Virus record (IMG/VR): IMGVR_UViG_3300045912_000943
Coordinates: 1-38,673 of that record
DNA from: a virus
DNA: 38,673 nt
Reading direction: 5' to 3' (one strand)
Both the position numbers and the translations under genes were made by a program. Shown here one piece after another: positions 1-38,673 of the stretch. Within the stretch, counting starts at the first letter, position 1. The number at the start of each line of letters is the position of its first letter. Under the pieces are notes generated by a model. It was not told the origin of the DNA. It searched no databases and saw only the letters and a program-made list of their open reading frames with translations.

Positions 1-453
1 ATGAGCTACACCACCTCCAGGGACACGACCCTGCGCGCCCGCCATGGCTTCGCGAACTGCGTCGTCAACCTGACTGGCGACACTGGTCCGAAAGACGGCT
101 GGCTGTTCGGCTATACGCTCTCCGACCTGTTCGCGAAGACCGTGCGCGACCATCGGATCGTGGACTTCAGACCATTCCAGGGCGCAGCCAGCGGACGGAT
201 GGTCGATTTCGTCTATTTCTTTCTCGGCGAACCGGAGCGCTGGCAGCGAGAGGCGCAATCTCTTGGCTCCAAGGGGCTCCCATGTACGATCCGTGTCCGT
301 GGGGTCGACGTGCTCTCGGACCCGGAACGAGAGCTCTTTTGGCGCCGCGGTCTGTTCTGGGAGGGCGATCGAGCCGTGATCGTCAAGGGCGGTTATCGCG
401 GTCCGGCTCAGATTGACCGATTCGCCGATGATCTCGCAGTGCCATGGAGCTGA
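1..453 (+). CDS. Hypothetical protein, possibly 5'-truncated by the window
   Basis: An open frame of 150 residues begins with ATG at the first base of the window, so the true start could lie upstream. I do not recognise the family. The product looks soluble, is rich in aromatic and charged residues (a YFFLGEPERW stretch near residue 72) and has no signal peptide or membrane segment. Its GC content is visibly lower than that of the downstream phage genes. It ends 65 bp before the acetamidase gene on the same strand, in the host flank of the prophage. No function can be assigned. Confidence 0.6.
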   Translation: MSYTTSRDTTLRARHGFANCVVNLTGDTGPKDGWLFGYTLSDLFAKTVRDHRIVDFRPFQGAASGRMVDFVYFFLGEPERWQREAQSLGSKGLPCTIRVRGVDVLSDPERELFWRRGLFWEGDRAVIVKGGYRGPAQIDRFADDLAVPWS

Positions 454-518
454 TGGCAGCGCATTGACGCGCGCCCCCCTCGCTGCTGCGATGAATCCCC
501 CGCCGCCGGAGTCCCCCC

Positions 519-1469
519 ATGACCACGCACCGCCTCGCCGCCTCGCCCGCGACCGTCCACTGGGGCTATTTCGACGCCGCCCTGCCACCGGTGCTGACCA
601 TCAACTCGGGCGACACGGTCGAGGTGACCTGCGTCTCGGGGCGGGAGGGGGTGATGCCGGCGCCGGAAAGCGGGCTGGCGATCCCGCCGGCGCTGGCCGA
701 GATCGTCACCACCATGGCGCCGGAGCTGGGCGCGCATATCCTCACCGGGCCGATCGCGATCGCCGGCGCCGAGCCGGGCGACATGCTGGAGGTGCGGATC
801 GAGAGCATCACCCCGGGCGCGGACTGGGGCTACAACATGGTCCGTCCGCTGGTCGGCACGCTGCCCGAGGACTTTCCGACCAGCCGCGTCCTGCACATCC
901 CGGTCGACCGCAAGAGGCTCACCTGCCGCCTGCCCTGGGGCACGGAACTGGCGCTCAGCCCCTTCTTCGGCGTCATGGGCGTGGCGCCCCCGCCCGTCTA
1001 TGGCCGGATCGCGTCGAACCCGCCGCGCGAGCACGCCGGCAACCTGGACAACAAGGAACTGGTCGCCGGCACGACCCTGTTCCTGCCGGTGCACGTCGCG
1101 GGCGCGAATTTCTCGGTCGGCGACGGCCACGGCGTGCAGGGTGACGGCGAGGTCTGCATCACCGCGCTCGAGATGTGCCTGGACGGCACGCTGACCTTCG
1201 TGCTGCACCGGAAACGCGGTGCCGCGCCGCTGTTGACCTTCCCCCGCGCCGAGACTCCCACGCACTACATCTCGATGGGGCTGAACGAGGACCTCGACCT
1301 CGCGATGAAGCAGGCGCTGCGCGAGATGATCGCCTTCATCTGTTCACGCACGAACCTGAGCCCGATCGATGCCTACCAGTTCTGCTCGCTCGCGGCCGAT
1401 TTCCGCGTCACCCAGACCGTGAACGGGGTGAAGGGCGTGCACGGGATGCTGCGCAAGGAGCTGATCTGA
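519..1469 (+). CDS. Acetamidase/formamidase family protein
   Basis: The 316-residue product matches the FmdA/AmdA family, which hydrolyses formamide or short aliphatic amides to the acid and ammonia in the cytoplasm. The diagnostic block is near residues 170-215: GNLDNKEL, then GTTLFLPVHVAGANFSVGDGHG and VQGDGEV, as in known formamidases. The length is normal for the family. The ATG at 519 gives the usual N-terminus and no longer start is needed. It lies in the host flank and is followed by gcrA after 135 bp. The exact substrate cannot be read from sequence; family assignment is firm, specificity is inference. Confidence 0.9.
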   Translation: MTTHRLAASPATVHWGYFDAALPPVLTINSGDTVEVTCVSGREGVMPAPESGLAIPPALAEIVTTMAPELGAHILTGPIAIAGAEPGDMLEVRIESITPGADWGYNMVRPLVGTLPEDFPTSRVLHIPVDRKRLTCRLPWGTELALSPFFGVMGVAPPPVYGRIASNPPREHAGNLDNKELVAGTTLFLPVHVAGANFSVGDGHGVQGDGEVCITALEMCLDGTLTFVLHRKRGAAPLLTFPRAETPTHYISMGLNEDLDLAMKQALREMIAFICSRTNLSPIDAYQFCSLAADFRVTQTVNGVKGVHGMLRKELI

Positions 1470-1604
1470 GGCGCCACCAGCCCTGCGCGCTCCGGTTGTC
1501 CACAACTTTCTTGTCCACACGCGAGTCTAGCCGTTGTGTTCTCTTCGGCGGTTCTGATACCGTATTTGGTAGAGGAAGAGCCCCAGAGGGCGGGAGCAGA
1601 CGGG
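1470..1604 (+). promoter_or_regulatory. gcrA upstream region with two DnaA-box-like repeats and a GAnTC site
   Basis: The 135-bp gap before gcrA holds TTGTCCACA twice (1496-1504 and 1511-1519), a 15-bp-spaced direct repeat one mismatch away from the DnaA box TTATCCACA. A GAGTC (GAnTC, the CcrM methylation target) follows at 1523-1527. In Caulobacter gcrA transcription depends on DnaA and GcrA acts at methylated GAnTC promoters, so this arrangement fits cell-cycle control. The sites are seen directly; their use is inference. Confidence 0.55.
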
Positions 1605-2081
1605 ATGGACTGGACCGAGGACGCGATCGCCACGCTGCGTCAGCTGTGGTCGGAGGGGCTCTCGACCGCCGAGATCGGCCGCCGGATGGGGATCTCGAAG
1701 AACGCGGTCGTCGGCAAGGCGCATCGGCTCAATCTCGCGGCCCGGCCCTCGCCGATCCGCCGCGTGCCCGGTGCCACGCCCTCGCCGCGGCCGGCACGCC
1801 GTGCGGCCCGGCCGGCGATGCCGCGGCCCTCGCCGATGATGGCCGGCACCCCGATGGCGGCGCGCCCGCCCGCCGAGCGTCCCGCGCCGGTCGTGCCGAT
1901 GCGCCCGGCGCCGCAGCCGCTCCGGCTCGGCAACAGCGCCTGCTGCTGGCCGCTGGGCGACCCCGGCACGCCGGGGTTCCGCTTCTGCGGCGCGCAGGCG
2001 CTGCTCGGCAAGCCGTACTGCGCCGAGCATGCCTCGGTCGCCTATGTGCGGGTGAAGGACCGGCGCGAGGACGCCGCCTAG
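1605..2081 (+). CDS. gcrA: GcrA family cell cycle regulator (host)
   Basis: This 158-residue protein begins MDWTEDAIATLRQLW and has the GcrA helix-turn-helix at residues 1-45 (TAEIGRRMGISKNAVVGKAHRL), a Pro/Arg/Ala-rich linker, and a C-terminal Cys cluster (C113, C114, C128, C139, H142) in CCWPLG...FCGAQALLGKPYCAEH. GcrA binds sigma-70 RNA polymerase and promoters with CcrM-methylated GAnTC sites, driving S-phase genes in alphaproteobacteria. The ATG at 1605 is preferred over an in-frame ATG at 1536 because it gives the canonical MxWT start. It lies only 371 bp upstream of the prophage junction. A second, phage-borne copy lies at 9477. Confidence 0.93.
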   Translation: MDWTEDAIATLRQLWSEGLSTAEIGRRMGISKNAVVGKAHRLNLAARPSPIRRVPGATPSPRPARRAARPAMPRPSPMMAGTPMAARPPAERPAPVVPMRPAPQPLRLGNSACCWPLGDPGTPGFRFCGAQALLGKPYCAEHASVAYVRVKDRREDAA

Positions 2082-2111
2082 AGCGGTTTCCCCATGAGTG
2101 GAAACCGCTCT
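2080..2111 (+). terminator. Perfect 12-bp inverted repeat at the gcrA stop codon
   Basis: AGAGCGGTTTCC (2080-2091) pairs perfectly with GGAAACCGCTCT (2100-2111) around an 8-nt loop, and the stem starts inside the gcrA TAG. There is no T-tract, so it may be a weak terminator or a dispersed extragenic palindrome rather than a classical intrinsic terminator. Confidence 0.6.
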
Positions 2112-2135
2112 GGTCATTCCCTGCGAGCATCTGCA

Positions 2136-2163
2136 CGCACACGGCCGAGTCCAGCCGTGTGCG
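2136..2163. repeat. Perfect 10-bp inverted repeat between gcrA and the permease
   Basis: CGCACACGGC (2136-2145) and GCCGTGTGCG (2154-2163) are perfect inverted arms with an 8-nt loop. With the hairpin at 2080-2111 this gives two consecutive stem-loops between gcrA and the interrupted permease gene, probably separating the two transcripts. Confidence 0.5.
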
Positions 2164-2199
2164 ATCTGCTCTAGCCGATAGCCCCCCTGCGGGGGCGGC

Positions 2200-2454
2200 G
2201 TGACCGCCCCCGTTGACCGTCCCGCCGCCGGCATCGCCTACCAGCTCGCGGCGCTGCTGTCCTTCGTGGTGATGGATGTCGCGATCAAGGCGAGCGTGCA
2301 GACCCTGCCGCTCGCGGTGGTGCTGTGGGCGCGCTTCGCCTTCCATCTCGCCTTCGTCTCGGCGCTGTTCGTGCTGATGGGGCGGCGCGTGCCGCCGCGC
2401 ACCCGCGCGCCGCGGCTGCAGGCGATCCGTTCGCTCTGTCTCTGTGTCGCCTGA
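2200..2454 (+). pseudogene. DMT/EamA-type permease, N-terminal fragment cut by the prophage
   Basis: From a GTG at 2200 the frame encodes the beginning of a drug/metabolite-transporter (EamA-like) permease. It shows two hydrophobic helices (residues ~12-30 and ~38-58), the family pattern of a short loop with a helix starting VVLWARFAFH, and then PRLQAIRSLCLCVA, where the third helix should begin. The reading stops at TGA 2452-2454, and the following sequence has phage-end character. A full protein would be about 300 residues, so roughly 70% is missing here and should lie beyond the right end of the prophage. The substrate is unknown. The disruption is inferred from the abrupt end at a Mu-like terminus. 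Confidence 0.75.
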
Positions 2455-2461
2455 GGGGAGA

Positions 2462-2624
2462 CAATTGCTTTGAGAAATGGGACCGGGCGGGCCTTGGCGG
2501 GACGGGGTGGGATGAAAACAAGGAAAACCGCGAAGCTCCGCGTGGTGTGCGTCGTCGCGGCGGCGGAACGGCGATTCTGAGAAATCGAGCGTGACGGGGC
2601 CATTTCGCCAATTGCCCTGAGAAA
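2462..2624 (+). other. Left-end transposase binding sites L1, L2, L3 (attL)
   Basis: Three copies of a TGAGAAA-ending motif occur: CAATTGCTTTGAGAAA (2462-2477), CGATTCTGAGAAA (2572-2584) and CAATTGCCCTGAGAAA (2609-2624). The first and third match at 14 of 16 positions. The TGAGAAA cores lie 107 and 40 bp apart, mirroring the Mu left end, where a long L1-L2 gap (HU-bent) is followed by a short L2-L3 gap. They are the expected targets of the transposase at 6747. The repeats are visible; binding is inference. Confidence 0.75.
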
Positions 2625-2645
2625 CCCTGGCGGTCGCAACGTGAG

Positions 2646-2773
2646 CGCTCTAGCCGCTAGAGGTGAGCTCTAGAACGAGGACATCTGCGCTCTAGCGGGC
2701 GATCGCATCGTCGGAAACAGCCGCGCGATCGCCGCTCGGTGCCGCAAAAAGAGGCAATCAAGGCAGGATTGCC
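2646..2773. promoter_or_regulatory. CTCTAG half-site cluster and dyads: candidate operator/enhancer
   Basis: CTCTAG occurs at 2648, 2668 and 2690, and inverted as CTAGAG at 2657, so four half-sites lie within 48 bp; two extend to GCGCTCTAGC (from 2646 and 2688). GCGATCGC repeats follow at 2699-2706 and 2725-2732, and a dyad GGCAATC/GATTGCC lies at 2753-2773. In Mu the repressor operators that double as the transposition enhancer lie near the left end, so this is the best candidate for that function. The gene-free stretch 2455-2924 otherwise holds only the three transposase sites. Confidence 0.5.
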
Positions 2774-2924
2774 ACAATGTTTGTCGCGTTGTCGCAACGG
2801 AAAAAAAGAGGACGGATCATCAATGGGTTAGCGGCCCTGCCGTTGCGCGTTGCGAACGCTCACCGAGATGGTGCGCCGCACCCTCACCAACGCGTGAGGC
2901 ATAGCTCGCCCGGCGAGCCATGCG

Positions 2925-3128
2925 TCAGTTGCGGGGCTCGGCGGGCGGCGCGGGGCAGAGTTCGGGCTCGCCGAGCGAGACCGTGACGGTGATGCGGAGG
3001 GTCACCGGCGTGGGCGTGGGCGGCGCGGGCGGCAGCAGCGCGTCGAGCAGCTCGCGCGGAATCGGCGGCCGGCGGGGCGGGCGGGCGACCATGCGGGCCA
3101 CCCTGCCGCGCGGGCACGCAACGATCAA
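2925..3128 (-). CDS. Small hypothetical protein co-transcribed with the repressor
   Basis: A 67-residue leftward frame starts at TTG (3128-3126), overlapping the repressor TGA as TTGA. This is the same coupling style (ATGA/GTGA) used through the rest of the phage. An AAGGAGAGG ribosome site (3145-3137 on the minus strand) stands 8 nt before the TTG, which supports this start over an in-frame ATG at 3092. Codon third positions are almost all G/C. The product is Pro/Arg-rich with a beta-like TLRITVTVSLGEPEL near the C-terminus and no recognisable domain. It is probably expressed with the repressor in the lysogen. Confidence 0.58.
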   Translation of the reverse strand: MIVACPRGRVARMVARPPRRPPIPRELLDALLPPAPPTPTPVTLRITVTVSLGEPELCPAPPAEPRN

Positions 3129-3601
3129 GGGTTGCGCCTCTCCTTATTCTCATCGTCCTGCGATTGCAGGATCGCGCGCGCGCCATCGTAGAGCGCGAGC
3201 GTCAGGGCGAGCAGTTTGCGCGCCTCCGGCCGCGCAACGCCGCGCTGGACGAAGGCGTTGAGCGCGGCCTCGTAGCTGGTGGCGAGGTCGTCGAGATCGA
3301 GCACGTCCTGGGCGCGCGGCGGCTCGGCGGGCGGCGCGGGCGAGTCGCCGGGGCGCATCGGCCCCGCGCCGGTGGCGAGCCACTCCAGGCAGACCCCGGC
3401 CGCGCGCGCCAGCGCCGCCGCGTTCGACAGCTTCATCTCGCCGCCCTTCAGATAGCCGTCGAGGGTGGTCTTGGGGATGCCCGTGCGCGTCGAGATCGCC
3501 GTTTTGCCGCCGGCGAGCCGCACGACCTCACGGACGCGCTCCGCACGGCCCTGCGTGCCGACTGACGATATTTCGTACTTCTCTTCAGTCAGATCAGACA
3601 T
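3125..3601 (-). CDS. Helix-turn-helix repressor (Mu c-like)
   Basis: This 158-residue leftward protein has an XRE-type helix-turn-helix at residues ~19-76 (RVREVVRLAGGKTAISTRTG, then IPKTTLDGYLKGG, and a SNAAALARAAGVCLEWLATG tail typical of phage repressors). A Pro-rich linker and a C-terminal helical part (residues ~98-150) probably mediate oligomerisation. It is the first leftward gene from the divergent control region facing ner, the standard place for the lysogeny repressor in Mu-like phages. It should silence the early operon and, by analogy, antagonise transposase at the left end. The ATG at 3601 is directly followed by MSDLTEEKYE. A LexA-like protease domain is not present. Confidence 0.85.
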   Translation of the reverse strand: MSDLTEEKYEISSVGTQGRAERVREVVRLAGGKTAISTRTGIPKTTLDGYLKGGEMKLSNAAALARAAGVCLEWLATGAGPMRPGDSPAPPAEPPRAQDVLDLDDLATSYEAALNAFVQRGVARPEARKLLALTLALYDGARAILQSQDDENKERRNP

Positions 3602-3712
3602 CTAGCCCCCACGACTCGTGCGCCTGCAGGCGGCGCACGGAAAACGGTCTTGCCGTGACACGGAAAATCGTGCTTTGGTTGTGATCACGACTCCACAACC
3701 GCGCAGGACGCC
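3602..3712. promoter_or_regulatory. Divergent repressor/ner control region
   Basis: The 111-bp gap between the repressor and ner starts contains a direct repeat CACGGAAAA (3636-3644 and 3659-3667, 23 bp or about two helical turns apart), CACGGAAAATCGTG (3659-3672) with inverted CACG/CGTG ends, and the palindrome GTGATCAC (3681-3688). These are good candidates for Ner and/or repressor operators over the divergent promoters. I cannot place -35/-10 boxes with confidence in this GC-rich DNA. Confidence 0.55.
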
Positions 3713-4012
3713 ATGCCCGCCCCCGCAGACTGGCACCCCGAGGACGTCAAGGCGGCGATCCGCAAGACCGGGATCAGCCTCGAAGCGCTCGGGCGCGCCG
3801 GGGGCTTCTCGGCCGGCGCGGTCGCGATCGCGCTGCGCCGCCCGATCCCCCGGGTGGAGGCGCTGATCGCGCGCCACCTCGGCCTGACGCCGCAGCAGAT
3901 CTGGCCGAGCCGCTACGACGACCAGGGCCAGCCACGGCGCGGGTTCTACGCCGGCACGAAGCGTAGCGCCGATCGTTGCGCGGGTCACCGTCAAGAATCG
4001 CAGGCGGCCTGA
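3713..4012 (+). CDS. ner: Ner-like DNA-binding transcriptional regulator
   Basis: The 99-residue product matches the Ner/Nlp winged-helix family: MPAPADWHPEDVKAAIRKTG, then ISLEALGRAGGFSAGAVAIALRRP, and EALIARHLGLTPQQIWPSRY in residues 1-66. The W-H-x-x-D-I/V-K start and the PQ-x-IWPSRY ending are characteristic. In Mu, Ner binds between the divergent promoters and lowers both repressor and early transcription, committing the phage to lytic growth. It is the first rightward gene after the divergent region, as in Mu. The last ~35 residues are polar and likely unstructured. It ends 3 bp before the ParB-like gene. Confidence 0.9.
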   Translation: MPAPADWHPEDVKAAIRKTGISLEALGRAGGFSAGAVAIALRRPIPRVEALIARHLGLTPQQIWPSRYDDQGQPRRGFYAGTKRSADRCAGHRQESQAA

Positions 4013-4015
4013 ACC

Positions 4016-4921
4016 ATGGACCCCACGCAGATGCATGTCGTTGCGCTGCCGCTGGACCGGATCACGATGGGCGAGCGGCTGCGGCCGGTCGATCCGGACT
4101 GGGTGGCGCTGCTGGCGGCCTCGATCGCCGAGCGCGGCCAGGACACGCCGATCCAGGTCTCGCCGGCGGACCGGGCGGGCCAGCATCGGCTGATCGCCGG
4201 GGCGCACCGGCTGGCGGCGCTGCGCCAGGCCGGGATCGCGACCGCGCGGGCGACGATCTTCCGCGGCTCGGCGGCCGAGGCGCGGCTCCTGGAGATCGAC
4301 GAGAACCTGATGCGGCGCGAGCTCTCCGCGCTCGACCGCGCGGTGTTCCTGGCGGAGCGCAAGCGGGTCTACGAGGAGCTGCACCCGGAGACGCGGCAGG
4401 GTGAGAACCGCCGTACGGACAAATTTGTCCGCACGGTGGGTGTAACGAGTTTCGCCAAGGAAACCGCCGAGAAACTGGGGCTCTCCGACCGCCACATCCG
4501 GCGCGCGATCAAGCGCTCCCGCATCGAGCCGGAGCTGCGCGCGCGCCTCGCGACCACGCGCTGGGCCGATCACGGCGCCACGCTCGACGCGCTCGCGCGC
4601 GCCGAGCCGGCGACCCGCCGTCGGCTGGTCGAGGCGCTGACCCGCGCCGAGGCCCCCGCCGCCAGCCTCGCCGCGGCGCGCGCCGAGCTCGGCGAGCGGC
4701 CCGCCCCGCGCACCCCGGAGCAGATCGAGCTGCACCGGCTGATGGAGGGCTGGCGCAAGGCCGGCCGGGCGGCGCGGCGGCAGTTCTTCGACTTCATCCT
4801 CGACTCCACCGGCGCGGAGATGACGGCCGCGCTGATGCACGCCGCGCTGACCCGGCGCGAGGCGCGCGAGGAGGACGGCCAGAGCCGGGTGGTCACCGCG
4901 CTGGCCCAGCGGCCGCGCTGA
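4016..4921 (+). CDS. ParB/Srx-fold domain protein with helix-turn-helix
   Basis: This 301-residue protein has a ParB N-terminal fold at residues ~7-110: ERLRPVDPDWVALLAASIAE, GQDTPIQV, HRLIAGAHRLAAL, and ENLMRRELSALDRAVF. The usual GERR of CTP-binding ParB is replaced by GAHR. A helix-turn-helix follows (SFAKETAEKLGLSDRHIRRAIKR, residues ~143-165) and then a helical C-terminus. ParB-like proteins of this type recur in early operons of Mu-like phages, where the role is unsettled (DNA binding, regulation or host takeover). It follows ner by 3 bp. The gene carries an internal 26-bp near-palindrome at 4411-4436. Confidence 0.85.
   Translation: MDPTQMHVVALPLDRITMGERLRPVDPDWVALLAASIAERGQDTPIQVSPADRAGQHRLIAGAHRLAALRQAGIATARATIFRGSAAEARLLEIDENLMRRELSALDRAVFLAERKRVYEELHPETRQGENRRTDKFVRTVGVTSFAKETAEKLGLSDRHIRRAIKRSRIEPELRARLATTRWADHGATLDALARAEPATRRRLVEALTRAEAPAASLAAARAELGERPAPRTPEQIELHRLMEGWRKAGRAARRQFFDFILDSTGAEMTAALMHAALTRREAREEDGQSRVVTALAQRPR
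4411..4436. repeat. 26-bp near-perfect palindrome inside the ParB-like gene
   Basis: CGGACAAATTTGTCCG (4416-4431) is a perfect 16-bp palindrome. Adding the outer CCGT (4411-4414) and ACGG (4433-4436) arms gives 12 of 13 matched pairs, with one mismatched pair at 4415/4432. Its AT-rich core stands out against very GC-rich surroundings. ParB partners often bind 14-16-bp palindromes near their own gene, so this is a candidate parS-like or autoregulatory site. It is also coding sequence (TDKFVRT), so coincidence is possible. Confidence 0.6.
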
Positions 4922-4934
4922 GGGAGGGACGGGG

Positions 4935-5057
4935 ATGCACGACGACTGGCCCAGCCTGTGGCTGCTCGCCTTGGCCTCGGTCGCCGGCGCGGCCGGGTTC
5001 TTCGGCCTGTTCTGGGCGGTCTGGGTGATCGGCCTGGCGCTGGGGCTGGTGCCATGA
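4935..5057 (+). CDS. Small single-pass membrane protein (40 aa)
   Basis: An ATG at 4935 follows a GGGAGGGACGGGG purine-rich ribosome site and opens a 40-residue frame, MHDDWPSLWLLALASVAGAA and onward. A hydrophobic helix covers residues ~8-39, so this is an inner-membrane peptide of one long or two short helices. It starts 13 bp after the ParB-like stop, and its TGA overlaps the next ATG as ATGA, the coupling style of this operon. It is too short for family recognition; the evidence is the hydrophobic profile, G/C third positions and tight spacing. Confidence 0.6.
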   Translation: MHDDWPSLWLLALASVAGAAGFFGLFWAVWVIGLALGLVP

Positions 5058-5146
5058 CGACGCTGGCCATCCTGCTCGCCGCCACGGGCGGGTTCTGGCT
5101 CGGCTTCGGCGCGGGGCTGCTCTGGGTCCGGAGGCCCTACGTCTGA
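5054..5146 (+). CDS. Small single-pass membrane protein (30 aa)
   Basis: A 30-residue frame beginning MTTLAILLAATGGFWLGFGA consists of one glycine-rich transmembrane helix (residues ~3-24) ending in a positively charged WVRRPYV tail, which suggests an N-out/C-in topology. It overlaps the preceding 40-residue gene by ATGA and the next gene by TGATG, so all three are likely translated together. It may pair with the upstream peptide. The function is unknown. Confidence 0.55.
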   Translation: MTTLAILLAATGGFWLGFGAGLLWVRRPYV

Positions 5147-5778
5147 TGCGCCCGCGCCACGTCCGCGCGCTGCTGCGCCGGCTCGACGCGCTGGCCGCGC
5201 GCGCCGCCCATCCGCTGTTCGTGCTGCACGGCCCGGGCGATCCGGGGGGTCCGCGGGAGACCCCGGCCCACCAAGGCGACCTGCCGGCGCCGCCGGTCAA
5301 TGCCCGCCCGGGGGCCGCGTCGGACGACGCGGCTGCGTACAGGGCCAAGGCCGCCGATCCCGCGCCCCCGCTATCCCTCCAAGAGGGAAAGCGGGGCGAG
5401 GACCCTCACCCTGACCCTCTCCCGCGCGCGGGAGAGGGGACGCCGCCGGCGCCGCCGCCACCCTCACCCCGGCCCTTTCCCGCGCCCGCCCGCCCGCCGG
5501 CGGTGCGGGTGCCCGAGCCCTCGGTGGCGGCGCGCGAGGACCGCGAGCGCGCGGCTGAGATGCTCTTCGCCCGGGCCGATTACGCGACCATCACCGCGTG
5601 GGGCCGCGCCAGCGGGGTGGACGTGTCCGGCCGGGGCCGCAGCGGCGTCGTGATCATGCGGGTCAACGCGAAGCGGCGGTCGTTCGGGCTGCCGGCGTTC
5701 CGGCTGGTCAACTCGCCGCGGCCGGCCGAGGCGGTCACGGCCGAGTTCCACGAGATGTCCCGGGTGCGCACCGCATGA
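5146..5778 (+). CDS. Hypothetical early protein carrying REP-like insertions
   Basis: The 210-residue product has three parts: a basic N-terminus (residues 1-30, MRPRHVRALLRRLDALAARA), a low-complexity Pro/Ala middle (~35-125), and a conserved-looking C-terminal part (~128-205, from SVAAREDRERAAEMLFARAD to FRLVNS). The middle is largely made of palindromic REP-like DNA (hairpins 5366-5396 and 5415-5438, plus a related half copy from 5461) that happens to stay in frame and yields PHPDPLPRAGEG. The functional core is probably the C-terminal part. No family was recognised. It overlaps its neighbours by TGATG and ATGA. Confidence 0.6.
   Translation: MRPRHVRALLRRLDALAARAAHPLFVLHGPGDPGGPRETPAHQGDLPAPPVNARPGAASDDAAAYRAKAADPAPPLSLQEGKRGEDPHPDPLPRAGEGTPPAPPPPSPRPFPAPARPPAVRVPEPSVAAREDRERAAEMLFARADYATITAWGRASGVDVSGRGRSGVVIMRVNAKRRSFGLPAFRLVNSPRPAEAVTAEFHEMSRVRTA
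5366..5438. repeat. REP-like palindromic element inside a coding gene
   Basis: Two hairpins lie in tandem: CCCCGCTATCCCTC with GAGGGAAAGCGGGG (5366-5396, one mismatch, 3-nt loop) and a perfect 24-bp palindrome with arms CCCTCTCCC and GGGAGAGGG (5415-5438). A related CCCTCACCCCGGCCCTTTCC half-copy starts at 5461. The same unit recurs at 9723-9759 in the GcrA-like gene. This layout is typical of dispersed extragenic palindromes of GC-rich proteobacteria. Confidence 0.7.
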
Positions 5779-6083
5779 CCGGCCAGCCCGACCTGTTCGG
5801 CCTGGACGCGGCGGTGCGGTCGCAGTGGCCGGCGACCTCGATCGCGGCGGCCGAGGCGCTGCAGCCCGACGCGCGCACGCTGCGCGAGGACGTGCTGGCC
5901 GCGATCCGCGCGGCCGGGCCGGCCGGGCTCACCGCCGACGAGGCGGCGGCGCGGCTGCGGCTCTCCCCCTTCACCGCCCGGCCGCGCTGCACCGAGCTGC
6001 GCGCGGCCGGGCTGGTGCGCGACAGCGGCCAGCGGCGCGCCAACGCCTCGGGCCGCGCGGCGATCGTCTGGGTGGCGGCGTGA
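5775..6083 (+). CDS. Winged-helix DNA-binding protein
   Basis: The 102-residue product has an N-terminal MTGQPDLFGLDAA segment and then a winged helix-turn-helix at residues ~35-85 (LREDVLAAIRAAGPAGLTAD, EAAARLRLSPFTARPRCTEL, RAAGLVRDSGQRR). The pattern resembles MarR/replication-accessory winged helices used in phage early operons. The ATG at 5775 overlaps the upstream stop as ATGA, and the GTG of the next gene overlaps its own stop. It probably binds DNA in the early operon; the target is unknown. Confidence 0.65.
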   Translation: MTGQPDLFGLDAAVRSQWPATSIAAAEALQPDARTLREDVLAAIRAAGPAGLTADEAAARLRLSPFTARPRCTELRAAGLVRDSGQRRANASGRAAIVWVAA

Positions 6084-6301
6084 GCGGCTGGTGCCTCTGC
6101 TGTTGGCTCGTGGTCGAGACCGCGCGGACGGTCACGCCCTGGCTCGCCCCGGAGGCGCGGCCGCGCGACGCCTATGGCCCGTTCGGCACGCGCGATCGCT
6201 GCGAGGCGGCGCTGGAGACCGCGCGCGCCGCGCCGGGCCAGGCCGACTGGCGGATCGAGGCGGCGCGCTGCGAGCGCCGCCAGGCCGAGGTGCTGCGCTG
6301 A
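6080..6301 (+). CDS. Small cysteine-containing hypothetical protein
   Basis: A GTG at 6080 overlaps the preceding TGA (GTGA) and opens a 73-residue frame. The N-terminus MSGWCLCCWLVVETARTV is short, hydrophobic and Cys-rich (C5, C7, C8). It is followed by a charged region with two further Cys (FGTRDRCEAALETARA and EAARCERRQ). It could be a small exported or membrane-anchored protein, but the leader is weak. The assignment rests on coupling (TGATG with the next gene) and coding-type base use. The family was not recognised. Confidence 0.5.
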   Translation: MSGWCLCCWLVVETARTVTPWLAPEARPRDAYGPFGTRDRCEAALETARAAPGQADWRIEAARCERRQAEVLR

Positions 6302-6750
6302 TGCCGCGCCGCCCGCCGCCGGTGCAGCCTGGCCTGTTCGACTGGGCGCCGCCGGCGGCCTACCCGCCCGACCAGGTGCGCGCGGCGACCCTGCATGGCC
6401 GGATCAGCCGGGCGGTGGCGCAGACCCTGCGCGACTGCGGCCTGCCGCGCGCCGAGGTCTGCGCGCGGATGGAGGCGTTCCTCGGCGCGCGCGTGAGCCA
6501 GGCGATGCTCGACGCCTACGCGTCGCAGGCGCGCGAGGAGCACGCGATCAGCGCGGTGCGGCTGGCGGCGCTCGCGCACGCGACCGGCGATGCCCGGCTG
6601 CTCGACGTGCTGGCCGAACCGCTCGGGCTGGCGGTGATCCCGCGCCGGCTGCTGCCGCTGATCGAGCTCGCCGAGGTGCACGAGCAGGCCGAGGCGCTGC
6701 GGCGCAAGGCCGATGCGCTGCGCCGCGCGGCGCGGGGCGGCGGCGGATGA
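6301..6750 (+). CDS. Hypothetical helical protein upstream of transposase
   Basis: The 149-residue product is predominantly helical: a QPGLFDW start, a region of residues ~30-100 resembling a small DNA-binding or adaptor fold (RISRAVAQTLRDCGLPRAEV, then FLGARVSQAMLDAYASQARE), and a C-terminal coiled coil (IELAEVHEQAEALRRKADAL). Proteins with this SQAMLDAYASQAREEH-type sequence commonly sit directly before the transposase in Mu-like phages of alphaproteobacteria (from memory, not searched). It overlaps transposase A by ATGA, so co-translation is likely. Function unknown. Confidence 0.65.
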   Translation: MPRRPPPVQPGLFDWAPPAAYPPDQVRAATLHGRISRAVAQTLRDCGLPRAEVCARMEAFLGARVSQAMLDAYASQAREEHAISAVRLAALAHATGDARLLDVLAEPLGLAVIPRRLLPLIELAEVHEQAEALRRKADALRRAARGGGG

Positions 6751-8465
6751 CCCGCGCCGCGCGCAAGGACGCGGTCAACGCGGCCCCGGACTGGGCCTGG
6801 TTCGAGCGGCTGCCGGACCAGGCCAAGGCCAAGGCGCGGGCGCGGCTCGCCGCGCTGGAGGCGGTCGCGGCGCTGGCCGGTCGCGGTGCGACCAAGGTCG
6901 CGGCGATCCAGACGGTGGCGCGGCAGCAGGGCGTCGGCGCGGCCTCGCTCTACCGCTGGGCCGAGCTGGTGAACGGTGTCGCCCGGGCGGACTGGCTGCC
7001 GGCGCTCGCCCCGCGCCACGCCGGCGGCCGCGCCGGCGCCGAGATGCCGGAGCAGGCGTGGTCGGCGCTGAAGGCGGATTATCTCCGCCCGTCCCGGCCG
7101 GCGTTCACGGACTGCTATCGCCGCCTCGCGCGCATCGCCGCGGCGGAGGGGTGGCAGATCCCCAGCGAGCGCACGCTGCTGCGGCGGATGCTGGCGATCC
7201 CCGAGCCGCAGCGCGTGCTGCTGCGCGACGGTGTCGAGGCGCTCAGGCGGATGTTCCCGGCGCAGCAGCGCGACCGCTCCGGCTTCCACGCGCTGGAGGC
7301 GGTGAACGCCGACGGCCACCGCTGGGACGTGTTCGTGCGCTGGCCCGACGGCACGGTGGCGCGGCCCGAGATGGTCGCGTTCCAGGATCTCTACTCGGGC
7401 AAGATCCTGTCCTGGCGGGTGGACCAGGCGCCGTCCTGGCACGCCGTGCGGCTCGCGTTCGGCGACCTCGTCGAGCGCTACGGCATCCCGTCGCTGTGCT
7501 GGCTGGACAACGGCCGCGAGTTCGCCGCCAAGCGGATCACCGGCGGCCAGCCGAACCGCTACCGCTTCAAGCTGCGCGAGGAGGAGCCGGAGGGGCTGCT
7601 CACCGCGCTCGGCGTCGCCGTGCGCTGGACCTCGCCGTATCACGGCCAGGCCAAGCCGATCGAGCGGGCGTTCCGCGACCTCGCCGGGGCGGTGGCGAAG
7701 CATCCCGCCTTCGAGGGCGCCTATACCGGCCCGAATCCCCAGGCGAAGCCGGCGAACTACGGCAGCCGGGCCGTGCCGCTCGAGACCTTCCTGCGCGTGG
7801 TCGGCGAGGGCATCGCTGAGCACAATGCGCGGCCCGGCCGGCGCAGCGCGACCTGCGCGGGCCGGTCGTTCGATGCGACCTTCGCCGCGTCCTACGCCGA
7901 GGCGCCGATCCGCCGCGCCACCGCCGAGCAGCGCCGGCTCTGGCTGCTGGCCGCCGACCTGGTGCGGGTCAGCCGGCAGGACGGCACGGTCCGGCTCTAC
8001 GGCAACCGCTACTGGTCGGAGGCGCTGCTCGCGCACCGCGGCGCGGCCGTGACGGTCCGCTTCGACCCCGAGGCGCTGGCCGAGCCGGTGCATGTCTATG
8101 CCGCCGACGGCCGCTATCTCGGGTCGGCGGAGTGCCTGGAGGCGGCCGGGTTCAGCGATGTGGCGGCGGCGCAGGACCAGGCGCGGCGGTGGAAGCAGTT
8201 CCTGCGCGCGACCCGCACGGCGGCCGAGCTCCAGGACCGGATGGACCTCGCCCAGTTGGCCCGCCGCCTGCCCGCCGCCGAGGCGGCCGAGCCGCCGGAG
8301 GCTCGGGTGGTGCGCCCGCTGTTCCGCGGCGCGGCGGCGCTGAAGCCGGAGGCCGAGGCGGCCGAGGACGCCGAGGAGCGGGTGCTGGCGGCGCTGCGCA
8401 CCGGCGTGGCGGCGCGCCGCGCGTTCCGGGTGGTCGAGGAGGGCTTCGTCGGCGAGGCCGACTGA
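6747..8465 (+). CDS. A: Mu-type DDE transposase A
   Basis: The 572-residue product has an N-terminal helix-turn-helix region (residues ~35-150), an RNase H-like catalytic core with the DDE triad D189 (AVNADGH), D254 (CWLDNGREF) and E306 (PYHGQAKPIERAF), and a Mu-type C-terminal beta barrel (~400-470). It catalyses strand cleavage and transfer at the prophage ends during integration and replicative transposition, binding the L1-L3 repeats at 2462-2624. Mu A is 663 residues; this one lacks part of the N-terminal enhancer-binding region. ATG 6747 overlaps the upstream stop; longer frames only read through upstream genes. The C-terminal tail (~500-572) is acidic and probably contacts ATPase B. 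Confidence 0.95.
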   Translation: MTRAARKDAVNAAPDWAWFERLPDQAKAKARARLAALEAVAALAGRGATKVAAIQTVARQQGVGAASLYRWAELVNGVARADWLPALAPRHAGGRAGAEMPEQAWSALKADYLRPSRPAFTDCYRRLARIAAAEGWQIPSERTLLRRMLAIPEPQRVLLRDGVEALRRMFPAQQRDRSGFHALEAVNADGHRWDVFVRWPDGTVARPEMVAFQDLYSGKILSWRVDQAPSWHAVRLAFGDLVERYGIPSLCWLDNGREFAAKRITGGQPNRYRFKLREEEPEGLLTALGVAVRWTSPYHGQAKPIERAFRDLAGAVAKHPAFEGAYTGPNPQAKPANYGSRAVPLETFLRVVGEGIAEHNARPGRRSATCAGRSFDATFAASYAEAPIRRATAEQRRLWLLAADLVRVSRQDGTVRLYGNRYWSEALLAHRGAAVTVRFDPEALAEPVHVYAADGRYLGSAECLEAAGFSDVAAAQDQARRWKQFLRATRTAAELQDRMDLAQLARRLPAAEAAEPPEARVVRPLFRGAAALKPEAEAAEDAEERVLAALRTGVAARRAFRVVEEGFVGEAD

Positions 8466-8483
8466 CGCGTCGGCGAGGCCGAC
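8447..8483 (+). repeat. 16-bp direct repeat across the transposase stop codon
   Basis: CGTCGGCGAGGCCGAC occurs at 8447-8462 and again at 8468-8483, offset by 21 bp. The first copy encodes the last residues of transposase A and the second lies in the leader of ATPase B, just before its AAGGAGGAG ribosome site. A recent small tandem duplication is the simplest explanation. Confidence 0.7.
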
Positions 8484-8499
8484 CAAGGAGGAGTGGGAC

Positions 8500-9477
8500 A
8501 TGGGACAGAGTGCGGAGCGGCGCTGGAGCGCCGAGGAGCAGGAGGCGATCCGGGTCAGGGTGCAGGAGACCATCCGCACCGAGGACCTGACCCAGAAGGC
8601 GGTCGCGGTCGAGAGCGGGATCCCGTACGGCAGCCTGACGCCGTTCCTGGGCGGCACGTATGCCGGCGACGGCAGCCGGATGTGCGAGAAGCTGGAGCGC
8701 TGGCTCGCCGCGCGCGAGCGCCGGGCGGCCGCGCAGGTGCCGCTGCCGCAGCAGATCTTCGTCGCCACGCCGACCGCGCAGGCGATCCACGACGTGCTGG
8801 CGCACGCGCAGGACCTGCCGGACATGGTGACCATCACCGGCGCGCCGGGCACCGGCAAGACCTCGGCGGTGTGCGCCTACGTGCGCGCCAACCCGAATGT
8901 CCACAAGCTCGTCGCCGAGCCGGCGCTCAACACGGTCCGCGCGCTGCTCCAGGCCCTGGCGGCGCTGCTCGGGGTCTATGACCTCGGCTCGCAGCACCGG
9001 ATCAGCCGCCTGGTCGGACGCCGCCTGACGGGCACGCGCGGGCTCATCATCGTCGACGAGGCGCAGCACCTCTCGTCGGCGATGCTCGACCAGCTGCGCG
9101 CGTTCCACGACCAGTGCCCGGTCGGCATCGCGCTGGTCGGCAACGAGGCGGTGATCGGCCGGCTGGAGGGCGGGCGCCGCTCGGCCGAGTACGCGCAGCT
9201 CTACTCGCGGGTCGGCATGCGGCTCCGGGTCGGGCGGAGCGCGCGCGCCGTGGCGGCCGATGTCGAGCCGCTGCTGACGGCCTGGGACGTGCCGGAGGGC
9301 GAGGTGCGCGCACGGCTGCGCGCGGTGGCGCGCCAGCCCGGGGCGCTGCGCGCGATGCGCAAGACCTGGGTGATCGCGCAGCTCCTCGCGCGCGCCGAGG
9401 AGCGCGCGGTGGCGGCGGCGGATGTCTCGCTGGCGTGGGAGCGGCTCTCCTCGGCGCCGCTCGGGGAGGCGGCGTGA
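8500..9477 (+). CDS. B: AAA+ transposition ATPase B (MuB-like)
   Basis: The 325-residue product has an N-terminal helix-turn-helix (residues ~20-70, DLTQKAVAVESGIPYGSLTP) and an AAA+ domain with Walker A GAPGTGKT (114-121), Walker B LIIVDEAQ (182-189) and a sensor-like ALVGNEA segment (~208-216). MuB binds DNA nonspecifically, delivers target DNA to the transposase and gives target immunity. A strong AAGGAGGAG ribosome site lies 8 nt before ATG 8500. Mu B has 312 residues, so the length is normal. It directly follows A and overlaps the GcrA-like gene by TGATG. Confidence 0.94.
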   Translation: MGQSAERRWSAEEQEAIRVRVQETIRTEDLTQKAVAVESGIPYGSLTPFLGGTYAGDGSRMCEKLERWLAARERRAAAQVPLPQQIFVATPTAQAIHDVLAHAQDLPDMVTITGAPGTGKTSAVCAYVRANPNVHKLVAEPALNTVRALLQALAALLGVYDLGSQHRISRLVGRRLTGTRGLIIVDEAQHLSSAMLDQLRAFHDQCPVGIALVGNEAVIGRLEGGRRSAEYAQLYSRVGMRLRVGRSARAVAADVEPLLTAWDVPEGEVRARLRAVARQPGALRAMRKTWVIAQLLARAEERAVAAADVSLAWERLSSAPLGEAA

Positions 9478-9956
9478 TGCTGGCGTCTCCCTGGCCCGAC
9501 CGCGACGGCGAGCTGCGCGCGCGCTGGGCGGCGGGCGAGACGACTCTCGCGATCGCCGAGGCGATGGGGCTGACCAAGAACCAGGTGATCGGCCGCGCGC
9601 ACCGGCTCGGCCTGCCGGCGCGCCCGCACCCGATCCGCCGCGCCGAGGGCGGCGCGCCGCGGACGCCCCGCCCGGCGCCCAAGGCCGCGCGGGCCGCCGT
9701 GGCGCGGGCGGGGGCCTCCGCGCCCTCACCCCGGCCCTCTCCCGCGCCGCGGGAGAGGGAGCGCGCGCCGGCCGTCCCCGCGGTACTGGCGCGGACGGCA
9801 CGGTGCTGCTGGCCGGTGTGGCCCAACGGCGCCGGCCGCGAACACCCGGAGTACGGCCGCTATTGCGGCGCGCCGGCGCTGCTCGGGTCGAGCTACTGCC
9901 CGGCGCACCACGCGCGCGCTGGCCGGGTGCGCACGGAAACGGAGGACGCGGCATGA
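9477..9956 (+). CDS. Phage-encoded GcrA-like protein
   Basis: This 159-residue protein shares the architecture of the host GcrA at 1605: an N-terminal helix-turn-helix (residues 5-47, ETTLAIAEAMGLTKNQVIGRAHRL), a shared HPIRR/SPIRR junction, a Pro/Ala/Arg linker, and a C-terminal cluster CCWPVW (C110, C111), YCGAPALLGSSYCPAHH (C130, C141, H144). The WTxE start of GcrA is replaced by WPDRD. GcrA homologues recruit sigma-70 polymerase at CcrM-methylated promoters, so a phage copy could redirect host cell-cycle transcription or drive phage promoters. It overlaps ATPase B and the DnaA-like gene, placing it in the replication operon. Its linker carries a REP-like palindrome (9735-9759). Confidence 0.85.
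   Translation: MLASPWPDRDGELRARWAAGETTLAIAEAMGLTKNQVIGRAHRLGLPARPHPIRRAEGGAPRTPRPAPKAARAAVARAGASAPSPRPSPAPRERERAPAVPAVLARTARCCWPVWPNGAGREHPEYGRYCGAPALLGSSYCPAHHARAGRVRTETEDAA
9723..9759. repeat. REP-like palindrome in the GcrA-like gene
   Basis: Arms CCCTCTCCC (9735-9743) and GGGAGAGGG (9751-9759) flank a 7-nt loop, preceded by CCCTCACCCCGG from 9723. The unit is nearly identical to the copies at 5403-5438 and 5461-5486. It lies within the unstructured linker, where added Pro/Arg/Ser residues should be tolerated. Confidence 0.68.
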
Positions 9957-10384
9957 GCCGGGCGATCGTCGAGCAGTTCGACGTGGTGCTGGAGCAGCTC
10001 GCGAGGCTGCGCCGCGAGGTCGAGGCGCTGCGCGCGGTGATCGACGCGACCGCGGTCGGCCGCGTGGAAGGGCCGCTCGCGGCGGCGATCGCGGTGGTGT
10101 GCGAGCGGATGGTGGTGCCGCGGGCGCGGCTGGTGTCGCGGCTGCGCGACAGCCGGACGGCGTGGGCGCGGATGATGGCGTGCTGGCTGGCGCACCACGC
10201 CGGCGCGATGCCAGTGACCGCGATCGCGGCGGCGCTCGACCGCGACCACTCGACGATCGGCTACGGGCTCCAGCGCGTCGATCTGCGCCGGGCGTGCGAC
10301 CCCGAGTTCGCCGGTCGGCTGGCGGCGATGGCCGACCAGGTGCGCGCGCTGCTGCTCCCCACAATCGAGCGGAGGGCGGCATGA
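9953..10384 (+). CDS. Protein with DnaA domain IV-like DNA-binding domain
   Basis: The 143-residue product has an N-terminal coiled coil (residues ~5-35) and a C-terminal part (residues ~42-135) that matches the DnaA DNA-binding domain: ARMMACWLAHHAGAMPVTAI, then AAALDRDHSTIGYGLQRVD with the DnaA-signature R97-D98-H99-S100-T101 block. It lacks the AAA+ ATPase and the DnaB-loading parts, so it cannot act as an initiator alone. It could bind DnaA boxes as a competitor or direct phage replication or transcription. It is ATGA-coupled to the GcrA-like gene and followed by gam. The domain call is from visible motifs; the role is inference. Confidence 0.8.
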   Translation: MSRAIVEQFDVVLEQLARLRREVEALRAVIDATAVGRVEGPLAAAIAVVCERMVVPRARLVSRLRDSRTAWARMMACWLAHHAGAMPVTAIAAALDRDHSTIGYGLQRVDLRRACDPEFAGRLAAMADQVRALLLPTIERRAA

Positions 10385-10411
10385 GCGCGCGGAGCGAGAA
10401 GGAGAAGCGAC

Positions 10412-10930
10412 ATGGCTAGAGTGAAGCGTGCGGCCGCGGCGGTGACGGTGCCGCAGAGCCAGGCCGAGGCGGCCGAGGCGCTGGCCGCGATCGGCGCGGC
10501 GCAGCGGTCGCTGGAGGTGATCCAGGCCGCGCTCGACGAGCAGGTGGCGGCGCTGAAGGCGGCGGCCGAGGCCGAGGCGGCGCCGCACCGCGCCGTGGTC
10601 GAGCAGCGCACGCGCGGGCTGGAGGTGTGGGCGGCGGCGAATCGCGGCCTCGCCAAGGGCAAGACGATCACGCTGCCGACCGGGACGCTGTCCTGGCGGG
10701 TGCGCCCGCCCGCGGTGCGGCTGAGCGATGTCAAGGCGGTGCTGGCGGAGCTCGCGGTGCGCGGGCTCACGGCGTTCATCCGCACCAAGCACGAGGTCGA
10801 CAAGGAGGCGATGCTGGCCGCGCCGGACGTGGCCGCGTCGATCCCGGGCGTGACGATCGTCACGCAGGTCGAGGACTTCGTGGTCGAGCCGACCGCGCTG
10901 ACGCTGGCCGAGGCGGGAGGGCCGGCATGA
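10412..10930 (+). CDS. gam: Host-nuclease inhibitor Gam-like protein
   Basis: This 172-residue protein matches Mu Gam: a long N-terminal helical hairpin (residues ~12-80), then KGKTITLPTGTLSWRVRPPA and a C-terminal part (IRTKHEVDKEAMLAAP, IPGVTI). Mu Gam is a Ku-like dimer that coats DNA ends and blocks exonucleases such as RecBCD, protecting phage ends. Mu Gam has 174 residues, so this one is full length. A GAGAAGGAGAAG ribosome site precedes ATG 10412. The gene follows the DnaA-like gene after 27 bp and overlaps the next gene by ATGA. Confidence 0.93.
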   Translation: MARVKRAAAAVTVPQSQAEAAEALAAIGAAQRSLEVIQAALDEQVAALKAAAEAEAAPHRAVVEQRTRGLEVWAAANRGLAKGKTITLPTGTLSWRVRPPAVRLSDVKAVLAELAVRGLTAFIRTKHEVDKEAMLAAPDVAASIPGVTIVTQVEDFVVEPTALTLAEAGGPA

Positions 10931-11169
10931 CCGGCCCGCGCACCGCGCCGATGGGCGACGCGCTGCGCGCGATCGCCCGGCACCTGGCCGAGACCGGCGC
11001 CAGCACGGCGCCGCGGCCGCGGCGCACCCACGCCGACACGATGGCGCGGCTGACCCGCGAGGGCTGGCTGGAGCCCGCGCCGTCCGGTCCCGGCGGCGGC
11101 GCGAACCTCCGCTGGCGGCTGACCGACCAGGCGCGCGCCTGGCTCAGCCTGCCGCCGGTGCGGCTGTGA
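10927..11169 (+). CDS. Small winged-helix-like hypothetical protein
   Basis: The 80-residue product begins MTGPRTAPMGDALRAIARHL and has a compact winged-helix-like layout (THADTMARLTREGWLEPAPS, then a LRWRLTDQARAWL beta-wing ending). Such small proteins are frequent between gam and gemA in Mu-like phages. It is coupled to gam by ATGA and to the next gene by GTGA. DNA binding is inferred from the predicted fold only. Confidence 0.6.
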   Translation: MTGPRTAPMGDALRAIARHLAETGASTAPRPRRTHADTMARLTREGWLEPAPSGPGGGANLRWRLTDQARAWLSLPPVRL

Positions 11170-11378
11170 TCCGCCCGCCGACCCGCGGCGACCTGCTCTG
11201 GCGGGCCGAACAGGACCGCGTGCGGCACGCCCAGTGGCTCGCCGCGGCCGCGCGCGGCGGCACCTGCGGGCTGCACCGGGCGGTCTGCCAGGCGTTCGCC
11301 GCCGATGCGCGGATCCGGCTGGCGGCGACCCTGCGGGCGCTGCGGGCGATCCCGCCCAAGACCCGGCGGGCCGCGTGA
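11166..11378 (+). CDS. Small hypothetical protein
   Basis: A GTG at 11166 overlapping the preceding TGA opens a 70-residue frame that is basic and helical (RPPTRGDLLWRAEQDRVRHA, AAARGGTCGLHRAVCQAF, RLAATLRALRAI). Two Cys (C34, C41) are present, without a clear metal site. It overlaps the following nuclease gene by TGATG. I do not recognise the family; support comes from overlap-coupling and coding-type base use. Confidence 0.55.
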   Translation: MIRPPTRGDLLWRAEQDRVRHAQWLAAAARGGTCGLHRAVCQAFAADARIRLAATLRALRAIPPKTRRAA

Positions 11379-11743
11379 TGCGCGCGCTCGCGCTCCTGCT
11401 CGCGCTGCTGCTCGTCGCCCCGGCCTGGGCCGAGCCGCTGCGCGTGATCGACGGCGACACGCTCGCGCTGGGGGGGGAGCGCATCCGCATCATCGGCATC
11501 GACGCGCCGGAACTGCCGGGCCGCTGCGCGCGCGAGGCCGTGCTGGGCCGACGCGCGGCCGAACGGCTGGCCGCGCTGCTCGCCGACGGCGCGCGGATCG
11601 AGCGGCGCGGCCGCGATCGCTTCCGGCGCACGCTGGCGATCGTGCGCACCGCCGCCGGCCGCGACGTCGCCCAGGTCCTGATCGCCGAGGGGCTGGCGCG
11701 GCCCTATCGCGGCCGCGGCCCCCGGCCCGGCTGGTGCCCGTGA
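11378..11743 (+). CDS. Exported staphylococcal-nuclease-like (thermonuclease) protein
   Basis: The 121-residue product has a clear signal peptide (residues 1-18, MRALALLLALLLVAPAWA) and then a compact SNase fold. Aligning to staphylococcal nuclease gives Ca2+/catalytic residues D27 (IDGDT), R37, D42 and E45 (RIRIIGIDAPE) and R84 (DRFRRTLAIV), all retained. SNases cut DNA and RNA with Ca2+. Export means it would act in the periplasm or outside, perhaps degrading host or incoming DNA; that role is inference. The PGWC C-terminus is typical of short bacterial members, so it is complete. It overlaps its neighbours by TGATG and GTGA. Confidence 0.85.
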   Translation: MRALALLLALLLVAPAWAEPLRVIDGDTLALGGERIRIIGIDAPELPGRCAREAVLGRRAAERLAALLADGARIERRGRDRFRRTLAIVRTAAGRDVAQVLIAEGLARPYRGRGPRPGWCP

Positions 11744-12195
11744 CGGACGCCCCGCGCCTGGCCGGCCGCCGCGCGGCGCTGGCGAAGATCCACATCGCCA
11801 AGCGCCGCCTCGCGCTGTGCGACGACAGCTACCGCGACCTGCTGCGCCGAGTGGCCGGGGTCGAGAGCGCGGCCGCGCTGGATGCGCGCGGGATCGATCG
11901 GGTTCTGGCCGAGTTCCGCCGGCTCGGCTTCGCCGACGGCAAGGGCCGCTATCCCGCGCGCGCGCAGGCGCGGATGATCCGCGCGGTCTGGGCCGACATC
12001 GTCCGGCTGGGGATCGACGCCACCGACCCGGAGGCGGCGCTGCGCGCCTTCGTCCGCCGCCAGACCCGCACGCCGGCGGCGCCGGCCGGGGTGGACGCGG
12101 TGGAGTTCCTGGACAGCCGGCAGGCGAGCCGCGTGCTGGAGGGGCTCAAGGCCTGGCGCGCGCGGCTGGAGGCGCGGGATGCCGATCCGGCGTGA
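11740..12195 (+). CDS. gemA: GemA (gp16) family regulatory protein
   Basis: The 151-residue product matches the gp16/GemA family: RRAALAKIHIAKRRLALCDD and SYRDLLRRVAG near the start, a LAEFRRLGF middle, and an RMIRAVWADI segment, with a helical C-terminus. In Mu, GemA affects host gene expression and DNA supercoiling during lytic growth; the mechanism is not settled. A GTG start at 11740 overlaps the nuclease stop (GTGA). Its 3' end overlaps the HNH gene by 17 bp. Confidence 0.88.
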   Translation: MTDAPRLAGRRAALAKIHIAKRRLALCDDSYRDLLRRVAGVESAAALDARGIDRVLAEFRRLGFADGKGRYPARAQARMIRAVWADIVRLGIDATDPEAALRAFVRRQTRTPAAPAGVDAVEFLDSRQASRVLEGLKAWRARLEARDADPA

Positions 12196-12604
12196 GGCCC
12201 GCGGCCGCTATCCGCCCGACTGGCCCGCGATCTCGGCGGCGATCCGCGCGCGCGCCGGCAACCGCTGCGAGGCCTGCGGGGTGCGCAACCATGCCCTCGG
12301 CGGGCGGACACCCGACGGCGTGTTCCTGCCCGCCCTGCCGCTCGACTGCTCGGGCCGGCGGCCGGAGCCCCGCAGCTGGGCGTGGTGCGGCCGCGGCCCC
12401 CGCACGGAGTATCTGCGGATCATCCGGATCGTGCTGACCGTGGCGCACCTCAACCACCAGCCGGAGGACTGCCGCGCGGAAAACCTCCGCGCGCTGTGCC
12501 AGCGGTGCCACAACCGCTACGACCGCGCCGAGCGGCGCCGCGGCATGCGCATGCGCGCCCGCGCCGCGCTGGCGACCGGCGAGCTGTTCGGAGACGGGGC
12601 GTGA
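12179..12604 (+). CDS. HNH endonuclease-like protein
   Basis: The 141-residue product has a zinc-ribbon HNH motif: CEAC (C30, C33), then LTVAHLNHQPEDCRAENLRA (H90, H93, N102), and LCQRCHNRYD (C107, C110, H111). HNH proteins nick or cut DNA. The spacer between the first Cys pair and the HNH core is longer than usual and contains three more Cys/Trp-rich segments. Its position at the end of the early operon is common in Mu-like phages of this type, where the role is unknown. It overlaps gemA and ends 2 bp from the convergent moron. Confidence 0.87.
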   Translation: MPIRREARGRYPPDWPAISAAIRARAGNRCEACGVRNHALGGRTPDGVFLPALPLDCSGRRPEPRSWAWCGRGPRTEYLRIIRIVLTVAHLNHQPEDCRAENLRALCQRCHNRYDRAERRRGMRMRARAALATGELFGDGA

Positions 12605-12606
12605 TG

Positions 12607-12930
12607 TCAGCGGCGGCGGCGCTCCAGGTCGCGCGTGGCCTTGACCTCGATCTCGACGCAGGCGTTCAGCAGCGAATAGCTGGCGCTGCGGCTGAGCGTG
12701 CGCAGGCAGGTGCGGCGGATCGGCGGCGGCAGCCCGTCCCAGAGGTCCCGCAGCGTCTCGCGCGCATCGTCCTCGATGTCGAGGCAGGCCACCATCAGCG
12801 ACGCGCTCTCGGTGCGGGCCAGGGTGCGCTCGCAGTAGCCGCGGCTGTCCCAGTCGGGCAGCGCGGGCGCGTCCTGCGCGACGGCGCCCGCCGGGAGGGC
12901 GAGCAGGGCGGCGGCAATGAGCGGGCGCAT
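12607..12930 (-). CDS. Secreted moron protein with duplicated Cys repeat
   Basis: This 107-residue leftward gene is the only minus-strand gene within the rightward block. The product has a signal peptide (residues 1-19, MRPLIAAALLALPAGAVAQ). The mature part is two copies of a ~20-residue unit, C33-ERTLARTESASLMVA-C49-LDIE and C75-LRTLSRSASYSLLNA-C91-VEIE, with identical Cys spacing of 16; disulfides are likely. A GGAGGAT ribosome site lies just upstream of ATG 12930. Placement against the operon, directly before mor, suggests independent expression in the lysogen, such as an envelope or superinfection trait. The family was not recognised. Confidence 0.75.
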   Translation of the reverse strand: MRPLIAAALLALPAGAVAQDAPALPDWDSRGYCERTLARTESASLMVACLDIEDDARETLRDLWDGLPPPIRRTCLRTLSRSASYSLLNACVEIEVKATRDLERRRR

Positions 12931-12998
12931 GGCGATCCTCCAATGGTCTCGCCCGCGATCATCGCCGCCGGCGCCCGGCGCGCAAGCGATTTCCCCCG

Positions 12999-13373
12999 AT
13001 GACCCGGCCCGCCACCCTGCCGCCGCCGCCGGCGGAACTCGCGCACCTGGCCGCGCCGCTCGGCGCCGAGGCGCTGCTGGCGCTGATCGAGACGCATGGC
13101 GGGCGGCGGCTCTACGTGCCGTCGCGCTCCACCCCCGGGCTGCGCACGCTGCTCGGCGCCGGACCGGCCGCCGCGTTCTGCGCCGCCTTTCGCGGCGCGT
13201 ACGTCAAGGTGCCGCTCGCCCGAGCGTGGCGCGCGGCGATCTATCGCGGGCGGGGCAAATCCCAGGCCGAGATCGCGCGCGCGCTCGGCATGACCGAGGG
13301 CGCAGTCTGGCGGCTGCTGCGCGGCAGCGGTCAGCAGGACGCGGCCGCGCCGCCGCGCCTGCCGGGGCTCTGA
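12999..13373 (+). CDS. mor: Mor-type middle transcription activator
   Basis: The 124-residue product carries the Mor/C family pattern: an N-terminal dimerisation part, GGRRLYVPS (34-42) corresponding to the GGxxxYxP strand of Mor, an AFCAAFRGAYVK segment, and a C-terminal helix-turn-helix (residues ~87-107, KSQAEIARALGMTEGAVWRL). Mor of Mu (129 residues) activates the middle promoter; C activates late promoters. Only one such gene is seen here, so it may do both jobs. It lies at the early/late boundary. The start has no strong ribosome site, so ATG 12999 is the likely but not certain choice. Confidence 0.8.
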   Translation: MTRPATLPPPPAELAHLAAPLGAEALLALIETHGGRRLYVPSRSTPGLRTLLGAGPAAAFCAAFRGAYVKVPLARAWRAAIYRGRGKSQAEIARALGMTEGAVWRLLRGSGQQDAAAPPRLPGL

Positions 13374-13393
13374 CCCCTCGCTCTGACCCCTCG
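13368..13393 (+). repeat. Perfect 13-bp tandem repeat spanning the mor stop codon
   Basis: CTCTGACCCCTCG occurs at 13368-13380 and 13381-13393 with no gap. The first copy contains the mor TGA. The repeats end 7 bp before the promoter-like motif at 13401, so they could be an activator site or a simple slippage duplication. Confidence 0.65.
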
Positions 13394-13400
13394 CGACGGC

Positions 13401-13432
13401 GGGCATGAACAGCGCGCCCCCGCGCGCGCGAC
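13401..13432 (+). promoter_or_regulatory. Candidate late promoter before the lysis genes
   Basis: GGGCATGAACAGCG (13401-13414), 13 bp, then GCGAC (13428-13432). The same bipartite arrangement with identical spacing occurs at 20237-20268 before protease I. Mu has activator-dependent late promoters at both of these places (Plys and PI). The motif lies in the 85-bp gap between mor and the first lysis-region gene. Repeat and spacing are seen; promoter function is inference. Confidence 0.6.
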
Positions 13433-13458
13433 ACTCCGCCCGCCACCAGGAGACCGCG

Positions 13459-13650
13459 ATGCGACTGATCCTGCTCTCCGCCCCGCTCGCGCTGAGCTTC
13501 TGCGCGGGGCTCGCCGACGAGCTGCTCGGCCCGGCGGAGCCCTGCGCCCGCGCCGAATGGGCCGCGCGCCAGGGCGACGCGGCCGCGTGGCAGCGCGCGC
13601 GGATGGCCTGCGACGCGCGCGGTGGCGCGGCCGGGAGCCGCGCGCGATGA
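13459..13650 (+). CDS. Small secreted/membrane protein of the lysis segment
   Basis: ATG 13459 follows a CCAGGAGA ribosome site and opens a 63-residue product with a hydrophobic leader, MRLILLSAPLALSFCAGLAD. LSFC resembles a lipobox but has Phe before Cys, so lipidation is doubtful. The mature part is short and charged with two Cys (CARAEWAARQGDAAAWQRAR, then MACDARGG). It lies right before the holin and could be a spanin or lysis accessory; that is inference from position. An in-frame ATG at 13405 was rejected because it would remove the leader and lacks a ribosome site. Confidence 0.6.
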   Translation: MRLILLSAPLALSFCAGLADELLGPAEPCARAEWAARQGDAAAWQRARMACDARGGAAGSRAR

Positions 13651-14000
13651 CCGAGCTGCTCGCCCCGCTCGCGCCGATGCTCGTCGAGCTCGCCGCCGCG
13701 CTGCTGCTGGCGCTGGCCTCGTTCGCTGCCGCCCGGCTCGCGACCTGGCTCAAGCTCTCGAACGATGCCGCGGTGCGCGGCTACCTGACCGAGGCGATCG
13801 AGCGGGCGGTCGACTGGGCGGAGGCGCGCATGGTGGCCTCGCTCGCCGGCCAGGCACCCACCGCCGCCGACTGGCGCCGCGCGGCCGAGGACGCGGCCGG
13901 CTACCTGTCCGAGCGCGTGCCCGACGCGCTGACGCATTTCGGCGTGACGCCGGAGGGCGTCCGGAAGCTGGTCGAGGCGCGGCTCGCGCCGCGGCGCTGA
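13647..14000 (+). CDS. Phage holin, LLH-like family
   Basis: The 117-residue product has one N-terminal transmembrane helix (residues ~8-32, LVELAAALLLALASFAAARL) followed by a conserved amphipathic part (VRGYLTEAIERAVDWAEARM) and a C-terminal helical region (DALTHFGVTPEGVRKLVEAR). This pattern fits the LLH (phage_holin_6) family of lysis pore proteins, which are frequent in Mu-like phages of alphaproteobacteria. ATG 13647 overlaps the preceding stop (ATGA). An endolysin is not found next to it. Confidence 0.78.
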   Translation: MTELLAPLAPMLVELAAALLLALASFAAARLATWLKLSNDAAVRGYLTEAIERAVDWAEARMVASLAGQAPTAADWRRAAEDAAGYLSERVPDALTHFGVTPEGVRKLVEARLAPRR

Positions 14001-14002
14001 CC

Positions 14003-14338
14003 ATGGAGGTCACCTGGGTCACCCTGGCGGCCGGGATCCTGACCGCGGCGACGCTGGCGGGCGGCCTGGTGATGGCCTGGATCCGCTGGCAGCTCTCGGC
14101 CGATTTCGCGCGCACGGCCGACGTGTCGGCGCTCGGCGTGCGGATCGGCGCGGTCGAGGACAGGCTGAAGGCGATGCCCGAGCACGCCGATTTGGAAAGC
14201 CTCAACCTGCGGCTCGGCCGCGTCGAGCGCAACGTCGACGTGGTCGCCGCCGAGCTGCGCGGCGTGCGCGAGTCGATCGCCCGCGTCGAGCGCGACCTGC
14301 ACCTGCTGATCAAGCACCACCTGGGGCCCCCTCAGTGA
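14003..14338 (+). CDS. DUF2730 family protein (Mu gp25-like)
   Basis: The 111-residue product has a short N-terminal transmembrane helix (residues ~5-27) and then a long coiled coil (ALGVRIGAVEDRLKAMPEHA, LNLRLGRVERNVDVVAAEL, RESIARVERDLHLLIKHHL). The MPEHADLESLNLRLGRVE block is typical of the DUF2730 family, which sits between the lysis genes and gp26 in Mu. The function is unknown; a membrane-linked scaffold for lysis or packaging is possible. The start is 2 bp after the holin stop. Confidence 0.85.
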   Translation: MEVTWVTLAAGILTAATLAGGLVMAWIRWQLSADFARTADVSALGVRIGAVEDRLKAMPEHADLESLNLRLGRVERNVDVVAAELRGVRESIARVERDLHLLIKHHLGPPQ

Positions 14339-14348
14339 CGAGGCCAGC

Positions 14349-14654
14349 GTGAGCTTCGCCGAGACGCTCGCCCAGGACCGCCGCCGCGCGGTGCTGCTGC
14401 TGCTCAGCACGGCCGACGGGTTCGCGCTGAACGAGGACGTGCTCGCGCGCGAGCTCGCGCGCATCCGCCTCGGCGTGGTCACGCGCGACGAGCTGCGCGG
14501 GCTGCTCGCCTGGCTGGAGCGGCAGGGGCTGGTGTCGATCGAGCGGCTGACGGCGCCGGCGGTCGAGGGCGAGCTCTGGGCCGCGGCCGCGACCCGCGCC
14601 GGCCGCGACGTCGCGCGTGGCGCGAGCCATCCCGGCGTCGCCGCGCCGCTCTGA
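14349..14654 (+). CDS. Mu gp26-like winged-helix phage protein
   Basis: A GTG at 14349 gives a 101-residue winged-helix protein: SFAETLAQDRRRAVLLLLST, GFALNEDVLARELARIRL, RDELRGLLAWLERQGLVSIE, and a GRDVARGASHPGV ending. This is the family that follows DUF2730 in Mu-like phages. Its role in the late operon is not established. It overlaps the next gene by TGATG. Confidence 0.82.
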   Translation: MSFAETLAQDRRRAVLLLLSTADGFALNEDVLARELARIRLGVVTRDELRGLLAWLERQGLVSIERLTAPAVEGELWAAAATRAGRDVARGASHPGVAAPL

Positions 14655-15229
14655 TGCCGCGGCCGAGCACGATCGACCGGCTGGACCGCGCGCTCCGCGA
14701 GGAGATCGGCCGGCTGCGCGAGGCCGGCCGCACGCTCGACGAGATCCTCGCCGCCCTGCGCACGCTCGACCCGGAGGCGGGGATCAGCCGCTCGGCGCTC
14801 GGGCGGCACGTGCAGCGGCTCGACCGGCTCGGCCAGCGGCTGAAGCAGAGCCGCATGCTGGCCGAGGGGCTGGCGCGCCAGCTCGGCGAGGCGCCCGGCG
14901 ACCAGGTCGCGCGGGTGAACATCGAGCTCCTGCACTCGTTCCTGTCCGAGACCCTCGCCGCGGCCGAGGACGACGAGAGCGCCACGGGTCAGGAGACCCG
15001 CGCGCATCTGCGCAACCCGAAGGGCGCGGCGCTGTTCGCCGAGGCGGTGGAGCGGCTCACCAAGGCGTCGCGCCACAACGCCGAGTTCGTCGAGCGGATC
15101 GAGCGCCGCGCCGCCGATCGGGCGAAGCGCGATGCCGCCAGCGCGGCCGAGACGGCCGGCCGCCAGGCCGGGCTGACCGCGCCGACGATCGCGGCGATCA
15201 AGGCGCAGATCCTCGGCGTGCGGGCATGA
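14654..15229 (+). CDS. DUF3486 family protein (Mu gp27-like, putative small terminase)
   Basis: The 191-residue product begins MPRPSTIDRLDRALREEI and has an N-terminal helix-turn-helix (residues ~8-55, TLDEILAALRTLDPEAGISR, SALGRHVQRLDRLG) and a long helical C-terminus. The DUF3486 family lies directly before the large terminase in Mu-like phages and is thought to be the small, DNA-recognising subunit of the packaging motor. It is coupled to both neighbours (TGATG, ATGA). Confidence 0.88.
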   Translation: MPRPSTIDRLDRALREEIGRLREAGRTLDEILAALRTLDPEAGISRSALGRHVQRLDRLGQRLKQSRMLAEGLARQLGEAPGDQVARVNIELLHSFLSETLAAAEDDESATGQETRAHLRNPKGAALFAEAVERLTKASRHNAEFVERIERRAADRAKRDAASAAETAGRQAGLTAPTIAAIKAQILGVRA

Positions 15230-16821
15230 CGCCCGGCCCCGATCCCGGCCCCGATCTCGGCGTGCTGCTGCCCTACCAGCGGCGGCTGCTGGAGACGATC
15301 GCGGCCCACGAGGTCACGGTCTACGAGAAGTCGCGCCGGATCGGCGCGACCTGGGGCGTGGCGGCGCAGGCGGTGCTGTTCTCGGGCGCGGCGCGCGCCG
15401 AGCGCGGCATGGACACGCTCTACATCGGCTATAACCTCGACATGGCGCGCGAGTTCGTCGACGTCGCCGCCATGTGGGCGAAGTCGCTCGGCCTCGCCGC
15501 CTCGGCCGCCGGCGAGTTCCTGTTCCCCGACCAGGACGCGGCGGGCGGGGCGCGGCAGATCCAGGCCTTCCGGATCAGCTTCGCCTCCGGCTTCGAGATC
15601 GTGGCGCTGGCCTCGCGCCCGCGCAGCCTGCGCGGCCGGCAGGGCTTCGTGGTGATCGACGAGGCGGCGTTCCACGACGATCTGCCGTCGCTGCTGAAGG
15701 CCGCGCTCGCGCTGCTGATCTGGGGCGGCAAGGTGCTGGTGATCTCGACGCATGACGGCGCCGAGAACCCGTTCGCCGAGCTGGTCAACGACTGCCGCGC
15801 CGGCCGGCTGCCCTACGCGCTGCTGCGCACCACCTTCGACGAGGCGCTGGCCGACGGGCTCTACCGGCGGATCTGCCTGGTCAAGCGCGAGATCTGGTCG
15901 GCCGAGGCCGAGGCCGCCTGGGCCGCGCGCATCCGCGCGATCTACGGCGCGGGCGCGGCCGAGGAGCTGGACGTGATCCCGCGCGCGGGCTCGGCGCGGT
16001 TCCTGCCGCTGCACCTGATCGAGGCGCGCGCCGACCGCGCGATCCCGGTGCTGCGCTGGGCCTGCGACGACGCCTTCGTCCACCTGCCCGAGGCGGCGCG
16101 CGAGCACGCGGCAGCCGCGTGGTGCCACGAGGCGCTGCTGCCGCTGGTGCGCGGCCTCGACCCCGACCTGCGCACGGCCCTCGGCGGGGACATCGCCCGC
16201 TCGGGCGATCTCACCGTGTTCTTCCCGCTGGTGGTCGGCGCAGACCTGGTGCGGCGCTGTCCGTTCAGCGTCGAGCTGCGCAACGTGCCGTTCGAGCAGC
16301 AGCGCCAGATCCTCTGGTGGCTGCTCGACCGGCTGAGCCGGCTCTCCGGGGTCGCGCTCGACGCCACCGGCCTCGGCGCGATGCTCGCGGAAGTCACGAT
16401 GCAGCGCTACGGCGCCTGGCGGGTCGAGCCGGTGGTGCTGTCCGAGGCCTGGTACCGCGCGCACATGCCCAGGCTGCGCGCCGCGTTCGAGGACGGCGGG
16501 ATCGTCATCCCGGCGGACGCCGCGGTCGTGGACGATTTCCGCGCGATCGAGGTGGTGCGCGGCGTCGCGCGCGTGCCCGATCGGCGCCCGGCCGCGCGCG
16601 GCGAGGACAAGGACAAGGCGCGCGGCCAGCGCCACGGCGACGCGGCGATCGCGGCGGCCCTGGCGCTCTACGCCGCGAGCCGCGAGAGCGCCGGCGCCGA
16701 GGCGGCGGGGCTTCCCCTCGCCGGCCCGCCCGAGGCGCTCGCCGACTTCCTCGGCGCGCGCGGCCGCGGCCCCGAGCGCGCCGCGCCCGTGCCGGCCGGG
16801 TTCATCGGAGGCGGATGGTGA
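15226..16821 (+). CDS. Large terminase subunit (Mu gp28-like)
   Basis: The 531-residue product has an ATPase domain with a Walker-A-like EKSRRIGATWG (residues 34-44), Walker B FVVIDEAAF (141-149) and motif III LVISTHDG (171-178). A C-terminal RNase H-like nuclease follows, with Asp residues D322 (GGDIARSGD), D379 (ALDATGLG) and D472 (RHGDAAIA). The motor cuts and pumps phage DNA into proheads, for Mu by headful packaging with host flanks attached. The length is close to Mu gp28 (551). It overlaps the portal gene. Confidence 0.94.
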   Translation: MTPGPDPGPDLGVLLPYQRRLLETIAAHEVTVYEKSRRIGATWGVAAQAVLFSGAARAERGMDTLYIGYNLDMAREFVDVAAMWAKSLGLAASAAGEFLFPDQDAAGGARQIQAFRISFASGFEIVALASRPRSLRGRQGFVVIDEAAFHDDLPSLLKAALALLIWGGKVLVISTHDGAENPFAELVNDCRAGRLPYALLRTTFDEALADGLYRRICLVKREIWSAEAEAAWAARIRAIYGAGAAEELDVIPRAGSARFLPLHLIEARADRAIPVLRWACDDAFVHLPEAAREHAAAAWCHEALLPLVRGLDPDLRTALGGDIARSGDLTVFFPLVVGADLVRRCPFSVELRNVPFEQQRQILWWLLDRLSRLSGVALDATGLGAMLAEVTMQRYGAWRVEPVVLSEAWYRAHMPRLRAAFEDGGIVIPADAAVVDDFRAIEVVRGVARVPDRRPAARGEDKDKARGQRHGDAAIAAALALYAASRESAGAEAAGLPLAGPPEALADFLGARGRGPERAAPVPAGFIGGGW

Positions 16822-18302
16822 CCAGGGTTCCAGCCACGCTCGCCGGCGAGATCGCCGGCCTCGCGCGCGACGTCACCGCGCCGATCACCGGCTTCACCCT
16901 CTCGCCGCGCGACGAGATCCTGCTGCGCCGTGCCGGCGGCCAGGGGATCCGGCTCTACCAGGACCTGGCGCGCGACGGCCACGCCGGCGCCGTCTTGCGC
17001 AAGCGGCGCCAGGCCGTCGTTGCGCGCGAGTGGACGGTCGAGCCGGCCGCGGACGCGCCGGCGGACGAGCGCGCCGCCGCGCTGGTGCGCGCCGCCCTGG
17101 CGCGCATCCGCTTCGACCGGGCCTCGGCCGGGCTGCTCGCCGCGGTGCTGACCGGCTACGCGGTCGCCGAGGTGCTCTGGGAGGCGGCGGAGCTCGAGCT
17201 CGACGACGGCACGCGCGGCAGCTTCATCGTTCCGGCCGACATCCGGGTGCGCAACGCGCGCCGGTTCGTGCTCGACCGCGACGGGCGGCTCAGGCTGCTC
17301 ACCTGGGAGGCGCCGCTCGACGGCATCGCGCTGCCGGAGCGGAAGTTCCTGCTGGTCCGGTACTGGGCCGAGGAGAACGAGGACCCCTACGGCCGCGGGC
17401 TCGGCCACGACCTGTTCTGGCCGATCTACTTCAAGCGCAATGCGCTGGCGCTGTGGTCGGCGCTGGCCGAGAAGTTCGGCCAGCCGTTCGTCTATGCCGA
17501 GTACCCGGCCGGCACCACCGAGCGCGACCGCCAGATCCTGCTGGGCGCGGTGCAGGAGCTGGCGCGCGGCGGCGGTCTGGTGGTGCCGCAGGGCACGCTG
17601 GTGAAGTTCCTGGAGGCCGGCGCCGGCACCGGCGGCAGCCGGCTGCACGCCGAGCTGGTCCAGGCCATGGATGACGAGATCAGCAAGATCGTGCTGGGCG
17701 AGACGCTGTCCACCGAGATGGGCGCGGTCGGCGCGCGGGCGGCCTCCGAGACCCACGAGGGGGTGCGCCAGGAGCTCGCCGACGCCGACGCCGACTGGCT
17801 CTCCGCCGAGCTGAACACCTCGCTGCTCGCCTGGATCACCGAGATCAACCTGCCCGGCGCGCGGCCGCCCGCGGTGTGGCGCCGGGCGCCGGACGCGACC
17901 GACCTGGAGCAGCGCACCAGGATCGACGAGGCGCTGTTCCGCATCGGCTACGTGCCGGAGGAGGGCTACGTCGCCGAGACCTACGGCCCGGGCTACCGCC
18001 GGCTCGCCCCGGCCGCGCCGCCGGTGCCGCCCGGCCCGGCCTTCGCCGAGGGGCCCGAGGACCCGGTGGCGGCGCTCACCGCCCGGCTCGCCGGGGACGC
18101 CGCGGCCGCGCAGGCGCTGCTGCTGGACGCGGTGCGCGCCGAGACCGAGGCGGCGCAGAGCCTGCCCGAGCTGGAGCAGCGGCTCGCCCGGCTGGCCGGC
18201 GCGCTTCCCGTGCGCGCGCTCGCCGAGAAACTCGGGCCGGCCTTCGCGCTGGCCTATCTCGCCGGGGCTGACCAGGCGGACGGCGAGACGCGCGACCCGT
18301 GA
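16815..18302 (+). CDS. Portal protein, DUF935 family (Mu gp29-like)
   Basis: The 495-residue product matches the DUF935 portal family: SPRDEILLRRAGGQGIRLYQ, KRRQAVVAREWTVEPA, YGRGLGHDLFWPIYFKRNAL, EKFGQPFVYAEYP and ISKIVLGETLSTEMGAVGAR. The portal forms the 12-fold ring through which DNA enters and to which the tail attaches. ATG 16815 lies inside the terminase stop region (7-bp overlap). The C-terminal ~100 residues are Ala/Pro-rich and probably form the extended barrel. The length is close to Mu gp29 (512). Confidence 0.93.
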   Translation: MVTRVPATLAGEIAGLARDVTAPITGFTLSPRDEILLRRAGGQGIRLYQDLARDGHAGAVLRKRRQAVVAREWTVEPAADAPADERAAALVRAALARIRFDRASAGLLAAVLTGYAVAEVLWEAAELELDDGTRGSFIVPADIRVRNARRFVLDRDGRLRLLTWEAPLDGIALPERKFLLVRYWAEENEDPYGRGLGHDLFWPIYFKRNALALWSALAEKFGQPFVYAEYPAGTTERDRQILLGAVQELARGGGLVVPQGTLVKFLEAGAGTGGSRLHAELVQAMDDEISKIVLGETLSTEMGAVGARAASETHEGVRQELADADADWLSAELNTSLLAWITEINLPGARPPAVWRRAPDATDLEQRTRIDEALFRIGYVPEEGYVAETYGPGYRRLAPAAPPVPPGPAFAEGPEDPVAALTARLAGDAAAAQALLLDAVRAETEAAQSLPELEQRLARLAGALPVRALAEKLGPAFALAYLAGADQADGETRDP

Positions 18303-19474
18303 CGATCGAGGCGCTGTCGCTGCCGCCCCGCGAGGCGATCGCGTTCCTGCTCCAGAAGGGCTCGGTCGGCACGCGGCGCTGGGACGACGTCTGGAAGGCG
18401 GGACACACCCGCGCCTTCATGGTGGCCGGCGTGCAGGCGGGCGACCTGCTGGAGGGCGTGCGGCGCGCGGTGCAGCGCGGGATCGCCGAGGGCACCACGC
18501 TCGCCGCGTTCCGCGCCGACCTCCAGCCGCTGCTGGAGCGGCTCGGCTGGGCCGCGCGGGGCGAGGGCTATGTCGGCTGGCGCACGCGGCTGGTGTACGA
18601 GACCAACCTGCGCTCGGCCTATGCCGCCGGCGACTACGAGCAGCGCACCGAGCCCGAGGTGCTGGAGGCGTTCCCGTACTGGCGCTACCGGCACTCCGGC
18701 GCGCGCGATCCGCGGCCCGAGCACAAGGCCTGGGACGGGCTGGTGCTGCGCGCCGACGATCCGTGGTGGCAGACCCACCACCCGCCGAACGGGTGGGGCT
18801 GCGGCTGCTGGGTCGAGCCGCTGACCGCGGCCGAGCTCGGCCGGCTCGGCAAGCCAGGGCCGGACAGCGCGCCGCCGATCGTGACGCGGGTCTGGACCGA
18901 CCGGGCCTCGGGCCGCACCGAGCGCGTTCCCGTCGGGATCGACCCGGGCTGGGACTACAACGTCGGCGCGGCCTGGCGTCAGGTGCGCGACCTGCCGCCC
19001 GGCACGCTGCCGCCGGACTGGCCGCCGCCCGCGCCGGCCCACGCCGCGATCGTGCCGCGCCAGCCGGCGCCGCCGCCGGCCCCGCCCCCGGCCGATGTCT
19101 GGCGCTTCGTGAGCGAGCCCTCTGGCGAGATCCCGGTCGGCACGGTGCCGTCGGCGGTCGCGCGCGCGCTCGGCGCCGCGACGCGCGAGGTGCGGTTCTC
19201 GGCTGAGAGCGCACAAAAGAACCGGCTTCATCACCCCGAACTGACCGAGCAGGACTACGCGCGGCTCGTCCAGGTGGTCGCGCGGCCGGCGGTGATGCTC
19301 GCGCAGGACGAGCGTCGCGTGCTGCTGCTGCGCAGCTTCGGCGTGCTGTACGTCGCCGCGGTCAAGGCCACGTCCGACCGGGGCGCGCTCTACCTGCTGA
19401 GCTTCCGCCGCGCGCGCGAGAAGGACGAGCGCCGGCTGACCCGGCGGTTCCCGGAGCTCGATCGTGAGGAGTGA
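18299..19474 (+). CDS. F: Mu F-like minor head protein with C-terminal PBECR-type nuclease domain
   Basis: The 391-residue product has an N-terminal Mu F/SPP1 gp7-like head-morphogenesis domain (residues ~20-240). This includes WRTRLVYETNLRSAYAAGDY, the SGARDPRPEHKAWDGLVL block and the HHPPNGWGCGCWVEPL motif. A Pro/Ala linker (242-266) leads to a C-terminal domain (~296-380) containing SAESAQKNRLHHPELTEQDY and LYLLSFRRAREKD. That pattern resembles phage Barnase/EndoU/ColicinE5/RelE-like (PBECR) nuclease domains known on such head proteins. If so, the nuclease could be injected with the DNA. F assignment is firm; the nuclease call is from motif memory. GTG start, overlapping the portal (GTGA). 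Confidence 0.88.
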   Translation: MTIEALSLPPREAIAFLLQKGSVGTRRWDDVWKAGHTRAFMVAGVQAGDLLEGVRRAVQRGIAEGTTLAAFRADLQPLLERLGWAARGEGYVGWRTRLVYETNLRSAYAAGDYEQRTEPEVLEAFPYWRYRHSGARDPRPEHKAWDGLVLRADDPWWQTHHPPNGWGCGCWVEPLTAAELGRLGKPGPDSAPPIVTRVWTDRASGRTERVPVGIDPGWDYNVGAAWRQVRDLPPGTLPPDWPPPAPAHAAIVPRQPAPPPAPPPADVWRFVSEPSGEIPVGTVPSAVARALGAATREVRFSAESAQKNRLHHPELTEQDYARLVQVVARPAVMLAQDERRVLLLRSFGVLYVAAVKATSDRGALYLLSFRRAREKDERRLTRRFPELDREE

Positions 19475-19609
19475 AGCGGCGCGCTGGTGGGGCCTCCCGG
19501 GAACCCCACATCGCGAACCCGCCCGCAGGCGGTCCTACGGCAGGGAGAATGGCACCGTGTCGCAGCGCGCCAGGGGAGAGTATAGGCGTGTCATGGCGGG
19601 CGATCCAGC
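19475..19609. other. 135-bp untranslated gap in the late operon with hairpins
   Basis: In an otherwise overlapping operon this gap holds a stem GTGGGG/CCCCAC (19487-19492 with 19504-19509, 11-nt loop) and a short CGCC/GGCG hairpin near 19515-19530. No convincing gene, ribosome site or tRNA was found. It may be a structured RNA segment, a processing site or the remnant of a lost small gene. Confidence 0.4.
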
Positions 19610-20053
19610 ATGAGCGGCGTCACGCTGACGGTCCGCCAGCAGGCGGTGCAGGCGGCGCTGGCGCGGCTGGCCGGCGCGGCGCAGGACCCGGCGCCGGCGC
19701 TGCGCAGCCTCGGCGTGCTGCTGGTGCGGAACACGCGCAACCGGATCGTCGCCGAGGGGCCGGCGCCCGACGGCACCGCCTGGCCCCGGCTCGCGGCGGC
19801 CACGCGCAAGAGGAAGCGCGGGCCGGGCATGCTGCGCGAGCGGGCGATGCGCGGCGGGCTCATGGCCTCGCTCACGTCGCAGGTGGACGGGCGGCGGCTG
19901 CGCGTGGGCACGAACAAGATCTACGCCGCGACCCACCAGTTCGGCCGCGACGCGATCCCGGCGCGCGCGTTCCTCGGCATCTCCGAGGAGGATCAGCGCG
20001 ACATCGTCGAGGTGCTCGCCGACCACATGCGGCGCGCCCTCGCGCGGCGCTGA
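19610..20053 (+). CDS. G: Phage virion morphogenesis protein (Mu gpG-like)
   Basis: The 147-residue product matches the phage virion morphogenesis (gpG/tail completion) family: LVRNTRNRIVAEGPAPDGTA, WPRLAAATRKRKRG, LMASLTSQVDGRRLRVGTNK, and the conserved YAATHQFGRDAIPARAFLGI ending. In Mu, gpG acts in late head/tail assembly. It follows the F-like gene after a 135-bp gap and precedes the 225-bp region leading to protease I. Confidence 0.92.
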   Translation: MSGVTLTVRQQAVQAALARLAGAAQDPAPALRSLGVLLVRNTRNRIVAEGPAPDGTAWPRLAAATRKRKRGPGMLRERAMRGGLMASLTSQVDGRRLRVGTNKIYAATHQFGRDAIPARAFLGISEEDQRDIVEVLADHMRRALARR

Positions 20054-20278
20054 CCGCGCCCGCTCTCAGAGCACCCGAATAAGAGCCCAAAGAGCACACT
20101 AAGAGCGGCCTCCGAGGTCCGGGGGGTGTCTCGGGTGCGGCGCGCGCCAGACCCCGCTCCACGGGCTTCCCAGGCCGTTCTTCGCGCGCGCCCGACCCCG
20201 CGGTTTTCGGGCCCGTCTGTTCTCGGCCGCGTCTGGGGGCATGAACAGCGGCCGCGCGCGCGTGCGACGGTCGCCGCG
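20054..20278 (+). promoter_or_regulatory. Region between G and protease I, with AGAGC repeats
   Basis: This 225-bp gap holds AGAGC four times (20068, 20082, 20091, 20102) in an AT-richer patch, preceded by an inverted GCTCT-C-AGAGC at 20062-20072, possibly a terminator for the upstream transcript. The bipartite late-promoter candidate lies at 20237-20268. I see no gene in the gap; frames crossing it lack ribosome sites. Confidence 0.45.
20237..20268 (+). promoter_or_regulatory. Candidate late promoter before protease I
   Basis: GGGCATGAACAGCG (20237-20250), 13 bp, then GCGAC (20264-20268), identical in sequence and spacing to the element at 13401-13432. It ends 10 bp before the protease start. 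In Mu the PI late promoter lies upstream of gene I. The repeat is seen; promoter activity is inference. Confidence 0.6.
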
Positions 20279-21340
20279 ATGCAGAGGCTGCACATCTTCC
20301 GCGCCGGCACGCACCGGCCGATGGACGGCGGGACGATCGCGTTCGCGAGCGCCGACATCGCCGCGATCGCGCGCGCCTACGACCCCGCCAAGCACGAGGC
20401 GCCGATCGTGATCGGCCACCCGCGCACGAGCTCGCCCGCCTATGGCTGGATCGGTGCGCTGGCCGCCGAGGGCGACGACCTCTACGCCACGCCGCGGCAG
20501 GTCGAGCCCGCCTTCGCCGAGATGGTGCGGGCCGGGCGGTACAAGAAGATCTCGGCGCGGTTCTACGGCCCGACGCATCCCGCCAACCCCGCGCCCGGCG
20601 TCTACTACCTCGACCATGTCGGCTTCCTCGGCGGCGCCGCCCCGGCGGTGAAGGGGCTGCGGGAGGTCGAGTTCGCCGCCGACGACGCGGAGACCGTCAC
20701 GGTCGAGTTCGCCGCCCCCGAGCGCGGCACGCTCGCCGGCGTGCTCGGCGAGCTCGGCGCGCTGCTCGCCGGGCTGCGCGACCGGCTGGCCGGCGCCGAG
20801 CCGTCCCCATCCTTCGCCGATCCGCCCGCCCCGACGACCACCCCCCCACCCGAGAGGAGTCCCGCCGTGGACGATGCCGCCCGCGCGGCCGAACTCCAGC
20901 AGCAGCTGGAGGCCGCGAATGCCCGCCTCGCGCAGTTCGCCGAGGCGGAGGACCGCCGCCGGCGCGAGGCCAACCGAGACTTCGTCGAGCAGGTCGTGCG
21001 CGAGGCGCGGCTGCCCGCCGGGCTCGCGCCGCGCGCCACCGCGCTGCTCGACGCGCTCGACGCCGAGGCCACGGTCAGCTTCGCCGAGGGCGAGAGGACC
21101 CTGAGCGAGAGCCCGCGCGCGGCGTTCCAGGCGCTGCTGCGCGCCCTGCCGCCGCGCGTGGCGCTCGGCGAGGTCAACCCGCCCGGGCCGGAGAGCGGCG
21201 ACACCGTCGCCTTCGCCGAGGTGCCCGGCACCCAGGTCGATCCGGAGCGGCTGGCGCTGCACAACCGGGTGGTCGCGTACCAGCGCGCGCACCCCGGCAC
21301 CGACTACATGACCGCGCTGCGCGCGGTCGGCGTGAGCTGA
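20279..21340 (+). CDS. I: Prohead protease with fused scaffold (Mu gpI-like)
   Basis: The 353-residue product begins MQRLHIFRAGTHRPMDGGTI and has a Mu I-type serine protease domain (residues ~1-150: APIVIGHPRTSSPAYGWIGA, AGRYKKISARFYGP, YYLDHVGFLGGAAPAVKGL). A Pro/Thr linker (~180-196) and a scaffold domain (~197-353) with a coiled coil (ARAAELQQQLEAANARLAQF) follow. The protease matures the prohead and removes the scaffold; the H-P-R-T-S-S segment and S-A-R-F-Y segment are the likely catalytic neighbourhood. ATG 20279 is used because earlier in-frame starts read through the upstream gap and promoter motif. Confidence 0.9.
   Translation: MQRLHIFRAGTHRPMDGGTIAFASADIAAIARAYDPAKHEAPIVIGHPRTSSPAYGWIGALAAEGDDLYATPRQVEPAFAEMVRAGRYKKISARFYGPTHPANPAPGVYYLDHVGFLGGAAPAVKGLREVEFAADDAETVTVEFAAPERGTLAGVLGELGALLAGLRDRLAGAEPSPSFADPPAPTTTPPPERSPAVDDAARAAELQQQLEAANARLAQFAEAEDRRRREANRDFVEQVVREARLPAGLAPRATALLDALDAEATVSFAEGERTLSESPRAAFQALLRALPPRVALGEVNPPGPESGDTVAFAEVPGTQVDPERLALHNRVVAYQRAHPGTDYMTALRAVGVS
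20867..21340 (+). CDS. Z: Internal in-frame scaffold protein (Mu Z-like)
   Basis: Inside gene I an AGAGGAGT ribosome site (20853-20860) stands 6 nt before an in-frame GTG at 20867, which would give a 157-residue protein from VDDAARAAELQQQ to the shared stop. Mu expresses its scaffold Z from exactly such a nested start. The product is a coiled coil followed by DFVEQVVREARLPAGLAPRA and the LHNRVVAYQRAHPGTDYMTA C-terminus, which probably binds the capsid. The start is inferred from the ribosome site and analogy. Confidence 0.65.
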   Translation: MDDAARAAELQQQLEAANARLAQFAEAEDRRRREANRDFVEQVVREARLPAGLAPRATALLDALDAEATVSFAEGERTLSESPRAAFQALLRALPPRVALGEVNPPGPESGDTVAFAEVPGTQVDPERLALHNRVVAYQRAHPGTDYMTALRAVGVS

Positions 21341-21349
21341 GGAGCCCCC

Positions 21350-21766
21350 ATGACCCAGTACACCCCCGTCCTGACCCGGACGGTCACCGCGGCCGGCGCG
21401 GTCGCGCGCGGCCGCGCCGTCGGCTTCGACGGCGCGCAGATCGCCACGGCCGGCGCCAAGCCGCTCGGCATCGCGCACCACGCCGCCGCCGCCGGCCAGC
21501 AGCTCGCGGTCGGCACGATCGGCAGCGTGATCGCCGAGGCGGGCGCCGAGATCACCGTCGGCCAGGCGCTGGCGCTCGACTCGTCCGGCCGGGTCGTGCC
21601 GGCCGCCGCGCTGGCGGTGGCCGCCGGCGCGACGCCGGTGACCTCGGGCGCGGCCAACGGCGCGGCGGTGCTGACCGGCGGCGTGACGCCGCAGCACGTG
21701 GTCGGCGACGCGCTCCAGGCCGCCTCCGGCGCCGGCCAGTTCCTCGAAATCCTGCTGCGGCGCTGA
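21350..21766 (+). CDS. DUF2190 family capsid decoration/stabilisation protein
   Basis: The 138-residue product begins MTQYTPVLTRTVTAAGAVAR and is an Ala/Gly/Val-rich beta protein. It matches the DUF2190 layout (RAVGFDGAQIATAGAKPLGI, GTIGSVIAEAGAEITVGQAL, SSGRVVPAAA). Such proteins decorate the major capsid shell. It lies between protease I and the major capsid gene, 9 bp after the first, with a GGAG ribosome site in the gap. Confidence 0.82.
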   Translation: MTQYTPVLTRTVTAAGAVARGRAVGFDGAQIATAGAKPLGIAHHAAAAGQQLAVGTIGSVIAEAGAEITVGQALALDSSGRVVPAAALAVAAGATPVTSGAANGAAVLTGGVTPQHVVGDALQAASGAGQFLEILLRR

Positions 21767-21778
21767 AAGGACTGATGC

Positions 21779-22711
21779 ATGACCACGACGATGTCGCTCG
21801 GCCAGGTGCGGGTGATCGACCCGGTCCTGACCAATGTCGCGCGCGGCTTCCCGCAGCAGGAGCTCGCGGGGCTGGCGCTGTTCCCGGCGGTCAACGTGCA
21901 GCTCTCGGGCGGCAACGTGATCGGCTTCGGCCGCGAGGAGTTCCGCCTCTACAACCTGCGGCGCGCTCCGGGCGCGGCCACCGCGCGCGTGCCGTTCGGC
22001 TACGCCGCGCAGCCCTACGCGCTGGTGCAGGACGCGATCGAGGTGCCGGTGCCGCGCGAGCACATGCGCGACGCGTCCCGCTCGCCCGGGATCGAGCTCG
22101 GCACGATCGCGACCCAGAAGGGGATGCGCACGCTGATGCTCGGCCTGGAGGTCGAGCAGGCGACGCTCGCGCGCACGCTCGGCTCCTACCCGTCGACCAA
22201 CCGCGTGACCGTGGCGACCGAGAACCGCTGGACGGCCGACATCGACCCGACCACGGCGGTCGAGCTCGGCCGCGAGGCGATCCGCGCGCAGATCGGCCTC
22301 TACCCGAACACCATGGTGATGGGCGCGAAGGTGTTCGCCGCGTGCCGCTCGAACCCGAAGCTGCTGGAGCGGTTCAAGTACACCACCGCCGACAGCATCA
22401 CCGAGGCGATGCTGGCGCGGCTCTGGAACCTGGAGCGCGTGATCGTCGGCAAGTCGGTGACGGTGAACCAGCAGGACGTGCCGTCCGATGTCTGGGGCAA
22501 CGACGCGATCCTGGCCTACACGGCGATCGGCAGCCTGTCCGCGGCCGAGCCGACCTTCGGCTACACCTACACCATGGAAGGCCACCCGCTGGTCGAGCAG
22601 GCCTACTGGGAGGCCAACACGAAGTCCTGGGTCTATCCGGTCACCTACGAGCGGGTGCCGGTGGTGGCGGGCGGCGGCGCCGGCTACCTGATCCAGGCCG
22701 CGGTGGCCTGA
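21779..22711 (+). CDS. Major capsid protein
   Basis: The 310-residue product is a phage major capsid protein: MTTTMSLGQVRVIDPVLTNV, LFPAVNVQLSGGNVIGFGRE, FRLYNLRRAPGAATARVPFG, the MRDASRSPGIELGTIATQKG block and IRAQIGLYPNTMVMGAKVFA. It should form the HK97-fold icosahedral shell. The sequence is not the Mu gpT type but the kind paired with DUF2190 in other Mu-like phages. The length is usual. It starts after a GAAAGGA ribosome site at ~21766-21772 and is followed by the head-completion genes. Confidence 0.9.
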   Translation: MTTTMSLGQVRVIDPVLTNVARGFPQQELAGLALFPAVNVQLSGGNVIGFGREEFRLYNLRRAPGAATARVPFGYAAQPYALVQDAIEVPVPREHMRDASRSPGIELGTIATQKGMRTLMLGLEVEQATLARTLGSYPSTNRVTVATENRWTADIDPTTAVELGREAIRAQIGLYPNTMVMGAKVFAACRSNPKLLERFKYTTADSITEAMLARLWNLERVIVGKSVTVNQQDVPSDVWGNDAILAYTAIGSLSAAEPTFGYTYTMEGHPLVEQAYWEANTKSWVYPVTYERVPVVAGGGAGYLIQAAVA

Positions 22712-22714
22712 GCC

Positions 22715-22945
22715 ATGGCCTGGGTCCGGCTGCTGAACGGGGTGCTGACGCGCGCAGGCATCGTGCCCGAGGGCTCGGTGATCTCGGTCGCGCCGGACGA
22801 GGCCGCGCACCTGGTCGCGCTCGGCGCGGCCGAGATCGAGCCGTTGTCGCCGGCCGCCTCCGCGTCCCCTGCCGGCGACGACGCGGCCGGCGGCGCGCCT
22901 CCGGCGCCGCCGGCCGCCCCCGCCCGTCGCGGCCGCGCGCGCTGA
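22715..22945 (+). CDS. Small hypothetical head protein
   Basis: The 76-residue product has a conserved-looking N-terminal half (MAWVRLLNGVLTRAGIVPEG, SVISVAPDEAAHLVALGAAE) typical of short proteins encoded between capsid and DUF1320 genes, where a V-x-x-A-x-x-L-x-x-x-GAAE pattern recurs. The C-terminal half is Pro/Ala low complexity. It starts 3 bp after the capsid stop and overlaps DUF1320 by TGATG. A virion role is likely but not shown. Confidence 0.62.
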   Translation: MAWVRLLNGVLTRAGIVPEGSVISVAPDEAAHLVALGAAEIEPLSPAASASPAGDDAAGGAPPAPPAAPARRGRAR

Positions 22946-23394
22946 TGGCGGCGTACTGCACCCTCGCCGACCTGACCGGCCGGTTCGGCCAGGCCGAGCT
23001 GGTGCAGCTCGCGCCCGACGGCGCGGGCCTGATCGACGAGGCCAGGGTCGCGCGCGCGATCGGCGACGCCTCGGACACGATCGACGGCTATCTGCGGGTC
23101 CGCTACGTGCTGCCGCTGACCGCGGTGCCGCCGCTGCTGACCTCGCTCTGCATCGCGCTCGCCCGGCACCACCTGTACCAGGGCGGCGACCGCACCCCGA
23201 CCGACCAGGTCACGGCCGCGCGCGACCAGGCAGTGGCGTTCCTCAAGGACGTCGCCGCCGGCCGCGCCGAGCTCGGCATCGACGCCGCCGGCGCCGCCCC
23301 GCTGGAGGACGGCCCGGCCGTGCTCGCCGGCGCGGGCGCGGCGCGGCGGCTGGACGAGGACGCGCTGCACGACTTCCTGACGGGCCGGCGATGA
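22945..23394 (+). CDS. DUF1320 family head-tail connector (Mu gp36-like)
   Basis: The 149-residue product matches DUF1320: MAAYCTLADLTGRFGQAELV, VARAIGDASDTIDGYLRVRY, LPLTAVPPLLTSLCIALARH, HLYQGGD, and QAVAFLKDVAAGRAELGI. In Mu gp36 it belongs to the head-tail joining proteins. It is TGATG-coupled to the preceding gene and ATGA-coupled to DUF1834. The length is normal. Confidence 0.9.
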   Translation: MAAYCTLADLTGRFGQAELVQLAPDGAGLIDEARVARAIGDASDTIDGYLRVRYVLPLTAVPPLLTSLCIALARHHLYQGGDRTPTDQVTAARDQAVAFLKDVAAGRAELGIDAAGAAPLEDGPAVLAGAGAARRLDEDALHDFLTGRR

Positions 23395-23981
23395 TCGCGG
23401 CGATCGAGGACGCGCTGCTGGCGCGGCTTGCCGAGGCGTTCCAGGGCCGGCTGCGCGCGATCGACCACGTGCCGGCGCGGCTCGACGAGGCCGAGCTCGC
23501 CCGCGTGCTGAGCCTCGCTCCGGCGGCCTACACCGCCTTCCTCGGCTTCCAGCGGCGCGAGCGGCCGGACCGCACGGTCGACGCGACCTGGGGCGTCTAC
23601 CTGCTCGCCGCCAACGCGTCGGGCGAGCGCGCGCGCAGGCGCGGCGACGCCACCGCGATCGGCGGCTACGAGATGGCGCTGCTCGCCACCGCCGCGCTGG
23701 AGGGCTGGCGGCCGCCCGAGGCCGCCGGGCCGGTCGAGGTGCTGAGCTGCGAGAACCTGTTCAGCCCGGCCTTCGAGAAGCTCGGCCGCACCGTCTACGG
23801 GCTGGCGATCGAGCTGCCGATGGAGCTGCCGGAGGGGGTCGAGGATCCGCGCCTCGGCCTGTTCGAGACCTTCCACGCCGACTGGGACGTCCCGCCGCAC
23901 GGCAACGTCGCGCCGCCGCTGCCGGCGGACGCGCCGGACGCGGCCGACACCGTCTCACTGCCGCAGGAGGAGCCCGCGTGA
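23391..23981 (+). CDS. DUF1834 family protein (Mu gp37-like)
   Basis: The 196-residue product begins MIAAIEDALLARLAEAFQGR and carries the DUF1834 pattern (TAFLGFQRRERPDRTVDATW, GVYLLAANASGERARRRGD, and TVYGLAIELPMELPEG). These proteins lie before the sheath gene in Mu-like phages and resemble tail-terminator proteins (inference). It overlaps DUF1320 by ATGA and DUF2635 by GTGA. The C-terminal ~35 residues are Pro/Ala-rich and unlikely to be structured. Confidence 0.87.
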   Translation: MIAAIEDALLARLAEAFQGRLRAIDHVPARLDEAELARVLSLAPAAYTAFLGFQRRERPDRTVDATWGVYLLAANASGERARRRGDATAIGGYEMALLATAALEGWRPPEAAGPVEVLSCENLFSPAFEKLGRTVYGLAIELPMELPEGVEDPRLGLFETFHADWDVPPHGNVAPPLPADAPDAADTVSLPQEEPA

Positions 23982-24175
23982 AGCTCGCCCGGATGTTCGT
24001 GGTCCCCGCGCCGGGATTGCGCGTGCCGATGCCGGAGGCGCGGCCGCCGATGTCGCGCCACCTCCCGCCCGAGGGCGCCGAGGTCGAGGCCACCGAGTAC
24101 TGGCGCCGCCGCCTCGCCGACGGCGACGTGCGGCTCGCAGCGGCCGCGCAGACCAGCAAGGAGAAGTCGAAGTGA
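23978..24175 (+). CDS. DUF2635 family protein (Mu gp38-like)
   Basis: A GTG at 23978 (GTGA overlap) gives a 65-residue protein beginning MKLARMFVVPAPGLRVPMPE, with the DUF2635 features VPAPGLRVP, LPPEGAEVEATEYWRRRLADGDV and a charged tail. This small protein precedes the sheath gene in Mu-like phages. Its function is unknown. Confidence 0.87.
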   Translation: MKLARMFVVPAPGLRVPMPEARPPMSRHLPPEGAEVEATEYWRRRLADGDVRLAAAAQTSKEKSK

Positions 24176-25647
24176 GCGGCGGCGACATCAGCTTCAACAC
24201 CATCCCGGGGTCGATCCGCGTCCCCGGCGCGTATGTCGAGATCGACAACAGTCGGGCGCTGCGCGGGCTCTCGGACTGGCCCGCGCGCGTGCTGTTGCTC
24301 GGCCAGAAGCTGGGCACCGGCACGGTCGCCGCCGCCACGCCGGTGCGGCTGTTCGACGCCGCGCAGACGATCGGCTTCTTCGGTCGCGCCTCGCTGCTCG
24401 CGCACATGGCCGAGGCCTGGTTCCGCGCCGCGCCGCCGACCGAGCTCTGGGCGGTCGCGCTCGACGATGTCGGCGCGGGGACGGCCGCGACCGGCACCAT
24501 CACGGTGACCGGCCCGGCCACCGGCGCGGGCGCGATCGCGCTGCTGATCGGAGGCCGCCGCGTCGCGGTCTCCGTCGCCCCGGGCGAGTCGGCCAACACC
24601 ATCGCCGGCGCGCTCGGCGCGGCGATCGGCGCCTCGCCCGACCTGGCGGTGACCGCCGCGGTGGCGACGAATGTCGTCACGGTCACCGCGCGCCACAAGG
24701 GCGAGATCGGCAACGCGATCGACCTCCGGCACAGCTACCATCTCGGCGAGGCGCTGCCCGCCGGGGTCGGGCTCGCGATCGTGGCGATGTCGGGCGGCAC
24801 GCAGAGCCCCGACATCACCGCCGCGCTCGACGCGGTGGCCGAGACCTGGTTCACCGACTTCGTCACGCCCTGGACCGACGCGACCAGCATCGCCGCGCTG
24901 GAGGCCAGGCTCGCCGCCAATTTCGGGCCGCTGGTGATGCGCGACGGGCACGGCTGGGCCTCGCGCGACGGCACGGTGGGCGCGCTCGCGACCTGGGGCA
25001 GCGCGCGCAACTCGCCGCACCTGACCGTGCTCGGCCTGCGCGGCTGCCCGACGCCGGCCTGGGAGCGCGCCGCCACGCTCGCCGCGGTGGCGGTGCCGGC
25101 GCTGGCGATCGACCCCGCGCGGCCGGTGCAGACGCTGGCGCTGCCCGGGCTGCTCGCGCCGCGCATCCCCGACCGCTTCACCTGGACCGAGCGCGACGCG
25201 TTGCTGCGCGACGGGATCGCCACGGTGCGGCACAACGATGCCGGCCAGACCTTCATCGAGCGCGCGATCACCACCTACCAGGAGAGCCCGGCCGGCGCCG
25301 CGGACATCTCCTATCTCGACGTCGAGACGCTGAAGACGCTCGCCTATCTGCGCTACGACCTGCGCCAGCTGATCGCGCTGCGCTTCCCGCGCCACAAGCT
25401 CGCCGACGACGGCACCGCGTTCGCGCGCGGCCAGGCGGTGGTCACCCCCGGCACGATCCGCGCCGAGATCATCGCGCGGTTCAAGCAGTGGGAGGCGAAC
25501 GGCCTGGTCGAGGGCGTGGACCAGTTCAAGGCCGAGCTGATCGTGCAGCGCAACGCCGCCGATCCGAACCGGGTGGACGCGCTGCTGCCGCCCGACCTCG
25601 TCAACCAGTTCCGCGTGCTCGCCGCGCAGATCCAGTTCCTGCTCTGA
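24172..25647 (+). CDS. L: Contractile tail sheath protein (Mu gpL-like)
   Basis: The 491-residue product is a Mu L-type tail sheath: MSGGDISFNTIPGSIRVPGA and YVEIDNSRALRGLSDWPARV at the start, an inserted beta domain (~100-200), and the conserved C-terminal part (AITTYQESPAGAADISYLDV, LKTLAYLRYDLRQLIALRFP, HKLADDGTAF). It shows the virion is a contractile-tailed myovirus. A GTG start at 24172 overlaps DUF2635 (GTGA). The length is the usual ~490-500. Confidence 0.95.
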   Translation: MSGGDISFNTIPGSIRVPGAYVEIDNSRALRGLSDWPARVLLLGQKLGTGTVAAATPVRLFDAAQTIGFFGRASLLAHMAEAWFRAAPPTELWAVALDDVGAGTAATGTITVTGPATGAGAIALLIGGRRVAVSVAPGESANTIAGALGAAIGASPDLAVTAAVATNVVTVTARHKGEIGNAIDLRHSYHLGEALPAGVGLAIVAMSGGTQSPDITAALDAVAETWFTDFVTPWTDATSIAALEARLAANFGPLVMRDGHGWASRDGTVGALATWGSARNSPHLTVLGLRGCPTPAWERAATLAAVAVPALAIDPARPVQTLALPGLLAPRIPDRFTWTERDALLRDGIATVRHNDAGQTFIERAITTYQESPAGAADISYLDVETLKTLAYLRYDLRQLIALRFPRHKLADDGTAFARGQAVVTPGTIRAEIIARFKQWEANGLVEGVDQFKAELIVQRNAADPNRVDALLPPDLVNQFRVLAAQIQFLL

Positions 25648-25657
25648 GGAGGCGTCG

Positions 25658-26017
25658 ATGCCGCAGTTCCTGGGACGCGCGACCATCCGCGCCAACGGCA
25701 CGGTGATCGAGACGGCGAAGGGCGCCTCGCTCGACCTCGGCGGGGTGAAGCGCAACCCGGTCGTCACGGGCCGGCTGGTCGGGTACGCCGAGGAGACCGT
25801 GCCGGCGATGGTCGAGTGCGAGACCTCGCTGCGCTCCGGGCAGAGCCTGGAGACGCTGCGCAACCTCACCGGCGCGACCATCATCTTCGAGTGCGACACC
25901 GGCCAGCGCTACGCGATCGCCGATGCGTTCCTGACCGATGCGCCGACCCTGCGCGACGGCGAGGGCGGCCAGGTCAGCCTGAAGTTCGCCGGGCCCGGCG
26001 CGGAGGAGATCCTGTGA
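25658..26017 (+). CDS. M: Tail tube protein (Mu gpM-like)
   Basis: The 119-residue product matches the Mu M tail tube family: MPQFLGRATIRANGTVIETA, KGASLDLGGVKRNPVVTGRL, GYAEETVPAMVECETSLRSG, and YAIADAFLTDAPTLRDGEGG near the C-terminus. It forms the inner tube inside the sheath. A GAGGAG ribosome site precedes ATG 25658. The stop overlaps the chaperone GTG (GTGA). Confidence 0.93.
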   Translation: MPQFLGRATIRANGTVIETAKGASLDLGGVKRNPVVTGRLVGYAEETVPAMVECETSLRSGQSLETLRNLTGATIIFECDTGQRYAIADAFLTDAPTLRDGEGGQVSLKFAGPGAEEIL

Positions 26018-26379
26018 GGCCGGTCACGATCACGCTCGGCCAGCCGATCGAGCGGCGCGCCGCCGAGAGCGGCAGGCTGATCGAGCGGATCACCGAGCTC
26101 ACGCTGCGACCGCCGACGCTCGGCGACCTGGTGGCGGCGATGGATGCCGCCGGCGGCGCGGCCGCGCCGGGCACCCTGACGCTGCACCTCGCCGCGCGGC
26201 TCGCCGGGCTGAGCCCGCGCGACCTGGAGGGGCTCTCGCTCGCCGACGGCGCGGAGGTGCTGGCGGCGGTCACGGGTTTCATGCCGGCTGGCCTCCTCGC
26301 TGGGACGAGTGGCTCGCCGTCGTCGCCGGAAGCTTCGGCATCCCTGCCGACTGGCGCGACTGGGGGCCAGCCGAACTGA
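26014..26379 (+). CDS. Tail assembly chaperone, short product (Mu gp41-like)
   Basis: A GTG at 26014 opens a 121-residue frame. Residues 1-89 match the gp41/E tail-assembly-chaperone family (LGQPIERRAAESGRLIERIT, LRPPTLGDLVAAMDAAGG, LAARLAGLSPRDLEGLSLAD). The last ~32 residues (GLLAGTSGSPSSPEASASLP) look non-native, because the conserved extension lies in the -1 frame. The short product and its frameshifted form bind the tape measure before the tube assembles. Confidence 0.85.
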   Translation: MRPVTITLGQPIERRAAESGRLIERITELTLRPPTLGDLVAAMDAAGGAAAPGTLTLHLAARLAGLSPRDLEGLSLADGAEVLAAVTGFMPAGLLAGTSGSPSSPEASASLPTGATGGQPN

Positions 26380-26435
26380 GGTTCTGGGCGGGCCGCGCCC
26401 GCTGGTGGCGCGCACGCGCGACGCGCGAGGGGTGA
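26014..26435 (+). CDS. Frameshifted tail assembly chaperone (gp41/gp42-like fusion)
   Basis: At 26274-26280 the zero frame reads ACG GGT TTC, giving the slippery heptamer G-GGT-TTC (X XXY YYZ). A -1 slip continues HAGWPPRWDEWLAVVAGSF, then DWRDWGPAELRFWAGRARW, to TGA 26433-26435, for a 140-residue fusion. The extension has the P-A-E-L-R-x-W pattern of gp42/GpE chaperones, while the zero frame is low complexity there. Programmed -1 shifting at this place is conserved in Mu, lambda and P2 tail modules. The frame and heptamer are seen; slippage itself is inference. Confidence 0.78.
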
Positions 26436-26436
26436 G

Positions 26437-28071
26437 GTGGCGAGCACGTTCCGGCTGGAGATCCTGCTGGAGGCGGTGGACCGGGCGACCGCGCCGATCC
26501 TGCGCGCGCGCCAGGCGGTCGGCGCGGTGGCGCAGGCGGCCGGACGGCTCGGCCAGGCCGCCGGCGTCGGGCTGCTCGGCCGCGCGCTCGGCCAGGTGTT
26601 CGGGCGGGCGAACGACCTCGCCGGTGCGCTGGTGCAGGTCGGCAGCCGCGCGTCGCTGCTCGGCGGCGGGATCGCCGCCGGCGGCATCTTCGCGTTCCGC
26701 CGCCACTTCCTCGACACCGCGATCGAGCTCGAGCAGCTGGAGCAGGTGCTGACCGGCCTGGAGGGCAACGGCGAGCGCGCGCGCGCCGCGCTCTCCTGGA
26801 TCTCCGACTTCGCGCTCTCCTCCGGCAACGGGCTGCGCGCGGTCGGCGACGCCTTCGTGCGGCTGCGCGAGACCGGGCTCGACGCGACCCGCTTCATGGC
26901 GACGATCGGCGACGCGGCGGCCGGCAGCCGCGCCTCGCTGGAGCAGGCCGCGGGCGCCTTCGCCGGCGCGGTGCAGGGCCAGATGCAGCAGCTGCGCCAG
27001 TTCGGCATCACCGCCGAGAAGGAAGGCAACCGGATCACCTTCAACTACGCGGTGCAGGGCCAGGAGTTCCGCCGGGTGGTCGACGCCACCAACCGCGAGG
27101 TGATCGCCTCCACCCTCGCGGCGATCTGGAACGCCAAGTACCAGGGCGCGATGGAGCGCCACGCGCGCACCTGGACCGGCATGGTCGAGGCGCTCGGCGC
27201 GCACTGGAGCCGGTTCACCCAGCTCGTGATGGAAGCGGGCGTGTTCGACTGGCTGCGCGAGCGGCTGGGCCGGCTGACCGAAACGGTCGAGCGCATGGCC
27301 GCGGACGGCACCCTGCTGCGCTGGGCGCAGGCGCTCGCCGAGCGGTTCACCGCGCTGTTCGCCGCCACCGAGCGGTTCCTGATCGGCGTCGACGGCGCGC
27401 CGGCGACCATCGCGCCGGTCTGGCAGGCGATCCAGACGCTGGCCGACGCGGTGAACTGGCTCGGCGAGACCTTCGGCTGGACCGAGACCGTGCTCGGCCT
27501 GCTGATCCTGAAGTTCGGCGCGCCGCTGCTCCGCGCGCTGGCGGCGTTCGGCATGGCGATCAAGGTGCTCGGGATCGTGCTCGCGGCCACGCCGATCGGC
27601 CGGATCGTCACCGGGATCGCGCTCGCGGCCGGGCTGATCGTCGAGTACTGGGAGCCGATCGCCGGGTTCTTCCGCGGCGTCTGGGACACCATCATCGGCA
27701 TCTTCCAGGGTGCCTGGGAGGTGATCCAGGGCATCGTCGAGGCGGTGCGCTCGGCGCTGGAGTTCGTGCTCGGGTCGCGCGACCAGGCCGCCGCGCCGCC
27801 GCCGACCGCGGAGCAGCGGCGCGAGAACTGGCGCAGCCGCGGCCGGCTCTCCGGCTTCCCGATGCCCGAGGGGCTGGCCGAGGCCGAGGCCGAGGCGGCC
27901 GCCGAGGCGGCCGCCGCGGAGGCGGCGCGGCGCGGCGGCGCGGTGCGCGTCGACACCGGCGGAACGCTGCGGATCGAGATCGACGACCGCCGGACGCGCG
28001 TCACCGGGCGGCCGAACGATCCCGGCACGAGGTACTCGGTCGATCAGGGCCTGGTGATGGGCGCGCCATGA
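26437..28071 (+). CDS. Tail tape measure protein
   Basis: The 544-residue product begins at a GTG one base after the frameshift extension's stop (MASTFRLEILLEAVDRATAP). It is a helical tape measure with an early helical part (residues 1-60), a central conserved region (IELEQLEQVLTGLEGNGERA, FVRLRETGLDATRFMATIGD), hydrophobic helices (~350-400 and ~405-450, including LGIVLAATPIGRIVTGIALA) and a polar C-terminus. Its length sets tail length; at about 0.15 nm per residue it implies a tail near 80 nm, shorter than Mu. It follows the chaperone, as in all such modules. Confidence 0.9.
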   Translation: MASTFRLEILLEAVDRATAPILRARQAVGAVAQAAGRLGQAAGVGLLGRALGQVFGRANDLAGALVQVGSRASLLGGGIAAGGIFAFRRHFLDTAIELEQLEQVLTGLEGNGERARAALSWISDFALSSGNGLRAVGDAFVRLRETGLDATRFMATIGDAAAGSRASLEQAAGAFAGAVQGQMQQLRQFGITAEKEGNRITFNYAVQGQEFRRVVDATNREVIASTLAAIWNAKYQGAMERHARTWTGMVEALGAHWSRFTQLVMEAGVFDWLRERLGRLTETVERMAADGTLLRWAQALAERFTALFAATERFLIGVDGAPATIAPVWQAIQTLADAVNWLGETFGWTETVLGLLILKFGAPLLRALAAFGMAIKVLGIVLAATPIGRIVTGIALAAGLIVEYWEPIAGFFRGVWDTIIGIFQGAWEVIQGIVEAVRSALEFVLGSRDQAAAPPPTAEQRRENWRSRGRLSGFPMPEGLAEAEAEAAAEAAAAEAARRGGAVRVDTGGTLRIEIDDRRTRVTGRPNDPGTRYSVDQGLVMGAP

Positions 28072-29225
28072 GCTTCGTGGAGCGCGTCCTCCGCCCCGCC
28101 AGCCTGCGCGGCGTCGGCTTCTGGGTCACCGCGGCCGAGGACGAGCCGCGGCGACGCTGGGTCACGCACGAGTTCCCCGGCCGCGACGACCCCTGGCACG
28201 AGGATCTCGGCCGCGGCGTGCAGCTGATCACGGTCGAGGGGCTGCTGATCGGCGACGACGTGGTGCGCCAGGCGCGCCGCTTCCGCGAGGCCGCGGCCGC
28301 GCCGGGCACCGCCCGGCTGATCCATCCCTGGTATGGCGAGCTGGCGATCGTCGTGCTGTCGGCCCGGGTGCGGCTCTCGACCGCCGAGGGTCGGGTGGCG
28401 CGGATCGAGCTCCGGGCCGAGCGCGCCGGCACGCAGCCGGCGCCGCGCACCGGGCTCGGCCTGATCGCGCGGGTGCTGGACGCGGTCGATCGGGCCACCG
28501 ACGCGGTGATGGCCGAGCTCCAGCGTCTCGCCCCGCTGGCGGCGGACGCGCAGGCGATCGCCGGACTCGCGCGCGACTCGGCCGCGCTGATCCGCGGCGC
28601 GCTCGCCGGCGCGGTGCTCGGCCGGTTCGCGGGCCTGGGCGGGCTGGGCGCCGCGCTGTCCCTGCTCGCCGACACCTCGGATGCCGAGGCCACCAGCCCG
28701 GCGCTGGTCGGCGCGCGGATCGCCGCGGCGCTGGCCGGCGTCGCCGCGATCCCCGGCGCCGCGGGGCTCGACGCGCTGCTCGCCCTGGCCGAGGGCGACG
28801 CGCCGTCCGGGCCGGCGCCGCTGGCCGCCGCGCTGCCGCTGCTGGCCGCGGTGTCGGCCGCCGAGGCCGCGGCCGCCGCGCCGTTCGAGACCCGCGAGGC
28901 CGCGCTCGCCGCGCGCGACCGGATCGCCGAGGCGCTCGACGCGGCGGCCGACGAGGCCGGCGGCCGCGGCTGGGACGAGACCTGGCGCGACCTCGCCACG
29001 CTGCGCGCGACCAGCGCCGCCGAGCTGACCCGCCGGGCCGCGCCGCTGCCGCGGCTCGCCACCATCACCCTGCCGGCGCCGATCCCGGCCAGCCTGCTCG
29101 CCTACCGGATCGACGGCGACGCGCTCGCCACGGTGTTCGACCGCGGCACCGCGATCGCCGCGCGCGCCCGCGCGCCGAACCCGCTGCTGCTGCCGGCCGG
29201 GCGGCCGATCGAGGTGCTGACGTGA
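28068..29225 (+). CDS. N: DNA circularisation N-terminal domain protein (Mu gpN-like)
   Basis: The 385-residue product begins MSFVERVLRPASLRGVGFWV and carries the DNA circularisation N-terminal domain (residues ~1-110: RRRWVTHEFPGRDDPWHEDL, GRGVQLITVEGLLIGDD, ARLIHPWYGELAIVVLSARV). The remainder is Ala-rich and helical. Despite the family name, in Mu gpN is a tail/baseplate protein. It overlaps the tape measure and gpP genes by ATGA and GTGA. Confidence 0.88.
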   Translation: MSFVERVLRPASLRGVGFWVTAAEDEPRRRWVTHEFPGRDDPWHEDLGRGVQLITVEGLLIGDDVVRQARRFREAAAAPGTARLIHPWYGELAIVVLSARVRLSTAEGRVARIELRAERAGTQPAPRTGLGLIARVLDAVDRATDAVMAELQRLAPLAADAQAIAGLARDSAALIRGALAGAVLGRFAGLGGLGAALSLLADTSDAEATSPALVGARIAAALAGVAAIPGAAGLDALLALAEGDAPSGPAPLAAALPLLAAVSAAEAAAAAPFETREAALAARDRIAEALDAAADEAGGRGWDETWRDLATLRATSAAELTRRAAPLPRLATITLPAPIPASLLAYRIDGDALATVFDRGTAIAARARAPNPLLLPAGRPIEVLT

Positions 29226-30457
29226 GCCAGCGCTTCGCCTCCGCCGCCCAGGCCGTGCTCACGGTCGACGGCGTCGATCACGCCGGCTGGCGCGCGCTGA
29301 CCCTGACGCGCGGGGTGGAGGCGGCCGCCGCCAAGGCCGAGCTGGAGCTCGCCGAGCGCTGGTCGGGCCAGGCCGAGCCGCGCCGGATCCGCGCCGGCGC
29401 GCCGTTCACGCTCGCGCTGGACGGCGAAACCGTGCTGAAGGGGTATCTCGACCGGATCGAGGTCCGCTACGACGCGACCGAGCACCTGCTCGCCGCCTCC
29501 GGCCGGGACGCGGTCGCCGACCTGGTGGACTGCGCCGCGGTGGTGGACGGGGCTCACGAATGGCGCGGCCTGAAGCTCGACGAGATCGCCGCCCGCCTGG
29601 CCGCGCCGTTCGGCGTCGCGGTCGAGCGCCAGGTCGAGGTCGGCGCGGCGTTCCCGCGCTTCGCGCTCCAGCCCGGCGAGACCGCCTGGGAGGCGCTGGA
29701 GCGCGCCTGCCGTCAGCGCGCGGTGCTGGCGATCGGCGACGGGCGCGGCCGGCTGCTGCTGACCCGCGCCGGGCTGGGCGGCCCGGCGGCCGGGCCGCTG
29801 GTGCTCGCCGGGCCGGACGGCGACGGCAACGTGCTCGCCGCCGAGGCGGCGGTGGACGCGGCCGAGCTGTTCAACCCGATCGTCGTGCGCGGCCAGGCGG
29901 AGGGCGGCGGCGGCGCCGATGCGCTCTACGCGCTCAACCCGGACACCGGCCAGTACGAGCTGCGCGAAGGCTCGCCCGGCACCGCGGCCGCGCGCGCCGA
30001 GGCCCGCGCCGAGGGCAAGGGCCGCTACCGGCCGCGCGTGATCATCGCCGAGAACGCGGGCGCCGGCGCGCAGCTCGCCGAGCGGGCGGCCTGGGAGGCG
30101 CGCGTCGCCGCCGGCCGCTCCGAGCGCGTCCGCTACACCGTGCCCGGCTGGCGCGGCGCCTCGGGCGCGCTCTGGCAGCCCAACACGCGGGTCGAGGTGC
30201 GCGACGCCTGGGTCGGGCTGGAGCGCGAGCTGCTGATCGCCGGCGTCGCCTTCGAGCTCGGCCCGCAAGGCAGCCGCACGGTGCTCGACTGCGCCCCGGC
30301 CGATGCCTTCGTTTTGCTGCCCGAGCCGCCGAAGCGCGGGGCCGGCGACGGCGGACCGACCGGCCTGTTCGTGATCGAGCAGGGCGGCCGCCGCCGCCGC
30401 ATCGGCTCGGAGGCCGAGGTGCTCGGCGGCGCTCTTGGCGGGAGCGGCGCGCCGTGA
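29222..30457 (+). CDS. P: Baseplate hub protein (Mu gpP-like)
   Basis: The 411-residue product fits the Mu P/gp44 baseplate hub family related to the gp27/late-control D fold: AKAELELAERWSGQAEPRRI, GETVLKGYLDRIEVRYD, HLLAASGRDAVADLVDCAAV, ERLVxW-type WEALERACRQRAVLAIGDGR, and NTRVEVRDAWVGLERELLIA near the end. The hub joins tube and spike. GTG start at 29222. The C-terminal ~30 residues are basic and Gly-rich. Confidence 0.88.
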   Translation: MSQRFASAAQAVLTVDGVDHAGWRALTLTRGVEAAAAKAELELAERWSGQAEPRRIRAGAPFTLALDGETVLKGYLDRIEVRYDATEHLLAASGRDAVADLVDCAAVVDGAHEWRGLKLDEIAARLAAPFGVAVERQVEVGAAFPRFALQPGETAWEALERACRQRAVLAIGDGRGRLLLTRAGLGGPAAGPLVLAGPDGDGNVLAAEAAVDAAELFNPIVVRGQAEGGGGADALYALNPDTGQYELREGSPGTAAARAEARAEGKGRYRPRVIIAENAGAGAQLAERAAWEARVAAGRSERVRYTVPGWRGASGALWQPNTRVEVRDAWVGLERELLIAGVAFELGPQGSRTVLDCAPADAFVLLPEPPKRGAGDGGPTGLFVIEQGGRRRRIGSEAEVLGGALGGSGAP

Positions 30458-30984
30458 GCCCGGGCGAGATCGCCCGGCTTCTCGACCCGGTGCGCCGGCG
30501 CGTGCTGCTCGCGATCGGCCGCGCGCTGCTGCGCGGCGTGGACGACGCGGGCGGGCTCCAGCGCATGCAGGTCTCGCTGCTCGGCCCCGAGACGCGCGAC
30601 GCGGTCGAGCGCGTGCAGCCCTACGGCCTCAGCTCGGTGCCTCTCGCCGGCGCGGAGGCGGTGGTGGTCTGCGTCGCGGGCAACCGCGACCACCCGGTCG
30701 TGGTCGCCTGCGACGATCCGCGGCTCAGGCCCACGGGGCTGCGGCCCGGCGAGGTCTGCGTCTACGGCGCCCGCGGCCAGCGGCTCCTGATGACCGCCGA
30801 CGGCACGATCGAGGTCGAGGCGGAGCGCGTGACGATCCGCCCCTCGGACCGGGTGCGGATCGAGGGGCTGCTCGAAGTGACCGGCGACGTGACCGCGGGC
30901 GGGATCAGCGTGCAGACCCACGTGCACACGGGCGTCGAGCCCGGCAGCGGCACCTCCGGGCCGCCGGCGGGGAGCGCGCCATGA
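30454..30984 (+). CDS. Baseplate spike protein (Mu gp45/gpV-like)
   Basis: The 176-residue product has an OB-fold-like N-terminal part (LQRMQVSLLGPETRDAVERV, QPYGLSSVPLAGAEAVVVCV) and a C-terminal beta-helix spike (YGARGQRLLMTADGTIEVEA) that ends with the HVHTG motif and a SGPP tail. Gp45 and P2 gpV use such an H-x-H tip to bind iron at the membrane-piercing end. GTG start at 30454, overlapping the hub stop (GTGA). Confidence 0.92.
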   Translation: MSPGEIARLLDPVRRRVLLAIGRALLRGVDDAGGLQRMQVSLLGPETRDAVERVQPYGLSSVPLAGAEAVVVCVAGNRDHPVVVACDDPRLRPTGLRPGEVCVYGARGQRLLMTADGTIEVEAERVTIRPSDRVRIEGLLEVTGDVTAGGISVQTHVHTGVEPGSGTSGPPAGSAP

Positions 30985-31406
30985 TCGGCCTCGCCTGGGA
31001 CCCGCGCCGCGGCGAGGCCGCGCTCCGCCGCACCGCCACCGGCGCGCTCGCGCAGGACGACGGGCTCGCCACGGCGGTGCTGCTGTCGCTGTTCCTCGAC
31101 CGTCGCGCCGGGCCGGACGATCCGCTGCCGGACGGCACGGACCGGCGCGGCTGGCTCGGCGACGCGCTCGCGGAAGACGCCGACCGGATCGGCTCTCGGC
31201 TGTGGCTCCTGAGCCGCGAGAAGCAGGTCGAGGAGACCCGCCGCCGCGCCGAGGAGTATGCCGAGGAGGCACTCGCCTGGCTGGTCGAGGACGGGCTCGC
31301 CGAGTCGGTCGCGGTCAGCGCCGCGTGGGCGGGCATCGGCTGGCTCGACCTGCGCGTGACGATCACGCCCGGGCTGATCGAGACCTACCCGCTGAGGCTC
31401 GGCTGA
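30981..31406 (+). CDS. Baseplate wedge protein GP46 family
   Basis: The 141-residue product matches the GP46 family: MIGLAWDPRRGEAALRR, LSLFLDRRAGPDDPLPDGTD, RRGWLGDALAEDADRIGSRL, WLLSREKQ, and ALAWLVEDGLAESVAVSAAW. It is the gp25-like wedge that connects to the sheath. ATG 30981 overlaps gp45 (ATGA) and the stop overlaps gp47 (TGATG). Confidence 0.92.
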   Translation: MIGLAWDPRRGEAALRRTATGALAQDDGLATAVLLSLFLDRRAGPDDPLPDGTDRRGWLGDALAEDADRIGSRLWLLSREKQVEETRRRAEEYAEEALAWLVEDGLAESVAVSAAWAGIGWLDLRVTITPGLIETYPLRLG

Positions 31407-32455
31407 TGCCGTTCGCGCGCCCCACCCCGGCCGAGCTGCGCAGCCGGATCGCCGCCGAGATCGAGGCCGCGCTGCCCGGCGCGGATGCGCGCAGGCGCCG
31501 CTCGCTCGAGGAGATCCTCGCGCGGATGCTCGCGGTGGCCGCGCACGAGCTGCACGGCCATCTCGCCTGGGTGGCGCGGCAGATCCTGCCCGACACCGCC
31601 GAGGCGGCGGAGCTGGAGCGGCACGCCGCGGTGTGGGGGGTCGCGCGCACGCCGGCCGCGGCCGCGTTCGGCACGGTGAGCCTCGCCGGCACGCCCGGCG
31701 CGGTCGCCCCCGCCGGCACCGAACTGCGCCGCGCGGACGACACCCGCTACCGACTGCGGGCGGACGTGCCGATCGGCGGCAGCGGCAGCGGCGCCGGGCT
31801 GGCCGATGCGGCGCTGGCCGGGGCGGCCGGCAACGCCGCCGAGGGGACTGTGCTGACGCTGCTCGCCCCCGTCGCCGGCGTGCAGCCGAGCGCGGTGGTG
31901 GCCGCGGGCGGGCTCGCCGGCGGCGCCGATGCGGAGACCGACGCCGGGCTGCGCGCGCGGCTGCTGGCGCGGATCCAGGCCCCGCCCGCCGGCGGGGCGA
32001 GCCACGACTACGCCGCCTGGGCGCGCGCCGTCGCCGGGGTCGGCCGGGTCTGGGTCCTGCCGCTCTGGCTGGGTCCCGGCACGGTCGGCGTGACCTTCCT
32101 CGACGCCGAGGGCGGCGTGCCGGCGCCGCCGCTGGTCGAGGCCGTGCAGGCGGCGCTCGAGGCGCAGCGGCCGGTGACCGCGCAGGTGACCGCGTTCGCG
32201 CCGGCGACCCGCGCGGTCGACGTCGCGCTCGCGCTCGCCCCCGACACGGCAGCGGTGCGCGAGGCCGTCGCGGCCGCACTGGCCGCGTTCTTCCTCGCCG
32301 ACGCCGAGCCGGGCGGGGTGCTGCGGCGCTCGCGGCTCTCGGCCGCGGTCTCGGCGGCCGCCGGGGAGTCGTGGCACGAGCTGATCGCGCCGGCGGCGGA
32401 TGTGAGCCTCGATCCGGGCGAGATCGCGGTGCTCGGCACGGTGAGCTTCGCATGA
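31406..32455 (+). CDS. Baseplate J-like protein (Mu gp47-like)
   Basis: The 349-residue product fits the baseplate J/gp47 family: MPFARPTPAELRSRIAAEIE, ARMLAVAAHELHGHLAWVAR, ILPDTAEAAELERHAAVWGV, AGTELRRADDTRYRL, and the central DAETDAGLRARLLARIQAPP with GGASHDYAAWARAVAGVGRV. It forms the baseplate wedge ring. Coupled on both sides by TGATG and ATGA. The length is normal (Mu gp47 is 360). Confidence 0.94.
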   Translation: MPFARPTPAELRSRIAAEIEAALPGADARRRRSLEEILARMLAVAAHELHGHLAWVARQILPDTAEAAELERHAAVWGVARTPAAAAFGTVSLAGTPGAVAPAGTELRRADDTRYRLRADVPIGGSGSGAGLADAALAGAAGNAAEGTVLTLLAPVAGVQPSAVVAAGGLAGGADAETDAGLRARLLARIQAPPAGGASHDYAAWARAVAGVGRVWVLPLWLGPGTVGVTFLDAEGGVPAPPLVEAVQAALEAQRPVTAQVTAFAPATRAVDVALALAPDTAAVREAVAAALAAFFLADAEPGGVLRRSRLSAAVSAAAGESWHELIAPAADVSLDPGEIAVLGTVSFA

Positions 32456-33171
32456 GCGACCGCGCGGCGATCCGTGCGGCTCTGGCCGCGCTCGCGCCGA
32501 CCGGCCCGGCGCTGCCGCGCGAGCCGGGATCGGCCTTCGACGGGGTGCTGTCCGCGCTCTCGGGCGAGCTCGCGATCGTGCTCGGCCGCGCGCGCGCGGC
32601 GCGCGACGAGGCCGACCCGCGCACCGCCGACGAGTTGCTCGCCGACTGGGAGCGCGTGGCCGGCCTGCCCGATCCGTGCCTCGGCCCGGCACCGACCGTC
32701 GCGCAGCGGCGCGCCCGGCTGGTGCAGCAGCTGACGGCCGCGCGCGGCCAGAGCCCGGCCTTCTTCGTCGGCCTCGCCGCCGCGCTCGGCCGCGCCGCCA
32801 CCGTGACGGAGTTCCGCGAGCACGACTGCGAGCAGACCTGCGAGGCCCCCGCGCACGACACGGCCTGGCGCTTCGCCTGGCGTTTCACCCTGCTCGGCGG
32901 CTCGGCCGAGACCGCCTGGTTCCACCCGGACTGGTTCGACCCGGAGTGGTTCGACGGCGGCGGCGGCTCGGCCGAGGCCGCCTGGTTCGACCCCGACTGG
33001 TTCGATCCGGCCTGGTTCGAGGCCACGGGCGGCGGCGGCACGGCGGTGATCGAGGCCACCTGCGAGGACGGCTGCGAGACCCCGCTCGCGCAGTGGGGCG
33101 ACATCGTCGTCGAGTGCGTGGTCGGTGCGCTGAAGCCCGCCCACACCATCCTGATCTTCGCCTACGCGTAG
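32452..33171 (+). CDS. DUF2313/YmfQ family baseplate protein (Mu gp48-like) with aromatic repeat insertion
   Basis: The 239-residue product matches gp48/YmfQ: an N-terminal helical part (LAIVLGRARAARDEADPRTA, ADWERVAGLPDPCLGP, QRRARLVQQLTAARGQSP) and a C-terminal part with CEQTCEAP and WGDIVVECVVGALKPAHTIL. Between them, residues 151-196 are a tandem repeat, SAETAWFHPDWFDPEWFDGG then SAEAAWFDPDWFDPAWFEAT, each followed by Gly. Usual family members have a much shorter loop here. The Cys pairs (C126/C130, C204/C208) flank the repeat. The protein lies where fibres attach to the baseplate. Confidence 0.88.
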   Translation: MSDRAAIRAALAALAPTGPALPREPGSAFDGVLSALSGELAIVLGRARAARDEADPRTADELLADWERVAGLPDPCLGPAPTVAQRRARLVQQLTAARGQSPAFFVGLAAALGRAATVTEFREHDCEQTCEAPAHDTAWRFAWRFTLLGGSAETAWFHPDWFDPEWFDGGGGSAEAAWFDPDWFDPAWFEATGGGGTAVIEATCEDGCETPLAQWGDIVVECVVGALKPAHTILIFAYA

Positions 33172-33181
33172 AGGAGAGAGC

Positions 33182-34306
33182 ATGCAGCGCGTCACCCGCC
33201 CCTCCGCCGTCGCCAGCCCGCCCGACCCGCCCGCCAGCCCCGGCACGCCGGGCTACTTCACGGGGGGCAACCCGGCCACCGGCACGCCGGCGACGGTGCC
33301 CGGATACGAGTGGTTCAATTCCGTGCAGGAAGAGCTGCTCGCGCCGGTGCTGCGCGCCGGGCTGACCCCATCGGCGGCCAGCGCCACGCAGCTGCGCCAG
33401 GCGCTCGATCGGCTGTTCGGCGGCGCGCTGCGCAGCGTCACCGCCGACACCGAGCTCTCCGCGGACGATGCCGGGCTGGTGCTGGTCTCGGCCGCCGGCG
33501 GCCCGGTCACGCTGACCCTGCCGGCGGCTGCCGCGGCCGGCGGGCGGCCGCTCAGGATCACGGCGATCCGCACCGACGATACGGCCGCGACGGTGACGAT
33601 CGCGCGGGCCGGCGCGGACCTGATCGAGGGCGAGACGAGCCGCGCGCTGCCGCGCGGCGGGCGCCTCGGCCTGGTGTCGGACGGGGTCTCCGCCTGGCGC
33701 GTGGCGAGCAGCCTCAACGCGCTGCGCGGCATGCAGGTGTTCACGAGCTCCGGCACCTTCACCGTGCCGGCCGGCGTCTATCTCGTGCGCGCCAAGGTGG
33801 TCGGCGGTGGTGGCGGCGGTGGTGGCGCCGCGAGCGACGGCGCGGCCGCGGGCGGCGGCGGCGGCGGCTACGCGGAGGGGCTGGTCGCGGTCAGCCCGGG
33901 CCAGGAGATCTCTGTCACGGTCGGTGCGGCCGGCGCGGGGGGGGCGGCCGGCAACAACACCGGCGGGGCGGGCGGGACCTCGTCCTTCGGCGCGCACCTC
34001 TCCGCTACCGGCGGCGCGGGCGGCGCGGGCGCCCCCGCCAGCAGCGCCGCCGCCGCATCGAGTGCCGGCGCGGGCGCCGGCCCGCTCGCGCTCTCAGGTC
34101 AGCAGGGCGACGCCGGTCATCGGGGTGGCGCGGGCATCCTCAAGGGCGGCGGCGGCGGCAGTTCCGCCTGCGCGTTCGGGCTGGGCGGCCGCGGCGGTCC
34201 CGGTCCGCCCTCCAACGCGTCGGGTCGCGGCGGCGGCGGTGGAGGCGGCGCGAACGGCAATGGCGGCGGCACCGGCACCGCCGGGATCGTCGTGGTGGAG
34301 TGGTGA
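33182..34306 (+). CDS. Tail fibre protein with glycine-rich domain
   Basis: The 374-residue product has an N-terminal fibre domain (residues ~1-90: GGNPATGTPATVPGYEWFNS, VQEELLAPVLRAGLTPSAAS, TQLRQAL), a middle beta part (~95-190) and a C-terminal glycine-rich part (~192-374) starting VFTSSGTFTVPAGVYLVRAK. The last ~160 residues contain many Gly runs and end GTGTAGIVVVEW, a closing strand seen in poly-glycine adhesin-like domains. It likely binds the host surface. A GAGGAGAG ribosome site precedes ATG 33182. Confidence 0.85.
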   Translation: MQRVTRPSAVASPPDPPASPGTPGYFTGGNPATGTPATVPGYEWFNSVQEELLAPVLRAGLTPSAASATQLRQALDRLFGGALRSVTADTELSADDAGLVLVSAAGGPVTLTLPAAAAAGGRPLRITAIRTDDTAATVTIARAGADLIEGETSRALPRGGRLGLVSDGVSAWRVASSLNALRGMQVFTSSGTFTVPAGVYLVRAKVVGGGGGGGGAASDGAAAGGGGGGYAEGLVAVSPGQEISVTVGAAGAGGAAGNNTGGAGGTSSFGAHLSATGGAGGAGAPASSAAAASSAGAGAGPLALSGQQGDAGHRGGAGILKGGGGGSSACAFGLGGRGGPGPPSNASGRGGGGGGGANGNGGGTGTAGIVVVEW

Positions 34307-34307
34307 G

Positions 34308-34769
34308 ATGATCTATGCGCGCATCGCCGACGGCCGCGTGGCCGAGCTGATCGAGATCCCCGACGACGGCCCGCCGCTGGCCGAACGGCTGCATCCGGAC
34401 GTTGCCGCCGCCTGCGTGCCGGCGGGCGCCGAGGTGGCCGAGGGCTGGCTCTGGGACGACGCGGCCTTCGCGCCGCCGCCCGCGCCCGAGCCGCCGCAGC
34501 CGCGCCGCGTGCTGCGGCCGCTGGCCTTCCGCCGCCGCTTCGCGCCGGCCACGCGCGCGGCAATCACGCTGGCGGCCGCGGCGGCGCTCGCCGACGGCGA
34601 CGCCACGCTCCAGCTGCACCTGGACGACCTGAACGTCGCGCAGGAGATCGACCTGGACGATCCCGAGACGGTCGCGGCGATCGCCGCGCTGCGGGCCGCC
34701 GACCTGATCACCGAGGCCGAGCAGGTCGCGTTGCTCGGCGACGCAACCCCTGAGGAGGCCGCACGATGA
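34308..34769 (+). CDS. Fibre-associated hypothetical protein (fibre assembly-like)
   Basis: The 153-residue product begins [20 protein letters not shown], a beta-rich opening shared with small fibre-associated or fibre-assembly proteins ([20 protein letters not shown]). A Pro-rich linker (~62-72) and a helical C-terminus ([33 protein letters not shown]) follow. It lies between two fibre genes, starting 1 bp after the first fibre's stop and coupled by ATGA to the second. A chaperone or fibre-joining role is inferred from position. Confidence 0.6.
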
Positions 34770-35803
34770 GCCTGCGCCACCATCCGCCCGCCGGGTCCGG
34801 CACACGAATCACGAGCCAGTGGAACGAGCCCAGCGCGCACGTCGTCGACGGTCCGGGCATCCTGCTGCGCACCGCGGCGGGCACAGGACCGCTCGAGCTC
34901 GTCGGCCTCTCCTCCGACTTCGCGGTCGAAGCGAACGAACTGCGGGTCGTGGCTGCGACGGGGCCGCAGGGTCCGCAAGGCGAGCCGGGGCCGCAGGGTC
35001 CGCAAGGCGAGCCGGGGCCGCAGGGTCCGCAAGGCGAGCCGGGGCCGCAGGGTCCGCAAGGCGAGCCGGGGCCGCAGGGTCCGCAAGGCGAGCCGGGCGG
35101 CGGCACCGAGGGCTACGCCTCGCAGCGCACGATCACGGCCAGCGGCACCATCACCGACGCTGACCGCAACGGCGTGGTCTACATCAACGGCTCCGGGATC
35201 ACCGCCACCTTCGTCCGCTCTGGGTTCTCGGCGCGTGACCGGGTGCTGCTGATCAACATCGGGACGGCGGCGGCGACGATCAGCGCCGGAACCGACGGGT
35301 TCAACTCGGCTGGCAACGACAGCTTCACCCTCTTCCCCGGCGAGGAGCGGGAGGTCGTCTACGAGGGCTCGGCCGACCCGTACTGGCGCGTCGCCGTGCC
35401 GGGCACGATCGAGCTCGCCGCCAATCAGGTTGCGACGCTCAACAACGCCGGCACCGGGTTCGAGGCGCGCACGGAGAAGGTGGTCGGCTCCGTCTTCCTG
35501 CCGATCACCGGCAACGTCTCGGGCGGCGCGGCGGAAGGCCAGATCGGCCTGTGGGGCAACCTGCCCTGCACGCTCACCGCGGTGCGCGCACGCACGCTCG
35601 GCGGGACGTGCTCGATCCAGATCCGCAAGAACGGCTCGGCGATCAACGGCTTTTCGAGCGCGGTCGCGCAGACGACATCAGTCACCGGCACGGCGAGCAC
35701 CGAAGCGTTCGCTCAGGACAATCTGCTCGATGTCGTGGTGACGAGCGCATCCAGCCTGACCGGCCTGTTCATCACCTTCCTCGGTGTAAGGACGGCCGAC
35801 TGA
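34766..35803 (+). CDS. Collagen-like tail fibre protein
   Basis: The 345-residue product has an N-terminal part (residues 1-65), a collagen-like block of five identical GPQGPQGEP units (66-110), and a C-terminal beta part (~115-345). The latter starts [20 protein letters not shown] and ends in a jelly-roll-like region ([20 protein letters not shown] onward). Collagen repeats trimerise and stiffen phage fibres, with the C-terminal domain binding the receptor. ATG 34766 overlaps the preceding stop (ATGA). From about 35100 onwards base composition drifts to lower GC. Confidence 0.82.
34961..35095 (+). repeat. Five perfect 27-bp tandem repeats encoding collagen units
   Basis: The 27-bp unit, starting GGGCCGCAGGGTCCGCAA, is repeated five times with no substitutions seen, each coding GPQGPQGEP. 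Perfect conservation at synonymous positions points to recent expansion by slippage or recombination, so copy number probably varies between relatives. Confidence 0.92.
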
Positions 35804-38673
35804 TGGCGCGTCTTGTCCAGACCTACGGGACGCGGCTGCGCGCTCACGGTAATCGGCTGCGGGACGCGCAGGCGCCGTTCGAGCCTTCTGAGCCGCCGCC
35901 AGACCCCGGCGATGACCAGGCGTTGATGGTCCTGACCGTTACCGCCAACAGCGCGGGCGGTGCCAAGACGCACGAGCCCTTCACGATCATGGTCCCGCTC
36001 GCGCCCGGAGACCTCCCCGCCGGACGCTCGATCCGCGTCTATGATGACGACGGGAGCGGCAGCAAGGGCGCCGAATTGGCCAACTACCAGACCACGCTGT
36101 CCAGCACGGACTTCGACGGACAGGTTCGGCTGGTTTCGCTGGCCGGCATCGTGCCGTCGATCGGTGCGGCGGCGACGCGCAAACTGCACCTTGAGAGCTC
36201 TACGACGGCCGGTCCGACCGGCACGGCCATCACCGCGAGCGATGTGCTGTCCACGGCTGCGCAGTGCTTGGTCGAGTTCGACATCGGCGGCACCGTCTGG
36301 ACGTTCAATGCCCGCGATGCGCTGGGGGCCGAGAGCTCCTTCGCCAAGGTCGGATATCAGCTTGTCCTGATCGACAGCGGGCCGACACGCACGCGCTGGC
36401 TGGCGAGCGGGCCGCCGCGGAACGGGGGCAACGCGCATGCGTCGGGCGACGGGCTCCGCGTCTCCATGGAGATCACCGCATGGAAGGCCGCGCCTGGGGC
36501 CGTCACTGGCGGCAACCCGATCACGCTGGTCGAGTTCGATGCGGAGGTCATGAATGAGGACCTCGTGCGCAGCAGCGCCAACTGCGCGCACCACCTCTAC
36601 GGCCTGGCAATTCATCGGGCGACCTCCCTGAGCGACGGCACGCTGATCACCACGGACGACACGGACGCGGACGGCAATGTCATCCGCTACTCCTACCCGC
36701 GCAGCGCGCCGAGCGCCGGGATCACGCTGTCGGCTGCCACCACCGGCACGGGCCGGACATGCACGCGCGACGCAGGGACGTGGCCTGACGACATCCTCGG
36801 CGCCTACATCGTGGCCGGAAGCGGCAAAGGCGTCGTCACTGCGCGGGCGAGCGCAACCCAGGTGACGCTCTGGATCGTGGAGGCGTTCTCCGGGACGACC
36901 TTCTCAAGCGGTCAGTGGACCGTCGAAGGGGTCGGCCACCACCACGCCACTCGGTATGCCCGCATCGCGGCGGTCGGGCAGAAGCGGACTTCCGTTGTCC
37001 TGTGGGGCGACAACACGAGCGCGCTGGCTCCGACGACGCGCGCGGCGATGGACGTCTTGGCCGCGAAGCGGCTCGCGCTCAACTGGTCCGCCACCTATGC
37101 CAGCGTGTCCCACTCCATGACCGCGCTCAACAACATGCGGGCGAGCGACGGATCGCGGCGACCGCTGACGGTGCGGGGTCCGGGTGGCACCGCGATGGGC
37201 GACATCGAGACCAACATCGGCAACACGGGGATGCGGCCGGATATCGGTCCGGTGCCTGGATGGTGCGTGGCCGGATTGATCCGCTGCGATGCGGACGGAC
37301 GGCGAAAGATCTTCGAGAACGCCGAGTACTTCGCGACCTGGCAGCGTCTTGCGCCCATCCGCCTGTCGGGCTCGCCGGCAGCCGGCGAGCTCGGTGTCTG
37401 GCCGCGCGCCGACAACGGCACAACCTACAAATATAACCCAGCACAAACCGGCACGCTCATCGAGGTGCCGAGCGTGACGTGGTGGCCCTACAGCGGCGAC
37501 ACCGCGCACCATCCTCGACCGTTCTATTTCGCATACCTGCTGACCGGCAGAATCTGCTGGTTGCGGTGCATGGGTCGTCAGGCCGACTACAGCGTCAATC
37601 TCGCGCTCAACTCCGTGTTCAACGGCGCTGGACTCAACGGCACGCCCTACGGCGACCCGACCGGGACAGCCGATAGCGTCCACGGCGAGCATCAGGTCCG
37701 CGCGAAGGCTTGGACGCTTCTCGATCATGTCATGGCGTTCGTTTCCACGCCTGACGACCTCAGCCCGAAGGTTGCCAATCCACACTCCTACTGGACCACG
37801 CGGCTCGCGAAGGCATGGGATGCGCTGAAGTATTGGGGACCCGACGACGCCGGCGGTGTGCGGTTCGGGAGCACCAGGAGCCCGCAGTGGCTCAAGGAGG
37901 CGAATGTCGGAGACACGCCGATCGCTCCGTTCCAGAACCCTCGCTACGATGGGCCGTGGCAAATCTGGATGAACCTAATCGCACTCGGTTGGGCCAAGGA
38001 ACTCGGCTGCTTCGATGCCGACGCGCAGGCCGGCTACGAGTGGCTGTTGGAGTTCCCGAAGGAGGTCTGGAACTCGCCGACGACGCTCAACCGGCGCGGC
38101 GTGTTGCTGGCCTACTACCTGTTGATTCGCTGCACATCCGGCCCGTTCGCGACGTCGCAGCCGCAGGACTGGTCGGATGTATACCGCCGGACCTGCCTCT
38201 ACACCACGCTGAGTACCAACTCGAACCAGCAGGCGCGGACGCCGACCGGCAGCGTGACACTCTCGAACGCGGCCGTCGGCACCGGGCGGACTATGACCTT
38301 CGCGAATGGGTATTTCGGCGGCGGCTCGTGGTACGTGGGTGGTGTAGTCCGCGAGACCGGGACGAACGGCGTGTTCCAGATCACTGCGGTCAACTCCGCC
38401 ACTGAACTGGTCGGCGATGTCACCACGGCATTCTCAGGCACATCTCTGACGGCGGCCAATCTGCGCATTCCAGGACCGCATCCGTCCGATGTCGTGTCGG
38501 AGTATCAGACCATCAGCAACCCCAACTACGCGCAGATGTGCGTGGCCGCGATGCGGCTGTCTAAGAGTTTCGGCATCTCGGTTGACACCATGGCTGCGAT
38601 CATCTCCGACATTACCAGCCTGTCGGGATGGACGGAGGACACTATCCAGTTCCAGATCGCGGAGAGGACCTGA
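35803..38673 (+). CDS. Large tail-associated protein, putative polysaccharide depolymerase
   Basis: The 956-residue product ends exactly at the window edge. Residues ~40-270 form a beta region (FTIMVPLAPGDLPAGRSIRV, GPTRTRWLASGPPRN) reminiscent of the N-terminal domains of rhamnogalacturonan-lyase-like (PcRGLX/YetA-type) proteins. Residues ~440-800 are rich in W/Y/H and helical (HGEHQVRAKAWTLLDHVMAF, YWTTRLAKAWDALKYWGPDD, YDGPWQIWMNLIALGWAKEL), like an alpha/alpha-toroid lyase or glycosidase. Two related beta modules (GTGRT... at ~305-378 and ~816-892) flank the helical part. Base composition is clearly less GC-rich than the phage core. Depolymerase function is inference; a structural fibre is the alternative. 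Confidence 0.7.
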   Translation: MARLVQTYGTRLRAHGNRLRDAQAPFEPSEPPPDPGDDQALMVLTVTANSAGGAKTHEPFTIMVPLAPGDLPAGRSIRVYDDDGSGSKGAELANYQTTLSSTDFDGQVRLVSLAGIVPSIGAAATRKLHLESSTTAGPTGTAITASDVLSTAAQCLVEFDIGGTVWTFNARDALGAESSFAKVGYQLVLIDSGPTRTRWLASGPPRNGGNAHASGDGLRVSMEITAWKAAPGAVTGGNPITLVEFDAEVMNEDLVRSSANCAHHLYGLAIHRATSLSDGTLITTDDTDADGNVIRYSYPRSAPSAGITLSAATTGTGRTCTRDAGTWPDDILGAYIVAGSGKGVVTARASATQVTLWIVEAFSGTTFSSGQWTVEGVGHHHATRYARIAAVGQKRTSVVLWGDNTSALAPTTRAAMDVLAAKRLALNWSATYASVSHSMTALNNMRASDGSRRPLTVRGPGGTAMGDIETNIGNTGMRPDIGPVPGWCVAGLIRCDADGRRKIFENAEYFATWQRLAPIRLSGSPAAGELGVWPRADNGTTYKYNPAQTGTLIEVPSVTWWPYSGDTAHHPRPFYFAYLLTGRICWLRCMGRQADYSVNLALNSVFNGAGLNGTPYGDPTGTADSVHGEHQVRAKAWTLLDHVMAFVSTPDDLSPKVANPHSYWTTRLAKAWDALKYWGPDDAGGVRFGSTRSPQWLKEANVGDTPIAPFQNPRYDGPWQIWMNLIALGWAKELGCFDADAQAGYEWLLEFPKEVWNSPTTLNRRGVLLAYYLLIRCTSGPFATSQPQDWSDVYRRTCLYTTLSTNSNQQARTPTGSVTLSNAAVGTGRTMTFANGYFGGGSWYVGGVVRETGTNGVFQITAVNSATELVGDVTTAFSGTSLTAANLRIPGPHPSDVVSEYQTISNPNYAQMCVAAMRLSKSFGISVDTMAAIISDITSLSGWTEDTIQFQIAERT

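Follow-up and report, generated by a model that had tools for sequence, protein, structure and literature searches.

A Mu-like alphaproteobacterial prophage encodes, side by side between its transposition ATPase and its Gam-like protein, a GcrA-family protein (G) and a stand-alone DnaA domain IV (D), and adjacency of such genes is above chance across many phages, in either order. This recurrence suggests that viruses repeatedly use GcrA and the DnaA head to take over the host DNA-replication clock.

The window, by which we mean the whole 38,673-nt stretch analyzed (IMG/VR record IMGVR_UViG_3300045912_000943), consists of the Mu-like prophage with host flank. Used here for comparison, a host chromosomal gcrA lies in the flank (1605..2081, + strand; Pfam GcrA 128 bits); just 3´ of it, an EamA-like transporter reading frame (2200-2454) ends abruptly near 2454, probably the left end of the prophage. 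The early operon reads repressor (c; 3125-3601, – strand), Ner-like gene (3713-4012, + strand), ParB-like gene, small genes, MuA-like transposase (6747..8465, + strand; Pfam DDE_2 195.6 bits), MuB-like transposition ATPase (8500..9477, + strand; AAA_22 67.6 bits, Phage-MuB_C 43.0 bits), G (9477..9956, + strand; 159 aa), D (9953..10384, + strand; 143 aa), the Mu Gam-like protein that forms the far border of the G/D slot (10412..10930, + strand; Phage_Mu_Gam 110 bits) and, further on, a Mor-like regulator. As read from the sequence, the MuB stop codon (9475-9477) overlaps the G start at 9477 in a TGATG within the junction GTGATG, and the D start at 9953 overlaps the G stop at 9956 in an ATGA; MuB, G and D thus are probably translationally coupled. 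Scans with the single proteins P0001, P0003 and P0004 as queries detected no close copy of the window phage.

The earlier note had recognized a GcrA-like protein directly after B and an ATGA-coupled, DnaA domain IV-like protein without an ATPase, and proposed profile searches as the check; both proteins scored above the cut-offs of the GcrA and Bac_DnaA_C families. G matched Pfam GcrA (PF07750) with 62.6 bits over residues 6-153 (E 7e-17, cut-off 26.9) and the Caulobacter crescentus GcrA of 7ye1 at E 4e-10 (phmmer). With the NCBIfam GcrA equivalog model (cut-off 280), G reached 46.5 bits and the host GcrA 115.9, both under the cut-off. The N-terminal helix-turn-helix of G (residues 6-46; 9492..9614, + strand) corresponds to the GcrA DNA-binding domain 5yiu (phmmer E 0.002) and is modeled as a three-helix fold with an AlphaFold pLDDT of about 95. 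In the C-terminal region, the counterpart of the sigma-interacting domain (9804..9908, + strand), the Cys/His cluster is complete: C110, C130, C141 and H144 are invariant among 24 phage and host GcrA proteins. G therefore resembles GcrA of C. crescentus and other alphaproteobacteria in its N-terminal helix-turn-helix, proline-rich linker, C-terminal cluster and full-length profile match, but differs in being phage-encoded, in an early phage operon, with overlaps to MuB and D. Since G has diverged from the host GcrA (42% identity), sigma70 binding by G would not be assured. In a GcrA protein tree, phage copies are scattered among host GcrA proteins and the split follows host group, which fits repeated capture of GcrA by phages; window G sits on a long branch, and its exact position is unsure.

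D matched Bac_DnaA_C (PF08299) with 45.2 bits over residues 46-109 (10088..10279, + strand; cut-off 31.5), and Pfam found no ATPase domain. Against the DnaA initiator model TIGR00362 it scored 36.7 of 343.9 bits; only domain IV is present, and the AAA+ domain and the rest of the full length are absent. The AlphaFold model of D (pLDDT 93) matches domain IV of DnaA bound to a DnaA box (3pvp, TMt 0.87; 1j1v, TMt 0.88, rmsd 1.3). Residues R65, R73, H99, S100 and T101 occupy the positions of R399, R407, H434, T435 and T436 (E. coli numbering), which, on the residue roles in 1J1V, we take to be the DnaA-box contacts; M74 stands where DnaA usually has Q408. We aligned window D with 51 domains from 49 loci selected by MuA, leaving out four near-duplicates. 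All 52 members matched Bac_DnaA_C at E below 0.001 (Pfam), and the contact residues were found in 39 (R65), 51 (R73), 40 (H99), 49 (S or T at S100) and 44 (T101) of them. D thus shares with DnaA domain IV the fold, the helix-turn-helix with RDHST and the basic contact residues, but lacks domains I-III; in their place is a long N-terminal helix (residues 2-35 by AlphaFold/DSSP; 9956..10057, + strand), which is likely a coiled coil.

To survey Mu-like relatives, we collected 160 loci from genomes and viral contigs by the presence of a MuA relative, independently of G or D, and searched them with profile models. D was present in about 53 of the 160, often between MuB and gam, and a full GcrA was rare (8/160). 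All seven of the nearest relatives (L015, L016, L048, L095-L098) carry D between B and gam, and G was found by profile search in none of the seven. Given this rarity and absence, G in the window lineage looks like a later insertion between B and D. Elsewhere among these loci, G and D overlap by ATGA (L143), GcrA occupies the slot behind MuB without D (L017, L101), or GcrA lies at other places in the early region, several times directly 5´ of mor (L044, L087, L131, L172, L174). Several candidates were set aside. Rhizobial genes upstream of parB-MuA, at first counted as D by an iterated model, were dropped, as no Pfam DnaA_C was detected in L012. Two genes behind MuB in the Rhodovulum, Thiobacimonas, Pelagibaca and RcapMu phages, considered as homologs of G and D, contain winged and other helix-turn-helix domains by Pfam, neither GcrA nor DnaA; Rhodobacteral Mu-like phages (L009, L010, L011, L014) have a different pair of HTH-like regulators behind MuB, of about 190 aa and about 120 aa. 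One locus (L004, about 4338-5369) has a single protein between MuB and gam with a weak DnaA_C-like helix-turn-helix, GcrA-type helix-turn-helices and the GcrA Cys/His cluster; as a DnaA_C-GcrA fusion it is only suggestive, since the match to GcrA, at 40.9 bits, stands up but that to DnaA_C reaches just 17.1 bits, under the cut-off.

The proposal in the earlier note that the two genes form a module thus did not hold as conserved adjacency in the nearest Mu-like relatives, which have D and no G. It survives through the many other phages in which the pair recurs far above random placement. We scanned viral contigs with phage GcrA alignments as query and obtained 159 loci, 157 of them with a GcrA match; 9 of 23 D domains were at most 400 bp from G, compared to 1.77 expected by random placement in the same loci. 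A second scan of viral contigs was seeded with D: among its 80 best loci, 21 had a GcrA-like gene nearby, within 400 bp in 12 of the 21 (1.91 expected by random placement). Random placement is a simple null, as both genes may favor a common early region; 7 of the 21 neighbors, however, lie within 40 bp of D, beyond what a shared early region alone would give. Pfam GcrA scored over the cut-off in 9 of 10 GcrA partners tested from the D-seeded scan, and both genes of the pair were Pfam-confirmed in L263, L269, L367 and L337; in four loci (L388, L430, L444, L446) the GcrA-like partner has only one of the two GcrA domains. Clustered at 50% identity in both proteins, the pairs within 530 bp, with L143 and the window added, fall into 22 groups and occur in either gene order; the count of separate origins is uncertain from this figure because looser identity merges most clusters and one contig (L269/L370) is shared by the two scans. 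The pairs are mostly in phages that are not Mu-like and are a minority arrangement, at 9 of 157 GcrA-seeded viral loci (about 6%) and 15% of the best D-seeded loci; none was found at 18 accessory gcrA loci from 121 sampled genomes. At positions 4050-7074 of one contig (L371, IMGVR_UViG_2935750917_000001), a DnaA with ATPase and domain IV, scoring over the DnaA equivalog cut-off, is followed in a row by GcrA and a DNA adenine methylase.

We searched for possible targets of D by motif scans. Two tandem DnaA boxes, TTGTCCACA at 1496 and 1511 (1496..1519, + strand), lie 94-109 bp upstream of the host gcrA and are followed by a GAGTC at 1523, and of 11 chromosomal gcrA copies inspected in Rhodospirillales, 10 have a DnaA box 93-112 bp upstream. 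In Caulobacter, gcrA is activated by DnaA (PMC3193534). Within the window phage there is no TTNTNCACA, an absence uninformative alone, as 0.18 occurrences are expected by chance at 75% GC; the D-gene flanks of other phages showed neither an excess of DnaA boxes (O/E 1.08) nor clusters. Taken together, the absence from the phage and the lack of enrichment near D imply that canonical targets of D would be in the host.

We infer that D most likely acts on host DnaA boxes and G serves GANTC promoters. On the reading that we favor, with a probability of roughly 0.4, G and D are trans-acting takeover regulators that give the phage control over replication-phase gene expression. Both would be early products of the operon that encodes the transposition proteins. 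D, as the DNA-reading domain of DnaA without the motor, would occupy DnaA boxes on the host chromosome, at the origin and at DnaA-dependent promoters such as that of host gcrA, so that host initiation and the step from DnaA to gcrA would be blocked or uncoupled. G, as a phage-owned GcrA, would bind sigma70 and open promoters with methylated GANTC, among them host GcrA targets that aid replication as well as those in the control region of the phage itself. If D on the gcrA boxes shut off host gcrA, a GcrA supplied by the phage would become necessary, which may offer a reason for the pairing. The binding events and host effects in this scheme are what we infer for G and D, and the activities raised in the earlier note, re-targeting of polymerase, competition for DnaA boxes and timing of transposition to the cell cycle, likewise are predictions. 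A more far-reaching version is rather doubtful: alphaproteobacterial phages may have repeatedly assembled a two-gene, and with the adenine methylase sometimes three-gene, copy of the host DnaA-GcrA(-CcrM) replication circuit, whose DnaA head, devoid of an ATPase, would silence both host gcrA and initiation in the host and whose GcrA would sustain replication-phase transcription for the phage.

G and D might instead be ordinary early regulators whose main target is phage DNA, with G activating or timing early or repressor promoters through methylated GANTC and D reading a diverged phage site. The distribution of GANTC agrees with such a role. The 111-bp divergent control region between the repressor and the Ner-like gene (3602..3712) has GANTC at 3613 and 3689 (P about 0.002), the former reading CGAGTCG on the – strand and fitting YGAKTCG. 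Across alphaproteobacterial Mu-like phages (77 distinct loci), the early operon is depleted of GANTC, with 0.59/kb, and the control region, here the 800 bp upstream of parB, is not, with 1.62/kb (ratio 2.77); the corresponding ratios for seven composition-matched control motifs were 0.98-1.58. This retention makes GcrA-type control of the phage switch plausible, by host or phage GcrA. The pattern, however, also holds in Mu-like relatives without G, so that these sites may be read by host GcrA or CcrM, and a search for a conserved candidate D site in the phage found none. We therefore regard action mainly on phage DNA as a somewhat unlikely account. Higher GANTC retention in GcrA-bearing phages was set aside because host lineage and flanking DNA confound that comparison.

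Less likely again is independent gain of G and D, without a joint function, at a variable accessory site located between MuB and Gam. The unrelated winged and small helix-turn-helix pair in the slot of Rhodobacteral Mu-like phages, the presence of G alone in L017 and L101 and of D alone in most others, and the several captures of GcrA would fit independent gain, but G and D are immediate neighbors far above random placement in many phages and in both orders. We consider it improbable that D is a phage replication factor, a subunit that would bind DnaA-box-like sites and bring the host replisome to the phage genome. D does adjoin DUF1376 or replisome-organizer genes in RHph_N28_2 and ctOK67, and a DUF1376 relative is within 5 kb in 11 of the 80 best D-seeded loci; no such relative was found in the Mu-like loci, however, and a DnaA-box cluster that could be a phage origin, sought near D in D-bearing loci, was not found. 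Transposition, moreover, is the mode of replication of Mu-type phages, which do not require an origin.

In phage Mu itself, Kil is encoded between B and gam and blocks cell division; Kil resembles G and D in its slot and in acting on the host cell cycle, though no sequence relationship is known. To our knowledge, phage-encoded GcrA has been on record since 2012, without a tested mechanism. The earlier note knew of no described precedent, but for GcrA there is one: phiCbK-like phages encode it, for the phiCbK homolog an effect on the replicative state of the host has been proposed (PMC3556154), and GcrA is listed in Sinorhizobium meliloti prophages (PMC12429752). Like G, phiCbK gp222 and its relatives are phage-encoded GcrA family proteins, but phiCbK is large and lytic and its gcrA is among small genes, with no adjoining DnaA domain annotated. 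Existing annotations of Rhizobium phages likewise include genes for DnaA-like-domain proteins, next to replication genes. These PRK06030/DnaA-like-domain proteins of alphaproteobacteria and Rhizobium phages such as RHph_N28_2 are small, like D, with only a DnaA-type C-terminal domain, but D is far under the PRK06030 cut-off, and the RHph_N28_2 gene is among replication genes and not with GcrA. Phage-borne cell-cycle regulators thus are already known, and the case here is a recurrent adjacent pair; our literature search found no paper reporting phage GcrA and DnaA domain IV together.

A GcrA beside a DnaA DNA-binding domain raises the testable idea that phages may split the host initiator from the downstream S-phase program. 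If so, D would represent a natural means of inhibiting replication initiation in bacteria, and such phages would be tools for asking which components of the DnaA-GcrA-CcrM circuit are important for replication; the survey supplies many G-D pairs for experiments.

Two repeat features of the window also were seen. One palindromic element (CCCTCTCCCGCG..CGGGAGAGGG) occurs twice, in frame within two phage genes, at 5415-5438 and at 9735-9759, the latter copy inside the linker of G. A tail-region protein has a collagen-like Gly-Pro-Gln stretch made from 27-nt tandem repeats (34932-35097).

Follow-up and report, generated by a model that had tools for sequence, protein, structure and literature searches.

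The late region of this phage carries one bipartite element, GGGCATGAACAGCG-N13-GCGAC, in two places, once between the gene of a Mor/C-like activator and the lysis segment and once ahead of the head maturation protease gene. Phage Mu has its activator-dependent late promoters Plys and PI at these positions, and an earlier note on this DNA had proposed the same function here. Are the two copies late promoters, and if so, what do their relatives reveal about how such promoters are built?

The window (the whole stretch of DNA that was analysed, 38,673 nucleotides) is the entire virus record and has a G+C content of 75%. Its genes include those of a transposase, a transposition protein, Gam, the late activator, terminase, portal, F and G homologues, and the protease. 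Judged from its sequence, the phage is a B3/RcapMu-type Mu-like phage, and it resembles the siphophages of that type (B3, JBD67, RcapMu, and Fc02) in gene order. Exact repeats of at least 13 nt number in the hundreds in this 75% GC window; the G+C content of the GGGCATGAACAGCG element is far below that of the other long repeats.

Only one Mor/C homologue was found in the window (Table 1), and its product is the presumed ligand of both elements. The Pfam Mor model (PF08765) was matched by 11 of 20 aligned homologues of this protein; the window activator itself is below the threshold of that model, which only relatives reach. A profile search of structures returned Mu Mor (1rr7) at 8.6e-5 and, weakly, Mu C (9l0x). 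The first ORF of the lysis segment had no match in a Pfam search.

The repeated element in the window

A scan of the window found two copies of GGGCATGAACAGCG-N13-GCGAC, at 13401-13432 and 20237-20268, both exact, both on the + strand, and with identical spacing, just as the earlier note had described them. That note had seen no third copy by eye, and the scan of the whole record, with up to 3 mismatches and on either strand, found none (0.02 expected). The word GGGCATGAACAGCG begins 28 nt past the end of the activator gene at site 1 and 42 nt ahead of the protease ATG at 20279 at site 2.

The similarity is not confined to the element as first noted. Gapless alignment of the two sites, from 13389/20225 to 13435/20271, gave 34 identical positions out of 47, and the closest other place in the window agrees at 23 of these 34. 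The common block starts ~9 bp upstream of the noted element (CGCGnCnGnGGGCATG...) and ends at the T of the predicted -10 box, at 13435/20271. The best segment shared by the two gaps scored 23.4, and none of 300 Markov shuffles exceeded 14.4. A candidate further copy, GGGCATGA at 15222, lies at the end of the small terminase gene, lacks the -10 signature, and was rejected as a chance match.

Table 1. Features of the two sites and of the genes around them in the window.
Feature	Position	Strand	Basis or remark
Mor/C-like activator gene, 124 aa	12999..13373	+	PHROG 836 'late transcriptional activator', E=9.5e-19
Site 1 (Plys-like), putative 16-bp activator element CCTCGCGACGGCGGGC	13389..13404	+	Aligned on relatives' dyads
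Site 1, conserved word GGGCATGAACAGCG (putative promoter-proximal half-site and next bases)	13401..13414	+	
Site 1, predicted -10 hexamer GACACT (includes GAC of GCGAC)	13430..13435	+	Relatives' A-N3-T offset
AGGAG Shine-Dalgarno of lysis-segment ORF	13448..13452	+	Sequence
Lysis segment, first ORF, 63 aa	13459..13650	+	
Site 2 (PI-like), putative 16-bp activator element GGCCGCGTCTGGGGGC	20225..20240	+	
Site 2, conserved word GGGCATGAACAGCG	20237..20250	+	
Site 2, predicted -10 hexamer GACGGT	20266..20271	+	41/60 relatives with A-N3-T at -12/-11
Head maturation protease, gene I homologue	20279..21340	+	PHROG 976, E=1.5e-93 on ORF from 20126
Homologue of relatives' third-promoter ORF	30981..31403	+	ATG overlaps previous gene's stop (ATGA)

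Each of the two 16-bp elements, CCTCGCGACGGCGGGC and GGCCGCGTCTGGGGGC, has a perfect right half and a degenerate left half, with 3 of the 5 outer pairs kept (counted from the sequence). The hexamers GACACT and GACGGT, both 29 bp downstream of GGGC, retain A2 and T6 of a -10 box and little else, and GACGGT is centred within a small inverted repeat, GCGAC-G-GTCGC (20264-20274). Transcription is predicted to start at about 13442 from site 1, which would leave a leader of 17 nt ahead of the lysis ORF ATG at 13459, and at 20278/20279 from site 2.

Dyads shared within phages and not between them

In a scan of 2.9 million viral contigs, the 14-mer GGGCATGAACAGCG was found exactly in more than 100 contigs. 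Among the 156 matching loci checked, it precedes the protease in only one, a 99%-identical contig, and two further protease-bearing contigs carry it within coding sequence. Beyond the 99%-identical contig, the matches listed were rejected as instances of a shared element, being chance or coding. These comparisons indicate that the exact letters are phage-specific and that the design is common to relatives. The suggestion that the element might define the late-promoter class of a whole phage group thus holds for the architecture and fails for a fixed sequence, the letters being specific to each phage.

Relatives of the protease were taken from viral contigs and bacterial genomes, and relatives of the activator, with their downstream DNA, from 395 genomes of the order to which a Roseomonas relative belongs. 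The Mor search in that order was positive for 46 of the 395; a protein scan of genome contigs with Mor and a tblastn search of Mor against the phage collection returned no match. Roseomonas phages have one dyad, ATGCGGAC-GCAT-GTCCGCAT, at both promoter places, and Bordetella-type phages likewise have one, GGTGAA..TTCACC, at both. Phage L312, whose activator was the closest match found (55% identical), carries the half-site of the window in perfect dyads; GTCATGCCC...GGGGCATGAC follows mor, and GCCCAC-GCCT-GTGGGCATGAC precedes the protease. In L239, whose activator is 46-49% identical, CGGGCATGACC follows mor, CGGGCGTGAACC precedes a protease-type ORF, and CGGGCGTGAACCG lies at a third ORF. From the dyads of these two phages, GGGCATGAAC is therefore best read as the promoter-proximal half-site, and the distal half in the window is degenerate.

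Two other ways of reading the conserved letters were considered. The idea that GGGCATGAAC is itself the -10 box (CATGAA) was rejected; in relatives it is a dyad half-site, and a -10-like hexamer follows 29 bp on. The elements might also reflect a conserved translation start (ATG AAC AGC, peptide MNS...) instead of DNA control, given that ATGAACAGC is present in both copies and that its ATG at site 1 is in frame with the lysis ORF. However, at site 2 the corresponding ATG (20241) is not in the reading frame of the protease (20279), and relatives carry ATTAAC, GTGAAC, or no ATG at this place, which makes a translation start hardly credible.

A blind pair test was performed with 28 Mor-encoding Mu-like phages, in which the query was only the 24-bp dyad region after mor and the search range was the next 12 kb; a success was an ORF of at least 200 codons with the ATG offset within 3 nt. 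In 21 of the 28 phages, the best match in 12 kb lay at the start of a gene-I-type (protease) ORF, at the same offset and ~7-9 kb downstream of the query dyad, compared with 1.9% for random positions (P about 5e-31; 16 of the 21 successes are non-redundant, as some of the phages are close relatives). Both of the two pair-test ORFs tested matched the Pfam Mu-like prophage I protein (protease). The 7 failures among the 28 stem partly from uncertain start assignment. The dyad pair is present, with deposited gene starts, in the cultured phages YPCBV-1, RcapMu, RcWaterboi, Bhz63, and RR1-B. B3 (by eye; TTTTCGAACTGCCGAAAAGC, TTTTCGGTCCGCCGAAAAGC) and RcapMu (by scan) are like the window phage in having an own dyad common to the lysis and protease promoters and differ from it in the dyad sequence. 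The test for a best shared segment failed in the Roseovarius-type phages L153, L155, L163, L173, L201, and L267. The activator-to-lysis gap of these phages is short.

Dyad identity is 77% within a phage versus 43% between phages; for the flank, spacer, and -10 region, identity is the same or nearly so in the two kinds of comparison. Dyad specificity that tracks the phage in this manner (0.77 versus 0.43) points to a phage-encoded activator. The sites could instead be ordinary or alternative host sigma promoters that work without a phage activator, for example, with TGAACA-18-GACACT as degenerate -35 and -10 boxes: TGAACA agrees with the -35 box at 4 of 6 positions, and an 18-bp spacer is permissible. 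Yet the -35 region co-varies within the phage and not with the host: the sites of one phage agree there, whereas phages of related hosts differ wholly (the same 0.77 versus 0.43), a pattern that a host sigma factor cannot explain. Moreover, neither window site was matched in a sigma-70 scan, and mor lies directly upstream. We consider host sigma promoters very unlikely.

Promoter geometry and the Mor/C class

When 24 non-redundant post-mor (Plys) sites were aligned on the ATG, the centre of dyad symmetry fell at -44.5/-45.5 (z about 6 versus swapped arms, 0 of 2000). A-N3-T stands at -11 in 14 of these sites and at -12 in 6, or 20 of 24 together, with no more than 4 at any other position. The protease set, 60 non-redundant starts from alpha-, beta-, and gammaproteobacterial phages, has A-N3-T at -12 in 23 and at -11 in 18 (41 of 60; next best position, 9), and its dyad symmetry peaks at -43.5 (z 4.7). 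The dyad centre is thus at -43.5 to -45.5 in relatives, the window's own dyad having only 3 of 5 outer pairs per site; A-N3-T is 31-33 bp from the dyad centre at both window sites and in most relatives. The element of Mu Mor is 16 bp long, consists of two 5-bp inverted repeats, and is centred at -43.5 (PMC4390567). With the A of the ATG near +1, the dyad at about -44 and the -10 box at -12 therefore match the geometry of Mu Pm nearly exactly. A CG-alternating spacer is found at 6 of 16 Plys sites versus 2.5%; it was rejected as a diagnostic in the window, 7.6% of whose 26-nt stretches qualify.

The same geometry bears on two further explanations. A dyad that recurs within one phage and has a sequence of its own in each phage resembles an operator, and the elements might be bound by a repressor or another phage DNA-binding protein and not by an activator. 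But the distance from the dyad centre to the -10 is that of Mu Mor activation (-43.5), with the dyad upstream of the -10 and not over it; -35 boxes are absent; and the sites lie at late-operon starts, adjoining mor, as in Mu. Operators are about as improbable here as host sigma promoters. The shared hairpins could also be transcription terminators of the preceding genes. RcapMu, RcWaterboi, and RR1-B have a long shared dyad followed by T-runs, and terminators are predicted near both sites in Mu. A terminator scan, however, gave no call and no T-run at either window site; most relatives have a short, interrupted dyad with CTGAA or CATGAAC after it; and a terminator needs no fixed distance to a -10 and an ATG. 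As a general explanation, termination is extremely improbable, and a dual promoter/terminator role is possible in some phages.

The best-supported reading is the one that the earlier note proposed, activator-dependent late promoters where Mu has Plys and PI, with relatives sharing a dyad at both places. We put the probability that both copies are late promoters of the Mu Mor/C activator class at about 0.86. The exactness and position of the pair, the architecture common to the class, the co-variation within phages, and the leaderless-start signature in the sequences are shown; Mor binding, activation, start points, and leaderless translation are what we infer for this phage. A dimer of its single Mor-like protein would bind the 16-bp dyad, with GGGCATGAAC as the promoter-proximal half, substitute for the absent -35, and recruit host RNA polymerase to a weak -10 (GACACT or GACGGT) located 31-33 bp from the dyad centre over a G+C-rich, often CG-alternating spacer. 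Site 1 would drive transcription of the lysis and packaging genes from about 13442, in an RNA that carries the Shine-Dalgarno. From site 2, a leaderless mRNA for the protease and head genes would begin at about 20278/20279, which is the A of the ATG.

The likeness to Mu Pm and Mor extends to the activator family, the short-armed 16-bp dyad at ~-44, and a -10 without a -35 (PMC4390567, PMC4287176). The Pm promoter of Mu is served by Mor, and its late promoters Plys, PI, and PP by C, which also drives Pmom (PMC4287176), whereas here a Mor-like protein occupies the place of C, and this one protein would serve the late promoters directly. The sites are placed like the C-dependent set: one follows the activator gene, one precedes the gene I protease, and a third, in the tail region, is seen in relatives only. 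Unlike Pm, the sites of this group are G+C-rich, and the Mu late sites are likewise A+T-richer.

Among the 8 relatives with enough sequence (L344 was excluded as too short), 7 have a third copy of the dyad, identical at 18-24 of 24 positions, and L312 has none. The third copy precedes a 149-164-codon ORF about 11-12 kb past the second copy and, in 6 of the 7, stands at offset 0 or ±1 from an ATG. It parallels the Plys, PI, and PP set of Mu and the three expressed transcript clusters of late genes in the B3-like phage Fc02 (PMC9936078). The window phage differs from Mu in this respect, as no element is found upstream of its homologue of that ORF.

Predicted leaderless starts and a possible hairpin at the protease gene

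If the -10 box sets +1, the protease mRNA begins at its own ATG. No Shine-Dalgarno precedes the ATG at 20279, and we regard a leaderless protease start from site 2 as probable. Shine-Dalgarno-like motifs are found at 3 of 41 leaderless-type protease starts versus 12 of the 19 other protease starts and, in the same phages, upstream of 138 of 215 control genes. From their sequences, 41 of 60 independent protease promoters look leaderless, in contrast to Mu, in which genes 22 and I have leaders and Shine-Dalgarno sequences. In the B3 and JBD67 records, the protease is annotated to start (at CTG and TTG, respectively) upstream of our predicted start. Leaderless ATG mRNAs have been documented in Acetobacteraceae (Gluconobacter, PMC5756330). 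Our literature search found no paper on leaderless Mu-like late transcripts, and the conserved leaderless layout, together with an inverted repeat that straddles the start, goes beyond the descriptions found there.

This inverted repeat is a property of the group. Of 60 relatives, 25 have a stem of at least 5 bp directly against the protease start, and among 215 control starts, 7 have one (P 3e-13); for stems of at least 6 bp, the counts are 19 relatives and 1 control start; within-sequence complementarity at protease starts exceeds that of swapped arms (z 6.8). Where the start is of the leaderless type, the -10 lies between the two arms (GCCGCC-GATCAT-GGCGGC-ATG), and in leadered cases (YPCBV-1, L136) the right arm contains the Shine-Dalgarno and the -10 is immediately ahead of the left arm. 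Mu PI has CTGCTCA...TGAGCAG ahead of gene I (fold z -4.7). Its start, as derived from oligonucleotide design and the Mu record, lies ~25 nt before the gene I ATG, where the left arm has its distal end; the oligonucleotide in PMC4461284 extends 20 nt beyond the mapped PI start. The folds of the window alone are not significant (z +0.7 at site 2 and -1.1 at site 1). At site 1, CTCC (13434-13437), upstream of the predicted start, is complementary to the GGAG of the Shine-Dalgarno, and this pairing would form in read-through RNA only.

A comparable arrangement has been described for T4 genes e, soc, 49, and I-TevI, in which a late promoter lies inside the 5' arm of a hairpin that masks the start site, and only promoter-initiated RNA escapes the masking seen in read-through RNA (PMC3014915). 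In the Mu-like phages, read-through RNA, which has the left arm, would fold and hide the start codon or the Shine-Dalgarno, and RNA from the Mor/C-activated promoter would lack the 5' arm and, in most of the group, be leaderless. Synthesis of the protease and head proteins would then be licensed by the origin of the transcript. It is tempting to assume, at slightly less than even odds, that the gene-I promoter of Mu-like phages, Mu included, is nested in a start-abutting inverted repeat as an independently evolved switch of the T4 gene e kind. The two would be alike in that promoter-initiated RNA lacks the 5' arm that read-through RNA has; they differ in phage, activator, and genes, and the predicted leaderless form would mask a bare AUG and not a Shine-Dalgarno.

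Dozens of related viruses have the design, a putative switch that is paired and often tripled, and in most of them its placement should make the mRNA begin at the protease start codon. The rule that it follows (own dyad at -44, -10 at -12, ATG at +1) locates late promoters in Mu-like phages that lack any mutual sequence similarity and would correct the gene starts of B3 and JBD67. Many natural activator-operator pairs are now on offer for reading how Mor/C proteins choose their DNA. If the nested switch is real, the read-through hairpin would be a timing device for head protein synthesis, in Mu itself too.

Late-promoter copies and protease starts

Seven of the eight testable relatives (L359-L366; L239 contig 31965) carry the late promoter a third time, 5' of a tail-region ORF of 149 to 164 aa; this additional copy matches the first at up to 24 of 24 positions. 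The head protease genes of phages B3 and JBD67 are deposited with CTG and TTG start codons, respectively. In both phages the ATG given by the promoter rule lies downstream of the deposited start, and in B3 the predicted −10 box and dyad flank the CTG. Both deposited starts are likely misannotated, with leaderless ATG codons as the predicted true starts.

Other features of the window

The early region contains a perfect 24-bp palindrome, CCCTCTCCCGCGCGCGGGAGAGGG, possibly a repressor operator. A divergent ORF possibly encodes the lysogeny repressor. A 27-bp unit in ~5 exact tandem copies within a late-region ORF is probably a collagen-like repeat of a tail gene.

Positions of features in the window and compared loci
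Feature	Location	Strand	Match
Divergent ORF	window 3125-3601	-	CI-repressor HTH (PF07022), weak, below cut-off
Palindrome	window 5415-5438
Tandem repeat	window 34959-35097
Mu hairpin	L350:655-698
B3 protease start	L353:9450; NC_006548.1:19857
JBD67 protease start	L356:9920
RcapMu dyads	L352:975-1000; before L352:9468
RR1-B dyad	L358:2434-2470

Hairpins at late promoters

Directly 5' of Mu gene I is a strong hairpin (CTGCTCA/TGAGCAG, z −4.7); the mapped PI start is located at one end of this hairpin's left arm. In RcapMu and RR1-B, the shared dyad itself forms a long hairpin with perfect pairing, and T-runs come after it; thus, a single element may serve these phages as both terminator and activator site.
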